Shown here: in pieces, positions 1-64,000 of the stretch
Layout: each line of letters starts with the position of its first letter
How positions within the stretch are numbered: the first letter of the stretch is position 1
Program-made: the position numbers and the translations under genes
The notes under the pieces: model-generated
Database searches by the model: none
The model's input: the letters and a program-made list of their open reading frames with translations, nothing else
What the model was told of the DNA's origin: nothing
Origin: Bdellovibrionales bacterium
GTDB lineage: Bacteria; Bdellovibrionota; Bdellovibrionia; Bdellovibrionales; UBA1609
Assembly (NCBI GenBank): GCA_019695175.1
Contig: JAIBAM010000007.1
Span: forward strand, 1 to 64,000
Direction: 5' to 3'
DNA: 64,000 nucleotides

Positions 1-120
1 AAAATAAATCAAAAAAACGCTAGGTCCCTACAAGGGCAGTTTAAAAAAATTAAGACTTATTCTTCGATTAAAGATCTGTTCAGACCTTTTTACAAAAATG
101 ACTTTTTTAAATCGACGAAG

Positions 121-483
121 TCAGGAGCATTGCAGAACTTTAACCACACCGCTTCGGGCCTCGGCCGGCTAATTCGATAGCTATCGACAGAGCTGGACTT
201 TTGATAGCATCTCATAGCTTTCTGCACAAGAGGAAGAAACGCTCCTTCAACAGACCCAAATCAACGCTTTTGAAAACTTTCATTGTTAGATTCACCAATC
301 TTGCCAGAGGTATTCGATATGGGTCAAGTTTTGGTAAAACTCGTTGGTATGTTGAAAAAGCACTGGCCTGGTTCAAACGTTGCTAAAAAATTCGCATTAG
401 ACTTTAGAATTGAAAAGAGGCCTACAAATTACGTAGTACTTATAAAGCTGGCTACTTACTTAAAGTGCTTCAGGCATCAATGA
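121..483 (+). pseudogene. IS5-like transposase C-terminal remnant, frameshifted
   Basis: A degraded stretch of reading frame. From about 200 the frame runs to a TAA at 384-386 and ends with residues TRWYVEKALAWFKRC, which match the conserved RWxVERTxAWLxR C-terminal motif of IS5-family DDE transposases. Removing one T after the TGC codon at about 381-383 lets the reading continue in the next frame as KKFALDFRIEKRPTNYVV and then LIKLATYLKCFRHQ to the TGA at 481-483, which is the expected tail of the same domain (RxRYEKR...LALLKLACALxxFR). The N-terminal two thirds, with the first two catalytic Asp residues, are missing and I found no terminal inverted repeats. It is a dead insertion-sequence fragment next to the 3' end of clpX. 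Family assignment rests on the motif only. Confidence 0.6.
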
Positions 484-502
484 GTTCATTTTGTTACGCG
501 CT

Positions 503-1837
503 CTAAGCACTTTCTGCGGATCCGTTACTGCTCACCGTTGTTACTTTTTTAGGGGCAGGTTTTTCACCACCCTCAGTGGGGGGGGTAGAAGAGTAAATAA
601 GTTTAGGCTTTTCACGTCCAAGAATGACTTCAGAAGAGATAATGCATTCCTTTACATTGGACTGACTGGGTATTTCATACATTATATCCAACATTGCGTT
701 TTCAATTACACCACGTAGACCTCGGGCTCCGGTGTTTCTTTTTATGGCTTCATTGGCAATGGCGGAAAGGGCCGCATCTTCAAATTTAAGCTCCACATCT
801 TCGTAATTAAATAATTTTTGATATTGTTTGGTGAGAGCATTTTTGGGCTTAACTAAGATATCAATAAGGGCCGCTTCATTCAACGGATCCAAAACAGCCA
901 TTACTGGCATACGTCCGATAAACTCTGGAATAAGTCCAAAACGGATAAGATCGTCAGGTTCAATTTTTTGAAATAAATTTTCACTGGCTCGTCTTTCTTC
1001 AGATGTTTTAATTTCGGCAGCAATTCCCATGGAACGTTGAGTGAGACGATTTTCAATAATGCGCTCTAATCCAACAAAAGCCCCGCCACAAATAAACAAT
1101 ATGTTAGATGTATTTATTTGAATAAATTCCTGTTGAGGATGTTTTCGTCCGCCTTTTGGGGGTAAGTTGGCCACAGTGCCCTCAAGTATTTTTAAAAGAG
1201 CTTGTTGCACACCCTCGCCGCTCACATCTCGAGTGATGGATGGGTTTTCAGACTTTCGAGAAATTTTGTCGATCTCGTCAATGTAAATAACACCCTTTTG
1301 AGCTCGCTCAATATCGTAATCTGCCGCTTGCAAAAGACTCAGCACTACATTTTCTACATCCTCGCCCACATAGCCGGCTTCTGTTAATGCGGTGGCGTCA
1401 GCCATGGCAAAAGGGACGTTCAAAATTTTTGCTATAGTCTGGGCAAGAAGAGTCTTACCAGAGCCTGTGGGGCCAATGAGCAGAATATTACTTTTGGCAA
1501 TTTCCACTTCATCTTTTTTGCGATTCTTCAGACTATTGATCCGCTTATAATGGTTGTGTACGGCGACCGAAAGAGTTTTTTTAGCTCGTTCCTGACCAAT
1601 AACGTAATCATCCAAAAAATGTTTAATATCGATGGGTTTAGGGACGTTGAGGGAGGGTTTGGAGCTTTCTTCTCTCTCTCTTTCTTCTTCGATAATGTCA
1701 TTGCATAGGTCGATGCATTCATCACAGATGTAGACTCCAGGGCCTGCGATGAGTTTTTTTACCTCTTTTTGATTTTTTCCACAAAAACTACAAAGAAGAG
1801 TTCCAAAGTTATTGTTTTCTTTTCTTGTAATACTCAT
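503..1837 (-). CDS. clpX: ATP-dependent Clp protease ATP-binding subunit ClpX
   Basis: Hexameric AAA+ unfoldase that feeds substrates to ClpP in the cytoplasm. At 444 residues it has the usual length. The N-terminal zinc-binding domain shows Cys16, Cys19, Cys38 and Cys41. Walker A GPTGSGKT is at about 122-129, the pore loop GYVG at about 155-158 and the Walker B segment VIYIDEID at about 183-190; the [13 protein letters not shown] motif follows. The loop that in E. coli carries the IGF tripeptide for ClpP docking reads SMGIAAEI here, so the tripeptide appears to be MGI, with hydrophobic-Gly-hydrophobic character kept. The ATG lies 2 bases after the clpP stop, with an AAGAAAGG ribosome site inside the end of clpP, so the two genes are co-transcribed and probably coupled. 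Identity is certain. Confidence 0.97.
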
Positions 1838-1839
1838 AT

Positions 1840-2448
1840 TCAGCCTTTCTTGGCAGTTTTTCTTTGTTCTACGAGAGTGTCAACAATGCCGAAATCACGA
1901 GCTTCAGCTGCACTCATGTATTTATCACGTTCCATATTTTTGAACAGTAGGTCATAATCTTTTCCGGTATGTTTTACATAGATTTCAGTGAGTTTCTTCT
2001 TGGTATTTATCATTTCGTTGGCATGAATTTCAATATCTGTTACTTGTCCGGTAATGCCACCACCCATAATATGGGGTTGATGGATCATGACTCTTGCGTG
2101 GGGTAAAATAAATCTTTTGCCGGTGGTCCCTGCCGCAAGAAGCAGAGAACCCATGCTGGCAGCCATTCCGATACAATAAGTACTTACGTCACATTTAACG
2201 AATTGCATTATATCATAGATGGCGAGCCCAGAACTTACACTTCCACCTGGCGAATTAATGTACAAGTGAATATCCTTCTCGGGGTTTTCCATTTCTAGAA
2301 AGAACATTTGCGCGATGATTGAGTTGGCTACTTCATCATTAATCGGTGTCCCCAAAATAATAATTCGATCTTTAAGTAAGCGAGAGTAAATATCGTAACT
2401 GCGTTCCCCTCGAGGGGTTTGTTCGACTACAATCGGAATAAGGCTCAC
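1840..2448 (-). CDS. clpP: ATP-dependent Clp protease proteolytic subunit ClpP
   Basis: Tetradecameric serine peptidase S14, 202 residues, the normal size. The catalytic triad is visible: Ser98 in [10 protein letters not shown], His123 in MIHQP and Asp175 in MERDKYMSA. The start is GTG at 2446-2448, preceded by AAGGAG at 2455-2460 with 6-base spacing. It is the first gene of a clpP-clpX operon. The trigger-factor gene that often precedes clpP is absent here; instead the divergent aminopeptidase gene lies upstream. Confidence 0.97.
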
Positions 2449-2507
2449 TGCAGACTCCTTGAGATGTGATTTTTCTTACTGACGCCAATCGTCGCAAAGC
2501 AAGCAAG

Positions 2508-2536
2508 AATATGAATACGAATTCTATTCCTGACAA
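2508..2536 (-). promoter_or_regulatory. candidate sigma70-type promoter of clpP-clpX
   Basis: On the minus strand TTGTCA (2531-2536) is followed after 17 bases by CATATT (2508-2513), about 60 bases upstream of the clpP GTG. The -35 matches 5 of 6 consensus positions and the -10 matches 4 of 6. No start site is known; this is a pattern call. Confidence 0.4.
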
Positions 2537-2736
2537 GAAACTTCTCGGGTGTTCGTAAGGTCAACTAAAGCACCCGGAGGATCTCTTTCCATCGACCCTG
2601 ACAAAAGTCTTTATTTACTCAGATGTGCATGCTAAACGTTCGATATTACTTGATCCTTAAGTCTATGTTCTGAGTCAAGAAATTAGTCGAGAATGTAATT
2701 TAATACATTAATTTTATTTTAAGAAGAGGGGGCTCA

Positions 2737-4332
2737 ATGAAGATTGAATTGCTTAAATTAGAAAAAAATGGACGAAGTGGAAAATCTAAAACGAAGGCGC
2801 TTGATCAGGACCTTAGTGGAGCCAGGTCTTTAGTGGTCTTTGTTAAAAAGGGTGAAAAAAACTCTCTGCTCCAGCCATCCAATTTATCTGAATCAAGTAT
2901 TGAGTCCTTAATTCATTCCTCCCACAAAGAGGGGGTGATCCAAGGGAAATTAAAAGAATGTACTTTTTTTAGAAGTGTGAATTTTAGTTCTTACCAACAT
3001 TTATTGGTTGTTGGGCTGGGGGAATCTGGTTATTCCAGTGAAAATATTCGCAGTGTTGGTGCTTCGATTTATCATGCTGCAAAAGCGCAAAAGTTGAAAC
3101 ATCTTTGCATCCAAGGAGACTTCCTTTTGCAACAAAGAAAAGATGGTCCGGCTTTGATTCAAGCTCTTACCGAGGGGTTGAAGTTGGCGACTTATGAGTT
3201 CACCGAACATAAGTCAAAAGTAAGCTCTGAATCTGAAAGATCTCAAAAAAATAATGGGAAAATGGGCCAAGACAACACAGGTCCAGAAAAAGTGGTTTTG
3301 GAATTGTCTCAATTAAGTAAAGAAATAGAGCAATCATTATCTCAAGCAATTATTGTTGCTGATTCCACCAACTTTTGTCGTTGGCTCGGGGATCATTCTG
3401 CCAACACTATGACACCATCAGTTCTGGCCCAAACTGTGGTGAAAAAAGCAAAGGGTACTTCGGTACAAGTAACCGTTTGGGATAAGGAAAAAATAAAAAA
3501 AGAAGGCTTTGGCGGGTTGTACAGTGTTTCCCAGGGAAGTTCTGAAGACCCTCGGTTTATCATTATGAAGTATCAAGGAGCTGCAAACAAAAAAGATGTA
3601 GTTTATTTTGTAGGGAAAGGACTTACATTTGATTCAGGTGGGATCAGCATAAAGCCCTCTGCCAGTATGGATGAAATGAAATATGATATGTGCGGTGGAG
3701 CAGCAGTTATTGCCAGTGTTTTTGCGATGGCTCAACTCAATTTAAAAGTCAATGTGGTGGGTTTGATCCCGGCAACTGAAAATATGCCTGGTCCCTCAGC
3801 TACAAAACCAGGCGATATTATGACGGCTCGAAATGGAAAAACGGTGGAAATTTTAAATACAGACGCTGAAGGACGTTTGGTTTTAGCGGATGCATTGTCA
3901 TATGCCAGTGAACATAAACCAAAAGTGATATTTAACGTGGCCACACTCACTGGAGCTATCGTTGTTGCACTTGGTAACACCCATACCGGAGTGTTTACTC
4001 GAGATCAAAAGTTGTTGGACCAAATTGAATCAGCTGCCGAAACCACAGGAGAATTGGTGTGGCCTTTGCCGGTGACAGATAGTCATGTAGACGACATGAA
4101 AGGTTTACATGCAGATTGGAGCAATATTTCTAGCCAAAAAGGTGCTGGAAGCTCCACCGCGGCAGCATTTTTAGAGCAATTTGTTGGTGAAGGAATTCCT
4201 TTTGCTCACTTTGATATTGCTGGAACTGCTTGGAATGTAGCCAATCGCTTGAATTATGCGCCCAAAAAAGGGGCTAGCGGTGTAATGGTACGAACCTTTA
4301 TTGAACTGGCGCAAAGACAATTTGACCTTTAG
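2737..4332 (+). CDS. pepA: leucyl aminopeptidase (M17 family, PepA-type)
   Basis: Cytosolic aminopeptidase with two metal ions that removes N-terminal residues from peptides; 531 residues, slightly longer than the roughly 500 typical of the family. The C-terminal catalytic domain (from about residue 200) carries the M17 signature NTDAEGRL and the metal-binding run VGKGLTFDSGG followed by MDEMKYDMCGG. The N-terminal domain contains a polar insertion at about residues 165-190 that probably lengthens it. A strong GAGGGGG ribosome site precedes the ATG. The gene is transcribed away from clpP and its stop codon overlaps the stop of the convergent barrel gene by 4 bases, so there is no room for a separate terminator between them. 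Confidence 0.93.
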   Translation: MKIELLKLEKNGRSGKSKTKALDQDLSGARSLVVFVKKGEKNSLLQPSNLSESSIESLIHSSHKEGVIQGKLKECTFFRSVNFSSYQHLLVVGLGESGYSSENIRSVGASIYHAAKAQKLKHLCIQGDFLLQQRKDGPALIQALTEGLKLATYEFTEHKSKVSSESERSQKNNGKMGQDNTGPEKVVLELSQLSKEIEQSLSQAIIVADSTNFCRWLGDHSANTMTPSVLAQTVVKKAKGTSVQVTVWDKEKIKKEGFGGLYSVSQGSSEDPRFIIMKYQGAANKKDVVYFVGKGLTFDSGGISIKPSASMDEMKYDMCGGAAVIASVFAMAQLNLKVNVVGLIPATENMPGPSATKPGDIMTARNGKTVEILNTDAEGRLVLADALSYASEHKPKVIFNVATLTGAIVVALGNTHTGVFTRDQKLLDQIESAAETTGELVWPLPVTDSHVDDMKGLHADWSNISSQKGAGSSTAAAFLEQFVGEGIPFAHFDIAGTAWNVANRLNYAPKKGASGVMVRTFIELAQRQFDL

Positions 4333-5003
4333 AAATAAAATTGAAAACTGGCCCCTAGATAAAGACCACTTAAATCAATAGTTCTTGTTAAATTTCCTTG
4401 GTTGTGGACCACGTCACCTGCTGAAACCGCTCCTTCAGCGAAAGTGGTGGTCCCAGTAGTGTATTTCATTTCCTTTACAGGAAGATAGCGGTATCCAAAG
4501 CTCATAGAAATTGTAGAGTTGTCAGCAAACTGGGTTTCAAAGCCAAATCCAGTTCGAGCAGAGATAGCTTTGGCTGACATTTTTTCACTGTGATCAGAAA
4601 CTCCGGAGTAAGTGGTTTGTCCGGTGCTTGTCAGTGTAAATTCATTTTTTACGGCCACCGAAGAATATCCTCCAGAAATAAAGCAAAAGAATTGAACTGT
4701 TTTGCTCGCACTATAAATGTACATTGTTGATAAATTGGGTGTGAATACAAAAATTGAACTCTCTAAGGAGTAAAGTTCAACTCCACTGGAGTTATTTCCC
4801 TTTATTTGAACTGTTTTAGGACGTAGAGCTTCCACTCCGAGGCGGAACTTGAATGGCCCAAGGCTGTATTGATAGCCCAACTCAGCACTAAAATTATAAT
4901 CAACACCACTTTTATTGAAAATAGTAGAAGTGCCGCCGCCATTGGCAAAGGCGTCTTGATTCACCTGGGAAAGTCCTGAAGACCCTTCCAGGTAAGCTGC
5001 CAT
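4329..5003 (-). CDS. outer-membrane beta-barrel protein; signal peptide lies upstream of the first ATG
   Basis: The region from the ATG encodes 224 residues with alternating aromatic and polar strands and a terminal FQFYF, as expected of an OmpA/OmpW-sized barrel that inserts through the BAM complex. The reading frame stays open upstream to a TGA at 5127-5129 and encodes a hydrophobic segment (KKIFYFFTHFAFLLGCIFG) that looks like a signal peptide. There is no ATG, GTG, TTG or CTG in that extension; the only candidate is ATT at 5097-5099, 8 bases after an AAAGG, which would give 256 residues. The ATG at 5003 has no clear ribosome site. The protein follows the AMIN-domain gene closely, so translation may be coupled. 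Ligand and function are unknown. Confidence 0.7.
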   Translation of the reverse strand: MAAYLEGSSGLSQVNQDAFANGGGTSTIFNKSGVDYNFSAELGYQYSLGPFKFRLGVEALRPKTVQIKGNNSSGVELYSLESSIFVFTPNLSTMYIYSASKTVQFFCFISGGYSSVAVKNEFTLTSTGQTTYSGVSDHSEKMSAKAISARTGFGFETQFADNSTISMSFGYRYLPVKEMKYTTGTTTFAEGAVSAGDVVHNQGNLTRTIDLSGLYLGASFQFYF

Positions 5004-5103
5004 GTGAGCTTTTTCAAAAGAAAATACTTTCCCCCAAGAAAAAGAAGAGCCAAAAATACACCCTAATAAAAATGCAAAGTGAGTGAAAAAATAAAAAATT
5101 TTT

Positions 5104-5598
5104 TTACCTTTCTGCTTTGATTGGCTTCAAGGAAGAGGACATTTTTTTATTAACGACATCAATGACAATTTGAGTGGGGCGATGTTGGGATTGGATTTCA
5201 AAAACGGCTACTGCCACAGCTTTTTTTAAATTAAAAACAATACTGGTGGATTGATCTTCAGGGTCAGTGGTTAACTCAACATTTTTAATATGGGCAGAGT
5301 TTTTAAAAAGAGATTTAAGTTGGCTTTCCTTAAATTTAGCTCGGGAAAGTTGACTTAAATCTACTACAAGTCTTGAAGGGTTTTTTTCTAGGCTTACTTG
5401 ATAATAACAGGGCTTTCCTGAGAGAGACTTCCCGTTGCCATCCCCAATTTCAATGGAAATTCGCTCTTTTTCAGAGTCAAGTAGAGTGTTTCTTTGTATA
5501 TCTAAGAGAGAGAAAGAGACGCCAGATCTTCCTCCAACGAAAAGGCCTGAGTCTACAAAAGGCATGGGTTTATCGCCAACAGTGTGAATAATCATCAT
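5104..5598 (-). CDS. AMIN-domain protein
   Basis: 164 residues. The segment from about residue 40 to 150 has the AMIN pattern of short beta strands with the motif NPSRLVVDLSQ and a second strand pair ending TQIVIDVV. AMIN domains occur in AmiC-type amidases and PilQ-type secretins and target proteins to peptidoglycan or the periplasm. No amidase or secretin domain is attached. The annotated start (two consecutive ATG codons) lacks a convincing ribosome site and the protein has no signal peptide in this frame, so the true N-terminus is uncertain. The gene sits just upstream of a barrel gene and downstream of a pilin-like gene on the same strand, which suggests an envelope role for the group. 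Confidence 0.65.
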   Translation of the reverse strand: MMIIHTVGDKPMPFVDSGLFVGGRSGVSFSLLDIQRNTLLDSEKERISIEIGDGNGKSLSGKPCYYQVSLEKNPSRLVVDLSQLSRAKFKESQLKSLFKNSAHIKNVELTTDPEDQSTSIVFNLKKAVAVAVFEIQSQHRPTQIVIDVVNKKMSSSLKPIKAER

Positions 5599-5743
5599 CG
5601 ATCATTTTACTGAGCTAGATATCAGGTGTGAACTCTTTTTTTTTAAGAGTCTGGCTTGAAAGTGGTGCCTAGAGAGTGAAAAGGGTTTCAATCTTTTGAA
5701 AGCACTAGACATAAGGCCAGTATGAGTTGTCTTCGAAAAGGAA

Positions 5744-6664
5744 CTAATCCATTTCTTTGGATATTTTTAAGAGCTGGCTACCTACGACAATGATGAGCGT
5801 AATTATCAGGGCCACAATGATTAGAATTCTAAAAAAATTCCCCACGGTCATGGGTTCGTCGGGAGGGAGATCTTCCTTTTTTAGTTTCGTTTTGTTTACA
5901 GGAATGATGCCACGTTTTTTTTCCTGAGGAATTAAGTTGGTTTTTAATAGAGGGCGAGTTCCTTCGTTTTCAATGGGATTATTTTGTTGGAAACTAAATC
6001 TGCCATCCAAGTCACCTTGACGAGAAGAGGTTCCAGTAGAGTTTTTATTTAAAACACTTTGAGGTGTGGAATCTTCTAAACTTCCAGTGTATTTCTTTTT
6101 TTTTGATGCTGCACCTGCATTGTTATTTTGAGACCCCTTTCCACCAAAAGGATCAGAATTTTGATTGGAACCAAATGTGGAGCTTCCTCCTCCGGATTTT
6201 GAAGAGTTTGCTCCCACGTAGTTAGATTGTTTATTTTGGTCCTCAGAAAGTGCAGAGTTTTTATTGTTGTTAGGGTTTTGGCCTTGTCCACTTCCATTGT
6301 TTGAGCCGCCATTTCCCCCACCCGAACCCATGGAGGTTAAATAGGGTCTTCCATCGGCCAGAGAGAATTCTTTAAATTGACTGTTGCAAGAACTAAGGCT
6401 GCCGCCAGATCCTCCAATAGTGGGGAGTTCACCGGTTTCCAAAAGGCAAGCAAGATATTCGCCAAAATAATTATTGGCCCAAACTCGGAAAGCATCATTG
6501 AATTGGTAGACCACACCTAAAACAATGAGCAATGCAATGACTAAGAGAAGAATATATTCTATGACCCCTTGACCGGATCTTCCTCCTAAAGGCTTTTTAA
6601 GAAGATGTGATTTTGGGGGGGTGTTCTTGTTTGATATCGCTAATTTTTGCTCAGTTATTCCCAT
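5744..6664 (-). CDS. pilin-like membrane protein with class III prepilin motif and C-terminal anchor
   Basis: 306 residues. Near the N-terminus GGRSGQGVIEY is followed directly by a hydrophobic helix (about 36-55). This fits the Flp/TadE type of prepilin, in which cleavage after Gly leaves Glu at position +5 of the mature protein. The middle (about 100-260) is a low-complexity Gly/Ser/Asn/Gln-rich linker, and a second hydrophobic helix lies near the C-terminus (about 278-300). True Flp pilins are only 50-80 residues, so this is not a standard pilin; it could be a pseudopilin or an envelope-spanning scaffold. No other tad/flp genes are visible nearby. A TATAAT hexamer lies 9 bases upstream of the ATG, which would give a leaderless or near-leaderless transcript. 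Confidence 0.6.
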   Translation of the reverse strand: MGITEQKLAISNKNTPPKSHLLKKPLGGRSGQGVIEYILLLVIALLIVLGVVYQFNDAFRVWANNYFGEYLACLLETGELPTIGGSGGSLSSCNSQFKEFSLADGRPYLTSMGSGGGNGGSNNGSGQGQNPNNNKNSALSEDQNKQSNYVGANSSKSGGGSSTFGSNQNSDPFGGKGSQNNNAGAASKKKKYTGSLEDSTPQSVLNKNSTGTSSRQGDLDGRFSFQQNNPIENEGTRPLLKTNLIPQEKKRGIIPVNKTKLKKEDLPPDEPMTVGNFFRILIIVALIITLIIVVGSQLLKISKEMD

Positions 6665-6672
6665 GAAAAAAC

Positions 6673-6678
6673 ATTATA
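6673..6678 (-). promoter_or_regulatory. possible -10 element for the pilin-like gene
   Basis: Perfect TATAAT on the minus strand, ending 8 bases before the ATG of the pilin-like gene. A weak TTCTTA lies 17 bases upstream. If it is real the mRNA would begin at or near the start codon, which agrees with the absence of a ribosome site. Confidence 0.3.
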
Positions 6679-6864
6679 GCTTTTTTTACCCGACTTAAGA
6701 ATTTTTTCACTGGGTTTCGCATCGACGCATCATTTTCAAGTAAGGCCTTTAGGGAAGATTTCCGGGATTTTAGTCGATAAGATCCTGAGTGAGGGATGTG
6801 CTGGACTCATATTTTTACATCTTATGAAAAGTAAGAGCTGGTTTAGAGATTTTATTTCATTTAG

Positions 6865-7677
6865 ATGCAATTTAATTGTTTAATAAAAGTAATGGAAAAA
6901 GAAGATAACATTTCTTTTAAAAAAAAAAGTTGTATTAATTTTAAATATTTGGGTTTGGGAATCTGTACTTTTTTATTATGTGTCGGTGCGGGGACACAGT
7001 TTTTTCGTTTCAAAAAATGGGACTGGTTAAAACAACAGTCCATAGAAATAATTTGGCAAACTGAATTAAATCAGAATATGTTTAACAACAATATTCAGTT
7101 CGATTTGTCACAAAAAATGAAAGATCTTTCTGGTCAGTGGATTTGGAGGGTGAGTCTTGAACAAATTAAATCTCTTTTGGAAGATGAAAAACGAATTAAA
7201 GACTTTTCAATAAAAAGAATTTTTCCGAATAAAATTAGGCTCAATCTTGTTTCAAAAAAAATACACTTAGTTTTTTTAAATTCTCAAGGAAAACTATTTC
7301 CAGTGGGTGAAGATGGAACTCTATTTCCTGAAAGTATCACGCTAAGTTCTTTGGATTTCCCTTTGGTTCGTGGAAGTAAGTTTCAAAATGACTTGAAAAC
7401 ACGTCAACAAGCTGTGGAATTAATATCATCATTAAGTGAAGAGGGAGTTTTTTCAAAAAAATCTATATCTGAAATATACTTTGATTCTAAGACTGGTTTG
7501 AATCTCATTTTAAATTCAAGTGGAATTCAAGTTGTTTTGGGTGAAGATCGATTTGGCCTAAAGGCTAGTCGAGTGGAAAGGGTACTCAACTATCTTTATG
7601 GACAACAACTTCAGGGGCGCGTCATTGATGCGCGCTTTGCAAAAAAAGTTGTTGTCAGACTGCATAACGATCCTTAG
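6865..7677 (+). CDS. ftsQ: cell division protein FtsQ
   Basis: Bitopic divisome protein, 270 residues, within the usual range. It has a short cytoplasmic segment, one membrane helix (about 29-48), and a periplasmic POTRA-like region with the pattern RVSLEQIKSLLEDEKRIKDFSIKRIFPN, where FtsQ proteins carry the strand-helix-strand that follows the membrane. A beta domain with the FtsQ-type ending (QGRVIDARFAKKVVVRL) follows. Its place directly before ftsA and ftsZ confirms the identity. The start could be the ATG at 6865 or the one at 6892; neither has a strong ribosome site. The mur/ddl genes that normally precede ftsQ in the dcw cluster are missing from this position. Confidence 0.88.
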   Translation: MQFNCLIKVMEKEDNISFKKKSCINFKYLGLGICTFLLCVGAGTQFFRFKKWDWLKQQSIEIIWQTELNQNMFNNNIQFDLSQKMKDLSGQWIWRVSLEQIKSLLEDEKRIKDFSIKRIFPNKIRLNLVSKKIHLVFLNSQGKLFPVGEDGTLFPESITLSSLDFPLVRGSKFQNDLKTRQQAVELISSLSEEGVFSKKSISEIYFDSKTGLNLILNSSGIQVVLGEDRFGLKASRVERVLNYLYGQQLQGRVIDARFAKKVVVRLHNDP

Positions 7678-7873
7678 CCTTTAGTATATGGACGGTGGTT
7701 GAGTTTGCTTCGGATTCACCGGAGGAATCAGCCCAACAAGGATGTTGTCTGTTATAAACAGAGTCTATCAAGGAATGTACTAAAGATAATTCTAGATGAG
7801 ACCTCGTATGCAGCGTCATCCTTAGGAAATAATCCGTGACTAAAGATACGGACTTTCAGCGTGGGGAAGACGA

Positions 7874-9127
7874 ATGTCAAAGCCAAAAAGTAAACCTCTT
7901 CAAATAATTGCAGGACTCGATATTGGGACAACGAAAGTGACTTGTGTCATTGGTCAAGTCCAGCCCGAAGGGGTGGATGTCATCGGGTTGGGTTGTGTTC
8001 CCCATGTGGGTATGAAGCAAGGGATTGTGACTCATATCGATGCCGTGGCAGAATCCATTAAAAAAGCCAAAGAAGAAGCGGAACTCATGGCCGGTGTTAG
8101 TATAAATGAAGTTTGGTTAGGAGTGAGTGGATCCCACATCCAGTCTTTTGATTCCAGTGGTGTAGTTGCCATTCGTAACAAAGAGGTACGTAAAGAGGAC
8201 ATTCAAAGGGTTGTGGAAACGGCTAAAGCTATTGTGATCCCGAGTGATCGTCAGGTTTTACATGTTCTACCTAAAGATTTTAAAATTGACGGCCAAGAGG
8301 GAATTTTGGATCCCACTGGAATGTCTGGAGTGAGACTAGAAACTTCGGTGCATATTATTACCGGCAGCCATGCGGCCATTCAAAATACAATTAAATGTAT
8401 TGAGCATGCGGGGTTAATGATTTCAGGTTTGGTTTTGCAGCAGTTGGCTTCTGCCATTGCCGTTTTAAATACAGATGAAAAAAATTTAGGTGTTTCGGTT
8501 GTAGATTTAGGTGGGGGAACCTGCGATATCATAACTTACCTACAAGGGAGTGTTGTTCATACAGCAATGATCCCTGTGGGAGGTCAAAACTTTACCCAAG
8601 ATGTAGCCACGGGTCTTAAAACAACTCAAAACCATGCTGAAGAGTTAAAGAAAAAATATGGTTGTGCTCTTCCGGAAATGATTGCGCAAGAAGAATCCAT
8701 CGAAGTTGAAAGTGTTGGGGGCCGAAAATCACGAACCCTTAAACTGCGCGATTTGTCTGAGATTTTAGAAGCTCGTGCGGAAGAGACGCTAAAGCTTATT
8801 GCAGAAGAACTAAATAGAAAAAATTTAATAAAAAAATTAGGAACTGGAATTGTTTTTACCGGTGCAGCGAGTTTAATGCCTGGTTTTGTGGAAATGGCGG
8901 ATTTCATTTTTGATGTTCCGGTTCGTCGAGGACAACCTGAAAAAGTGGGTGGTTTAACCGATGTAGTTCGTAGCGCCACTTATTCTGCCGGTGTTGGTTT
9001 GTTACTTTATGGAAGAAGCGAAAAAAATGAATCTCATTCACCAAAATTGGAAATAAAAGAAGGTTGGAATTTAAGATGGTACCAATGGAATCGAAAGATA
9101 AGAGATTTACTGACGGAAAAAGATTAA
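7874..9127 (+). CDS. ftsA: cell division protein FtsA
   Basis: Actin-like ATPase that anchors FtsZ to the inner membrane, 417 residues. Phosphate-binding loop 1 is in [15 protein letters not shown] and loop 2 in [11 protein letters not shown]; the 1C/SHS2 region lies between them. The C-terminus ends in an amphipathic segment rich in Trp, Arg and Lys ([13 protein letters not shown]), which fits the membrane-targeting helix. The start has GGGGAAG 5 bases upstream. The 196-base gap after ftsQ may hold its own promoter. ftsZ follows after 64 bases. Confidence 0.95.
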
Positions 9128-9191
9128 TAATTTTTATTTAATTGTTCACTTTTTAACCATTAAGTTTTGGGAAATTATTCAGGGAGGAATC

Positions 9192-10643
9192 ATGTTTGAG
9201 CTGGAAGAAAACACTCATTTTGGGGCGAACATTAAGGTCGTTGGAGTTGGTGGTGGAGGAAGCAATGCGGTTCAGACCATGATAGAAAATGGTCTGGATG
9301 GGGTGGAATTCATAATTGCCAATACAGATCGTCAAGCGCTGCAAGCCAACAAAGCTTCGGGAAAAATTCAGTTAGGAAGAGAGTTGACCAAGGGATTGGG
9401 GGCTGGTGCTAACCCAGAAATCGGACGTCGAGCTGCGATTGAATCCTACAATGATATTGTCAGTCAAATAGAAGGGGCTGACATGGTTTTTGTCACTGCA
9501 GGCATGGGGGGCGGTACGGGAACTGGAGGAGCTCCTATTGTTGCAAAAATAGCAAAAGAATTGGGTGCTCTTACCATAGGCGTTGTAACTAAACCTTTTA
9601 TGTTTGAAGGAAAAAAACGCAAACGACAGGCAGATCTGGGATTGCAGGAACTTAAAGACAGTGTGGACACGCTGATAGTCATTCCCAATCAAAAGTTACT
9701 TTCTGTTTCCACAGAGAGCACGCCTCTTCTAGAAACCTTTAAAAAAGCAGATGGTGTTTTATTTCATGCGGTGAAAGGGATATCGGATTTGATTAACATC
9801 CGTGGTTTGATCAATCTTGATTTTGCAGACATTAGAACCGTTATGGCTGCAAAAGGGATGGCCATTATGGGGTCGGGCTTGGCTTCAGGGCCCAATCGAG
9901 CTGTGGAGGCGGCCACTATGGCAATTTCTTCACCACTGCTGGAGAATGTGTCCATTGATGGGGCCACTGGAATTATTATCAATGTTACCGGTGGAGCTAA
10001 TTTAACTTTGTGGGAAGTGAATGAGGCTTCTACTCTGATTCAGGAAGCTTCCCATGATGATGCTGAAATTATTTTTGGAGCTGTAATTGATGAAAGCATG
10101 GGCGATAATGTGAGTGTGACCGTTATAGCCACGGGTTTTGGTAGTGAAAACCAAAAAAATGTATCCGAACAAATGTCTAAGATACATGCGTTGTCTGAAG
10201 CTCAAGGTGCTATTGAAATTCACTCTTCGGTTCCTCAGGGAGTTGTCGGTGAAGACCAAACTTTACGAAGTGTAAATGCAGAATTGGCTGGAAAAAATAA
10301 GGAAGAAACTGCAGAGCGACTTTCGCCACTTTCTCGAACCACTGAATTGCCCTCTGAAAATCCGGTTCCCAGAGATCGTGGGCCTGTCTTACCTCGAGAT
10401 ATTTTATTGGCGAAAGCTCGGGCTTTTCGGGATCATGGTCGACCAGAAACTCTAAAGCCCCAAAACGAGAGCCTTGAGCCAACCCATATTCCTCGTCCAG
10501 AAGAAGGTAAAGATCAACAATTGGCTCTAGCAAGAAGACTGGCTCAGGATGTGAGTAAAAGTTCTTTTGAGTCCGGAAATTTGGATTTGCCGGCCTATTT
10601 AAGACGAAAAAAGCTTTTTGATAACGACAATTCGGATATTTGA
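9192..10643 (+). CDS. ftsZ: cell division protein FtsZ
   Basis: Tubulin-like GTPase that forms the Z ring, 483 residues. The GTP-binding signature [10 protein letters not shown] is intact and [10 protein letters not shown] lies near the N-terminus. The globular domain ends at about residue 320 and is followed by a long, charged and Pro-rich linker of about 145 residues. The conserved C-terminal peptide that binds FtsA is recognisable as [11 protein letters not shown]. The long linker explains the extra length over the roughly 380-400 residues of E. coli FtsZ. The start is supported by AGGGAGG 5 bases upstream. Confidence 0.96.
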
Positions 10644-10697
10644 TCTTATGGCTTCGGTCCGAGGGCTTGTTGGATTTTTTCAATCTAAAAAAAGGGT

Positions 10698-10722
10698 GAG
10701 TGCGTCATCTCCTGACGCTCTC
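10698..10722 (+). terminator. hairpin after ftsZ
   Basis: A 10-bp stem with one mismatch (GAGTGCGTCA pairing with TGACGCTCTC) and a 5-base loop. It lies in the 115-base gap between ftsZ and the lpxH-like gene. There is no clean T-run, so it may be a weak or factor-dependent terminator or an mRNA stabiliser. Confidence 0.35.
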
Positions 10723-10758
10723 TAAGAACCTTGATTTTAGCAGTACTTTAGTAGGAAT

Positions 10759-11598
10759 ATGGACCGAATGTTGAATGCGGTCTTTGTTTCAGATCTTCAT
10801 CTGAACTCCCCAAGTGATGAACGGTACCAATCCTTTTTATGGCTATTAAAAAAATGGATGGGTCCAAAAATGTTGGAAATTCCAACGCATCAGACGGCTA
10901 TAACCCACCTTTTTCTTTTAGGCGATATCTTTGATTTGTGGATTGGATCCCATTCGTTCTTTGTAAATAAACATAAATCCTTGGTGAATGAAATCGGGCG
11001 ATTGTTGGAGGAAGGGGTTGAGGTGCACTATTTTGAGGGCAATCACGATCTTCATTTGGAAAGATTTTGGCAAAAAAGGTTGGGGGTTCAAGTTCATTCG
11101 GAGCCAAGGGTGGTTTCTCTTGGAAATTATTATTTTTACTTAGAGCATGGCGATGCCTTTGATCCCTCAGATAAGGGGTACACTTTTCTAAGATGGTTTT
11201 TGCGAACTCCCATGCTCAGATTTTTAATTTACTCTTTGCCTTCATTTTTAGTGCTGTGGTTAGGTCAAAGGGCCAGTTGCACCAGTCGTGGTTATACGAC
11301 TAAAGTGAAAAAAATTTCAGATAAAGAACTTATTCATCGATTAAAATTGCACGGAGAACGATTGGTTCTTCAGCATGACATTGATTTTATTATCAATGGT
11401 CATGTTCATCTGCCATGTGAAGTGGATATTCCAAATCCTCGGAAAAAAGTAAAAAGCATTAATTTGGGTTCTTGGCTTGGCGAGAAGAAATATTATTTGC
11501 ATGTCAATGGAGCTACAGTCCAGATCCAACAGGTGGGGAAAGATTCCGAGCCAATTCCAATAAATTTTGAAGGTTTCGAAGGGCGAATTTATTCATAA
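10759..11598 (+). CDS. lpxH: UDP-2,3-diacylglucosamine diphosphatase-like metallophosphoesterase (LpxH-type)
   Basis: Predicted calcineurin-like hydrolase acting on UDP-2,3-diacylglucosamine in lipid A synthesis at the inner face of the inner membrane. 279 residues against about 240 in E. coli LpxH. Metal-binding motifs appear in order: SDLHL near residue 11, LLGDIFDLWIG, EGNHDLH, a basic cap region containing RASCTSRGYTTK, and NGHVHLP. A hydrophobic patch in the middle (FLIYSLPSFLVLWLG) fits membrane association. LpxH and the broader YbbF/LpxH-like family are hard to separate without alignment, so the substrate is inferred. It lies between ftsZ and the convergent nadK. Confidence 0.75.
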   Translation: MDRMLNAVFVSDLHLNSPSDERYQSFLWLLKKWMGPKMLEIPTHQTAITHLFLLGDIFDLWIGSHSFFVNKHKSLVNEIGRLLEEGVEVHYFEGNHDLHLERFWQKRLGVQVHSEPRVVSLGNYYFYLEHGDAFDPSDKGYTFLRWFLRTPMLRFLIYSLPSFLVLWLGQRASCTSRGYTTKVKKISDKELIHRLKLHGERLVLQHDIDFIINGHVHLPCEVDIPNPRKKVKSINLGSWLGEKKYYLHVNGATVQIQQVGKDSEPIPINFEGFEGRIYS

Positions 11599-11615
11599 GA
11601 CAACAGACAACGTGC

Positions 11616-12503
11616 TTAGGCTCGTTCTCCAAAACGAAGCTTTTCTTTGAGCAAATTAAAAAAGTTATCTGAGGGCCGTCGAAGGATAAGATGAAAGTGA
11701 TTGGCTCGAATCAATTTCAATTCATCTTCAAACCCCATGGTTAGAGCCCTGCGACCATCCACAGTTAGAAATGCTTTTTGTTTTTTATCAACAATATTTA
11801 TTTTTAACTCATGAGTGTCAGAGACGACCAAGGGTCGGTGGGTTAAACTGTGGGGACAGATTGGGGTGATGACAAAGGCTTCGACTAAGGGGTGGAGAAT
11901 GGGACCTCCAGCAGCTAAATTATAAGCTGATGATCCTGTGGGTGTGGAAATAATTAAACCGTCAGATTTGATATTGCTGGAGAGTTCTTGGTCAATGTGC
12001 ACGGCAAGATTTAATAATTGGCTCAGTGGACCTCGTTCAATAACAACATCATTTAGTGCGTAAAAAGTGTCTTTAGGTTTTTTCTTGTGAATCAATTGGG
12101 CATGAATGAGGCTGCGGTGTCGTTGTTGCAATCGACCCTTAAGCACCATCTCTAAAGTGGAAAATAGATCTTCCACTCGGATGACGGTTAAAAAACCCAA
12201 GGAGCCCATGTTGACCCCAAGTAGGGGTATTTGGGTGTCCCGAGCCATTCGAACGGCTTCTAAGTAGGTGCCATCTCCACCGAGCACTAAAATAAAATCA
12301 ATTTTACGCAATACTTTTTTGTTCAAATAGGAAGGGCTTGAGACATTATTTGTATGGGCATGGGTCAAAGTCGAAATTTTTCGTTGTTCCAGCCATTTTG
12401 ATGTTTCTTCGGTTAGATTTTGAGCGTCAGGAGATCCTGTTCGAAAAACAATGAGAACGTTTTTAATTTTTTTCTTGAAAGGGGTTATTTTTGTTAACCT
12501 CAT
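11616..12503 (-). CDS. nadK: NAD kinase
   Basis: Phosphorylates NAD to NADP; cytoplasmic, 295 residues as expected. The family motifs are present in order: LVLGGDGTYLEAVRMA (the GGDGT nucleotide loop), GVNMGSLGFLT, and GLIISTPTGSSAYNLAAGGPI. The gene is convergent with the lpxH-like gene, 17 bases from its stop. Confidence 0.95.
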   Translation of the reverse strand: MRLTKITPFKKKIKNVLIVFRTGSPDAQNLTEETSKWLEQRKISTLTHAHTNNVSSPSYLNKKVLRKIDFILVLGGDGTYLEAVRMARDTQIPLLGVNMGSLGFLTVIRVEDLFSTLEMVLKGRLQQRHRSLIHAQLIHKKKPKDTFYALNDVVIERGPLSQLLNLAVHIDQELSSNIKSDGLIISTPTGSSAYNLAAGGPILHPLVEAFVITPICPHSLTHRPLVVSDTHELKINIVDKKQKAFLTVDGRRALTMGFEDELKLIRANHFHLILRRPSDNFFNLLKEKLRFGERA

Positions 12504-12822
12504 GTAGTCCTGGTACTCCCTTGTGAAAAATTCTTGATGTTTGTGGCCTAAAAAAGCTCGGAAATTCTAGAGTCTGATCCGAGATGCTAACCTCTGCAGT
12601 GATGGGATCTCGTAATAAACTCCTTATCTATGAATATATTTTTCTCATAGAAAATTTAAAAATGATAGTTTCCTGTTGAAGATTGGGTTTTACTTATTAC
12701 AAAATCCGATTTTGAAAATCCTCATTAAAATCACCAGCAAAAATTCAAACATCTCTATATGGCAGCCATTTTAAAAATCGTTAATCCAAATTCCCAAAGA
12801 GATAAGGTGCTGTTCTTCCTTT
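12504..12822. other. intergenic region between nadK and the lipoprotein gene
   Basis: Holds the upstream region of nadK (minus strand) and the downstream region of the lipoprotein gene. A 6-bp stem CTCGGA/TCCGAG with a 15-base loop lies at about 12557-12583. I see no tRNA, no convincing small gene and no clear promoter. Confidence 0.4.
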
Positions 12823-13374
12823 TTACCAACAAAGGGATATTTGTCCACCGAGCCAGAAACCATTTCCAAAGTCATAACCGCCACCAAGACTTGCAGATCC
12901 ATTACCACCGAAGCAATTTCTTCCTCCGCCGACCGTTGCATAAGTTGGGTAGTAACCATAGTACTGGTAGAGTCTGCTGAAATCAGGGTAGTACGAGCCA
13001 AAGGAAGAGAAGTAGCTTGTTTTCACACACAAGTAACCGTTTCCTTGAACATACACTGGAACATAAGAGACGCCATAGGTACGCGACCAACAGTCACAGC
13101 CTGTGCCATACTGACATTGTGAAGTGTTATACTGGGCGAAGTTATTATCGTAACCATAATAGTAACCTGGATCACAATTGATCCGTTGTCCATTTTGGTC
13201 GTAGTAATAACCAGTAACGGTATCGTATCTATATCTGCTGTTAAAGCAAGATTGCGGTGATGTTAAAAAACTGTCGGTTGTTGAGGTACTTTTTTTACTA
13301 CCGCTATTATCGCAAGCCGTAGTTAGAAAAATCGCCATAACTAAAGACCATATAAACATATTTATTTTTTTCAT
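12823..13374 (-). CDS. Tyr/Gly/Cys-rich lipoprotein
   Basis: 183 residues of unknown function. A type II signal peptide is clear: MKKINMF, a hydrophobic core, and the lipobox LTTAC, so Cys21 should be lipidated. Asp at +2 after the Cys may favour inner-membrane retention by the E. coli rule, which may not apply here. The mature part has many Tyr and Gly residues (YYYGYDN, YYGYYPTYA) and about eight Cys residues, suggesting a small disulfide-bonded surface or periplasmic protein. The start CDNSGSKKST resembles CDQGEKKST of the lipoprotein at 17709, so the two look like distant paralogues. A GGGAG ribosome site lies 10 bases before the ATG. Confidence 0.75.
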   Translation of the reverse strand: MKKINMFIWSLVMAIFLTTACDNSGSKKSTSTTDSFLTSPQSCFNSRYRYDTVTGYYYDQNGQRINCDPGYYYGYDNNFAQYNTSQCQYGTGCDCWSRTYGVSYVPVYVQGNGYLCVKTSYFSSFGSYYPDFSRLYQYYGYYPTYATVGGGRNCFGGNGSASLGGGYDFGNGFWLGGQISLCW

Positions 13375-13724
13375 AAAAAGTTTCTCCCGAAACTTATTAG
13401 GTTAATTTTTTTCAGATGACGGTCTTTGTTGAAAATAGATAATCCAAAGTTTATGCCTAAGGTTTAACAACGTAACTTATTGAAATCTTTGTAAGCGATT
13501 TGGACTTTGAAGACTTTTCACGGCACCATTGCCGAAATTTGGCAAAAAATGGGCTTATTTGTGGACCGTCCCCTCCCTTTTTTTTCCGTTTTTTAGAAAA
13601 GGGGTGTTGTGGATCTTTTCCCCTGATTTTTAGTAATGAGAGCAAGAATCGGATTGTTAAAATGAGCTTACTTGAGTAGGTACTTAATAATTACTTAAGG
13701 ACAAGAGATGAAAGAGGTAGCGAA
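13375..13724. other. divergent intergenic region, lipoprotein gene / ada-like gene
   Basis: Should contain promoters for both flanking genes. The half next to the methyltransferase gene carries three spaced TACTT(G/A)A repeats (listed separately). A 62-codon minus-strand frame within it (13457-13645) looks random and has no ribosome site. Confidence 0.4.
13669..13698 (+). promoter_or_regulatory. three phased TACTTRA repeats upstream of the ada-like gene
   Basis: TACTTGA at 13669-13675, TACTTAA at 13681-13687 and TACTTAA at 13692-13698, with centres 12 and 11 bases apart, so all lie on about the same DNA face. They end 26 bases before the GTG start. This spacing is typical of operator half-sites; the product of the gene has an AraC-type DNA-binding domain and could act here, but that is inference. 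Confidence 0.35.
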
Positions 13725-14555
13725 GTGAAAATAAGTCCTTATGAAAGAATTGAGCAAGGAATTTATTTCCTGTTGGAATCCCGTTCCGCCCAGCCAACAC
13801 TTGAAGACTTGTCACAGTTTTTAGATTTGAGTCCGTATCACTGTCACAGATTATTTAAAAAATGGGCAGGAATTACCCCCAAAGATTTTTTGCAGTTCGT
13901 GACTTTGGTGAAAGCGAAGGCCTTGCTAGAAAATCAAACCAGCCTAATGGAGGTAAGCCTAGATCTTGGATTTTCCAGTTCTTCCAGGCTTCACGATCTA
14001 TTTATAACCCATGAAGCCATGACGCCGGGAGAATACAAAAGTGCGGGTCGAAATTTAGAAATTAAATGGGGACAATTTGAGACTCCCGCAGGGGAAATAA
14101 TCTTAGGTGTTACCAAGCGTGGGATTTGTTTTTTAGGGTTTAAGACTTCAGAAGCACCTGGGGAGGAGCTTATTCGTGAGCGTTGGCCTTGTGCTGAGGT
14201 TAAAAAAGATGAGAAGGCGTTGGGTCCATGGCACGAGTCTATTGTTGCCAGAATGTTGGGTCAGAAAAGCTGTTCTTTAAAGATATTATTCAGTGGAACA
14301 TCCTTTCAGATTAAAGTATGGGAATCTTTATTGCGTTTACCAGAGGGGATGGTGACTTCTTATCAAGCCATTGCAAATGTAATAGGTTTGCCAAAGGCAG
14401 CGAGGGCAGTGGGTGCAGCTTTAGGGGCAAATCCCATTGGCTATTTAATACCATGCCATAGAGTTTTAAGTTCAAGTGGAGCCCTCCATCAATACCATTG
14501 GGGTGTGGCCCGTAAAGTGGCCTTACTTTCTTTGGAGAGGCGGGGGAAAGTTTAG
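13725..14555 (+). CDS. Ada-type regulator/methyltransferase: AraC HTH fused to O6-alkylguanine-DNA alkyltransferase
   Basis: 276 residues. Residues about 1-105 form an AraC-type helix-turn-helix domain (DLSQFLDLSPYHCHRLFKKW, then GFSSSSRLHDLF). The rest is an alkylguanine-DNA methyltransferase domain with the acceptor cysteine in IPCHRV and the DNA-binding helix region LPKAARAVGAALGANP. The N-terminal zinc domain of E. coli Ada, which repairs phosphotriesters and switches on transcription, is absent. The protein therefore repairs O6-alkylguanine by suicide transfer and might still sense damage through its own active site. The start is GTG with AGAGG upstream. Confidence 0.88.
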   Translation: MKISPYERIEQGIYFLLESRSAQPTLEDLSQFLDLSPYHCHRLFKKWAGITPKDFLQFVTLVKAKALLENQTSLMEVSLDLGFSSSSRLHDLFITHEAMTPGEYKSAGRNLEIKWGQFETPAGEIILGVTKRGICFLGFKTSEAPGEELIRERWPCAEVKKDEKALGPWHESIVARMLGQKSCSLKILFSGTSFQIKVWESLLRLPEGMVTSYQAIANVIGLPKAARAVGAALGANPIGYLIPCHRVLSSSGALHQYHWGVARKVALLSLERRGKV

Positions 14556-14657
14556 TTATGTCCCTTGGGAACATTTATTGTAGGATTGGATTTTGGGATT
14601 CTCATAGAGGTTGTTGTCATTCGTAGATGATGACTCAAATCGTTTGGGAGGGGGCTT

Positions 14658-16550
14658 GTGTTTAATTTAAAAGATAAAAATTTTTCTTACCTCTGGTGGA
14701 CTCAGTTTCTTGGGGCACTGAACGACAATGTACTTAAAAATTCTTTGGTGGTATTACTGGCCTTTAGAGGCGTAGAAATGTGGGGCCTTCGTGCGGAAGC
14801 TTTAATCTCCTTAGCAACTTTGCTTTTCATTTTGCCCTTTTTTCTTTTTTCAGCAACTGCAGGGCAGCTTGCTGACAAATTTGAAAGATCAAATTTAGTT
14901 CGTTGGATTAAATTTTCTGAGATTATTATTATGATCCTTGCTGGAGTTGGGTTCTATTTTCACTCTTTTCCTCTGTTGTTTACAGTCTTATTTTTTATGG
15001 GCCTTCATTCTACTTTTTTTGGGCCAATTAAATACAGTATTTTGCCGGAATTGATTTCCAGTGAAAAACTAACTGCAGCCAACGCCTACGTGGAAGTAGG
15101 TACATTTATTGCTATACTTTTGGGAACTATTCTAGGGGGATATTTCATTTCACTACCACAGGGTGAGCTCTACCTCATTGGGTTGCTGTTGAGCCTCAGT
15201 GTGGGAGGTTACATCACAAGTTATGGAATACCATCTGTAAAAATTGGTGATCCTAATTTGCGGTTTCGCTTGAACCCTTTTATACCTATTTTTGAAACCC
15301 TTAGAGACTCAAAAAAAAATAAAGCTGTATTTAATTCTATACTTGGAATTTCATGGTTTTGGTTGTTGGGTGCAGTCATTTTAAGTTTGTTGCCGACTCT
15401 CACCACGAAGGTCCTTCACGGGGACGAACATATAGTCACAATCTTTTTGGCCATGTTTACTGTTGGAATTGCTCTGGGGGCGCTTCTTTGTGAAAAACTT
15501 TCTTTTGGGCAGGTTGAGATCGGTTTGGTTCCTTTAGGTTCTCTGGGTATGACTTTTTTTATGTTGTACTTGGCATTTTCACTGAAGGACTGGAATTATC
15601 CGAATGAACTGGTGAGCTTGAATGAATGGCTGAATCAATCGGGGAGTTTACGCCTATTAGGAGCATTATTAGGGATCGCTCTGTCAGGCGGGATGTTTAC
15701 CGTCCCTCTTTATACACTCATTCAAGAACGAAGTGTTTTAGAAAATCGTTCTCGGGTTATTGGGGCCAATAACATAATTAACTCAATGTTTATGGTGATA
15801 GGCTCTGGACTGCTTCTGGCTCTTCTGCAGTGGAAAGTATCCTTGGAAAAAATAATCATTATTTATTCTATTTTAAACTTAATTGTGTCGATGTATATTT
15901 ACTCTCTGGTACCAGAATTTACTTTAAGATTTTTAGCTTGGCTTCTGGCCCATTGTTTTTATCGACTTCGTTCTGAGGGTAAAGAATATTTTCCCAAAGC
16001 AGGCCCTGTGATTTTAGTTTGCAATCATGTGAGTTATGTGGATTGGATGATTATCGGCGCAGCCTTGAGGCGCCCCGTAAAATTTGTCATGTACTATAAG
16101 TTTGCCTCTATTCCACTGCTTAAATATCTTATGAAGCAGGCTGGAGTGATCCCTATAGCTGGAAAGAACGAAAATCCTGAAGTTTTTGCCAATGCATTTA
16201 AACAAATCGGTCTAAGTCTGAATCAAGGGGAAGTGGTATGTATTTTTCCAGAAGGGGGGTTAAGCCAAGATGGAAATTTACAGAAGTTTAAAAAGGGGGT
16301 TGAACATATTTTAATTACTCATCCAGTACCAGTGATTCCAATGGCATTATCTGGTTTGTGGGGAAGTATTTTTAGTCATAAAGATGCCAGGGCTTTAACC
16401 AAATGGCCGAAGCGGATTTGGTTTCCAGTGACGTTAAGACTCGACCCCCCAGTAGATCCCGCTCAGGCCACAGCAGATTTTTTAGAAAAAAAAGTGGAGC
16501 TTTTGTTGAAATTGTTGGAAAAGGAGACGGGATCGCTTGTTATAAATTAA
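14658..16550 (+). CDS. MFS transporter fused to PlsC-type acyltransferase (LplT-Aas-like)
   Basis: 630 residues. Residues 1 to about 420 are a 12-helix major facilitator domain of the LplT lysophospholipid transporter type (starts WTQFLGALNDNVLKN). Residues about 430-630 are a glycerolipid acyltransferase with the HX4D motif in NHVSYVDW (near 455) and the FPEGG motif (near 530). In many bacteria this fusion continues into an acyl-ACP synthetase (AMP-ligase) domain to about 1100 residues; that domain is missing here, with no trace downstream. The likely role is import of lysophospholipid and its re-acylation in the inner membrane, with acyl donor supplied elsewhere. The start is GTG after a strong GGGAGGGGG. 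Confidence 0.85.
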   Translation: MFNLKDKNFSYLWWTQFLGALNDNVLKNSLVVLLAFRGVEMWGLRAEALISLATLLFILPFFLFSATAGQLADKFERSNLVRWIKFSEIIIMILAGVGFYFHSFPLLFTVLFFMGLHSTFFGPIKYSILPELISSEKLTAANAYVEVGTFIAILLGTILGGYFISLPQGELYLIGLLLSLSVGGYITSYGIPSVKIGDPNLRFRLNPFIPIFETLRDSKKNKAVFNSILGISWFWLLGAVILSLLPTLTTKVLHGDEHIVTIFLAMFTVGIALGALLCEKLSFGQVEIGLVPLGSLGMTFFMLYLAFSLKDWNYPNELVSLNEWLNQSGSLRLLGALLGIALSGGMFTVPLYTLIQERSVLENRSRVIGANNIINSMFMVIGSGLLLALLQWKVSLEKIIIIYSILNLIVSMYIYSLVPEFTLRFLAWLLAHCFYRLRSEGKEYFPKAGPVILVCNHVSYVDWMIIGAALRRPVKFVMYYKFASIPLLKYLMKQAGVIPIAGKNENPEVFANAFKQIGLSLNQGEVVCIFPEGGLSQDGNLQKFKKGVEHILITHPVPVIPMALSGLWGSIFSHKDARALTKWPKRIWFPVTLRLDPPVDPAQATADFLEKKVELLLKLLEKETGSLVIN

Positions 16551-16566
16551 TTTTATTTATAATATT

Positions 16567-16625
16567 GTTGATTGTTGATTGTTGATTGTTGATTGTTGAT
16601 TGTTGATTGTTGATTGTTGATTGTT
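16567..16625 (+). repeat. heptanucleotide tandem repeat (GTTGATT)8
   Basis: Eight perfect copies of GTTGATT from 16567 to 16622, followed by a partial GTT. It starts 17 bases after the stop of the MFS-acyltransferase gene. Perfect arrays of this type change length by slipped-strand mispairing. It is non-coding here and too far (over 300 bases) from the next promoter to sit between its -10 and -35. Confidence 0.9.
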
Positions 16626-16943
16626 AAAAACGAATTGCTTTTGCAGGTCCAGAAATTTGGATGAGTGGTTGTGACATTGAGCTAAATAGCTGCGGTGTCA
16701 GTCTGATAACGATGAGAGAAGAATTTTGTAGTTCGGAACCACAGACATACTATTTTATTTGAGTAGAAGTTTAAAAGTCTTGGTTTTGAGTGACTTTAGT
16801 CTCAAATGGAAACATTAATTTCGAATAAGGTCTTAAAGAGAATTTAATAAAAAAATAAATAATTAATGTTGTATTAACCGCTGCTTCTGTAATTTCTAAG
16901 CTTCTAGAAAAAAATAAAAATTTTCTTCTGTAACTTGACAGTC

Positions 16944-16973
16944 TTTACTTTAAACCCATTATTGTGTTATACT
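16944..16973 (+). promoter_or_regulatory. extended -10 promoter of the 17094 gene
   Basis: TTTACT at 16944-16949, an 18-base spacer, and TATACT at 16968-16973, with a TGT directly before the -10 hexamer (extended -10). A leader of about 110 bases follows. A second hexamer TTGACA at 16935-16940 is too far (27 bases) to pair with this -10. Confidence 0.5.
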
Positions 16974-17093
16974 GATGTCGGTTTCTGGTGTGTCCGGCAC
17001 CGTTTTTATTTAGATAATAACAAAACAATTAACCCGTAAGTCTTAGCTAGAGTAGATCTAATTTAGTTAAGATCATATGAGGAGGGTAAGCTT

Positions 17094-17438
17094 ATGACAC
17101 CTCGAACGCTCAAAGCATTTAACCCTGACTCCGAGGTTCGTGCCTTTATCTATCAACAAATCCAGGAATTAAGCGAATTTGCCACCGGCCTAGGCGCTGT
17201 GGTGATCATGCTTGAGGAAGTGGAAGGGGAAAAACCTGGATTTATTGTTAACATGGTGGTTTCTCCGGAAGATCTCGGCCTTAGAGTTAAGGCTGAAGGA
17301 AGAAATATATATGAGGCCTTATCTTTAGCCAAAGCAGAGGCCAAGAGCCATTTAGTCTCTTTGTATGTTGCTATGGATATTTCGCCTCAACCAAAGGTGG
17401 ATGTAATTTATCAACCTCCATCTTCGCTGATTCATTAG
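17094..17438 (+). CDS. small conserved-looking protein, possible HPF/RaiA-like fold
   Basis: 114 residues, no signal peptide or membrane helix, with a very strong AGGAGG ribosome site and its own extended -10 promoter. The order of predicted elements (helix SEVRAFIYQQIQELSEF, strand AVVIMLEE, strand GFIVNMVVS, strand LRVKAEG, helix NIYEALSLAKAEAKSHL) resembles the ribosome hibernation factors HPF/RaiA, including the D/NxYxA start of the last helix. Sequence identity to that family is not obvious and the basic ribosome-binding residues are few, so I treat the fold as a hypothesis. The gene stands alone between non-coding stretches. Confidence 0.55.
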   Translation: MTPRTLKAFNPDSEVRAFIYQQIQELSEFATGLGAVVIMLEEVEGEKPGFIVNMVVSPEDLGLRVKAEGRNIYEALSLAKAEAKSHLVSLYVAMDISPQPKVDVIYQPPSSLIH

Positions 17439-17708
17439 AGTTTTCTAATAGAGTTGATTCTTCGTTTAGCCAAAAAAAGTAAAGGGTTTTCTCTGGGGGG
17501 GACACCATGGGGGTTTTCTTTAAGTATCTACCTCACAGGATTACACCAGTTTAAAGAGAATTCTTTGTGACATTTATTGTTAGTTTTTAATAGTTTAACA
17601 GTTTGGAACTCCCATTGAGGTTCGGTGATTTCTTGGAATTGTCTCCTGGTCTTGCTGGGTTAGCTCCATTGTCTTTTCGGCGGTCCTTTAATTGCTTTTT
17701 TAAAAGAC

Positions 17709-17984
17709 ATGGAAAAAACAAACTATTTTTTATTTAAAAGAAGCCTTTTAGTTTTTCTAACCCTTTTGAGTATTATCGGATGTGATCAAGGCGAAAAAAA
17801 AAGTACTGCGGTTTCATCGTGGAATTCTTTACCAACGCAGAGAACGGATTACTGTATTGGAGGTCCGTATAGATACAATAATGGGACGACCCTTGAGACA
17901 GGTTATTGTGAAAACCAAAGACCCAATAATTGTTCAAACTTCATTCTTATAGATCAGAATGGGAATACAGTACGCTGCCTTTAA
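17709..17984 (+). CDS. small lipoprotein
   Basis: 91 residues. A type II signal peptide ends in the lipobox LSIIGC with Asp at +2. The mature part of about 66 residues has four further Cys residues and no recognised domain. Its beginning CDQGEKKST and its YCIGGPYRYNNG segment parallel the lipoprotein at 12823-13374 (CDNSGSKKST and RYRYDTVTG), which suggests common ancestry. The ribosome site is weak (AAAAGAC). Function unknown. Confidence 0.65.
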   Translation: MEKTNYFLFKRSLLVFLTLLSIIGCDQGEKKSTAVSSWNSLPTQRTDYCIGGPYRYNNGTTLETGYCENQRPNNCSNFILIDQNGNTVRCL

Positions 17985-18276
17985 AGAACATATAAATTTA
18001 AATATCTTATGGTTTTTAGGGCACGGTTCGGAGGGGTTGTACCGGCTACGATCCTTTGAAATGACTTTTGCATAAGAACTTTAAAGACAATAAAGACAAT
18101 TTCGATTCGTTTTCAATTAAAGAATTTTTTTGCAATTCCTAGACAATATATCTGGATCCTCTTATCTACCTTTGTAAGACATTGCAAATTTAATTGGGGC
18201 TTGCTTTGAGATGTTGCGTCCATGTGGGACAGTCTCTCTTACAAGAAGTTCTTAAACATAAGTGGGGATAGATATT
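17985..18276. other. intergenic region before the flavin cluster
   Basis: About 290 bases, AT-rich, with a short direct repeat TAAAGACAA at about 18081-18099. I see no gene and no promoter that I would defend. Confidence 0.3.
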
Positions 18277-19173
18277 ATGAAGCTGTTTTCTATGATTTTG
18301 TGCGGACTATTAGGGGGATTTGATGTTTATGCCAGCGAGGGAATGTTTGGATATTTGTATACCGCGGAAACAACTCCAGCAAACACTTGGGAATATGAAC
18401 AAATGCAAACTTGGCGACATGCAAAAGCCCGAGGCAGTTATGATTCATTGGATTTACGAAATGAAATTGAATATGGAATCACTGACAAATTACAAACAGC
18501 TCTTTATCTAAATAGTTCGTACTTGAGAGGAAAACGTCTTTATGATCCAGAAGACGTGTCCCAAGATTTATCTAATCGAAATGAATTTGCAGTCAATGGT
18601 GTTTCGGTGGAATTTTTGTATCGTTTGCTAAGTCCCTATAAAGATGGATTTGGGTTGGCTCTTTACGCAGAACCAGAAATTTCACTTCGGGATCGAATTA
18701 CGGGTGAGGATAGTATTGAGCGAGCTGTAGAGACTCGACTTATTTTACAGAAGAATTTTTGGGGTGACACTTTGTTGACTGTAGCAAATTTGATGTTGGA
18801 GCCCGAGTGGGAAAAAGAAGACGGAATGACAGTGCAAGAGCTTTGGGCTGAATGGACCCTGGGTGCCAGTTATCGAATAAAATCCAATTGGTTTGCAGGG
18901 CTTGAGTTTAGAAATCATATGGAATTTCCTGATATGAATTTGAATAAGCGCGAACACTCGGCGTATTTTTTTGGACCTACTGTTCACTATGCTAATGAAC
19001 ATTATTGGTGGACTATTACAGTATTGCCTCAAGTGGGAGGAACTCCTAGACACTTAGGGATAGGTTCTGATGGACATGATATTTCTAGCTCCTACGCTCA
19101 CTTGGGTCAACATGAGGCCATGGAAGTTCGGTTTAAGTTTGGAATTCCCTTGGGAAGTGAACATAAACATTAA
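18277..19173 (+). CDS. outer-membrane barrel-like protein, first gene of the flavin cluster
   Basis: 298 residues from the ATG at 18277; an in-frame GTG at 18262 is less likely because the GTGGGGAT ribosome site overlaps it. A signal peptide (MKLFSMILCGLLGG...YAS) is followed by many alternating aromatic strands (TWEYEQMQTWRHAKA, WWTITVLPQVGG) and a C-terminal strand MEVRFKFGIPLG, typical of an outer-membrane barrel. It ends in a His-rich tail (GSEHKH). I do not recognise a characterised homologue; barrels of this sort are sometimes encoded beside ApbE/FMN-binding genes. The context suggests a role in periplasmic or surface electron transfer, which is inference. Confidence 0.65.
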   Translation: MKLFSMILCGLLGGFDVYASEGMFGYLYTAETTPANTWEYEQMQTWRHAKARGSYDSLDLRNEIEYGITDKLQTALYLNSSYLRGKRLYDPEDVSQDLSNRNEFAVNGVSVEFLYRLLSPYKDGFGLALYAEPEISLRDRITGEDSIERAVETRLILQKNFWGDTLLTVANLMLEPEWEKEDGMTVQELWAEWTLGASYRIKSNWFAGLEFRNHMEFPDMNLNKREHSAYFFGPTVHYANEHYWWTITVLPQVGGTPRHLGIGSDGHDISSSYAHLGQHEAMEVRFKFGIPLGSEHKH

Positions 19174-19290
19174 TTTTTTATAAGAACCTGTTCGGCAAAT
19201 AAATCCGAATAGATTGTTAAAGTGCCTTAGATGGTAATCGTTGGATCTGCTTTATGGGTCGGTCCAGTTCGAAGCAAGGAGATAAATTTT

Positions 19291-19827
19291 ATGAATTTGA
19301 ATCGCTTGGGACTTTTACTTGGACCGACAGTGGCTCTCTGTGCCCATAGCGAGGTTTATATGACTGAGGATCAGGCGGTCCAAGTGCTTTTTCCAAGTCA
19401 TTCAGGACCCCGAGCCAAACTAAAGAAAAAGGCGTTTTCTCTGAGTAAGGAGGAGGCTAAAAAAATTGAAAAGCTTTCTGGAGAAACAGTTAGGTCTCAT
19501 GCATTAACTCTTTGGAAGAGCGATCAGAATAATGTGGTCTATATTGATCAGGTTTTAGGTAAACATGAAATGATTACTTATGCTATTGGGATTGATGAAA
19601 AAGATCAAGTAGTTGGAGTGGAGATTATAGAATATAGAGAATCTTATGGTCATCAGATTCGAAGGCCTGAATGGAGAAAACAATTTATTGGAAAAAATAA
19701 AGATTCGGAATTAAAGTTGGATAAGGATATCACAAATATAAGCGGAGCCACCTTGTCTTCAGCTCATATTACGGCAGGGGTAAAGAGAATTTTAAAAACC
19801 CATGATGAAATCAAAAAAAGAATTTAA
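19291..19827 (+). CDS. periplasmic FMN-binding domain protein (covalently flavinylated)
   Basis: 178 residues. The start at 19291 is chosen because AAGGAG lies 9 bases upstream and because the protein then begins with a short signal peptide; an upstream frame to 19231 has no ribosome site. The FMN-binding domain occupies about residues 75-170 and ends with the flavinylation motif SGATLSS, in which a Thr or Ser is the usual site of FMN attachment by ApbE. The preceding EWRKQFIGK segment is also typical of the family. The apbE gene overlaps its end by 26 bases, so modifier and substrate are made together. It probably carries electrons in the periplasm. Confidence 0.85.
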   Translation: MNLNRLGLLLGPTVALCAHSEVYMTEDQAVQVLFPSHSGPRAKLKKKAFSLSKEEAKKIEKLSGETVRSHALTLWKSDQNNVVYIDQVLGKHEMITYAIGIDEKDQVVGVEIIEYRESYGHQIRRPEWRKQFIGKNKDSELKLDKDITNISGATLSSAHITAGVKRILKTHDEIKKRI

Positions 19828-20719
19828 TCGAGTTCGACCTCTCTTAGGAACGTTTTTTAAGATATCAGTTTTCACTGAATCCAAAGAAGAGTTCAATTTA
19901 GAGGATTTAAACTGTGTTTTTGAATACGCAAAAAAAATGGAGGAAGTTTTTTCGCTTTTTTCAAAAAAATCGGAATTGGTTTTATTCAATGAGGTCGACC
20001 TTAATCAAAGGATTTCAGTTTCTGCAGAAGTCTATTTTCTTTTAGAAAAGGCTTTATCCCTTTGGCAAAAAACCAAGGGAGCTTTTTTTCCGTTTCAAAA
20101 AAATTCTTCTCCACTTGGTTTTGATTCGTTTCAAAGGGGGGAAGTCCGCACTCAAAAGAGTTCTTTCTGTAGACATCCTTTTAAGTTTGAAAAAATAAAT
20201 AATAATTATTTTGTAATAAAAAAAACACCTGCACTTATGGATCTTAATGGCATTGCCAAAGGTTATATTGTAGATCAATGTGTCGTTTTGCTGCAAAAAT
20301 GTCTGACCAATGGAATCATCGGTGGTTGTGTTAATGCCGGGGGTGATCTAAAGTTTTTTGGTCAGGGAAGTCGTCAGATCAACCTGAAGTTAGGCTCTCG
20401 TTATCAAATTATAAATCGGACTTTGATTTCACCTAGAGACGCAGTAGCGACGTCTTCCCTTTCGGTTTCTTTGACAGAGCCTCTTTCTCAAACAATTTAT
20501 CCTCTTCAACTTAGAAGTCCATTGACCTCAAATGGAACGGTTGTGGTTTTAGCGGATCAATGCTACCAGGCAGATGCGGGGACCAAAGTGGTTCTTTTTG
20601 GTGAAAGACCGGAAATTGAGCAATATTGTGGAGATGAATGTGTGATCGCTTTGGTTTTTGATGAGCGTGGTGAACTTATTGAGAGTTATGGTCATGCAGG
20701 AGTGAAGTGTGCGGTATAA
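19802..20719 (+). CDS. apbE: FAD:protein FMN transferase (ApbE)
   Basis: 305 residues. It should attach FMN through a phosphoester bond to the Thr/Ser in the SGAT motif of the upstream protein, using FAD and magnesium in the periplasm. The family motifs are MDLNGIAKGYIVD, GGCVNAGGDLKFFG and, near the C-terminus, ADAGTKVVLFG. The region that is usually HxxxP is weakly conserved (SQTIYPLQ). No clear signal peptide is visible at the N-terminus (MMKSKKEFNRVRPLLGTFFKI), which is unusual for ApbE and leaves its location open. It overlaps the FMN-binding gene by 26 bases and the following gene by 11. Confidence 0.85.
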   Translation: MMKSKKEFNRVRPLLGTFFKISVFTESKEEFNLEDLNCVFEYAKKMEEVFSLFSKKSELVLFNEVDLNQRISVSAEVYFLLEKALSLWQKTKGAFFPFQKNSSPLGFDSFQRGEVRTQKSSFCRHPFKFEKINNNYFVIKKTPALMDLNGIAKGYIVDQCVVLLQKCLTNGIIGGCVNAGGDLKFFGQGSRQINLKLGSRYQIINRTLISPRDAVATSSLSVSLTEPLSQTIYPLQLRSPLTSNGTVVVLADQCYQADAGTKVVLFGERPEIEQYCGDECVIALVFDERGELIESYGHAGVKCAV

Positions 20720-21251
20720 TAAAAAATTTAAGTGGATTTTTGCTGTCACTTGGCTTCTGATCTATGGACTTGGAATGGCCACTTGGATTTTAAGGGAATT
20801 TTTTAGCCAAGACCGGGGTTTTGGTCCGGAACCTTTGCCTCAAACCACAACTGTTTTGCACGTCCATGCGGTTGTAGGATTATGGTTCTTAATGTTATTC
20901 GGTTATCTTTATCATTTCCATGTCCAGCCCTCTTGGAAAGGTGGGACCTATCCTGCTAAAAGAGATTCTTTGTCGTCCTCTGAAAAAAATCTAATAAAAA
21001 ACTCCAAATCATTTTTTCGATTTACCAGATTAGAGTTTACCAGTTTAAGGGTTACGAGTGGAAACTTATTTTTCTGGAGTTGTTTGATTTTAATTCTAAC
21101 TGTACCAGGTTTGTTTTATTTTACTGAAGAGACTTTGCGGAAATACACCTCTATAGTTCATGTTTATGTTGGAATAGTTTCCATTTTACCCATTGTTTGC
21201 CATTGGTTTTTTAAAGCATTAAAGCCACGGTCACTTTTAAAGCAAAAGTGA
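20709..21251 (+). CDS. four-helix membrane protein with paired histidines (DUF4405/cytochrome b-like)
   Basis: 180 residues. Four predicted helices: WIFAVTWLLIYGLGMATW, the segment around LHVHAVVGLWFLMLFGYLYHFHV, the segment around FFWSCLILILTVPGLFYF, and the one around IVHVYVGIVSILPIVCHWFF. Histidines sit in helices 2 and 4 at positions that could coordinate b-type haem across the membrane. The GTG start has AGGAGTG upstream and overlaps apbE by 11 bases. In flavinylated electron-transfer systems such membrane proteins pass electrons across the inner membrane to FMN-binding domains, which is the likely role here. The haem assignment is inference from His placement. Confidence 0.6.
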   Translation: MRYNKKFKWIFAVTWLLIYGLGMATWILREFFSQDRGFGPEPLPQTTTVLHVHAVVGLWFLMLFGYLYHFHVQPSWKGGTYPAKRDSLSSSEKNLIKNSKSFFRFTRLEFTSLRVTSGNLFFWSCLILILTVPGLFYFTEETLRKYTSIVHVYVGIVSILPIVCHWFFKALKPRSLLKQK

Positions 21252-21277
21252 AGAAATATTGCCAGCCTTAAGGAATC

Positions 21278-22189
21278 TTGATAGCAATTGGCCTTATGGA
21301 AAAAATATCCTCTCTAACCTTTAGTAAGTTATCTGCCGCTCGAAATGATTTTCTTATAGTGGATCTGACAGAGGACAAGTTCCTTTTAGCATGGCATCAT
21401 GAGTTGGGGAAATGGTCTCGATTGGAAATTGCAAAAAAGTTGTGTGATCGGACGGGGGGAATTGGAGCTGATGGATTATTATTGGTAACTTCGGGGGGTG
21501 ATTCTTTTGATTATGAGTGGGATTTTTATAACAGTGATGGTTCTCAGGCTGAGATGTGTGGAAACTTAGCTCGTTGTGCCCATTTATGGGCCCGTGCTAA
21601 GAAACCCCAGGCTTCTTCATTTGTATTTTCAACTCCTGCAGGACGTATAAGTACAAGGGAAGTCGAAGATCATTTGATCTGCGTTGATATGCCCCCTGTG
21701 ATCATTAAAGATCTTAAAAAAGAGATCAGCTTGGATAGTGGGGTTGCGGTTTCTGTGGCTGTGGTCAATACGGGTGTTCCTCACGCAGTTGTAGTGGTTT
21801 CCTCCTTGAATCTCAACGAACTTAAACCACTGGCATTAAAAATAAGAAGACATGGATTTTTTTCGCCCCAAGGAACAAATGTCACTTTTGTCGTGCAAAA
21901 GAATGCTTCAACGGATGCAAAGAGTCTTTCGTTAACGGTTCCAGAAATGGATGTAGTGACCTTTGAACGTGGGGTGGAAGACTTTACTCAGGCTTGTGGC
22001 ACTGGGGCTGTTGCCGCAGGTTTATGGAGCTTTAAACACTCAGGGGCTGCAAAAACAATCATTCATATGCCTGGAGGGGATTTACAGACTTTGTTTGACG
22101 AATCAGGACATGCTTGTTTGATAGGTCCGGCTTATTGGGTGGCAGATTGCCAGATTCATTTACACTCTAAAGGAGTACTGTTTTCATGA
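21278..22189 (+). CDS. dapF: diaminopimelate epimerase-like protein
   Basis: 303 residues. It should convert LL- to meso-diaminopimelate for peptidoglycan and lysine using two cysteines and no cofactor. Both are present: Cys in EMCGNLARC and Cys in ACGTGAVA; GGIGADGLL is also typical. Two usually invariant spots differ: the N-terminal HGxGNDF motif reads SAARNDF, and the CGNGxR loop reads CGNLAR. The best start is TTG at 21278 with AAGGAA just upstream; an ATG at 21296 has no ribosome site. The stop overlaps the next gene (ATGA). It may be a diverged but active epimerase; a different substrate within the PLP-independent epimerase fold is possible. Confidence 0.8.
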   Translation: MIAIGLMEKISSLTFSKLSAARNDFLIVDLTEDKFLLAWHHELGKWSRLEIAKKLCDRTGGIGADGLLLVTSGGDSFDYEWDFYNSDGSQAEMCGNLARCAHLWARAKKPQASSFVFSTPAGRISTREVEDHLICVDMPPVIIKDLKKEISLDSGVAVSVAVVNTGVPHAVVVVSSLNLNELKPLALKIRRHGFFSPQGTNVTFVVQKNASTDAKSLSLTVPEMDVVTFERGVEDFTQACGTGAVAAGLWSFKHSGAAKTIIHMPGGDLQTLFDESGHACLIGPAYWVADCQIHLHSKGVLFS

Positions 22190-23358
22190 ATTACGATTTA
22201 AATCGATTGACCTTTCCGTTGTCAATTTCTAAGAGATTTTTAGAAACAAGCGATGCTGTTTCTTTAACCCTTCAAGTCCCTGATGAACATAAAAACAAAT
22301 TTCGTTTTTTACCGGGACAGTTTGTGACTTTATTTTTGGATGTGGATGGAGAGGTTTTGCCTCGTAGTTATTCTATTGCTTCCTCGCCTCTGGTCGATAA
22401 GGAACTTAAAATCACGATTAAAAAAGTGATAAACGGAAAAGGTTCTAACTATATTTTCAATCATTTGAAAGAGGGACATTCGATTCGAGTTTCACCGCCT
22501 TCTGGTCATTTTTATCATCCTCAATTGGAGAACGTACCAACTCACTATGTTTTATTTGCTGGGGGAAGCGGGATCACACCCTTATTTTCCATTTTGAAGA
22601 CCGTTTTAATGTCCGAACCGGAGGCCGTGGTTTCTCTAGTTTATGCCAATAAAAACTCATTAAATATTATTTATAAAAGTGAATTGATTGAATGGGAAAA
22701 TAAATTCCCCTCTCGATTTAAAATTCATCATGTTTTTTCAAAGCCCAACGAAGGCGACTTAGGACATAAAGGTCGTTGTGAGGGCTTTTTACTGCAACAG
22801 CTATGGATGGAGGTTAAGAAGACCCCTTTTTTGACCTCATCAGGCCCGATTCAATTTGAATTTTATCTTTGTGGCCCTGATGGATTTATGGAAAATATTC
22901 ATGAGGAATTAAAAAGGCAAGGGTGCAGCGAAGCTCAAATTCACCGGGAAAGTTTTACCACAACGGTTGTAAAAACCGAATCGATGGATCCCTTAGTCAG
23001 TTCCAGTGAAGGTCAAGAAGTTTCAGACGATGAAAATAGTGTTTTGATTGGTGACACTTCAGCTGGACGGGTCAAAGGTCCCCATCAGTTAACTGTGACT
23101 TTAGGCGGTGAGATTCTCAATCTATCAGTCAATGAAAATCAAACCGTTCTTGAGGCGTTGATTGAGGCCGAGGCCAACCCACCTTACTCTTGTTTGGAGG
23201 GGAACTGTATGGCTTGTGTGGGGCGAGTGTTGGAAGGTCGGGTTTTTCAAAAAGAACCAGGAATTCTTCTGGATGAAAATATTGCGGCTGGCGAAGCCTT
23301 AACCTGCAAAGCCTTTCCCTATTCAAAATTCGTTCATATTGATTATGATTCAGTATAA
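22186..23358 (+). CDS. NAD(P)H:ferredoxin-type oxidoreductase with FAD, NAD and 2Fe-2S domains (PaaE/KshB-like)
   Basis: 390 residues. An N-terminal FAD-binding barrel has the motif LPRSYSIAS, followed by an NAD(P)-binding Rossmann domain (VLFAGGSGITPLFSIL ... FYLCGPDGFM). After an acidic linker (about 265-300) comes a C-terminal plant-type 2Fe-2S domain with four cysteines (PYSCLEGNCMACVGRV ... ALTCKAFP). This layout is that of the reductase components of phenylacetyl-CoA epoxidase and Rieske oxygenases. No oxygenase subunit is encoded nearby, so the electron acceptor is unknown. The 4-base overlap with dapF and the closeness to the flavin cluster raise the possibility that it feeds electrons to the membrane protein. 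Confidence 0.88.
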   Translation: MNYDLNRLTFPLSISKRFLETSDAVSLTLQVPDEHKNKFRFLPGQFVTLFLDVDGEVLPRSYSIASSPLVDKELKITIKKVINGKGSNYIFNHLKEGHSIRVSPPSGHFYHPQLENVPTHYVLFAGGSGITPLFSILKTVLMSEPEAVVSLVYANKNSLNIIYKSELIEWENKFPSRFKIHHVFSKPNEGDLGHKGRCEGFLLQQLWMEVKKTPFLTSSGPIQFEFYLCGPDGFMENIHEELKRQGCSEAQIHRESFTTTVVKTESMDPLVSSSEGQEVSDDENSVLIGDTSAGRVKGPHQLTVTLGGEILNLSVNENQTVLEALIEAEANPPYSCLEGNCMACVGRVLEGRVFQKEPGILLDENIAAGEALTCKAFPYSKFVHIDYDSV

Positions 23359-23388
23359 CTAGTGTTCTCGCTATTTAAATTTTTCTCT

Positions 23389-23427
23389 AGAACTCATTAC
23401 GCTACGGTGGGTTTTGTAATGAGCTCT
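23389..23427 (+). terminator. inverted repeat after the reductase gene
   Basis: A 12-bp stem with one mismatch (AGAACTCATTAC pairing with GTAATGAGCTCT) around a 15-base loop, followed shortly by T5. It lies 30 bases after the stop codon and is the best terminator candidate for the 18.3-23.4 kb cluster. The large loop would also suit an operator for the next gene. Confidence 0.45.
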
Positions 23428-23574
23428 ACATATTTTTAGGAAATAGAGGAAAAGATTTAAACTGTCTGACCACTAGCTGACACAGCATCATCGACTCGAC
23501 TGCTCAATGAAAATTTCTCATTTTTTGATTATCATATTAACTTCATTTCTGATTTTTCCGAAAATTCCAATATC

Positions 23575-24702
23575 ATGAAGTTTTTTAAAGTTTCAAAATT
23601 GAAACTAATATTTGTTTTTTTTTGCGGTTGCATTGGCTATTTAGATTTGGTCTCGGCCTCTAAAACCAGTTTCAATTTGTCCCATCCTTTAGGATGGATG
23701 CATCTGTTACCTGTAGGTGAAACACCCGGTTGGCGAGGGGACATTTGGTTTAATTTTGAATTGAGTGAGTCCAATGTTTGGAACAATAAATTTAGCGCAA
23801 CAAACTTAAGTACGGGAAAAACCCTTTCTTATAAATCTGATTTTGAACAAAGTTCGGCCATCCTAGATTTTGGCTTTCCTTTAGCGGAAAGGTGGTCCTT
23901 TGGTTCCACCCTTGCTTATGCTGGTCGAAGTGGAGGTGTGCTCGATGATTTTATAGATCATTTCCATGTGCTTATTGGAAGTGAAAGATTCCTTCGTAAT
24001 ACGAATAGTTCTTATGGAAATTCTCTTAGTGTTGAAACTGGAAACGTCAATAAAGTGACCAACCCTAGTTGGTATGCCGTGGGAAATTTAAAATTTAAGT
24101 TAAAATACTGGATGATCAAATGGATAGGGTCCTTAAACGGGTCGTGTGATTGTGGTGTGGCATTAAGTGCACAAATAAAAGTGCCATTGGCTCAACCTTC
24201 CAGTGGGTGGACTTCCGGGCATAATGACTACAGTGTATTACTGCATTTAGGGGCTCCAGTGGGGGAAGCGTCTGGAATATGGTTTACGGCTGGAATTACC
24301 AACCTTGGAAAAAATGAATTGATGCAAGATTGGCCAATGAACTCATGGTCACAAATGTATGAACTATCCATGGATTTGGCATTTACTGATCGTTGGGGGG
24401 TGATCCTTCAGGCTCGTGCTGAGTCTCCATTTATGGATCGAAAGCAACTAGAAATTATTTATCCATCCAATTACACCGGAAATCTTACGGCCTATCGAGT
24501 TTCTACCGGTTGGAATTCCCTGGTTTTGTGGCGTGGGAGTGAGTCTATCGGATTTCGTTGGCGCGGTTTGACGGGTCAACAAATTAGTTTTTTAATTGTA
24601 GAGGATTGGGGTCTTGGAAATCAGGACAGTCTTTCGGATCGTCGATATACCAACAACGCTCCTGATGTAAGTTTTCTGACCCAAGTTTATTTTGGATATT
24701 AG
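23575..24702 (+). CDS. DUF3187-like outer-membrane protein
   Basis: 375 residues. A signal peptide (KLKLIFVFFCGCIGYLDLVSA) precedes a barrel-type sequence rich in aromatic strands. The segment GGVLDDFIDHFHVLIGS matches the central motif I associate with DUF3187, a family of uncharacterised outer-membrane proteins of about 350 residues. The C-terminus ends FLTQVYFGY, a plausible last strand with a terminal aromatic residue. There is no clear ribosome site before the ATG. Function unknown. Confidence 0.7.
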   Translation: MKFFKVSKLKLIFVFFCGCIGYLDLVSASKTSFNLSHPLGWMHLLPVGETPGWRGDIWFNFELSESNVWNNKFSATNLSTGKTLSYKSDFEQSSAILDFGFPLAERWSFGSTLAYAGRSGGVLDDFIDHFHVLIGSERFLRNTNSSYGNSLSVETGNVNKVTNPSWYAVGNLKFKLKYWMIKWIGSLNGSCDCGVALSAQIKVPLAQPSSGWTSGHNDYSVLLHLGAPVGEASGIWFTAGITNLGKNELMQDWPMNSWSQMYELSMDLAFTDRWGVILQARAESPFMDRKQLEIIYPSNYTGNLTAYRVSTGWNSLVLWRGSESIGFRWRGLTGQQISFLIVEDWGLGNQDSLSDRRYTNNAPDVSFLTQVYFGY

Positions 24703-24728
24703 AAATACGAGCTATTAATAAATATAAA

Positions 24729-24746
24729 TTAGATTAGATTAGATTA
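24729..24746 (+). repeat. short pentanucleotide repeat
   Basis: TTAGA repeated about 3.6 times in the gap after the DUF3187-like gene. It is small and may be chance in AT-rich DNA. Confidence 0.4.
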
Positions 24747-24896
24747 TCTGTGCAAATTCAAAGCACTTTTGATTGTCAATTGTACTTTCTTAAAAAAAGT
24801 CGTTTAATTATTTTGTAAGCAGGTGCGGCAGTTGCTGCTGTTATTGCGTCTCCTAATAAGTTTCTATAACAACCTAACCTCATTGAGGTTTATGTG

Positions 24897-26702
24897 ATGC
24901 CATTTATTATTTTTATTTTTTTAGTCATACCGTTTTCTATCAATGCTCAATCGCGTACAGAACAAAAACAAGATGTTTGTCAAAACTTGAGAGCTGGAAT
25001 TCTAGAAAAAAAACCTGTCGAAGCATTTAAAAATTTTTTAAAAATTCAATGGGATTATAGTATGAGTGAAAATCCCGAATGGGCCACTTGGATTGGTCAT
25101 CCCGGTGCTAAAGATCGTCTCTCAGATCTTTCAATTAAAAATCTAAAGCGAAGAAACGCCAATGATCTTTGCATGCTGGAGATTTTAAAAAAAATTGATT
25201 CCAAGAGCTTTCATGGTGAAGAGAATTTAAGCTATGATTTGGCTTTAAGAAATTTATCCATAGAAATTGAAGGGCAAAAGTTTCATGAAGAGTTTTTAGC
25301 TCTGAATCAATTAGAGGGCTTACAAATTTTTTTACCAGAACTTATTGGAATCATGCCACATCAAAATTTAGAAGATTATAATTATATTTTAAGTCGTTTG
25401 GAACGAATTCCAAAATATATCGAACAAACGGTGGTATTGTTGAAGGAGGGCGTGCAACAGAAGATTGTTCCTGCAAAATTGTCTGTGAAGGCGGTTCCTG
25501 AACAAATCGATATTCTAGTGAAAGATAAGGTTGAAGAGAGTCCATTTTTTCTACCATTTAAGTTGATACCCAAAAGTATTGAAAGTGCGGAAAATCAGAA
25601 GATCCAATGGCGAGCCAAAAAAATAATTCAAGAAAGAGTGAACCCAGCCTTTAAAAGTTTAAGAGAGTATTTAGTGAAAGAATACATACCCAAATGCAGT
25701 GACTCCATTGGGAGAAGTGCAATGAAACTTGGTAAGGACTGGTATAATTATAACATTAAAAAGTCTACAACACTCGTAAAAACTGCCGAGGAATTACATC
25801 AGTTGGGATTAAGTGAGGTGGCCCGGATCACCAAGGCAATGGAAGAGGTTCGCAAGAATTTCAAATTCAAGGGGGACTTAAACTCATTTAAGCAATATTT
25901 ATTGCAGAACCCCAAGTTCTACTTTGAGAGCAAAGAACAACTTATGACAGCCTATCGTGAGATTGGAAAACGTATTGATCCTGAACTGGTTAAAATATTT
26001 GCTATATTACCACGTTTGCCTTACGGCATAAAAGAAGTTCCGGATTACCAGGCTAAGAATGCATCCATGGCATACTATGAAAGCGGAAGTTTGGAGGCTC
26101 ATCGGGCGGGATATTTTGTTGTAAATACATTTTATTTAAAAAATCACCCGAAATGGAGTTTGGAGGTTTTGTTACTTCATGAGGCTGTTCCTGGGCATCA
26201 TTTACAAATCGCATTGGCTAAAGAAATTGAAAACATACCGGAGTTTCGTAAAAGCACTAATTATGCTGCCTTTTCTGAAGGGTGGGGGTTGTACGCTGAA
26301 AGTTTAGGGGAAGAATTGGGTTTATTTAAAGACCCACACTCTAAATTCGGTGCTTTGTCTTTTGAAATGTGGAGAGCCCTACGTTTGGTTGTGGATACGG
26401 GAATCCATGCCAAAGGTTGGACACGACAACAGGCTATAAATTATTTTCAAGAAAATATCCCTAAAACTTTGAGCGAGATAGAGGTTGAAGTGGATCGTTA
26501 TATCACCTGGCCCGGACAAGCTTTGGCCTACAAAGTAGGGCAGTTAAAAATTCAAGAACTAAGACAAAAGGCCCAAAGAAATTTAGGTGATAAATTTGAT
26601 ATCAAAAAATTTCATGAGCAGATATTGAAGCATGGAGCAATCCCCTTGGATTTATTGGAGGCAAAGGTGAACACCTGGTTAACTCAACAAAAGAAGTTTT
26701 AA
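24897..26702 (+). CDS. DUF885 family zinc metallopeptidase-like protein, exported
   Basis: About 601 residues. A signal peptide (MPFIIFIFLVIPFSINAQS) directs it to the periplasm. The family's metal-binding motif HEAVPGHHLQ is at about residue 428, followed by the conserved FSEGWGLYAESLG and, near the end, RYITWPGQALAYKVGQ. DUF885 proteins are predicted zinc-dependent peptidases or carboxypeptidases, usually 550-620 residues, and few are characterised. The ATG at 24897 is preferred over the GTG at 24894 because TGAGG lies 8 bases upstream. It is convergent with cheB, with a 17-base gap. A role in degrading peptides in the periplasm is likely. Confidence 0.85.
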   Translation: MPFIIFIFLVIPFSINAQSRTEQKQDVCQNLRAGILEKKPVEAFKNFLKIQWDYSMSENPEWATWIGHPGAKDRLSDLSIKNLKRRNANDLCMLEILKKIDSKSFHGEENLSYDLALRNLSIEIEGQKFHEEFLALNQLEGLQIFLPELIGIMPHQNLEDYNYILSRLERIPKYIEQTVVLLKEGVQQKIVPAKLSVKAVPEQIDILVKDKVEESPFFLPFKLIPKSIESAENQKIQWRAKKIIQERVNPAFKSLREYLVKEYIPKCSDSIGRSAMKLGKDWYNYNIKKSTTLVKTAEELHQLGLSEVARITKAMEEVRKNFKFKGDLNSFKQYLLQNPKFYFESKEQLMTAYREIGKRIDPELVKIFAILPRLPYGIKEVPDYQAKNASMAYYESGSLEAHRAGYFVVNTFYLKNHPKWSLEVLLLHEAVPGHHLQIALAKEIENIPEFRKSTNYAAFSEGWGLYAESLGEELGLFKDPHSKFGALSFEMWRALRLVVDTGIHAKGWTRQQAINYFQENIPKTLSEIEVEVDRYITWPGQALAYKVGQLKIQELRQKAQRNLGDKFDIKKFHEQILKHGAIPLDLLEAKVNTWLTQQKKF

Positions 26703-26719
26703 AATGGTTCTGAGGGCTT

Positions 26720-28123
26720 TTACAAACCGCTGACTTTTTTGAATTTGAAACTGAGCTTAAGCAAGTGTTCAGCAATGAGATCTAAAGGGAGAATGTTTTC
26801 ACATCCTCCCAATTCGATGGCCACTCTTGGCATACCAAAAACAGCACAGCTTTCTTCGTTTTGCACAAAGGTTCGACTCCCACGATTTTTAAGTTCTAAT
26901 AATCCTTGAGCCCCGTCCCTTCCCATCCCTGTGAGCACTCCGGCAATAACTTGTAAATCTGAATGTAAAGCAATTTCATGAAATAAATAATCGACGCTTG
27001 GTTTAAAACGATTCAGTGGAGGATCGTCACGTAAAATAATTTGATAGGATTCACCCTTTTTTTGCAGACCCATTTGAAATCCTCCGGGCGCAATATAAAC
27101 CTGATTTGCTAATATGGGTTCTCCATGTTCGGCTTCTTTAACTGTAAAAGGGCATAATTGGTTCAGTGATGCCGCAAATGAGCGGGAGTAAACTGGTGGG
27201 ATGTGTTGAACAATCAGAGTGGGGGGAATTTGAGCAGGTAAAGCGGTCAATATTTTTGTAATGGCTTGGGTTCCACCGGTAGAGGCTCCTAAACACCAAA
27301 ATAAATGATCAATGTATTCCTGTGAACTTTTGTTGAGAGAAGTTGTTTTTGGTGACGGTATTGTGCATGGATTTATTTTTTTTCCTTCCACGGCCAACAA
27401 AGTTTTTTCTAAAAGTTCATCTCTAAAAACAGATTGTTCTTCCAATTTTGGTTTTTGAATGAAGTCAAAAGCTCCATTGTTAAGTGCAGTAAAAACAAGT
27501 GAACCTTCATTTAAGCTTAAACTTGAGATCATTATCACCGGATAATATTTTATAGTTAATAACTCGATTAAAACTTCCACTCCACTTTTTTGTGGCATTT
27601 GGATGTCTAAAGTAATGAGGTCGGGTTTAAGTCGATGGATAGTATCTACCGCTTCTAAGGAATTTGATACTTGGGCTACAACATCAACAAATTCCATTTC
27701 ACTGAAAGACTTTTTTAAAAACTTTAAGATTACTTCCGAATCATCGACGTTGATGACGCGAAGGCGATCTCTTATAAAAAAAAAGTTCTGACTTTGTACA
27801 ATTTCAACAAAAGAGGTAAAAATCAGTGTTAGGGGTAGAGGTTCGAATTTATTTAAAATGTTTTTAACCACATTTTTTTGATGCAAGGGAAGATAGAGTT
27901 TAAAATGAATATTTTGAAATTGGGTTTGATTTTTTCTCAAGATGAGTTTGGAAAAAAAGACTTCATTTAAATCTTTAGTTTCAAATGAAGTAAAGCCAAT
28001 AACTTTTTTTTGTTCATTTTCACCTGTTAGGGTGCAAATATTTATCATTTTATAAGTGCACCCTTTAAGTAACTCATTGTCTGCATTGAACCATTTTAAA
28101 TAAAATTTAGAACAGAACTTCAT
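26720..28123 (-). CDS. cheB: CheB: receiver plus protein-glutamate methylesterase, with extra N-terminal domain
   Basis: 467 residues against about 350 in E. coli. Residues 1 to about 118 form an extra domain I cannot assign. A receiver domain follows (RLRVINVDDSE, phosphorylation Asp in ITLDIQMPQKSG, Lys in DFIQKP), then a linker and the methylesterase domain with Ser in LGASTGGTQ, His in IVQHIPP and Asp in GVLTGMGRDGAQG, so the catalytic triad is complete. It removes methyl groups from chemoreceptors when phosphorylated by CheA. It is the last gene of the operon and overlaps the cheR fusion by ATGA. The protein is predicted to be active. Confidence 0.93.
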   Translation of the reverse strand: MKFCSKFYLKWFNADNELLKGCTYKMINICTLTGENEQKKVIGFTSFETKDLNEVFFSKLILRKNQTQFQNIHFKLYLPLHQKNVVKNILNKFEPLPLTLIFTSFVEIVQSQNFFFIRDRLRVINVDDSEVILKFLKKSFSEMEFVDVVAQVSNSLEAVDTIHRLKPDLITLDIQMPQKSGVEVLIELLTIKYYPVIMISSLSLNEGSLVFTALNNGAFDFIQKPKLEEQSVFRDELLEKTLLAVEGKKINPCTIPSPKTTSLNKSSQEYIDHLFWCLGASTGGTQAITKILTALPAQIPPTLIVQHIPPVYSRSFAASLNQLCPFTVKEAEHGEPILANQVYIAPGGFQMGLQKKGESYQIILRDDPPLNRFKPSVDYLFHEIALHSDLQVIAGVLTGMGRDGAQGLLELKNRGSRTFVQNEESCAVFGMPRVAIELGGCENILPLDLIAEHLLKLSFKFKKVSGL

Positions 28124-30015
28124 GCAACTGACTTTCTTAAATGAGCAAAAAATTCAACCGAAAGACTTGGAAAGCTGGTGGCTGGTGTTATATCACTGAT
28201 TTCATGATGGTAAAGTTCTTTTACTAAAGAAGATTGTGTGGTTAATTTTTCATCCAATAAAATTTGTAAAGAAGAGAGGGAACTCCAGGGAATAAATTCT
28301 ATTTTTGAAAGGTCTAACAGTTGTAATGAAACCGAGCTCACTTTTAGGTTTTTAAAAATTTCTTTATGAAATTCATTTTTATCAATATAAATGACATTTG
28401 GTTTTAAAAATTGCTTGGGATCTCGAATTTCGACAACTTTACCTTTGTACCAATCAAGTATTTTATTTTCAATGGGACTGGTAAGTTGTGAAGATTGTCT
28501 CCATAAAATCAAAGTCGCTGGAGATCGATATTCGTTTTTTTGACCAGAAAGGATTTGTTCAAGAGAAGTGAGATTTTTTTCAGAAGCCACAATAATTCTT
28601 AAGCATTGGGAAGCATCTGGAACTATTATTTTTTGACCAATAGACGCATCAAAATTGTTTATATTAATTGAATCACTACTTTGTTTATTTCGTAATGCCA
28701 TTTTAGTTTTAACTAAAATTTCACTGGAGACTTTTTGTAAGTTATTTAAAGCCGGTTTTTCTACGTAATCAAAAGCACCCAGGGCGATGGCTTTATTTGA
28801 TAAATCTAAGTAAGTTCTATTTACAGAAGATATCATGATAACTGGAGGGTCTTTTTGTTTGCTATACAGCTTTTCTAAAAATTCAATGCCATTCACTTCG
28901 GGCATGTGAATATCTAAAGTCATGACGTCATAATGTTGTAGATTTAGTTTTTGACGCGCTTCGTTGCCGTTTCCAGCCAAGTCAACACCCAGGCAATTCG
29001 AGTCTGAGGAAAATATTTTACTTAGTAACATTTGAATTGTAGGTGAATCATCCACGCACAAAACCCGATACTTGGGATCACTTGTTTGTGGGATTAAAGA
29101 ACCTTTCGTGGTCGATTTTTTTTCAAAGCTTTGGAAGACTATACTGGAAGAGGAGGTTTCCTTAGAGGGATCTATCTTTTGATAACAAGAAGGACTGACG
29201 TTAGTCATTGGCCAATCCGAAAACCGCAAAGGTTCAGATGCGCCTGAAATTAAAAGTCCCCGTGGTGAAACTCTCTGGGCCAAATGAAGGGCGATGGATT
29301 TCACTTTATCCTCAGTGAAATAAATAAATACATTTCGGCAAAATATGATGTCAAATGGGTCAGGATGGGAAAGATCCCATTTATTTAAATTAAGTAAATT
29401 ATGAGTTTCAAAGTGAGTGTTGATTTTGAGTTTTGGATGAACAGCAGCAAATTCTTTGATAGGTCCTGTTCCTTTTTTCCAAAAACGATTCAAATAGATT
29501 TTGGGAATTGAATTCACCTCTTGCAAAGAGTAAACACCATTTTGAGCATGGGAGATGGATTCTTGATCGATATCAGTGCCATAAATTTTGTAGGGGATGC
29601 CAAATTTTTGAAATAAATGAAAGTCTAAAAACATGGCTAAAGAATAGACTTCTTGTCCACGACTGCAGGCGGCGGACCATACGCGAACGGGGATTTTACG
29701 GTTTTGAAACCGTTCTTTTATAAACTCTATTTCGTCTTGGATCCATTTTTCCACAGCTTCAAAATGGAGGTACTCTCTGAAAAAGAATGTGTGGTGGGTT
29801 GTCATGAGACTTTGCAAGAACTCACGCTCACTTGGTTCATTTTTTTGAAAATAGGCCCAATAGTCCTGCATGCCGGAAAAGCCAAACTTTAAAAGATGAC
29901 TTCGGATTCTGGATTCAAGCATGGGAAAATTTTTTTCGAGCACGGAATTTCCCGTTTCTTCCCGTACAATTTGAGCCAAACGATGGAGATCATTTTTATT
30001 TACAACGAAAAACAT
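28120..30015 (-). CDS. cheR: CheR methyltransferase fused to a CheB-like receiver and a degenerate CheB domain
   Basis: 631 residues. Residues 1 to about 280 are a complete CheR (SAM site WSAACSRGQEVYSLAM, GTDIDQESI, FDIIFCRNVFIYF). Residues about 315-440 are a receiver of the CheB subtype (VLCVDDSPTIQ, LDIHMPEVNGIEF, FDYVEKP). The last 150 residues align by eye with the first half of the CheB esterase: IIVASEKNLTSLEQIL stands where CheB has GASTGGT, LILWRQSS where it has LIVQHIPP, and FLKPNVIYIDK where it has ILANQVYIAP. The catalytic His and the GMGRDG Asp segment are missing, so this part cannot be an esterase. The ATG follows directly on the mcp stop, with GAGGA inside the mcp end. Receptor methylation is the likely activity. 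Confidence 0.88.
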   Translation of the reverse strand: MFFVVNKNDLHRLAQIVREETGNSVLEKNFPMLESRIRSHLLKFGFSGMQDYWAYFQKNEPSEREFLQSLMTTHHTFFFREYLHFEAVEKWIQDEIEFIKERFQNRKIPVRVWSAACSRGQEVYSLAMFLDFHLFQKFGIPYKIYGTDIDQESISHAQNGVYSLQEVNSIPKIYLNRFWKKGTGPIKEFAAVHPKLKINTHFETHNLLNLNKWDLSHPDPFDIIFCRNVFIYFTEDKVKSIALHLAQRVSPRGLLISGASEPLRFSDWPMTNVSPSCYQKIDPSKETSSSSIVFQSFEKKSTTKGSLIPQTSDPKYRVLCVDDSPTIQMLLSKIFSSDSNCLGVDLAGNGNEARQKLNLQHYDVMTLDIHMPEVNGIEFLEKLYSKQKDPPVIMISSVNRTYLDLSNKAIALGAFDYVEKPALNNLQKVSSEILVKTKMALRNKQSSDSININNFDASIGQKIIVPDASQCLRIIVASEKNLTSLEQILSGQKNEYRSPATLILWRQSSQLTSPIENKILDWYKGKVVEIRDPKQFLKPNVIYIDKNEFHKEIFKNLKVSSVSLQLLDLSKIEFIPWSSLSSLQILLDEKLTTQSSLVKELYHHEISDITPATSFPSLSVEFFAHLRKSVA

Positions 30016-32196
30016 TTAAAATTCCTCAAACTTTGGATCGTCCCCTGAAGGTATAGAAGAGGAACCAGAGGCTTTTTTAGAAATACCATTGCTGTAGTGA
30101 GCCTTGATATTTTTGCTACGAATCTCTGAGTTTGATCTCATGGGAAGGGAAATGACCTGACCTGTGTTGCTTGGGTGTGGTTCAGTGCTTTTCTTTCGCA
30201 GAGGAACGTTTAGTTTTTTAACTCCATCTACAAATACAATCAGTCGATCTACGGCGTTGGTAAGAGTTCCGGCTTCTGAATTTAAGTTTTCTGCTTGAGC
30301 GGAACTTTGTTGTGCTACGGCTGAGTTTTGTTGTGTGACTTGATCCAGTTGGGAAATAGCTTTGTTGATTTCTTGAATCCCTTGAGATTGCTCCTTGGAG
30401 GCCTGGGTGATTTCGGCAATCATAAGTGCAATTGTTCGAGCATTTTCAGTGATTTCATTCAGGGATTTTTGGCATTTTTGGGCTGTAAACTGTCCCATGG
30501 CAATTTTGTCTTTACCAACTTCAATTAGTCGATCTACTTTATTTTTTGTTTGTTCAACAATGGAGTTTACTTTTTTTATTGAATCGGAAAGCATATTAGT
30601 AATTTCTTTTGCAGCATTCCCACTCATTTGAGCTAAGTTTCCTACTTCTTCCGCCACAACAGCAAACCCTTTGCCGTGCTCTCCAGCACGAGCGGCTTCC
30701 ACTGAAGCGTTAAATGAGAGAAGTTTTGTTTGAAAAACAATTTCATTGATGACGTTGGTTTTAGTTCCAATTTCAGAAATGATTTTGACAATTTCACCAA
30801 ATTCACGATTGCTTGATTCCATTTGTTTTAAAACTTCCTCATTTGTTTGTTTGATATCACCAATCGCAACTAACATTTCATTGACGCTTTTGGAGCCCTC
30901 CTCAGAAACCTTTTGATTGGTATCCACCGCATTTTTAGTTTTGGCGGCAGATTCTGCATTTTGACTGACCATGGCGGAGATCTCTTCAACGGAGGCCATG
31001 GTTTCTTGCAAGCTTGCGGCTTGTTCTGTCGTTGCTTCACTGAGCTCTGTGGCAGAGGAAGCGCTCTGGGCCGAAGCTCCCGAAACTTGTTGACTGGATT
31101 GTTTGAGGATAGAAACAATGACTCGCATATTTCTAATAAGATATCTAATAAAAAACCAAGCTAAACTTAAAGAGATGAAGACAGCGAAAAGACTGATCAC
31201 ACTGGATTTGGTTTTAGATTGTTGAATGGTATCCATTCTTTTTTTTAAGAGGAGATCTAATTCTTCTACGGATTGATTCCAATAGCTAAAGCTTTCATTT
31301 AAAGCTTGGTTGGAAATTTGAATAAATTTTTCTGTTGTTTCGATTTTTCCTTGGGAGAGATTATCAATTGTGGAAATTAAGTTATTAAAGGAAACTAAAA
31401 ATTTTTGGTGAACGGGAGCCAACTTACTTTCTAGAGTTTCTGATTTTCCATAAAAATTTGCATCTTCATTCAGTGTAGTTTGAAAGTCAGCTTTAACTCT
31501 TTCTAAATCCACATCAGTCATCATGGATTTAATGACGCTGGCCCGTATTTGTTCTTGAGTGGTTAATGTTCTTTTTCTAATAAGTGGTTCCATTTCGATG
31601 ATGGCACTTTGAATGCGATCTTGTATTTGAGGTAAAGCTAGTAGAGTTAAATCCATTAAATAATAACTGTCTAAGTCAGGATCTAAAATTAGATTACTGG
31701 TATCTCCCAGGTGAGTGATCATGTTTCTTAGGTCAGAGATCAGATGGGAATGAAGTTCATTGCTTTCTTGGGGCTTAAGTTCAGAAAGTTTTTCTTTCAG
31801 TTCATTCCACTCCTTGGCAAAAATACTAATCTTGTAATGTTCCCTTTTTCGACTTTGCAATCCTAAATCTGTAAACTGCAAATTGATTCCAACGGAGGCG
31901 TCAATTTGTTTGACTTCATTTAAGGCTGCATCTACTTGTGCTGCAAAATCAACAATTTCTGTTTGTATTGATTTTTCACCATTAAGTAATCTTTGTGCGA
32001 GAATGCGATGGTGCATCAATCCATAAAGAGTTTTTTCGATCGGTTTTTGGTAGGAGTTTCCCAGGGCTTCTTTTGTCGCAAAATCAATGGGTTCGTTCTT
32101 TGCTGCTACTAGCATGTAAAGCACATAGGCCGTGATGCTTACGAATAAAATAAGTAATGCTGAAAATCTTTGTGCTAGTGATAATTTGATACTCAT
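30016..32196 (-). CDS. methyl-accepting chemotaxis protein
   Basis: 726 residues. TM1 (about 10-30), a long periplasmic helical sensor of roughly 290 residues, TM2 (about 330-352), and a cytoplasmic four-helix bundle. The conserved signalling tip is at about 485-525 ([19 protein letters not shown], then [13 protein letters not shown]). The tip is close to the consensus but has KLLSF where most receptors have NLLAL. There is no recognisable HAMP consensus after TM2. The C-terminal tail ends FEEF, without the usual NWETF CheR-tether. The sensor is a helical (4HB-like or longer) domain of unknown ligand. It lies inside the che operon between cheW and the cheR fusion. Confidence 0.92.
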
Positions 32197-32230
32197 AACA
32201 ATCTCCTCAAGCTGCAGGGTAAATAGTTTT

Positions 32231-32677
32231 TTATGTATTTAATTCTAATAATTTTTCTATATTAATAGTCATGACCAGTCCTTCTTCATTTTGTATGACA
32301 CAATCAATATATTGACTGGAGGGCTCCTCTTTTTTTAAAGGGGCAGGACTGATTTTGTCACTTTCGGTGTAGAGAACCTTTGTGACTTCATCCACAATCA
32401 TTCCCACGTTAACACCGTTTTTCTCTATAACAATCACCACTTCGTTGGGTTTATTTTTTTTTTGCTGTGAGTGAGGGTTGAGTTTTTTAGCAACGTTAAA
32501 AACTCCCACAATTTGACCTCTTAAATTTATCATACCCTCAAAATGGGGTGGCATATTTGGGATATGAGTTGTGTCAGGTTTTGGAAGTACCTCTCGAACG
32601 TTTAAGAGTGGCACAGCGAAGAAGATCTCGCCTAAACGAAACTCCATAAAACGACCGTCAGTTTTGGATTTGTTCAT
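32231..32677 (-). CDS. cheW: chemotaxis coupling protein CheW
   Basis: 148 residues, the normal size. The SH3-like CheW fold is recognised by [20 protein letters not shown], then [21 protein letters not shown], and [12 protein letters not shown]. It links receptors to CheA in the cytoplasmic array. The start overlaps the cheA stop by ATGA, which indicates translational coupling to the kinase part of cheA. Confidence 0.94.
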
Positions 32678-33906
32678 GCGACGACTCCAGGATTATTATT
32701 TTTATTCAAAGGATTTATTTTTCCGCTTAACAATTCTGCTGGGTTTACGATGAGTGCGGGTCGCCCATCTCCCAAAACACAGCTTCCAATCCATCCTTTT
32801 TGTGGTTTAATCCCATTACCAAAGGGTTTAATGACAATTTGTTGCGAGCGCTGGATTTCATCGACTGACACAGCCATAAACTGTTCATCAGATTTCACTA
32901 CAAGCGCTGTTCCACTGGAGTTGATTGTGTCTTTGTTCCCCAGTGTGGATTCCAGTGAAAAAAGCGGGATCACATTTCCACGCAACTTAAAACAAGAACC
33001 TATCCCAACCTGTTCTGAAAAAATTTGTTGGGATTTAAGATTGATCGTTTCATGAACCTGACTGAGAGGAATAACATAACGATTTTTTTCCGTGGTGACT
33101 ATCATGCCTTCAATGACAGCCAATGACAGTGGAATACGCAAACGAAAAACACTGCCCTGACCAAGAGTTGAAAAAACCTCAACATGGCCACCAATGTTTT
33201 CAACATTGGTTTTAACGACATCCATTCCCACACCTCTTCCACTGACTTCGCTGGTTTCTGATTTTGTGGAAAAACCTGGATGGAAAATTAAATGGATTAA
33301 TTGCTTTTCTGTAAAGCTTTGGTTCTCATTGATAATATTTTTTTCCAAAGCCTTTGTTCTAAGAATTTCGCTATTGATTCCTTTACCGTCGTCTTGAATT
33401 TGAACAACTAAAAAGTTTCCTTCGTTTAAAAATGAAAGGGTGATTTGTCCCCGTTTGTTTTTTCCATTAAGTTCCCTTTCAGTAGGCATTTCCACACCAT
33501 GGTCCACACCGTTGCGGAGAATGTGAATCAGGGGATCTACAAGATTATCCAGAACTGATTTGTCTACAAACATTTGTTCGCCGATGATATTGAGCTTTAC
33601 CTCTTTGTTTAAAAGGTTTGCTGTATCTCGAACCACTCTCTGTAATTTTTGTATTAGAGGTTTAACTGGAAGCATACGTAGTCCCATGGACAAACTTTGA
33701 ATAGCTTTGGCAAGTTTTACAGCTTGACGAATGGAGACTTGTAACGGAACTGATTCGAATTCCAAAGATTGTTGCTGAATGACAGAATTGAGCACAATAA
33801 GTTCGCCAACATAATCGTTTAACAGATCAATTCTGGATAAACTGACCCGAATGATCTCATCATCCTTGGAGTTTGAACTTTGATCAGAATTTTGAGCACT
33901 TTGCAT
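32674..33906 (-). CDS. cheA: CheA, kinase part (P3-P4-P5), separated from its Hpt domain by a frameshift
   Basis: 410 residues from the first ATG. It contains the dimerisation helices (ISLSRIDLLNDYVGELIVLN-type P3 region), the ATP-binding domain with the N-box HILRNGVDHG, the G1 box DDGKGIN, GFSTK and the G2 box GRGVGMDVV, and a C-terminal CheW-like P5 domain. The ATG at 33906 has no ribosome site. Its frame stays open upstream into the end of the Hpt reading frame, and one extra C in the C7 tract at 33968-33974 would join both into a single CheA of about 600 residues with a Pro-rich linker (PTPPPEVPKTPVEN). As sequenced, the kinase would be made only by ribosomal slippage, re-initiation, or in cells with a different tract length. 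Confidence 0.88.
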   Translation of the reverse strand: MQSAQNSDQSSNSKDDEIIRVSLSRIDLLNDYVGELIVLNSVIQQQSLEFESVPLQVSIRQAVKLAKAIQSLSMGLRMLPVKPLIQKLQRVVRDTANLLNKEVKLNIIGEQMFVDKSVLDNLVDPLIHILRNGVDHGVEMPTERELNGKNKRGQITLSFLNEGNFLVVQIQDDGKGINSEILRTKALEKNIINENQSFTEKQLIHLIFHPGFSTKSETSEVSGRGVGMDVVKTNVENIGGHVEVFSTLGQGSVFRLRIPLSLAVIEGMIVTTEKNRYVIPLSQVHETINLKSQQIFSEQVGIGSCFKLRGNVIPLFSLESTLGNKDTINSSGTALVVKSDEQFMAVSVDEIQRSQQIVIKPFGNGIKPQKGWIGSCVLGDGRPALIVNPAELLSGKINPLNKNNNPGVVA

Positions 33907-33935
33907 TGAATGCTGAATACTTTGATCTGACAGTG

Positions 33936-34484
33936 TTAAGTTTTCAACTGGAGTTTTTGGTACTTCTGGGGGGGAGTTGGTGAAGGGCTTTCGAAAAAAA
34001 AATCACTAGCCATGGGAACATTAGGACTGAGTGGTGAAGTGGTGTTCCTGGGGGCTAATTCTAAAGTTGATTCCAATGGATGTTGCAGAGGATTTTTTAG
34101 ACCTTCCAGCCATAATTTGAACTCAGAGAGCATTTCAGAATTATTAAAAGTTGCAGTGAGGTTTTCTTTTAAAGCTAACAACATTTCAATCAATCGATCG
34201 TTAGAACGGAGCAAGAGGGTGATGAGTGGAGAACACAATTTAATTTCATCATTTTTTATTTTGAGTACAAGACTTTCCAACTGATGAGTAAACTCAGCAA
34301 TATCTCCAAACCCAACGGCACGAGATCCCCCTTTAAGATTATGTGCCAATCTAAAAATTTTATCTAAAAGGGGTTTGGAATCCTTTGAAGCTTCAAGTTC
34401 CATAAAAGAACTTTCCACCTCTTCCAGATTTATCAGAGCTTCATTTAAAAATTCTTTTTTTATTTCCAGCTCAAAGTCGTCCAC
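33936..34484 (-). CDS. cheA: CheA, Hpt (P1) part, frame ends early after a C7 tract
   Basis: 182 residues. A helical Hpt domain with the phosphoacceptor His48 in RLAHNLKGGSRAVGF, followed by a linker. The last residues after the C7 tract (QKYQKLQLKT) differ from the Pro-rich linker encoded in the alternative frame, which leads straight into the kinase domain. A separate P2 CheY-binding domain is not seen. The start is GTG with GGAA 7 bases upstream. It is the first gene of the minus-strand chemotaxis operon. See the kinase entry for the frameshift. Confidence 0.85.
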   Translation of the reverse strand: MDDFELEIKKEFLNEALINLEEVESSFMELEASKDSKPLLDKIFRLAHNLKGGSRAVGFGDIAEFTHQLESLVLKIKNDEIKLCSPLITLLLRSNDRLIEMLLALKENLTATFNNSEMLSEFKLWLEGLKNPLQHPLESTLELAPRNTTSPLSPNVPMASDFFFESPSPTPPQKYQKLQLKT

Positions 34485-34789
34485 TTTTTTTCCAGTTTAT
34501 TTCAACAAGTTAAATAGCTCATTTTTTGTACCATCACCCTCATTACTTTTCGGAGCTCTTAATTTTGATACGTACTGTACTTAAGTATAGATTTTTGTTT
34601 ATGAATTGAATTTGATGATTTCAAAAGGCAGGAGAAAGAAGAGTCTAAATTTAAAGTCCCAACTGCGTTCTACTTTTGTATAGTAAATAAAATAATAATT
34701 TTCATAAGATAGCGATCAACGCTATGCTTTTACTTCGGATCAGTGTTTCGGTCTCACATGATTATTTTTTGAGGGGGGGCTAAATCTCT
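34485..34789. other. divergent intergenic region, cheA / porin-like gene
   Basis: 305 bases that must carry promoters for the chemotaxis operon and for the barrel gene. A perfect 10-bp palindrome TACTTAAGTA lies at 34578-34587, about 95 bases upstream of cheA; its half TACTTAA also occurs in the repeats before the ada-like gene. No gene seen. Confidence 0.4.
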
Positions 34790-36376
34790 ATGAGAATCAA
34801 TTTATTTTATTTCCCACTGTGTCTATCTCTTAACTTGTGGGCGGGTAACTCTTTTGCAAAAACGCAATACAATGAAGAGAAAAAATGTGGTTCCGCCCAG
34901 GTTCTTTCTGGGGACACCTGTTCTAACGTGAAAGTGCAATTTTATTTTGAAGGGTGCAATTTAAAATTGGAACCTCAGGTTGCAAAGCAAGTGATTTGTG
35001 ATCAAACAACAATTAAAGCTAGAATCCAAGAAGGGAACTATCGTGTGGAGGCACGGTTTGAAAAAACAAAAAACGGATGGGGTAATGTTGACTGGAAACC
35101 CTTAGGAGCTGTGACTCTTTATCGGGCTGCAAAACCTGAGACCAAAGTGACAATGCTTCCCATTCATGAGCCCTTACAAACAAGAACTCCGGCAATGAAC
35201 AATTCAATTCCTGAAACTACGAGTGCTAAGAACTCTCAAAATTTAATGGTGGACCAAAAAGATTTAGATTCCTCCTCTAAAATAGCAGCAACAGAATCTG
35301 CTCCGGTAACTGCGAAAACTAAATTGGAAACTCAAGTGTCGTCGGAGTCAATAAAAAATAGCAAACCTACAGCCGCCTCATATAAATTTGGGGGGTTCGC
35401 AGACCTAAGATATTCCAATTTCAATGCTAAGGACAATCCCAGTGAGGGCACGACCAGTAAAGATGATACGGGATTCATTCTTGAGGACGGTGCTTTTTAT
35501 GGAACTTACAATAAGGAAAATGTCTCCGTTTTTCTTGATGTGGCCTTTCGTCGCAAAAAAAAATTGGATTATGATACCTCAGCAACTCAAAGAAATATAT
35601 CTTCTACCAGTGATTTTGCGTTGGGAGTGGATAAATCCCAATTATATTTAAAGTATAAATTGGGTTCACACTTCTCCGTTGATTTTGGTCAATTTGATAC
35701 AATTTATGGTGTGGAATTAAACGATTCTAAAGATCGGATTTTTGGAAAAACAGGAATTGTTTATGATTACACCTTACCTGTAACCCATACTGGGGTGATG
35801 GCTGAGTACACTCAAGCTGGTTACTTTGCCAAAACTTTTTTAGCAAATCCCAACAATAGGGGGTCCCTTGGTTCCGGTGATGGTCGCATGGAGTACGGAG
35901 CTGTTGTGGGATATGGGAACGATTTTATTCATGGTCAGGTCGGTTACATGGCACGTACTTTAACCAATGCTGCAGAAACAGGTGTTTCCACGCGCTCGTT
36001 ATTTGATGTGATAGTGGGTACAACATTAGGGTCCTTCGCATTGGATTTGGAATTCAACCAGGTTAGAGATCCCCATAAAAATACATTAACAAGTTTGGAC
36101 TCTACAGATCGGGAAGATGCAGGGCAGGGGATGCTGGCTCTTGCTTCCTATAAATTCAGTGAAGATTTTTTGATGGGAGTACGGTACGAGTCGGTTAAAA
36201 ATGATCCGGGCGTGGTGAGTCTTTCGAAAATGGACTCCTATGGTGGGAGTCTTCACTATAAGTTAAGTTCAGATTTGGAACTCCGTTCGGAGTACATTAG
36301 TTACAGAGGTAAAAATGTATCCGATGTAACTTGGACCGACACTCGATTTAGTTTGGGCGCGCTTCTTTTGTTTTAG
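34790..36376 (+). CDS. porin-like outer-membrane barrel with N-terminal periplasmic domain
   Basis: 528 residues. A signal peptide (MRINLFYFPLCLSLNLWAG...FA) is followed by a domain of about 90 residues with four cysteines (KKCGSAQ, DTCSNV, EGCNLK, VICDQ). Then comes a Ser/Thr/Lys-rich linker (about 125-200) and a barrel of about 320 residues starting at YKFGGFADLRYS. The barrel contains the FGQFDTIYGVE and YDYTLPVTHTGV segments and ends with FSLGALLLF. The barrel part resembles the OmpL-like putative porin group (BBP2). Substrate unknown. The disulfide-capable N-terminal domain is unusual for a porin. Confidence 0.7.
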   Translation: MRINLFYFPLCLSLNLWAGNSFAKTQYNEEKKCGSAQVLSGDTCSNVKVQFYFEGCNLKLEPQVAKQVICDQTTIKARIQEGNYRVEARFEKTKNGWGNVDWKPLGAVTLYRAAKPETKVTMLPIHEPLQTRTPAMNNSIPETTSAKNSQNLMVDQKDLDSSSKIAATESAPVTAKTKLETQVSSESIKNSKPTAASYKFGGFADLRYSNFNAKDNPSEGTTSKDDTGFILEDGAFYGTYNKENVSVFLDVAFRRKKKLDYDTSATQRNISSTSDFALGVDKSQLYLKYKLGSHFSVDFGQFDTIYGVELNDSKDRIFGKTGIVYDYTLPVTHTGVMAEYTQAGYFAKTFLANPNNRGSLGSGDGRMEYGAVVGYGNDFIHGQVGYMARTLTNAAETGVSTRSLFDVIVGTTLGSFALDLEFNQVRDPHKNTLTSLDSTDREDAGQGMLALASYKFSEDFLMGVRYESVKNDPGVVSLSKMDSYGGSLHYKLSSDLELRSEYISYRGKNVSDVTWTDTRFSLGALLLF

Positions 36377-36405
36377 GATTTAGGCGCAACATCTTTAAAC
36401 AAAGC

Positions 36406-37218
36406 TTAGGACGCACCCATTTTTTTTACTAAATCTTCCGCAATTTTTTTAAAGATTTGTCCTTCATCAGATTGAGGTTGGGATTCCACAATGGGAATTC
36501 CAGCCTCTGAAGTCAGAGCTACATGGGGATGAAAAGGAATTTGGGCCAGTTTTGAAATTTTTCTGGAATCAAGGAAGCTATCCAGTTCACCTTTTGGAAA
36601 AAGTTGAATCTTATCTGTTTGTTCATTTTGTGAAAGTCCTGAAGGGGGGATTTTCATAAAGGCCATGTTTTCAACGACACCTAATAACGGTATTTTTATT
36701 TTTTCAAACATGTCGATGGCTTTTTTTGCATCCATCAATGCAAGATTTTGTGGAGTACAAATAACAATTCCACCGTGAAGTGGGACTTTTTGAGCTAGGG
36801 TTAGGGCTACATCTCCTGTTCCTGGTGGAAGGTCGACAATAAGATAATCCAAGTGACCCCAATCCACGTCTTTGAAAAACTGATCCATAGCTTTAAATAA
36901 CATGGGGCCACGCCAAATGACGGCGGAGTCTTCCTCGATTAAAAATCCCATACTCATAAGTTTGACTCCGTACCTGACAATGGGAACCAACTGACCTTTC
37001 TCATTAACCGCTGGTTTGGTTCCCAATACACCAAAAAGACGAGGGACGCTGGGACCATAAATGTCTGTATCCAGCAGCCCCACCTGTTTTCCCAAACTTC
37101 TTAAGGCCACCGAGAGATTAGCTGCCACAGTGCTTTTACCGACACCACCCTTTCCAGAGCCTACGGCAATAATGTGTTGAATTCCTGGAACTGGGGTTTG
37201 GTGATCGAATGGATTCAT
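36406..37218 (-). CDS. mrp: Mrp/ApbC-type iron-sulfur carrier P-loop ATPase
   Basis: 270 residues. Deviant Walker A GSGKGGVGKSTVAANL, then LLDTDIYGPSVPRLFG and VDLPPGTGDVALTL, the family signatures. Mrp/ApbC proteins bind and deliver Fe-S clusters. The usual N-terminal MIP18 domain of about 100 residues is absent, and I do not see a CxxC pair in the C-terminal region (VENMAFMKIPPSG stands where VENMSxxxCPxC is usual). The cluster-binding function is therefore doubtful; it could be a variant or a partner-dependent member. The start has AAGGAT upstream. Confidence 0.88.
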   Translation of the reverse strand: MNPFDHQTPVPGIQHIIAVGSGKGGVGKSTVAANLSVALRSLGKQVGLLDTDIYGPSVPRLFGVLGTKPAVNEKGQLVPIVRYGVKLMSMGFLIEEDSAVIWRGPMLFKAMDQFFKDVDWGHLDYLIVDLPPGTGDVALTLAQKVPLHGGIVICTPQNLALMDAKKAIDMFEKIKIPLLGVVENMAFMKIPPSGLSQNEQTDKIQLFPKGELDSFLDSRKISKLAQIPFHPHVALTSEAGIPIVESQPQSDEGQIFKKIAEDLVKKMGAS

Positions 37219-37382
37219 GAGTATCCTTTTGGTTTAGACCTATTTGTTTGGGTTCTATGTATGCAACAATTTGGCAAAAAAGTCGCAGAAAAAATGTGAT
37301 AACAAGGATTCCCTAGAAGTCCTTGGGGATTGTGCTTTATATAGGACTTGATAACAGGTCTGGCAAAAGCTCATAATATATC

Positions 37383-37823
37383 ATGGGATTTTTAAATTTA
37401 GAAAATTTTTTGTGGTTTCAAGCAGGACTAGTTCTCTTCGCTCTGTTTTATTTATTTCGCAAAAATCGACCCCCTTTGATTCGGATGCGTTGGGGAAAAA
37501 GTACAGCTAAAGGTTTAGAGGGAAGTACTTTCTCCACACAAGGTTGGAAAAAAAACTATTTGGAAAATGAGTTAAGGGCCTCATATGCCACCTCGGCAAA
37601 ATCTCCTGAAAGTATGAGAAAAGTAATTAAGGAAAGAAATCTAAATGTTTATTTTAATTATAATGGTCATTCGTGGGATGCGTTTGAAGCTTTAGGAATA
37701 CCAGCCGGTAGCAGTATAACTATGGCTGAAGAGGCCTACAATCAATTCAGTTCCAAAGGAGACCCCTCGGCCCAAGAGTTTTACTCCTGTGCTATGCAGG
37801 CCATTCGGAAGTTTCAAAAATAG
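37383..37823 (+). CDS. membrane-anchored protein with a J-domain-like C-terminus
   Basis: 146 residues. One N-terminal hydrophobic helix (WFQAGLVLFALFYLF) is followed by a basic region and a C-terminal segment of about 55 residues (WDAFEALGIPAGSSITMAEEAYNQFSSKGDP). This has the shape of a DnaJ domain, in which a YxxLGV start and a helix II-III turn are normal, but the HPD motif is missing. It would sit on the cytoplasmic side if the helix is an N-terminal anchor. The gene lies between mrp (divergent) and glyS. No function can be assigned; the J-like fold is a guess from pattern. Confidence 0.5.
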   Translation: MGFLNLENFLWFQAGLVLFALFYLFRKNRPPLIRMRWGKSTAKGLEGSTFSTQGWKKNYLENELRASYATSAKSPESMRKVIKERNLNVYFNYNGHSWDAFEALGIPAGSSITMAEEAYNQFSSKGDPSAQEFYSCAMQAIRKFQK

Positions 37824-38025
37824 CTCTTCAAAACTATTTTTTATGACTTGTAATTGTCTTTAATCTTATTTGTTTTTAGCTTCTCAACTCTCGGAGAGGC
37901 GCATCTTCAAGCCGACTCTTAAAAAAATGGAATCTTGCATATATGCACCATGGGATTTTTTACTGTTTTTCCTTCCCTTACTTCATGTTATGTTCTTGGT
38001 TTTTAATAAGAAACAAGGAGTTATT

Positions 38026-39405
38026 GTGGCGATTACCAAGTTGAAAGATTTGGCAACATTGGTCTCTCTGTGTAAACGAAGAGGTTACATATTTCAGAGT
38101 AGTGAAGTCTACGGAGGTCTGAATTCCTGTTGGGACTATGGGCCGTTGGGAGCTAGTTTCAAGTACAATGTGAAGATGGCTTGGTGGAAAGCGATGACCC
38201 GCAGGGAAGATGTTGTGGGTTTAGATGCGGCCATTCTGATGCACCCCAAGGTGTGGAAGGCCTCAGGTCACGTGGATGGATTTTCAGATCCCTTGGTAGA
38301 CTGTCGTAGTTGTAAAAATCGTTTTCGTGAGGACCACGCTATTCAGATAAAAGGCCAAATCGCCTGTCCTAAATGTCAGTCTATAGATATCACTCCGCCA
38401 CGTAATTTTAACTTGATGTTTAAAACCTATATGGGTCCAATTGAGGATGAAAGCTCCGTGGTTTATTTGCGTCCAGAAACCGCCCAAGGAATCTTTGTTA
38501 ATTTTGAAAATGTGGCCTCTTCCATGCGTAAAAAAATTCCTTTTGGGGTGGCACAAATTGGAAAATCTTTCCGTAATGAAATCACTCCAGGCAACTTCAC
38601 ATTTAGAACTCGGGAATTTGAACAAATGGAAATGCAGTATTTTGTGAAACCAGGAACAGATATGGAGTGGTTTGAAAAATGGAAGAGCCTGCGATGGAAC
38701 TTTTATCAACATCTTGGTATTGAGGAAAGTAAACTTCGTTTCAAAGAACATGGACCAACTGAACTGGCCCATTACGCTCGAGCTGCTTTTGATGTGCAAT
38801 ATGAATTTCCTTTTGGCTGGCAGGAGTTGGAAGGCATTCACAATCGAAGCGATTTTGATCTTTCTCAGCACGCTAAGTTTTCAGGTAAAAAAATTGAATA
38901 CTTTGACGAACAAAGTAAAGAAAAGTTTATCCCTTACGTCATAGAGACTGCTGTAGGGTGCGATCGTTTGGCTTTGGCCCTTCTTTGTGATTCCTATCGT
39001 GAAGAAACTCTTGAATCTACAGAAGGCAGCGCTGTTGCAGAGGGCGAATCTTCTGCTCAAGAGCAGACTCAGCGAGTTGTTTTGGGCCTTTTACCTGAAC
39101 TAGCCCCTCGTAAAGTGGCTATTCTGCCCCTTTCCAAAAAAGAGCCGTTAATAGAACTAAGTCACAGACTGTTCCAACAAACTTCTGAAAATTGGGATGT
39201 TGAGTATGATGAGAGTGGGAGTATTGGTAAAAGGTATCGACGTCAGGATGAGATTGGCACTCCCTTTTGTTTAACTGTCGATTTTCAGTCTTTGGAAGAC
39301 CAAAAGGTGACCTTTCGTCACCGGGACACTATGAAACAAGATCGGGTGAGTTTAGATCAAGTGAATTCATATCTAAGTGATAAACTTAAAAAATTTATTT
39401 CCTAA
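38026..39405 (+). CDS. glyS: glycyl-tRNA synthetase (dimeric, class II)
   Basis: 459 residues from the GTG at 38026, chosen because AAGGAG is 5 bases upstream and because [24 protein letters not shown] is where GlyRS proteins begin; the frame remains open 52 codons further upstream but without homology. This is the alpha2 type, not the alpha2beta2 type of E. coli. Motifs: [11 protein letters not shown], a zinc-finger-like insert (CRSCKNRF ... IACPKCQS), [23 protein letters not shown] (motif 2) and a C-terminal anticodon-binding domain (VAILPL...). It charges tRNA-Gly. The gene is 14 bases upstream of ppdK and probably co-transcribed. Confidence 0.93.
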
Positions 39406-39419
39406 TAAAGAAGGTGATT

Positions 39420-42107
39420 ATGATGTTACCAAATAAGTTCATTTATTTTTTTGCCGCTGAACAAGCAGAGGGTCACGCCGGGATGAAAGAACTCTTGGGG
39501 GGAAAAGGGGCGAATTTAGCCGAAATGACAGCCATGGGTTTGCCCGTACCCCCTGGTTTTACTATTTCCACAGAAATGTGTCAGGTCTTCTACCAGATGG
39601 GCCAAACTCTTCCCGTTCAGTTAAAAGAAAACGTGATGCTTGCTTTGGCAAGGGTGGAAAAAATTTTAGGAAAAAAATTTGGTGATCGTACAAATCCACT
39701 TTTAGTCAGTGTCCGTTCAGGTTCTCGCGCTAGTATGCCTGGAATGATGGATACAATTTTGAACTTAGGCTTAAATGATGAAACTGTTGTCGGACTAGCA
39801 GAACAGTCAAGGAACCCACGTTTTGCTTGGGACTCCTATCGTCGATTTATGACCATGTACTCTGATGTAGTTATGGGGATGAATTCTTCTTTGCTTGAGG
39901 TGGAATTGGAAGATCTTAAGCATAGAAAAAAATATCACAAAGATTCAGAGTTGACCGTTGAAGACCTCCAAAATTTAATTGAAAGATATAAATTTCAAAT
40001 TCATGAATCCACAGGCCAAACCTTTCCAAGAGATCCCGTGGAACAACTTTGGGGGGCTATTCAGGCGGTTTTTCGCTCTTGGAACACTCCTCGGGCGCTC
40101 ACCTATCGCGAGCTCCATGGCTATCCGGATTCATGGGGTACCGCTGTGAATATTCAGGCCATGGTTTTTGGCAATTTGGGTGATGATAGTGCCACAGGGG
40201 TGGCCTTTACTCGAAACCCTTCTACAGGGGAAAAGGCATTTTTTGGTGAATTTCTCACCAACGCTCAAGGGGAAGATGTGGTTGCTGGAATTAGGACTCC
40301 TTTGCCATTGACCCGACAAAATGCATTGAAGTCTTCTGAAAAAGGAGCAACGAGTGGTTCACTTGAGGAAATCATGCCGGAGGCCTTTGCCCAGCTCGAA
40401 GCTATTTATCAAAGATTGGAAAAACACTACCGCGATATGCAGGACATTGAATTTACAATTGAGCGAGGCAAGTTATTCATGTTGCAAACCAGAAATGGTA
40501 AAAGAACAGCCCGTGCTGCAGTAAAAATTGCCTGCGATATGTTGGATGAGAAATTAATTACAGAACAGGAAGCTTTATTGCGAGTTTCTCCCCAGAGTTT
40601 AGATCAGCTTTTACATCCAACTTTAGATCCAAAAGATAAGAAAATTAATTTGGCGAAGGGCTTACCAGCTTCGCCTGGGGGAGCTAGTGGACAAGTTGTT
40701 TTTTCCAGTGAAATGGCTGCTGAATGGGCAAAAGATGGAAAAAAAGTTATCTTAGTTAGGGTTGAAACTTCTCCTGAGGATATTGACGGAATGATTGCAG
40801 CTCAAGGTGTTTTGACCACCCGTGGAGGGATGACTTCCCACGCTGCGGTTGTAGCCAGGGGCATGGGAAAGTGTTGTGTTGCAGGATGTGGTGAGGCGGA
40901 AGTAGATTATAGAAATAACGAAATGCGAGCTAATGGCTTTGTTGTTAAGCAGGGTGATCTCATCACTTTAGATGGTGGGACTGGAGAAGTTTTTCTAGGA
41001 CAAGTTAATACCATACAACCCTCCCTTGATGGGGATTTCGAACGTGTTATGAAAATGGCAGATAAATATCGTAAGCTTGGTTTAAGAGCCAATGCTGACA
41101 CTCCTCATGATGCTCGAGTGGCACGGGATTTTGGAGCCGAAGGGATTGGGCTCTGCCGCACAGAACATATGTTTTTTGGTCCCGACCGTATTGACGTGGT
41201 TAGAAAAATGATCTTAGCGCAAACTCGGGAAGAAAGGGTGGCCGCGCTTGATCAACTGCTGCCCATGCAAAAAAGTGACTTTATTGGGATTTTCCAAGCT
41301 ATGTCGGGGTTTCCCGTCACAATTCGATTGTTAGATCCACCGCTTCATGAATTTCTTCCTCATAGTGAGGGTGAAACTAAAGAATTGGCTCAACGTTTGG
41401 GTTGGAGCTTGGAGCAGGTGCAAATTAAAGTTCGTAATTTGAAAGAATTCAATCCCATGCTAGGCCACAGAGGTTGTCGCTTGGCGATTACCTATCCTGA
41501 GATCTACCAAATGCAAGTGAGAGCTATCGCAGAGGCCGTTCTCGCTGTGAAAGGCAAAGCAACTGTCAAACCTGAAATTATGATTCCTATTGTTGGCACG
41601 GAAGGCGAGCTGAAAAGGATGAAAGCCTTAGTAGATCATGAAATTAAAACCGTGCAAAACCAGCACAGTGCTACATTCGACTATCAGGTGGGCACCATGA
41701 TTGAGTTGCCTCGCGCTGCATTGATCGCCGATGAACTGGCACAGAGTGCAGAATTTTTTAGTTTTGGAACCAATGATTTGACTCAAACAACAATGGGTAT
41801 CTCTCGAGATGATGCGGGACGCTTTTTAGGAACCTATGTCTCTGAGGGAATTTTGGAGGCCGATCCATTTACCACAATTGATCAAAAAGGTGTTGGCAAA
41901 CTTGTTGAAAAAGCGGTTGAATTAGGTCGAGGGATTCGTTCAAATATTAAGCTGGGAATTTGTGGTGAGCATGGTGGAGATCCTGAAAGTGTTAAGTATT
42001 TTAACTCCATAGGATTACATTATGTAAGTTGCTCACCGTATCGTGTTCCCATTGCACGATTAGCAGCTGCCCAAGCAGCGCTTCAACAACGGAAGGTTGA
42101 GCATTGA
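39420..42107 (+). CDS. ppdK: pyruvate, phosphate dikinase
   Basis: 895 residues, normal for the family. It interconverts pyruvate + ATP + Pi and PEP + AMP + PPi. The N-terminal nucleotide-binding domain starts with GGKGANLAEMTAMGLPVPPGFTI; the central domain carries the phospho-His in TTRGGMTSHAAVVARGMGK with the regulatory Thr beside it; the C-terminal PEP/pyruvate barrel has SFGTNDLTQ and LGICGEHGGDP. The start is one of two adjacent ATGs; 39420 has AGAAGG 6 bases upstream. No PPDK regulatory protein gene is nearby. The stop overlaps the TTG start of smc. Confidence 0.95.
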   Translation: MMLPNKFIYFFAAEQAEGHAGMKELLGGKGANLAEMTAMGLPVPPGFTISTEMCQVFYQMGQTLPVQLKENVMLALARVEKILGKKFGDRTNPLLVSVRSGSRASMPGMMDTILNLGLNDETVVGLAEQSRNPRFAWDSYRRFMTMYSDVVMGMNSSLLEVELEDLKHRKKYHKDSELTVEDLQNLIERYKFQIHESTGQTFPRDPVEQLWGAIQAVFRSWNTPRALTYRELHGYPDSWGTAVNIQAMVFGNLGDDSATGVAFTRNPSTGEKAFFGEFLTNAQGEDVVAGIRTPLPLTRQNALKSSEKGATSGSLEEIMPEAFAQLEAIYQRLEKHYRDMQDIEFTIERGKLFMLQTRNGKRTARAAVKIACDMLDEKLITEQEALLRVSPQSLDQLLHPTLDPKDKKINLAKGLPASPGGASGQVVFSSEMAAEWAKDGKKVILVRVETSPEDIDGMIAAQGVLTTRGGMTSHAAVVARGMGKCCVAGCGEAEVDYRNNEMRANGFVVKQGDLITLDGGTGEVFLGQVNTIQPSLDGDFERVMKMADKYRKLGLRANADTPHDARVARDFGAEGIGLCRTEHMFFGPDRIDVVRKMILAQTREERVAALDQLLPMQKSDFIGIFQAMSGFPVTIRLLDPPLHEFLPHSEGETKELAQRLGWSLEQVQIKVRNLKEFNPMLGHRGCRLAITYPEIYQMQVRAIAEAVLAVKGKATVKPEIMIPIVGTEGELKRMKALVDHEIKTVQNQHSATFDYQVGTMIELPRAALIADELAQSAEFFSFGTNDLTQTTMGISRDDAGRFLGTYVSEGILEADPFTTIDQKGVGKLVEKAVELGRGIRSNIKLGICGEHGGDPESVKYFNSIGLHYVSCSPYRVPIARLAAAQAALQQRKVEH

Positions 42108-45100
42108 GAATTAAAAAATTAGAACTCTGTGGGTTTAAATCGTTTAAAGATCGTACCGTCATACATTTTGATCAGGGGATTACTGGAATTGTAGGCCCCA
42201 ATGGGTGCGGCAAGTCAAACATCGTGGATGCTTTGGTATGGGTTATGGGTGAGATGTCGGCCAAACATCTCAGAGGATCCAGCATGGAAGATGTGATATT
42301 TGCTGGGGCTGATGGATATGCTCCGATGGGTATGGCTGAAGTCAGTCTTACTTTGGAGAATGATGGGGGTCTCTTTCCAGCTCAGTATGCCAAGCTCTCA
42401 GAGTTGATGTTAACTCGACGTTTATTGCGTTCAGGGGAATCCACTTATTTGATCAATAAAGAGCCGGCTCGTCTTCGAGATATTCAAGAAGTTTTTATGG
42501 ATACGGGTGCGGGATCTAAGGGGTTCTCTATTGTTGAACAAGGTGCCATAGGAAAAATTATTACCTCCAAGCCTGAGGACCGACGAGTTCTGATTGAAGA
42601 AGCTGCAGGGATCACAAAATTTCGAGCTCGCAAAAAAGAATCCCAAAGAAAATTAGAATCAACAGATCAGAACTTGGTTCGACTTCAAGACATTTTGTCT
42701 GAACAAAAAAGACAGTTGGATAGTTTGCAACGTCAGGCTCAAAGGGCCGAAAGGTATCGTAATTTAAAAAGAGAACTTCAGGAAAAAGAACTTTGGCTTT
42801 TTTCACAAAATTATCTCAGGAATCATGGGGAAGTTTTACAGTGCGGTAAAGTGTTGGAGCACTTAGACGTGACCATTGCAGGGAATGAATCCTCTTTAAG
42901 CCAAGTTGAGTCTCAGTTGCAAAGTCATAAACTGGAACTGTTGGAAAATGAAAAAAATGTCAATGAACAACAAACCTTATCTCAGCAAAAAACCTTGGAA
43001 GTGCAAAACCTTGAGAAAGAGATTCGGGAATTGAAGTTTGAAATTGAACAGGCACGAAGAAGTGAAGCGATGTCGGGTCAGGTTAAAAGTCAATATCAAG
43101 CTCGAGAGCAGGCACTCATTCTTCAGGAGAATGAGTTAGGTGAGAAATATTCTCAAAGCCAAACCACGGCGGCAGAATTAACTCAGCAGTATGAAGTCCA
43201 ACTCGCAATATTCAAAGAAATGCAGCAAAGTATTAAACAAATAGATGAGGACTTAACTCAAAGTCGTCGTGAAATGTTTACGGTTTCGCAAAGTGAGTCC
43301 CAGTTGTCGGCCCGTGAGACCATTCTTTTGGAAAAAACTGCAGAATTAGAATTTCGTTTAGAAACTGCAAGAGCCATTTCATTAGATTTAGAAAAACAGT
43401 GTAAAGATTTAGAGAAGCGTTATCAACGGATTCATAACCAGTTAGACGGGGAACGTCAGCTTCAGTTTGATATTATGAAAGATGTGGAAAACTTCCAATC
43501 CAATGTGGAGTCTCTTAAACATCAAGTGCTGGAGCGCCATCAAGAGATAGAAAAGTTTAAAGACGAACTTAATGCCGTCACTAGTCGACTCTACGGTTTG
43601 GAAAATCTACAGACGAATTTTGAGGGATTCGCTGAAGGGGCTAAAAACGTCATGATGTGGCAAAGAAGCCGCCAGTCCCTTAGGGCCGATGGTTCTTCGG
43701 AAATTAATATTGAGTTTCAGCCGGTGGCTGAGGTTATTGAAGTTCCAGCCCAATATGAAATGGCAATGGAAGCAACTCTTGGCCAAAGATTACAGTTATT
43801 ACTCTCTAAATCCGGAGATGCAGCCTTGGGGGCCGTGGGCTATTTAAAGGAAAATAAAGGGGGAAGATCCAGTTTTGCAACAGAGGAATGGCTTCATGAG
43901 CCTTCGTTTTCTGAGGATTCAGCGCAAAAGTTGAGAGAACAAAAAGGAGTTATTGGATTTTTAGAAAATGTAATTGAGGTTCCTGACTCTTTTAAAGCTC
44001 AAGTACATCCATTTTTAAGTCGTGTGGTCATGGTAGAGAGTTTAAATTGTGCCATGAACTTAAGGCAGCAATTTAAAGGCTATACTTATGTCACTCTCGA
44101 CGGGGACACTTTATCTTTTGATGGGGTACTTACCGGTGGGACAACGGAACAAGTGGAGACCGGGGTTTTGAAAAGAAGAAGGGAAATCAAGGAACTTTCT
44201 TTGTCCAGAAATGAATTGTCTGGAAAATTAGCTTTATCCCAAGCTTTACATAAAAAATTGGAAAATCAATTAAAGTCCGTCAATGATGACTTGGAAAAAT
44301 CCCATTCGAAACAAAATGAAAAAGAACTGACTATTTTGGCCCTCAAAAAAGATTCAGAACGGGCAGAGATTGAATTTAATAATGGTAAAAAAGCTTGGGA
44401 GCGACAAAAACAGGATGTGGCCAAGGATGAAGTTCAACTTTTGAATACTCAAAATGACCTTGAAACAATTAAGGAAAAGCTTGTAGATTTAAGGTCCCAG
44501 TCACTTTCTCTGACTGAAAAAGTAGAACAATTGACCAAAAAATACAATGAATCCAGTGAGTGCCGGGAAGATTTAAATCGAGTGGTAACGACCCTTCAAG
44601 TTGAATCTGGGGCCAAGCTAAAGGAATCCCTGAGTCTAAAAAATCAACTGAATGTGGTCACAGATTCTTTACGTGAAGTGCAGGAGCAATTAGAGAAAAT
44701 GAGTGAGGACTCCTTAAAAAATAATACTTCGCTTTCCAATCATCAAATTGCTTTAGAACATAGGACTGTAGAGTTAGAACAAAAAATCCGTGAAAATCAT
44801 TCGATGCAACAAGTGCTGGCTGATTGCCGCAATCAATTTGAAATCAAGGCACAAAAAACTCAGGAAATGCAAAAAAATGTTACTGAACTCTATCATCAGT
44901 TGAACTCAGAAAAAACGGAGCTAGGTGAGTTGAAGCTTAAAAATGAGCAGCTGAAAATGAAAGAAAAATATTTGCAGGACCAAATTTATGAACGCTATGG
45001 GTTGGTTTTGTCGGATTATGTCAGCAATGTGGTGCTTTCTAATGATTCAGAGTCTATGACGAAAACAGAAGAGGAACTTAAAGAATTAAAAGAAAAAATG

Positions 45101-45733
45101 AATAAAATTGGTGAGGTGAATCTGTCCGCTATCCAGGAATATGATGACTTGATGAATCGTTCACAATTTTTAAATCAACAATATCAGGATTTGATTCAAG
45201 CCAAGGATCAGCTCAAAAAAGTGATTGAAAGAATCAATAAAATTTGTACTAAAAGATTTAAAGAAACATTTGATCAGGTGAATGAAAGGTTTATGAAAGT
45301 TTTCCCAGTTCTTTTTGGTGGAGGTGAGGCACGGTTGATTTTGATTGAGGATCCTGAAAAGGAAGATGTGGGGATTGATATTGTTTCTCGGCCTCCAGGA
45401 AAAAAAATGCAGAATGTAACTCTTTTAAGTGGAGGGGAAAAAGCACTTACCGCGGTTTCTCTGATTTTTTCAATCTTCTTGGTTAAGCCATCCCCATTTT
45501 GTCTTTTAGATGAGGTCGATGCCCCACTCGATGATGCCAATGTTTTCCGTTTCAATGATTTAGTTAAGGAAATGGCAAAACGCAGTCAAATTATTGTCGT
45601 GACTCACAACAAATATACTATGAGGGTGAATAATAAACTCTATGGCGTAACGATGGAAGAAAAAGGGGTTTCTAAAATGGTATCTGTTAGTTTGGATAAT
45701 GTGGCGCAAATGGAAAAATTTGCTTCTGCGTGA
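42104..45733 (+). CDS. smc: chromosome segregation protein SMC
   Basis: 1209 residues. The Walker A motif GPNGCGKSN is near residue 32, and the C-terminal head has the ABC signature LLSGGEKALTAV and Walker B CLLDEVDAPLDDAN, followed by the His switch VVTHNKYTM. Long coiled coils (about 170-510 and 670-1020) flank a hinge at about 515-660, where GYLKENKGGRSSF and the glycine-rich SFDGVLTGGT occur. With ScpAB it would form the condensin complex. The start is TTG overlapping the ppdK stop by four bases, with GGAAGG upstream. The scpA and scpB genes are not in this window. Confidence 0.96.
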   Translation: MRIKKLELCGFKSFKDRTVIHFDQGITGIVGPNGCGKSNIVDALVWVMGEMSAKHLRGSSMEDVIFAGADGYAPMGMAEVSLTLENDGGLFPAQYAKLSELMLTRRLLRSGESTYLINKEPARLRDIQEVFMDTGAGSKGFSIVEQGAIGKIITSKPEDRRVLIEEAAGITKFRARKKESQRKLESTDQNLVRLQDILSEQKRQLDSLQRQAQRAERYRNLKRELQEKELWLFSQNYLRNHGEVLQCGKVLEHLDVTIAGNESSLSQVESQLQSHKLELLENEKNVNEQQTLSQQKTLEVQNLEKEIRELKFEIEQARRSEAMSGQVKSQYQAREQALILQENELGEKYSQSQTTAAELTQQYEVQLAIFKEMQQSIKQIDEDLTQSRREMFTVSQSESQLSARETILLEKTAELEFRLETARAISLDLEKQCKDLEKRYQRIHNQLDGERQLQFDIMKDVENFQSNVESLKHQVLERHQEIEKFKDELNAVTSRLYGLENLQTNFEGFAEGAKNVMMWQRSRQSLRADGSSEINIEFQPVAEVIEVPAQYEMAMEATLGQRLQLLLSKSGDAALGAVGYLKENKGGRSSFATEEWLHEPSFSEDSAQKLREQKGVIGFLENVIEVPDSFKAQVHPFLSRVVMVESLNCAMNLRQQFKGYTYVTLDGDTLSFDGVLTGGTTEQVETGVLKRRREIKELSLSRNELSGKLALSQALHKKLENQLKSVNDDLEKSHSKQNEKELTILALKKDSERAEIEFNNGKKAWERQKQDVAKDEVQLLNTQNDLETIKEKLVDLRSQSLSLTEKVEQLTKKYNESSECREDLNRVVTTLQVESGAKLKESLSLKNQLNVVTDSLREVQEQLEKMSEDSLKNNTSLSNHQIALEHRTVELEQKIRENHSMQQVLADCRNQFEIKAQKTQEMQKNVTELYHQLNSEKTELGELKLKNEQLKMKEKYLQDQIYERYGLVLSDYVSNVVLSNDSESMTKTEEELKELKEKMNKIGEVNLSAIQEYDDLMNRSQFLNQQYQDLIQAKDQLKKVIERINKICTKRFKETFDQVNERFMKVFPVLFGGGEARLILIEDPEKEDVGIDIVSRPPGKKMQNVTLLSGGEKALTAVSLIFSIFLVKPSPFCLLDEVDAPLDDANVFRFNDLVKEMAKRSQIIVVTHNKYTMRVNNKLYGVTMEEKGVSKMVSVSLDNVAQMEKFASA

Positions 45734-45758
45734 GATGAGGTTTTTTTGCGAGACAACA

Positions 45759-45819
45759 CCATTAATCTCTAACGTCATTTATTTCTAACGCCAACTAACG
45801 CCATTAATCTCTAACGCCA
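45759..45819 (-). repeat. imperfect tandem repeat at the stop codon of the comEC MBL gene
   Basis: On the minus strand four units based on GRCGTTAG follow one another: GGCGTTAGAGATTAAT, GGCGTTAGTT, GGCGTTAGAAATAAAT and GACGTTAGAGATTAAT. The first unit encodes the last residues (GVRD) and the stop of the MBL-domain gene; the others are just downstream, in the gap to the convergent smc. Confidence 0.75.
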
Positions 45820-46580
45820 ATAGATCCCCAGTCTTGGGTACTTAACGTGGGGACACCATGACCTCTCAAACGAGTAACCACTTCTCCATGAGGATGGTGA
45901 TATTTCTTAAATCGAGCTGAGGCCACGGCTAAATAAAGTAAGGGTGTGTGATTGAGTAGATCTTCTGATGTACTGGTTCGACTTCCATGGTGACCCAGAA
46001 CAAGGACTTTTGCTGATTGTATTGGTAGTATCTCATCCCATTTTTTTTCTTGGTGAGTGGGTGAGTCTCCAGGGATAAGCCACTTTTTCCAAAGAATGAC
46101 ACTGCTAAGGTCATTGGCAGTTAGCTTTTTGTGTTTTGTTAGGGGCAGGTTTGGATTCCATAATAAATAAGAAGAGTAAGGGTTCGTGTTACAGAGGGGG
46201 AGCCTTTTTATCTTCATCAGTTTTTTTGAGGAGGTTGGTCCCACTGGCATCTGTACCAAACAAACATTTTCCACGAGCTGTGTCAGTTTATTTGCAAAAC
46301 TAATATGGTCTTGATCCCAATGGGAGAGCCAGAGTTGATTTATTTTATGTAAGCATAAAGATTTGATTTTTTTTTGGGGGAAATATTCTCCACCAGCATC
46401 AAAGTGATTACATTTGTTAAATGAGACATGAGTTATCCATTGGCCTTGCCCCACATCCCAAATATAAAACATATTTAAATTTTCAACTGGAAGAATATGA
46501 GGCCATAAAACAATAAGTGTAAAAACAAAAAAGGAAACCAATAGAAGTTTTTTGATGCCCCAATCTTTTGCCGATTCCAA
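45804..46580 (-). CDS. ComEC C-terminal part: metallo-beta-lactamase-fold domain as a separate protein
   Basis: 258 residues. One membrane helix near the N-terminus (LLLVSFFVFTLIVLWPHIL) is followed by an MBL-fold domain matching the C-terminus of ComEC: IWDVGQGQWI, HFDAGG, the metal-binding LSHWDQDHISF, VLVLGHHGSRTSTSEDLL and LSTQDWGSIGV. In full-length ComEC this domain is thought to degrade the non-transported DNA strand. Here it is separate: the start is TTG with AAGGA upstream, and the frame has a TAA two codons before it, so it is not simply a frameshifted continuation of the upstream gene. It lies 72 bases after the competence-domain gene on the same strand. Confidence 0.8.
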   Translation of the reverse strand: MESAKDWGIKKLLLVSFFVFTLIVLWPHILPVENLNMFYIWDVGQGQWITHVSFNKCNHFDAGGEYFPQKKIKSLCLHKINQLWLSHWDQDHISFANKLTQLVENVCLVQMPVGPTSSKKLMKIKRLPLCNTNPYSSYLLWNPNLPLTKHKKLTANDLSSVILWKKWLIPGDSPTHQEKKWDEILPIQSAKVLVLGHHGSRTSTSEDLLNHTPLLYLAVASARFKKYHHPHGEVVTRLRGHGVPTLSTQDWGSIGVRD

Positions 46581-46652
46581 AAATTATAGTCCTTATCCCG
46601 TTTTTGAGCACGGGCGGCACCCGTTTTATGAAATTTTGCAATTAATATTACT

Positions 46653-47561
46653 TTAGTGCTGAATGAATGACTTGCGTTTCTTTTTATGCCATAGAAAAAA
46701 TAACCAAATGCTTTGTAAAAACCATAGGTAAAAGACAATTAAATTGGCCTTTGCCGGTGAGCTTGGTTGACTCGGTATCATTTGTGACCATTGGTTAAGT
46801 AAAAAAAATAATCCCCCCCAAACCTTATCGCACAAATAGGTAAACCACGAATTTAAACAACCCAAAAAACTCAGCAATAATAATCCTTCACCCATAAGTG
46901 GCGCGATTAACCAATTGGCAATCCATCCGAAGGGATGAATTACGGTCCATCCCACGAGTGCAGGAACCATAAATCCATTGGTTAAAATAGCTGTTTTTAA
47001 TTTGGATTGGGTTAAGTGATGAGCCCATTGGACGGCAAGCGCAGCAATCCAACTTAAATTAAAAGAAAGAGAGCGAATCCATTGCGGAAAAAATATTAAT
47101 GTTACAATTCCACTGAAGAGAGTTGTTTGAGCGGAGTTCCAATACCATTTTCGGACGAAGGCTAATTGGGTGATTAAGCAGTATACAAAGGCTCTTATGA
47201 CGGGAGGATTTGCATCACACAAAAGGCAATATATAAATAAAATAATATTAATTAAAATTTGACTGAATATAAATTTATGACAGATCGGTTCCAGGAGTTT
47301 CTGAATCGCCAGCAGATGGGAGCCTGAGACCACAAGAACGTGATAAAGTCCAATGGACTGAAAAGCAGAACGATAGGTCCCAACTGGAAGCTCTTTTCCA
47401 CAAAGCAGAGCCGAATAAAGGTTTAAATAAGTCGATTCTTGGGGCATTTGTTTTAAGCACCAATAATGCATTGGATCAGAAAGAGTGTTTAATGCCCGAC
47501 CTACATCCAGAATTGGTGAAAAAAATGGTCCAAACCAAAGTAACAAAAGTAAAAAAATCAT
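46653..47561 (-). CDS. comEC: ComEC/Rec2 competence-domain channel protein (without OB and MBL domains)
   Basis: 302 residues. A multi-helix competence domain with the family signature SIGLYHVLVVSGSHLLAI and the CDANPPVIRAFVYCLI segment (normally SPSAxRAxxM). It should form the inner-membrane channel through which single-stranded DNA enters. The N-terminal OB/DUF4131 region of about 150-200 residues is absent, and the C-terminal MBL domain is encoded by the next gene. It is therefore a minimal, split ComEC. dprA lies a few kilobases away on the other strand, which supports a transformation role. Confidence 0.8.
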   Translation of the reverse strand: MIFLLLLLWFGPFFSPILDVGRALNTLSDPMHYWCLKQMPQESTYLNLYSALLCGKELPVGTYRSAFQSIGLYHVLVVSGSHLLAIQKLLEPICHKFIFSQILINIILFIYCLLCDANPPVIRAFVYCLITQLAFVRKWYWNSAQTTLFSGIVTLIFFPQWIRSLSFNLSWIAALAVQWAHHLTQSKLKTAILTNGFMVPALVGWTVIHPFGWIANWLIAPLMGEGLLLLSFLGCLNSWFTYLCDKVWGGLFFLLNQWSQMIPSQPSSPAKANLIVFYLWFLQSIWLFFLWHKKKRKSFIQH

Positions 47562-47971
47562 AAAAGTGGGTTTGCAATTGAGTGACCAGCAAAGAGGGCT
47601 TTAATTTTGACTTTAAAATAACATCGGGTCCGGAATTCGACCCATAAAATCACAAGTTTTTCTAAATTTCACTCAAGAATAAATTGCGTTTTTTTTCAAA
47701 ATTACATGAAAAACCTAGTAATTTCAATATGTTAAATAATGCCTAAAAAAGCAGCAATTCGCTTAAACCCTTGTCTGGAGATAAGTCTAGGCATTCCAGA
47801 ATGGAGAATTCCACACTATTTGTGGATAACCCGATTGGATTCTTTTTTTTGATAAAAAGGGGTTAAATTATTGTTTAAAAATCCTTTTTTTTTGCATTGC
47901 ATTTAATTCTAAACCATAAAGCTTAAAACTAATTGCTTCAAAATTAGAGTTTCATTTTTTACAATAGAACT
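47562..47971. other. divergent intergenic region, comEC / TPR gene
   Basis: 410 bases, AT-rich. It contains the palindrome-like CATTCCAGAATG at about 47791-47802 and an A/T-rich run with GCATTGCATTT at 47894-47904. A 37-codon frame (47739-47852) has no ribosome site. I see no RNA gene. Confidence 0.4.
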
Positions 47972-48496
47972 ATGTCAAAAATGATATTTCTCTTTTTATT
48001 CTCTATTGCGTTTTTGCATTCTAATGCATCTGTATCCAAAAAATCTGATTCCGTGGGAAACTTGATTAAAAATCCACCTACTTTACTTGGGGGGAGCTTA
48101 CCGGAAGGGGAAAAAGCTCTTTATATTAAAATTGTAGAAAGTTATCAGCAAGGGGACTTAGTCAAACTTCTTCAACTCAAGAACATTTTATTGTCTTATT
48201 ATCCTACAAGCATACATTGCGATAACGCCTTATATCTTTTGGGATCACTAGAGTTTCAAAAGGGAAAAATTGCTGAGTCCATTCATACCTTTTCGACTCT
48301 CATTGAACACTTTCCTTCAGGGAATAAAAGACCTGCGGCACTGTACGCAAAAAGCATGGCTTATTCTAAGCTCAATTTGCCGCAAATTTCTCAAAAAATA
48401 TTAAGTGAAATAGTTAAAACTTACCCAGGGAGTCCAGAGTCTCAGCGGGCATGGATTGATTTACGCTTACTTCAATCTCCTTCGGTGAAAAACTAG
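47972..48496 (+). CDS. exported TPR-repeat protein (CpoB/YbgF-like)
   Basis: 174 residues. A signal peptide (MSKMIFLFLFSIAFLHSNAS) precedes about three tetratricopeptide-type repeats; the motifs are DNALYLLGSLEFQKGKIAES and KRPAALYAKSMAYSKLNLPQ, which match the last repeats of CpoB/YbgF and of outer-membrane assembly TPR lipoproteins. The coiled-coil region of CpoB is missing. It is followed after 51 bases by a LysM gene on the same strand, which suggests a joint envelope role. No tol-pal genes are nearby. Confidence 0.7.
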   Translation: MSKMIFLFLFSIAFLHSNASVSKKSDSVGNLIKNPPTLLGGSLPEGEKALYIKIVESYQQGDLVKLLQLKNILLSYYPTSIHCDNALYLLGSLEFQKGKIAESIHTFSTLIEHFPSGNKRPAALYAKSMAYSKLNLPQISQKILSEIVKTYPGSPESQRAWIDLRLLQSPSVKN

Positions 48497-48547
48497 AAAC
48501 GAACTATTGGGTTTGAGTTATTAACCGTCGAACAAGGAAGTTCAGGC

Positions 48548-50542
48548 GTGAAATTATTTAAAAAATATTCTTTTGTTATAATGTTTTGCTTTTTTATGAG
48601 TGCTTTACTCCACGCTCAAGACGAGCTGAGTATCGAAGATGAAATTTCTGAAAGTGAAAGTCTTTCTGGTGAAAGTTCTTCCGGCGAAGACATCTCAAGT
48701 AAAAACTTAGATTCAGCGACAGATGATTTTTCTGATGAGTCTAATACAATTGATGCAACAAAGGATTCTTCAAGACAAACGGCTTCTGAGTCGAATCAGA
48801 ATGAGCCGATTCAAGATGAGTTAAATGAAGATAGTTTAGACGGAGATAAAATTGTTGATGAAGCCAATGAAGAAGATGTGAACTTTGATGACTTTGCCGA
48901 AGAAGATAACAATCAAAAAAATTCTGACAAGGCCCTCAAGGAGGAAAAAGACATTAATGAGATGGATCTTGAACCCTTGGAGGCAGACGAAAAGCTGACC
49001 GATAAAGCTGAAGAAGTAAAGCCTGACCCTGTCGTGGAAAAAACCCCGGAACCAGAACAAAACATCCCACCATCTCCACCTTTTTTATCTCCAGAGCCGG
49101 TCACCACTCAGTCAGTAAATGATAATCAACCAGACTTAAACTATGAATCAAAACTCTATGATATTTATTTAAACTACTATAGTAAAAAGTTGACCGATCA
49201 AGAATGGCAAACACTTATTGGGGAACGGCAAAGTGAAATTTACAGAATTCAGCCGGGAGATACTTTATGGGGTATCAGTAAAACATTTTTTAATGATGGG
49301 AATTATTGGCCGAAAATTTGGCAAATGAATAGTTCTATCACCAATCCCCATTTAATTCAGACTGGGAACACCATTCATTTTTTACTGGGAACAGAGTCTG
49401 AAACTCCAGCTTTTGCTGTGACTGAAGGTGGAGAGGAATCCTTATCAGTTCCTTTAGCTGAAGGGGAAGATGACAGCCCCAGTACGAAAGTGGCGGGAGA
49501 TCCAACCGGAAATTCCAATTCACCAAGTGACGAGATTGAAATTCCCCCTCCTTCCGTAAAGTACAATCCAGTTCTTCGAAAGATTCCTTTGAGTCTACCT
49601 GAAAGTATCATCACAAGAACATCATTGGGGGTTTATGATGATCTGGGTGTTGATTACGGCCACCGTCCCATTCTAGATTTAAAAGAGACCAAATATTTGG
49701 AAAGTTTTATTGATGAAGAAAACCTACCCTTTGATGGAGTGATACAAGAAATTGAAGGTTCGAATAGAACCGCGGCGGCCTTGCAATATGTCTATGTAAC
49801 TTTTTCTCGCGGTAAAGCACGAATTGGTGAACTTTATACTGTCATTGAAAAAAATGGTCCAGTAGAGCGAGTGAATGATGAAATTGCGGCCAGGGATTTA
49901 GGTTTTCGTTATCAAATTTTAGGAGAGACCAAACTTACAGAATTACTATCCAGTTCTTCTGAAGATCCAAAAAATCCAACCGAAACCTTTAGAGCACTTG
50001 TTACAAAAAGCCTGACTCATGTTCCATTGGGTTCCAGATTGGTTAAAGGTGCCATTCCACTTGTGAATACGATATCTGAGGGTGAAAAAGGTACCGGCGT
50101 GTTTCAACTCATTGGAGCGTCATTGGTAGATTATCAAAAAACCTATTCACTTTACTCTATTGCATTTATTTCAGGTGGTGAAAGTAAAGGACTAAAACCA
50201 GGTCAAGTTTATACCATTCGAGCGAACACTAGAGTCAGAAATCCTGATTCAAAAGTAAAAGAAAGTTACATTCCAATTGGTAAAATCAAAATTGCAAAAG
50301 TTGGAAAAAACTTCAGTACGGGTATCATAGTGAAAGTGTGGGATTCTATCTTTGTAGGGGATATTACAGGGGAAGGAAAAGTACTTCCTCCAGAAAAAGA
50401 GACCGATCGAAATAAAAAAACAGCGAGATCCAGCAGTCTAGAGGACTCCTCAAGTGAAATGAATATAGACGAAAGCTTAGAGCCTGAAACCGATGCTAAC
50501 CAAAGTGGGGAGGATGACTTTAACGAGGAGTTGGAATTGTAA
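48548..50542 (+). CDS. exported LysM-domain protein with acidic linker
   Basis: 664 residues. A signal peptide (MKLFKKYSFVIMFCFFMSALLHAQ) is followed by an extremely acidic Asp/Glu/Ser-rich stretch (about 25-170) and a Pro-rich segment. One LysM domain is at about 230-278 (YRIQPGDTLWGISKTFFN ... NTIHFL), which should bind peptidoglycan. The remaining 380 residues have no domain I recognise; they include two beta-rich segments with related patterns (GKARIGELYTVIE and GLKPGQVYTIRA). The tail is again acidic. The start is GTG with AAGGAAG upstream. Similar LysM proteins in this group are large envelope factors of unknown function. Confidence 0.78.
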   Translation: MKLFKKYSFVIMFCFFMSALLHAQDELSIEDEISESESLSGESSSGEDISSKNLDSATDDFSDESNTIDATKDSSRQTASESNQNEPIQDELNEDSLDGDKIVDEANEEDVNFDDFAEEDNNQKNSDKALKEEKDINEMDLEPLEADEKLTDKAEEVKPDPVVEKTPEPEQNIPPSPPFLSPEPVTTQSVNDNQPDLNYESKLYDIYLNYYSKKLTDQEWQTLIGERQSEIYRIQPGDTLWGISKTFFNDGNYWPKIWQMNSSITNPHLIQTGNTIHFLLGTESETPAFAVTEGGEESLSVPLAEGEDDSPSTKVAGDPTGNSNSPSDEIEIPPPSVKYNPVLRKIPLSLPESIITRTSLGVYDDLGVDYGHRPILDLKETKYLESFIDEENLPFDGVIQEIEGSNRTAAALQYVYVTFSRGKARIGELYTVIEKNGPVERVNDEIAARDLGFRYQILGETKLTELLSSSSEDPKNPTETFRALVTKSLTHVPLGSRLVKGAIPLVNTISEGEKGTGVFQLIGASLVDYQKTYSLYSIAFISGGESKGLKPGQVYTIRANTRVRNPDSKVKESYIPIGKIKIAKVGKNFSTGIIVKVWDSIFVGDITGEGKVLPPEKETDRNKKTARSSSLEDSSSEMNIDESLEPETDANQSGEDDFNEELEL

Positions 50543-50655
50543 AAAAATATTTTAGTTTCAAGGTGATTGCTGCGTCACTTTGATATGAAACGATTTGAAA
50601 TCCTGCGATTGGATCCTCCGGTTTTTGTCCGATAAGCGGTTTTTTTGTTCCTCAA

Positions 50656-51558
50656 ATGAAATCATTGCATTTCAGAATATGCATTTTGTTTGCAAGGTTG
50701 TTAGGAATGATAACACCTTCAATGCAATTAGCCATATTAAGCTGGGTCACAACTAAAATTGAAGCCCAACATATTGTCAGAGCTATTGGAACCTCAACTT
50801 TTAAAGAGGCCTTAGAAGTTTGTGGTTTAACAGCTTTGTCTTCATTTTTTTTTCAGCATTGGAAAAGCTCAAAAATTATGGGTTGGGTTGAAAAAGTTGA
50901 AAAAAAAGAAATAAATATTATAATTTTTGGCGATAAAAATTACCCCAAACTTCTCTACGACTTACCAAATCCTCCACTGCTTCTCTCGACTGTAGGGGAA
51001 GTTAATTTTAACAATGAACTTTGTTTATCTATTGTGGGAAGTCGTAATCCATCACAATTGTCCCTTCGATGGATGGAATCTCACCTGCCCCATGTTTTAT
51101 TAAAAAAAGAAGTTATTATCATAAGTGGAGGAGCTAAGGGTTTGGATCAAAAAGCCCATTATTTAGCTATTACCTCAGGTAGAAAAACTGTGTCTGTCCT
51201 TCCGGTGGGTCTCAAATACCGTTATCCAAAAAACTTTGAGCCTCTGGAAAATGCGATTATAAAAAGCGGTGGAGCAATTCTTAGCCCATTTCCTCCAGAC
51301 ACACCACTTTACAAAAGTAATTTCTGGTACCGAAATCAAATCATTGCAGCCTTAGGAAAAAAACTCTTTGTCGTAGAGGCTAATAGAAAGAGTGGAAGTC
51401 TACTAACAGCAAAACTGGCCATAGATATTGGTCGCAGCATTGCAACCCTTCCCATATCACCAATGGCTGGGGTTGGACTGGGGGGTCTCGATCTTATTGT
51501 GGATGGCTGTCAGCCGTTGAGGGACAGTGAAGATTTAATGATATTTTTAGATCAGTAA
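50656..51558 (+). CDS. dprA: DNA processing protein DprA
   Basis: 300 residues. The Rossmann-like domain carries LSIVGSRNPS, ISGGAKGLDQKAH, FWYRNQIIAALG and SGSLLTAKLAIDIGR, the DprA/Smf signatures. DprA binds incoming single-stranded DNA and loads RecA. The N-terminal SAM-like domain is short and the C-terminal winged-helix domain is absent. The start at 50656 has no clear ribosome site; an ATG at 50707 is an alternative. In many bacteria dprA is followed directly by topA; here the rRNA operon and a phosphatase gene lie between them. Confidence 0.92.
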   Translation: MKSLHFRICILFARLLGMITPSMQLAILSWVTTKIEAQHIVRAIGTSTFKEALEVCGLTALSSFFFQHWKSSKIMGWVEKVEKKEINIIIFGDKNYPKLLYDLPNPPLLLSTVGEVNFNNELCLSIVGSRNPSQLSLRWMESHLPHVLLKKEVIIISGGAKGLDQKAHYLAITSGRKTVSVLPVGLKYRYPKNFEPLENAIIKSGGAILSPFPPDTPLYKSNFWYRNQIIAALGKKLFVVEANRKSGSLLTAKLAIDIGRSIATLPISPMAGVGLGGLDLIVDGCQPLRDSEDLMIFLDQ

Positions 51559-51776
51559 CGCATTATATCAAAAAAAATTGAACGCCTAAAATAAAGAATC
51601 TCATAGAAAAGTAAAACACAAACACCAGGCTACAAAGTCCACTCCAACAAGTGCTTTGCTTTTGTAGCTCATGGTGTATTTACGTTTTTTAAAAGAGCTA
51701 ACTTACGAAAATATTTAAGCAAAATGTCAGGAGATTAGAAAAAGAAAAATAATTACAAAAATATTTTTAAAAGGGG

Positions 51777-51805
51777 TTGACGTAAGATCTTTATTTCTTT
51801 AGAAA
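51777..51805 (+). promoter_or_regulatory. candidate rRNA operon promoter
   Basis: TTGACG at 51777-51782, a 17-base spacer and TAGAAA at 51800-51805, about 175 bases before the 16S 5' end. The region upstream (51700-51775) is A/T-rich like an UP element. It lies at the usual distance for an rrn leader. Confidence 0.5.
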
Positions 51806-51826
51806 CCTATCTCTCGCAAACACAAT

Positions 51827-51870
51827 GTTCTTTGAAAACTAAATAGCTAGTCAAAACAAATGGTTTTGGG
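51827..51870 (+). ncRNA. pre-16S leader: processing-stem 5' arm with boxA-like motif
   Basis: The leader segment GTTCTTTGAAAACTAAATAG and the following CTAGTCAAAAC and GGTTTTGGG are complementary to 53556-53591 behind the 16S gene (there CCAAAACATTGACTAGCTG and TTTAGTTTTGAGAGAAC). The two arms would form the long stem cut by RNase III. The motif TCTTTGAAAACTAAATAG recurs as TCTTTGAAAATTAAATAG at 53782-53799 in the 16S-23S spacer, as expected of an antitermination (boxA-type) element. Confidence 0.65.
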
Positions 51871-51981
51871 TCTCAATCAAAATCTAATAAATTTAGATTG
51901 AGTCAATTTTTAAATTTTAATGTCAGCGATCACGCAATAACGTGAAAAGCCAGACACTTCATTTTTAAGATTAATAATTTT

Positions 51982-53507
<1,526 letters not shown>

Positions 53508-53555
53508 TGTTTGTTTTTCAACAAGGTGTATGAAAAACATTTTCCGTGGTCATAC

Positions 53556-53591
53556 CCAAAACATTGACTAGCTGTTTAGTTTTGAGAGAAC
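53556..53591 (+). ncRNA. pre-16S processing-stem 3' arm
   Basis: Complementary to the leader arm at 51827-51870, with a few mismatches and bulges. It lies 56 bases after the 16S end. Confidence 0.6.
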
Positions 53592-53651
53592 AACGCAATG
53601 AAATCATTTAGAAATAATAGATTTCATTATTAAGCTGTGGTCGTACTGTAT

Positions 53652-53728
<77 letters not shown>

Positions 53729-53861
53729 TGAATAAAGCTAATTGTTTTATTAACTATTAGCTTTGTACATGGATTAACTGATCTTTGAAAATTAAATAGA
53801 AAATTAGTAATAAACTTAAGAGAGTTAGAATTACATAATAATTTCTTTATAAATTGAAATT

Positions 53862-53894
53862 AGATTCAAGTAATTCTTAGCAAGGTGAGTTCAA

Positions 53895-53903
<9 letters not shown>
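53862..53903 (+). ncRNA. pre-23S processing-stem 5' arm
   Basis: TAATTCTTAGCAAGGTGAGT and the following CAAATTTAAAGC are complementary to 56860-56908 (GCTTTATTTAAATTTTG, ACTCACAGCTTGCTAAGAAT). This is the RNase III stem that encloses the 23S rRNA. Confidence 0.6.
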
Positions 53904-56868
<2,965 letters not shown>

Positions 56869-56926
56869 AATTTTGTAACTCACAGCTTGCTAAGAATTAT
56901 TTGAGTTTATTTTCTTTTTTAAGTTT

Positions 56927-57042
56927 GCTGGTGTCTATAGCGGCGGGGCCACACCTGATCCCATCCCGAACTCAGAAGTTAAGCCCGCCAGCGGCGATGG
57001 TAGTGCAGCGGTAACGCTGTGGGAGAGTAGCACGATGCCAGC
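56927..57042 (+). rRNA. rrf: 5S ribosomal RNA
   Basis: 116 bases. Terminal stem GCTGGTGTC/GATGCCAGC, with the conserved CCCATCCCGAACTC and GAAGTTAAG segments. It follows the 23S by about 58 bases. Confidence 0.95.
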
Positions 57043-57052
57043 TTTTTTCTTG

Positions 57053-57084
57053 ACCCGATCTGGAAACAGATCGGGTTTTTTTTT
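57053..57084 (+). terminator. rho-independent terminator of the rRNA operon
   Basis: A perfect 10-bp stem ACCCGATCTG/CAGATCGGGT with a GAAA tetraloop, followed by nine T. It lies 10 bases after the 5S rRNA. This is the clearest terminator in the window. Confidence 0.95.
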
Positions 57085-57220
57085 AAATCAGTTACATATT
57101 TTTTGAACTTTGTTTTCTTTAGATGTAGGTCAACACTGGAGTCAATCCAACTGAACGGTTTAGGCCAAGACGTTTCAGTAGATTTAGGATAAAAATTTTA
57201 TTTCGAATAAGGACATTAGG

Positions 57221-58015
57221 TTATTTATTTTTTAGGAAGATGAGGTGGCGTGCCAGTTCAGTAAAACCAAAACTTTCTTTGGATGGGCACAGGTATTTCG
57301 GATGGTTTTTTAAGTCTGCTAAATAGGGTGTCACATTATTTACTGCAAAGGAGTTTTGAAAAAACTCAAACATGGGTTCATCATTTGGTGAATCACCAAT
57401 GAAGGCAATTTTTTCTTTTATATTTTCAATAGACTCACCAAGCCAATTTTTACAGTACCATACACAAGCGCTAAGCTTATCATATTCTCCAAACCATCCA
57501 TTTACATGAATGTTGCTGATTTTTGCTTGAGCACCTTGTTTGAAAAAAATTTCCTGAATCCTATAAATTGCTTCTCTGGGTAGTGGAGGGTTAAGGTCTT
57601 CGGCAAAATCAATTGCCAGATCAAATTTGCGTGTAAATTGATCTGAAGCAATTTTTGCTTCAGGTACTTCAGATTGGATTATGGAAATGATTTTTGAAAT
57701 TTTACCTTGGTTTTTTAAATGTTCATCCTCACTAATTGTTTCGTACCGAAGTATTTTTTTTTGATCTTCAGAATAATGGTAGGCTAAAGCACCATTTTCG
57801 CCAATGACTCCGTGAACGGGCCATGTTCTTGCAATCATGTCACACCATCCGGCGGGTCGACCGGTGACGGGGATAACGGCAATTCCTGAATTGTAGAGGT
57901 CCCAAAGAGCTTGATAACTATTAGATGGAATTTTGCCCTGCTCAGTCATGGTTCCATCTATGTCGGTGAATAAATAGCGGACAGAATTTTTTTGGAAGAG
58001 GTGCATTGGGAGCAT
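57221..58015 (-). CDS. HAD-superfamily (class IIB) phosphatase
   Basis: 264 residues. Motif I is FTDIDGTMTEQG (Asp nucleophile and Asp acid/base), motif II lies in IPVTGRPAGW, and motif IV is IAFIGDSPNDEPMF. The C2B-type cap between them is typical of sugar and polyol phosphatases (mannosyl-3-phosphoglycerate, sucrose or trehalose phosphatases). GRPAGWCDMIA resembles that group, but the substrate is not determined. It is transcribed toward the rRNA terminator and diverges from topA. No partner glycosyltransferase is nearby. Confidence 0.8.
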   Translation of the reverse strand: MLPMHLFQKNSVRYLFTDIDGTMTEQGKIPSNSYQALWDLYNSGIAVIPVTGRPAGWCDMIARTWPVHGVIGENGALAYHYSEDQKKILRYETISEDEHLKNQGKISKIISIIQSEVPEAKIASDQFTRKFDLAIDFAEDLNPPLPREAIYRIQEIFFKQGAQAKISNIHVNGWFGEYDKLSACVWYCKNWLGESIENIKEKIAFIGDSPNDEPMFEFFQNSFAVNNVTPYLADLKNHPKYLCPSKESFGFTELARHLIFLKNK

Positions 58016-58235
58016 AAAAGTCCTTATAAAAGTTGAATTCGTAAAAAAACTAATTCAAGCTCAAATTTACCATTCATATTAATGTAAATTGTGGAAAAGA
58101 AAAATGGAATGAAGAAGTTTAGTTCTCAACTATGGGATAAAAAAATATATAAAATTGTAATAGAACATGGCTGCGTGGGTTTAGTAAAAGGACAAAGGGT
58201 AGGTAGTTTTTAAAGTTCTGTAATTTTTTTTGAAG

Positions 58236-58241
58236 TATAAT
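58236..58241 (+). promoter_or_regulatory. possible -10 of topA
   Basis: Perfect TATAAT, 29 bases before the topA ATG. The -35 region is poor, so this is a weak call. Confidence 0.3.
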
Positions 58242-58270
58242 TTGGGGATTGACATAAATACTGGGGTTGA

Positions 58271-61036
58271 ATGCTAATGATTAAAAAGAAATCGCTAAGT
58301 AAACAAAAAGTTAATAAAAATATAAAAAGCAAAACAAATCAAAAAACTATAAAAAGTAGTCAGAATGCCTCTAAAAAATTAGTTATTGTTGAGTCTCCAA
58401 CTAAAGCAAAAACTATTCGTAAGTTTTTGGACTCTTCTTATATGGTTGAATCTTGTATGGGGCACGTGCGAGATTTGCCCCAATCTGCAAAAGATATTCC
58501 TGAAAAGTTTAAGAAACAGTCTTGGGCAAACTTAGGAGTAAATGTAGAGAGTCGATTTGAACCGATTTATTGTATTCCAAAAAATAAGTTAAAAATAGTC
58601 CAAGAACTTAAAGAGAAACTACAACAAGCTAGTGAACTGATTTTGGCAACGGACGAAGATAGAGAAGGTGAAAGTATCTCTTGGCACTTGGTTGAATTAC
58701 TTAAACCCAGTATAAAATATAAAAGAATGGTATTTCATGAAATAACCAAAGAGGCGATTTTAAACGCTCTGGAAAAGTTTCGTAATATCGATGAAAATTT
58801 GGTTAGGGCTCAAGAAGCTAGAAGAGTTTTGGATCGTCTGGTGGGATATACAATCTCGCCTTTACTTTGGAAAAAAGTTGCCTTTGGACTGTCGGCTGGT
58901 CGAGTGCAATCAGTGGCGGTTAGACTTATTGCTGAAAGAGAACAGGAGAGGATAAGATTTAAAAAAGCTGTCTATTCCACATTGGTTGCTCAAAATAAAA
59001 AAGGATCAGCCACTTTTGAAAGTAAATTGTATTCATACAAAAGCAGAAAAATAGCCTTGGGGCGGGATTTTGACGGAGAAACAGGAAAATTATTTCAAGA
59101 AAAAGTTGAGAACACCCTGCACTTATTGGAACCAGAAGCACTTAGAATAAGTGAAATGGTTAGCAAGTTAAGTTGGATTGTGGAAGACGTGGAAGAAAAA
59201 CCAATATCTAGAAAGCCAAGTGCACCCTTTATAACGTCTACGCTCCAACAAGAAGCTAATCGCAAATTAGGTCTGGGAGCTAGAGAAACAATGTCAATTG
59301 CGCAGAAACTTTATGAAAATGGATTGATAACTTATATGAGAACAGATTCTACCAATCTGTCAGCCCAGGCGATTGAAGCATGTCGTTCTAGTATTTTAAG
59401 TATTTTTGGCAAAGAATATTTACCATCCGAACACAGAGATTACACCTCCAAAAAAGTAAAGGGGGCTCAGGAAGCCCATGAAGCTATTCGCCCCGCTGGG
59501 ACAAAATTTATTGTTCCAGAAAGTTCAGGATTAATGGGCATTCAATATTCACTCTATGAACTAATATGGAGGCGAACTATTGCTTCTCAAATGGTAAATT
59601 CACAGCATAAACAGGTAAGTTTAAAATTGAGAGCTGGAGATGCTTTATTCAATGCTTCAGGAATGACGGTAGAATTTTCGGGATATTTGAAGGTTTACTC
59701 TGACAGTGAGGAAGATAGTTCTGAAAAAGAAGTGCATTTGCCACGGCTAAAGGTAGGTGATTCTGTTGAGTGCCTTAGGGTAAATTTTCTAAACCATGAA
59801 ACAAAACCCCCATCGCGATATAATGAAGCTTCATTAATTCAAACACTTGAAAAAGAAGGCGTAGGACGCCCTTCGACGTATGCAGCAATTATTAGTACGA
59901 TTCAGGATCGAGGCTATGTAAAGAAAAATAATAACATTTTATATCCAACCTTTACGGCACTTGTAGTCATTAAACTTTTAAGTCGCTATTTACCAGACTA
60001 CGTGGATTTAAAATTTACCTCGGCAATGGAAGAAAGACTTGATGATATAGCAAGTGGAGAATTGGATTGGGTTAAATATTTAACGAGTATTTATTTTGGA
60101 ACTCAAGGATTAAAAGCTCAGGTGGATATGCAAGAAAAAGCTATTAAAGGCGATGATTCCAGAGCTATTACATTTAATAATTTGCCTGGTCTTATTTTTA
60201 AAGTAGGCAGATACGGGGCCTATGTTTGTCGCAAAAATCAAAGTGAAGAGGTTTGTGCGTCACTTCCCGAAACTATATTTCCTGGCGACATGACAAGCGA
60301 GACTGCCAATAAATTAATTGATCAAAAAATATCTGGAGCTGATGCGCTTGGTCATGATCCTCTCACTGGTCTACCTGTTTATGTACTCACTGGCCGCTTC
60401 GGTCCTTATGTACAATTGGGTGATATGAATCTCAATGAAGAAAAGGAAAAGACACCCAAATCAAAAAGTAAACGAAAGTCTTCTCATAAAGAAGAGCCAA
60501 ACTTTAAGGAGATAAAAGGTCAGAAGAAAAAGGAGATGGAAAATAAAGTGGCAATTAAGCCAAAACGAATGTCCATTCCCACAATGATGGATCCTGCAAA
60601 AATTACTTTGAAGCAAGCTTTAGACTTACTGTCATTACCAAAAAAATTAGGAACACATCCATCATCAGGAAAAGAAGTCAAAAAGGGATTGGGTCGTTTT
60701 GGGCCTTACGTGGTTCATGATGGTGACTTTAGATCTGTGCCCAAGACCGATGACATTTTCCAAGTGAGTTTAGAAAGGGCGCTTGAGCTGCTGGCTCAAC
60801 CAAAAAAAGGTAGAGGAAGGGCATCTCCTATTAGAGAGTTGGGTTTACATCCAGATTTAAAAGAGGAAATACTTATTTTTAATGGCAAGTTTGGACTCTA
60901 TTTAAAAGTAGGAAAACTAAATGTTTCTCTGCCTGAGGGTGTGAAACCAGAAGAGGTAGATAGGGATCAGGCACTGAAGCTCATTGCAGAAAAAAGCGAA
61001 AAATCCCAACCTTCAAAGTCAAAGAGGAAAAAGTAA
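58271..61036 (+). CDS. topA: DNA topoisomerase I
   Basis: 921 residues. Type IA topoisomerase that relaxes negative supercoils. A Lys-rich N-terminal extension of about 35 residues precedes the TOPRIM domain (LVIVESPTKAKTIRKFL; ILATDEDREGESISWHL). The active-site Tyr is in GLITYMRTDSTNLS. The C-terminus has repeated beta elements GRYGAYVCR, GRFGPYVQL, GRFGPYVVH and GKFGLYLKV instead of Cys4 zinc fingers, as in many non-enteric TopA proteins. The end is strongly basic. The start is either the ATG at 58271 or 58277. dprA, its usual neighbour, is 6.7 kb upstream. Confidence 0.95.
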   Translation: MLMIKKKSLSKQKVNKNIKSKTNQKTIKSSQNASKKLVIVESPTKAKTIRKFLDSSYMVESCMGHVRDLPQSAKDIPEKFKKQSWANLGVNVESRFEPIYCIPKNKLKIVQELKEKLQQASELILATDEDREGESISWHLVELLKPSIKYKRMVFHEITKEAILNALEKFRNIDENLVRAQEARRVLDRLVGYTISPLLWKKVAFGLSAGRVQSVAVRLIAEREQERIRFKKAVYSTLVAQNKKGSATFESKLYSYKSRKIALGRDFDGETGKLFQEKVENTLHLLEPEALRISEMVSKLSWIVEDVEEKPISRKPSAPFITSTLQQEANRKLGLGARETMSIAQKLYENGLITYMRTDSTNLSAQAIEACRSSILSIFGKEYLPSEHRDYTSKKVKGAQEAHEAIRPAGTKFIVPESSGLMGIQYSLYELIWRRTIASQMVNSQHKQVSLKLRAGDALFNASGMTVEFSGYLKVYSDSEEDSSEKEVHLPRLKVGDSVECLRVNFLNHETKPPSRYNEASLIQTLEKEGVGRPSTYAAIISTIQDRGYVKKNNNILYPTFTALVVIKLLSRYLPDYVDLKFTSAMEERLDDIASGELDWVKYLTSIYFGTQGLKAQVDMQEKAIKGDDSRAITFNNLPGLIFKVGRYGAYVCRKNQSEEVCASLPETIFPGDMTSETANKLIDQKISGADALGHDPLTGLPVYVLTGRFGPYVQLGDMNLNEEKEKTPKSKSKRKSSHKEEPNFKEIKGQKKKEMENKVAIKPKRMSIPTMMDPAKITLKQALDLLSLPKKLGTHPSSGKEVKKGLGRFGPYVVHDGDFRSVPKTDDIFQVSLERALELLAQPKKGRGRASPIRELGLHPDLKEEILIFNGKFGLYLKVGKLNVSLPEGVKPEEVDRDQALKLIAEKSEKSQPSKSKRKK

Positions 61037-61083
61037 CAATAAAATCAGTTTTATGAATTGGAAAATTACGAGCTAACAAAAAT

Positions 61084-63894
61084 TCAGTAGTAACTAAATT
61101 GAAAATCATCTCCAGAATTAAAATTAACCTTTTCGTTGATTGTAACTGTATTTCCCGATGCCACCCAATCACTTTGTTCGAGTGCCATCCAATCAGATGT
61201 GCCGCGAGCTCGCAAAAAAACTTTGCGGATTCTTTGATAGGGTTTCAACTGATTTAGAGTGAATGATCTTTGGATTCGAGATTTAATAACTTGGCTTAAA
61301 TTGATCAATGCAGAAGAATAGTCATCAGATTGAACACTTTCCTTTTTTCCATTCATTTTATTGATGAGTTCTTCATAGGCGATGCCAATACTTCCACCAG
61401 TACCCACATTATCGTTGGTTCTTCGTATGAACACTGTGGTAATTGGTAATTGATTCGCACTAAATAGTTCAGAAGATCGATTGTAGATATAATTGGTTAG
61501 ATTTTTTCCTGGAGCATAATTATTTTTTCCAATTTTTTGACTACCACTGACAAAATCTACAATAAGTTCGTTGGAACGATAAGGAGCTCCGGTTTGAACT
61601 AGATAAGTTGGTAAACCATTAACTGGTATACAAATTTTATTTGCTTCAGAAAGGAGTTTGTCTTCAAAAGGATTTCCAACAGTGTTTCTACTTTCTAATG
61701 AAGATCTACAATTGGCACCATTTTTAATTTTTAAAAAATATTCTTGTAAAGTTGAATTTTCTGTAATTTGAGGTGATGAAGAAAGTTGACAGACATTTGT
61801 TTTAGAAGCTTTACAAAGACTGTCACAAGTGAGCTCTTCGTTGATGATAAAGGGGGACCTTTCTGTTACACTATGCGCTGGGATGAATTCGTCTAGGCAT
61901 CGCTTTTTTAATAAAGAACTTTCTGAACACTCCTTCAATGAGTTGGTTCTGCAAGAGTTTGCATTTGTAGAAGACATTGATAAGTCTTTTGATTGGGAAT
62001 TCTGTTGAACAACAGTGCAAGTTCCGTTGGTAGGCCAGTTTTTAGTGTCATCTTGAGTGCTAATTTGGTTTAACACTTGGTTTCTAAAATTTGGGGTGCA
62101 AGGTTGACCGGGATCTGTTAATGGGTCACTCCCGTTTGAACTATCAAATGGTATATTGAAAGTTTTAGTTAAAAGAGTGGGTTGAGAAGTAAGAGTGCAA
62201 CTGGGGTTATGTGAGGAGTCAATGAATGCTCCTGGCAAAGAAGAAGCTTTCTGTCGACATAAAGATTCACTAGAAAAGTCACCATCAACTAAATAAGATC
62301 TGTTGGCGTAGGTGGCTTGAGTAACACAGCCAGGTGTATTGTTTGGGCAGGGGCCCATACCATTAAAATTTGAACTAAGTGTACAAGTTATTGGATAGTC
62401 GCTGTGTATGTAAACGTCAGAAATTTGTTGTCCTCGAGACATACACAGTGCATTTGAAGTGGTAAAATCACCGACGACTGTTAAAGAAACATTTTGATCG
62501 GAAGGCACTATAACACAATTATTGTTTGTCATTGAACAATTAGCTCTGTCGATCAATCCCCCACTTTCACAAGTTGGAGAATAGGGCGAATTTAGCAATG
62601 CATTTCTATTGATAGCTTTAGCCATACTATTACAGTCAGGGGCCAAGTCATTATAAACTGTTCTTGTTTCTCTATTGTAAACACATTGACTTTCAACAGG
62701 AACACCATCTCTTATTGGGCAATCCTTTAAAAAAAATCTAACAATGGTGCTTGGGTATTTTTTTGAAATTATTTTACGATAGGAAAGAGTTGTTTGAGGA
62801 GAAACAAAGAAATACCCGTTAATAGTACTATAGGTAATATTCGTTTTTGGAACTTGAGTGGTAGCCTCATAGTTAAGACGATAACCATTGATATAATTTG
62901 AGGTGCACTTTGAGCCTACAGAATTTGTAACCTCATACTCAAATTTTGTTTTTCGGGTTTCACAATAACCCTTTATTAAGTCTTCTTGTCCAGTGAACTG
63001 TTGGTAGGATCGGACGCATTTATCTCCTGCTGGGTTGGAGTCATTTTCATCCGTGACAACTATAAATGCGGGTAAATCCCCTGGATTAACAAAGGGGTCA
63101 TTGTCTCTTAGAATTCTTGCTATGGAACAAAGTCCGCTTTCACTATCGACTAGTTCATCAAATTTGACATTCAAATTTTCATGATTTGGGTTTTCAATGT
63201 TGGTGGGAGATCTTTCTGGGTCCAAAAGAGCCAATCTGTTTTTGAAGTCAGTTTTAACTAAATGAGGTGATTCATTTGCAGTTTTATGAATGCCAGACTC
63301 AAAACTAAAAGTTCCATTTCCCTGATCTTTTAAACCCAAAACAGGTGCTGGTGAAAATGTTATCAAATTTTGTCGTACATCTTGCTTGATGTCATAACCA
63401 ATAATGTCCCCAGGTAAAGCGCCACTGAGAAAAGTATTCCTTTCATTAGCGGTAACTGTATTTAAACTTAAATTTTTTAACTGAGATAGATTTTTGTAAT
63501 AATTTTGCAATAAATTTAGCTGTGGATTGCTATAACTTAAACTGTTTTGAGCTGTAGTTATTAAATAAACCGTAAGATCAAATGGGGTTAAATTTGAACT
63601 ATTATTGCTGTCGAAAATTTTATCAAAAGACTGAGATAAATTAACTTGATTTGATTTCATTGTGTAAGAGTTATCAACAATAAAAAAAAGCTTTAAAGAA
63701 GGTAGTCCTTGTGTTCCTGCAGTAAACTGAACTGACTCCCAGGGGCAGTTTTTTCCACAATCAAAAGAAAGCAAACTATCCTCTGTTGGTTGAAATGAAA
63801 CCTTGGAACAGTTTTGGAAAATTGATAGTATCAAAATAATTAAGACAATTATTCTATAAATTGAGATATGTTTTTTTAAATTATTAATGATCAT
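61084..63894 (-). CDS. large Cys-rich lipoprotein with a von Willebrand A-like domain and internal repeats
   Basis: 936 residues from the ATG at 63894, chosen because AAAGG lies 9 bases upstream; an in-frame GTG at 63903 is too close to that site. A hydrophobic signal ends in the lipobox SIFQNC, so the Cys near residue 29 should be lipidated. A VWA-like domain starts at about 65 with a MIDAS-like FFIVDNSYTMKSNQ, and FIVVTDEND at about 280 fits its later metal-binding strand. The central part is rich in Cys and has two related units of about 35 residues (about 475-510 and 537-573), each with the pattern V(V/D)GDF(T/S)(T/S)...LC......(I/F)I.S...(I/S)CTL. The C-terminus is beta-rich. It is probably a surface or periplasmic adhesion or assembly protein; the function is not known. 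Confidence 0.78.
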   Translation of the reverse strand: MIINNLKKHISIYRIIVLIILILSIFQNCSKVSFQPTEDSLLSFDCGKNCPWESVQFTAGTQGLPSLKLFFIVDNSYTMKSNQVNLSQSFDKIFDSNNSSNLTPFDLTVYLITTAQNSLSYSNPQLNLLQNYYKNLSQLKNLSLNTVTANERNTFLSGALPGDIIGYDIKQDVRQNLITFSPAPVLGLKDQGNGTFSFESGIHKTANESPHLVKTDFKNRLALLDPERSPTNIENPNHENLNVKFDELVDSESGLCSIARILRDNDPFVNPGDLPAFIVVTDENDSNPAGDKCVRSYQQFTGQEDLIKGYCETRKTKFEYEVTNSVGSKCTSNYINGYRLNYEATTQVPKTNITYSTINGYFFVSPQTTLSYRKIISKKYPSTIVRFFLKDCPIRDGVPVESQCVYNRETRTVYNDLAPDCNSMAKAINRNALLNSPYSPTCESGGLIDRANCSMTNNNCVIVPSDQNVSLTVVGDFTTSNALCMSRGQQISDVYIHSDYPITCTLSSNFNGMGPCPNNTPGCVTQATYANRSYLVDGDFSSESLCRQKASSLPGAFIDSSHNPSCTLTSQPTLLTKTFNIPFDSSNGSDPLTDPGQPCTPNFRNQVLNQISTQDDTKNWPTNGTCTVVQQNSQSKDLSMSSTNANSCRTNSLKECSESSLLKKRCLDEFIPAHSVTERSPFIINEELTCDSLCKASKTNVCQLSSSPQITENSTLQEYFLKIKNGANCRSSLESRNTVGNPFEDKLLSEANKICIPVNGLPTYLVQTGAPYRSNELIVDFVSGSQKIGKNNYAPGKNLTNYIYNRSSELFSANQLPITTVFIRRTNDNVGTGGSIGIAYEELINKMNGKKESVQSDDYSSALINLSQVIKSRIQRSFTLNQLKPYQRIRKVFLRARGTSDWMALEQSDWVASGNTVTINEKVNFNSGDDFQFSYY

Positions 63895-63903
63895 CCCTGC
63901 CAC

Positions 63904-64000
63904 CCTTTAAACAATTTTATTGCAAATGAAATGCCAGAAATTTTTTTAGAAAACACTAAAAACCTGTGTGTTTATTTGGTATCAGATTGAGGCTCTAGTT
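63904..64000. other. window end upstream of the VWA lipoprotein gene
   Basis: 97 bases, AT-rich, presumably carrying the promoter of the minus-strand lipoprotein gene. No further gene can be supported before the window ends. Confidence 0.3.

Follow-up and report, generated by a model that had tools for sequence, protein, structure and literature searches.

A conserved ApbE flavinylation operon with a DUF6662 outer-membrane barrel and a predicted four-helix di-haem cytochrome, probably involved in ferric-iron reduction outside the cytoplasm

The PepSY/DUF2271/DUF4198/ApbE clusters (CCNA_03155-03159 in Caulobacter; main text of PMC8238504) combine ApbE with an extracytosolic substrate and a haem membrane protein. 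Such clusters are Fur-regulated and have been implicated in periplasmic ferric reduction; the DUF2271/DUF4198/ApbE/PepSY cluster of Caulobacter is under Fur control, and insertions in it led to EDTA sensitivity (PMC3751524, PMC12004947). Membrane cytochromes with four conserved histidines, encoded beside apbE, are represented by the DUF4405 cytochromes and FezC (Huang 2024; main text of PMC11334425). The transmembrane partners found so far are listed in two flavinylation surveys (Meheust 2021, PMC8238504; PMC11334425), in whose main text "barrel", "b561", and DUF6662 are absent, an earlier unnamed listing in the supplementary tables being possible. The pipeline of the 2021 survey, according to its main text, excluded ApbEs without a signal peptide (PMC8238504).

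The window analyzed here, a stretch of 64,000 nucleotides from a Bdellovibrionales bacterium (contig JAIBAM010000007.1), contains a four-gene operon followed by dapF and a reductase gene (Table 1). Like the PepSY/DUF2271 clusters, the operon encodes ApbE, an extracytosolic substrate, and a membrane protein, here a predicted haem protein, and Fur boxes were also found in its relatives, although not in the window copy. Unlike those clusters, its substrate is an FMN_bind protein, its membrane protein is predicted to be four-helix and b561-like, a DUF6662 barrel is included, and its ApbE lacks a signal peptide. Neither a PepSY-like membrane protein nor a DUF2271 substrate was identified in a Pfam scan of the window genes. 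The operon is apparently a variation on known ApbE-flavinylated electron transfer, for which no description was found in the literature.

Table 1. Features of the operon and its downstream neighbors (positions in the window).
Feature	Coordinates	Strand	Pfam E value	Remark
DUF6662 (PF20367) outer-membrane beta-barrel gene	18277..19173	+	5.7e-16	
FMN_bind gene (PF04205)	19291..19827	+	2.8e-12	exported protein
ApbE-type FAD:protein FMN transferase (PF02424)	19802..20719	+	7.4e-25	
Four-helix membrane protein	20709..21251	+	no match	predicted di-haem b561-type cytochrome
dapF, diaminopimelate epimerase (PF01678)	about 21278..22189	+	1.9e-34	neighbor outside the system
FAD/NAD/2Fe-2S reductase (FAD_binding_6, NAD_binding_1, Fer2)	22186..23358	+		dapF partner, outside the system

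All five genes proposed by the initial annotation, as well as dapF, were recovered at or near their reported positions by open reading frame and Pfam analysis; the true start of dapF is possibly 21296. The genes had been described as one run of overlapping genes, which holds for FMN_bind/ApbE (26 bp) and ApbE/four-helix (11 bp) but not for the barrel gene, separated from the FMN_bind gene by 117 bp; the only other overlap in this region was that of dapF and the reductase gene (4 bp). A scan for promoters and terminators yielded nothing exceeding shuffled sequences. The barrel, FMN_bind, ApbE, and four-helix genes (18277-21251) are a true unit: all four were present in the same order and on one strand in 70 of 82 related loci, which span at least seven bacterial phyla (phylum as named in the record titles). 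The proposal that these genes form an extracytoplasmic flavinylation module, with an outer-membrane barrel of its own, is supported. Pairwise distances were correlated among FMN_bind, ApbE, and cytochrome sequences (Mantel r about 0.8) and between the barrel and the other three (r about 0.5), with permutations giving r of at most 0.18. No iron transporter or TonB receptor was a constant neighbor across the related loci.

The locus shows the features of an ApbE-flavinylated extracytosolic system, namely ApbE encoded beside FMN_bind, an [S/T]GA[S/T] motif, and a predicted export signal. The FMN_bind protein of the window carries the motif SGATLSS (NISGATLSS, encoded at about 19741-19761), which occurs as SGATLS, TGATLS, or SGGTLS in 76 FMN_bind sequences, and covalent attachment of FMN is predicted from this motif. 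Its N-terminus corresponds to a Sec-type signal sequence, MNLNRLGLLLGPTVALCAHS, as judged by a hydrophobicity heuristic and alignment with relatives. The genome holds only one FMN_bind protein and only one ApbE, those of the window, encoded by adjoining genes. The ApbE begins with MMKSKKEFNRV-RPLLGT and has no signal peptide, 19802 being the most upstream start possible. A signal peptide was absent across the operon ApbE family, whereas 29 of 30 control ApbEs of the phylum have one. Secreted or lipidated ApbE is usual but not universal, so this trait was not counted as defining for flavinylation systems. An exported substrate paired with an ApbE that has no signal peptide means that FMN may be attached ahead of Sec export. 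The cytosolic ApbE of Klebsiella (PMC12052999) is similar in this respect, but its substrate is a cytosolic fumarate reductase, whereas that of the operon ApbE is an exported protein; apart from this separately cited case, a literature search on cytoplasmic ApbE found none.

The fourth gene encodes a predicted b561-type di-haem cytochrome, consistent with the initial annotation of a His-rich four-helix membrane protein carrying haem. Invariant residues include His53 and His71 in helix 2, His151 and His165 in helix 4, and the glycines G22, G65, G118, and G155; the four histidines were kept in 99-100% of 81 sequences. Of 79 family members, 28 matched the PF01292 (b561) profile with E values of up to 0.01 (lowest 1.2e-7), and the DUF4405 profile (PF14358) was weakly matched by 26 of 79 (best 7.5e-6), while the window protein itself matched no Pfam family, these two included. 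The AF2 model (pLDDT 87.4), whose alignment, as for the other structure models, was built without plasmid-record sequences, has four membrane helices, and from the helix order the four conserved histidines appear to be placed for two haems. HyaC, FdnI, CybB, and cytochrome bc1 were the best VIA fold matches, with CybB at Z 10.5; for helical bundles, Z below about 13 is weak evidence and the ranking is suggestive only. Foldseek returned no match to the model at E 0.001 or better, and no solved structure was related to the protein by sequence. The predicted four-helix di-haem arrangement with histidine pairs in two helices resembles that of prokaryotic cytochrome b561 (HyaC, CybB; PF01292), from which the family differs in very low sequence identity and in its linkage to a flavinylation operon. 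Membership in DUF4405 was rejected: that family is described as six-helix, whereas four helices are predicted here, with all four histidines in one chain.

The barrel scored 59.3 bits against the DUF6662 profile (cut-off 27) and consists of a signal peptide, a conserved stretch near the N-terminus (ASEGMFGYLYTAETTP), and 12 strands. Twelve long strands were present in the AF2 model (pLDDT 92.6), and the predicted fold resembles those of FapF (VIA Z 21.9) and the COG4313 channel (Z 21.7), which differ in genetic context. No sequence relation to these channels was detected, nor was any credible solved structure related by sequence. A flavinylated barrel, as in DUF3570, was considered and rejected, since an [ST]GA[ST] site was found in only 1 of 76 sequences of the barrel family. 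No paper on DUF6662 was found.

Fur boxes matching at least 11 of 12 positions were found upstream of 25 of 87 operons (29%) versus 5 of 570 control upstream regions (0.9%; Fisher 3e-19), and boxes matching at least 10 of 12 upstream of 51 of 87 versus 29 of 570. Fractions were similar (0.29 and 0.52, respectively) when each 60% identity cluster was represented by a single locus. The barrel is divergent at two loci of Acinetobacter, and there a Fur box lies between both arms; Fur-family and ferritin-family genes adjoin five and four loci, respectively. The window operon and its nearest relatives (L008, L011) have no recognizable Fur box: the best matches, 9/12 (at 18101 in the window copy) and 8/12, are at chance level, and alignment of the upstream DNA revealed no conserved box. 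The Fur boxes of relatives, like the missing ApbE signal peptide, go beyond the initial annotation; no literature on ApbE with a Fur box and FMN-binding was found. Because a Fur-type site lies upstream in many relatives, the operon probably serves ferric-iron reduction outside the cytoplasm, with iron as the presumed acceptor.

We regard it as reasonably probable that the operon encodes a compact, typically iron-regulated electron-export module, in which electrons pass from quinol through a di-haem cytochrome b to covalently bound FMN in the periplasm and finally to ferric iron. The cytochrome would be fed by reduced quinone or by a cytosolic donor encoded elsewhere, and electrons would cross the inner membrane via two haems, at H71/H165 near the cytoplasm and H53/H151 near the periplasm. 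The FMN_bind protein, with FMN on the threonine of SGAT, would accept them in the periplasm and reduce ferric iron, free or chelated, for uptake, and the DUF6662 barrel may serve in the outer membrane as the matching channel or docking site. Flavinylation by ApbE would take place in the cytoplasm, ahead of Sec export of the substrate, so that the covalent flavin would cross the membrane on its carrier protein.

A role in oxidative stress, in which the cytochrome either acts like CybB of E. coli (superoxide oxidase) or supplies electrons, through the FMN protein, to a periplasmic reductase of peroxide or methionine sulfoxide, seems unlikely to us. Fur control would then reflect the overlap of iron and oxidative-stress responses, and the Fur boxes together with the Fur and ferritin neighbors are compatible with such roles too. 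CybB is among the nearest folds, and a cytochrome c peroxidase is encoded upstream of the operon at one plasmid locus (n = 1). However, the operon has no constant periplasmic reductase partner, a dedicated outer-membrane channel would not be needed, and the boxes match the Fur consensus. It is more improbable still that the operon serves respiration through extracellular or dissimilatory electron transfer, with the barrel giving the FMN protein or flavin shuttles a way to deliver electrons to humic or solid metal acceptors. A barrel with a periplasmic carrier recalls the porin-carrier arrangement in outline, but at 12 strands and about 300 residues it is small compared with MtrB-type conduits, the operon encodes no multihaem or multiflavin protein, and Fur control points to assimilation.

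Least probable, and very doubtful, is the five-gene chain of the initial annotation (NAD(P)H to a PaaE/KshB-like reductase, membrane haem, periplasmic FMN, and an outer-membrane partner), which draws on the close, co-directional genes of the window and on the lack of an oxygenase partner but is contradicted by the distribution of the reductase. The first four genes co-occurred far more often than expected by chance, but the reductase did not. Of 35 genomes of the same family, 29 have the reductase, and the operon was found in just one of these besides the window genome; the reductase adjoined dapF in 9 of 9 relatives tested; and a relative of it lay near the operon at only one other locus, in Acinetobacter, on the opposite strand (E 1e-17). 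Given this distribution and the pairing with dapF, the reductase is ruled out as a fifth member and is an unrelated neighbor of the operon. Obvious oxygenase partners for it are lacking, the genome having no match to PaaA/PaaC (PF05138), Rieske, or FA_desaturase. Identity with PaaE was rejected, as the match to TIGR02160 (1,2-phenylacetyl-CoA epoxidase reductase; E 2.3e-70) scored 237 bits, below the cut-off of 420.8, and the genome has no PF05138 match.

Returning to iron-directed electron export, we suggest only tentatively that the operon represents a widespread module for ferric reduction, under Fur control and not described before: the pre-protein would be flavinylated in the cytoplasm by ApbE, and a minimal four-helix di-haem cytochrome would work with a dedicated outer-membrane channel. 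If true, this reading would provide the first function for DUF6662 and raise the question of whether covalent FMN can be attached before Sec export, making a flavin exporter unnecessary. It would also add a common route of iron acquisition.

In the window, the genes of the operon and the neighbouring dapF and reductase lay where the initial annotation had placed them. The run of overlapping genes described there was found in part: FMN_bind and ApbE overlapped by 26 bp and ApbE and the four-helix protein by 11 bp, but the other operon neighbours did not overlap. The dapF and reductase genes overlapped by 4 bp. The best start of FMN_bind was 19291, as indicated by the ribosome site AAGGAG just 5' of it and by N-terminal alignment with relatives. 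The barrel was a member of Pfam DUF6662.

A first protein search recovered the same gene order on plasmids of Sphingomonas parapaucimobilis and Novosphingobium and in one genome of the window's family. When 84,980 species genomes were scanned with an FMN_bind alignment, 286 related stretches emerged; the best 80 of these plus two plasmid loci were searched with window-family profiles. The complete unit (barrel, FMN_bind, ApbE, four-helix protein, in order and on one strand) was present in 70 of the 82 loci, which bears out the grouping proposed earlier as far as these four genes are concerned; loci were picked by FMN_bind similarity, a criterion that does not bear on whether the neighbours are conserved. 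The 12 exceptions comprised three contig ends, two divergent barrels, five loci without DUF6662 and two without ApbE. By record title, the loci belonged to Bdellovibrionota/Oligoflexia, alpha-, beta- and gammaproteobacteria, Acidobacteria, Verrucomicrobia, Elusimicrobia, Omnitrophota and Chlamydiae, several records being metagenome bins whose single placements may be wrong. The distances of the four proteins correlated across loci. Horizontal transfer of the operon is suggested by the plasmid copies and by its patchy occurrence in the window's phylum, where DUF6662 was present in 8 of 192 genomes.

The conserved unit is four genes, not five, and the reductase, proposed as the fifth member, is a bystander with a different distribution. 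Of 35 genomes from the window's family, 29 carried the reductase, and it was absent from every searched genome of other families in the order, whereas only one other relative with the four-helix protein was found. In all nine relatives checked, dapF directly adjoined it. The reductase scored well below the PaaE cut-off, and the lack of an oxygenase remarked on initially held in a genome search for the PaaA/PaaC, Rieske and FA_desaturase families. Since no Rieske-domain protein was found in the whole genome, a classical cytochrome bc1 complex appears to be missing.

Locations of the operon, its neighbours and related features (L-numbers, loci from other genomes or plasmids)
Feature	Location	Remark
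Four-gene operon	window 18277-21251	
dapF and PaaE-like FAD/NAD/2Fe-2S reductase	window 21278-23358; L117-L125	conserved adjacent pair in the window's family
Barrel-like secreted protein	window 23575-24702	DUF3187 match (E 8e-8); after the reductase
Tandem pair of DUF6662 genes	L024, L028, L036, L037, L052	heads the operon
Barrel and FMN_bind	L038, L062	no adjacent ApbE; L062 also without cytochrome
Second outer-membrane protein family	L078:4990-6348; L050:8950-10272; L156:4164-5801; L157:4616-5938; L158:4246-5811; L074, L085, L066	at the flavin core
Solo DUF6662 barrels	L104:7951-8784; L106:5979-6812; L109:1508-2401	no flavin genes; one adjoins a Fur-family-like gene; one with a Fur-like box TGAGAGTCATTCTCA (11/12)
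Multicopper oxidase and ferritin-like genes	L158:7840-9521 (Methylocystis)	beside the flavin core
Cytochrome c peroxidase	L157:3357-4562 (Ideonella)	beside the flavin core

The four-helix protein of the window had no Pfam match of its own, and among 79 family members 28 matched the prokaryotic cytochrome b561 profile and 26 DUF4405. H53, H71, H151 and H165, as well as G22, G65, G118 and G155, were kept in 99-100% of 81 otherwise diverse sequences. The model (pLDDT 87.4) contained four membrane helices; Foldseek alone gave no significant match to it, and VIA re-ranking placed hydrogenase cytochrome b, formate dehydrogenase cytochrome b, CybB and cytochrome bc1 at the top. The helix order puts the pairs H53/H151 and H71/H165 on opposite sides, a placement like that in di-haem cytochromes b, haem being predicted here. 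H53/H151 would be the pair at the periplasm, judging by the positive charges that the N-terminus and the loop between helices 2 and 3 carry.

The barrel model (pLDDT 92.6) had 12 long strands, with FapF (Z 21.9) and the COG4313 channel (Z 21.7) as nearest folds, and no flavinylation motif was found in it. At some FMN_bind-ApbE-cytochrome cores, an outer-membrane protein unrelated to DUF6662, coiled-coil-like near its N-terminus and ending in Phe, replaced or accompanied DUF6662 (Bradyrhizobium, Ideonella, Methylocystis, L078; L050, L074, L085), which suggests that the core requires some outer-membrane channel rather than DUF6662 specifically. Tested members of this second family matched neither Pfam nor NCBIfam.

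In 73 operon ApbEs with a detectable RPxLGT motif, the motif was usually preceded by 3-20 hydrophilic residues; a hydrophobic stretch was found in only two, even with the longest frame, and the window ApbE has no earlier start codon. In contrast, among 30 control ApbEs of this phylum, taken as the best Pfam matches, the N-terminus was hydrophobic in 29, of which 25 had a lipobox-like Cys, and Tat-like in the remaining one. The FMN_bind partners carried Sec-like signal sequences as judged heuristically. According to a review (PMC12052999), most ApbEs are secreted, and the cytosolic one known from Klebsiella acts on a fumarate reductase that is itself soluble and cytosolic. Either flavinylation precedes Sec export, to which we give slightly less than an even chance, or the operon's ApbE enters the periplasm another way.

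A degenerate Fur consensus, TGMNAATNATTNKCA, was scored over the 250 bp that precede the operon's first gene. Of 87 operons, a set in which a few loci are duplicates or near-duplicates, 25 matched at 11 or more of 12 positions, compared with 5 among 570 regions upstream of other genes in these loci and with 0.7% of shuffles. With a threshold of 10 positions, the counts were 51/87 and 29/570. Exact p-values are somewhat optimistic because the consensus was picked after a first scan with that of E. coli. The fractions were nearly unchanged with one locus per FMN_bind cluster. Several lineages had perfect palindromes (TGAGAATCATTCTCA, TGCGAATCATTCGCA), most of them 30-100 bp upstream. Further, as assigned by Pfam for representatives, Fur-family genes adjoined five loci and ferritin-family genes four. 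No such site was found upstream of the window copy or its two closest barrel relatives; the window's genome contains three Fur-family genes.

Two flavinylation surveys (PMC8238504, 2021; PMC11334425, 2024), as far as their main text was searched, did not contain the combination of DUF6662, four-helix cytochrome, signal-less ApbE and Fur box, and literature searches returned no description of this partner set. The operon belongs with the ApbE-flavinylated electron-transfer systems and is very probably an electron-transfer module. Oxidative-stress and respiratory roles are possible, and a role in iron is reasonably likely. The best-supported reading, which takes the Fur-controlled PepSY/DUF2271/ApbE cluster of Caulobacter as its analogue, is that electrons would pass from quinol, or a cytosolic donor, to di-haem b, then to periplasmic FMN and finally to ferric iron.
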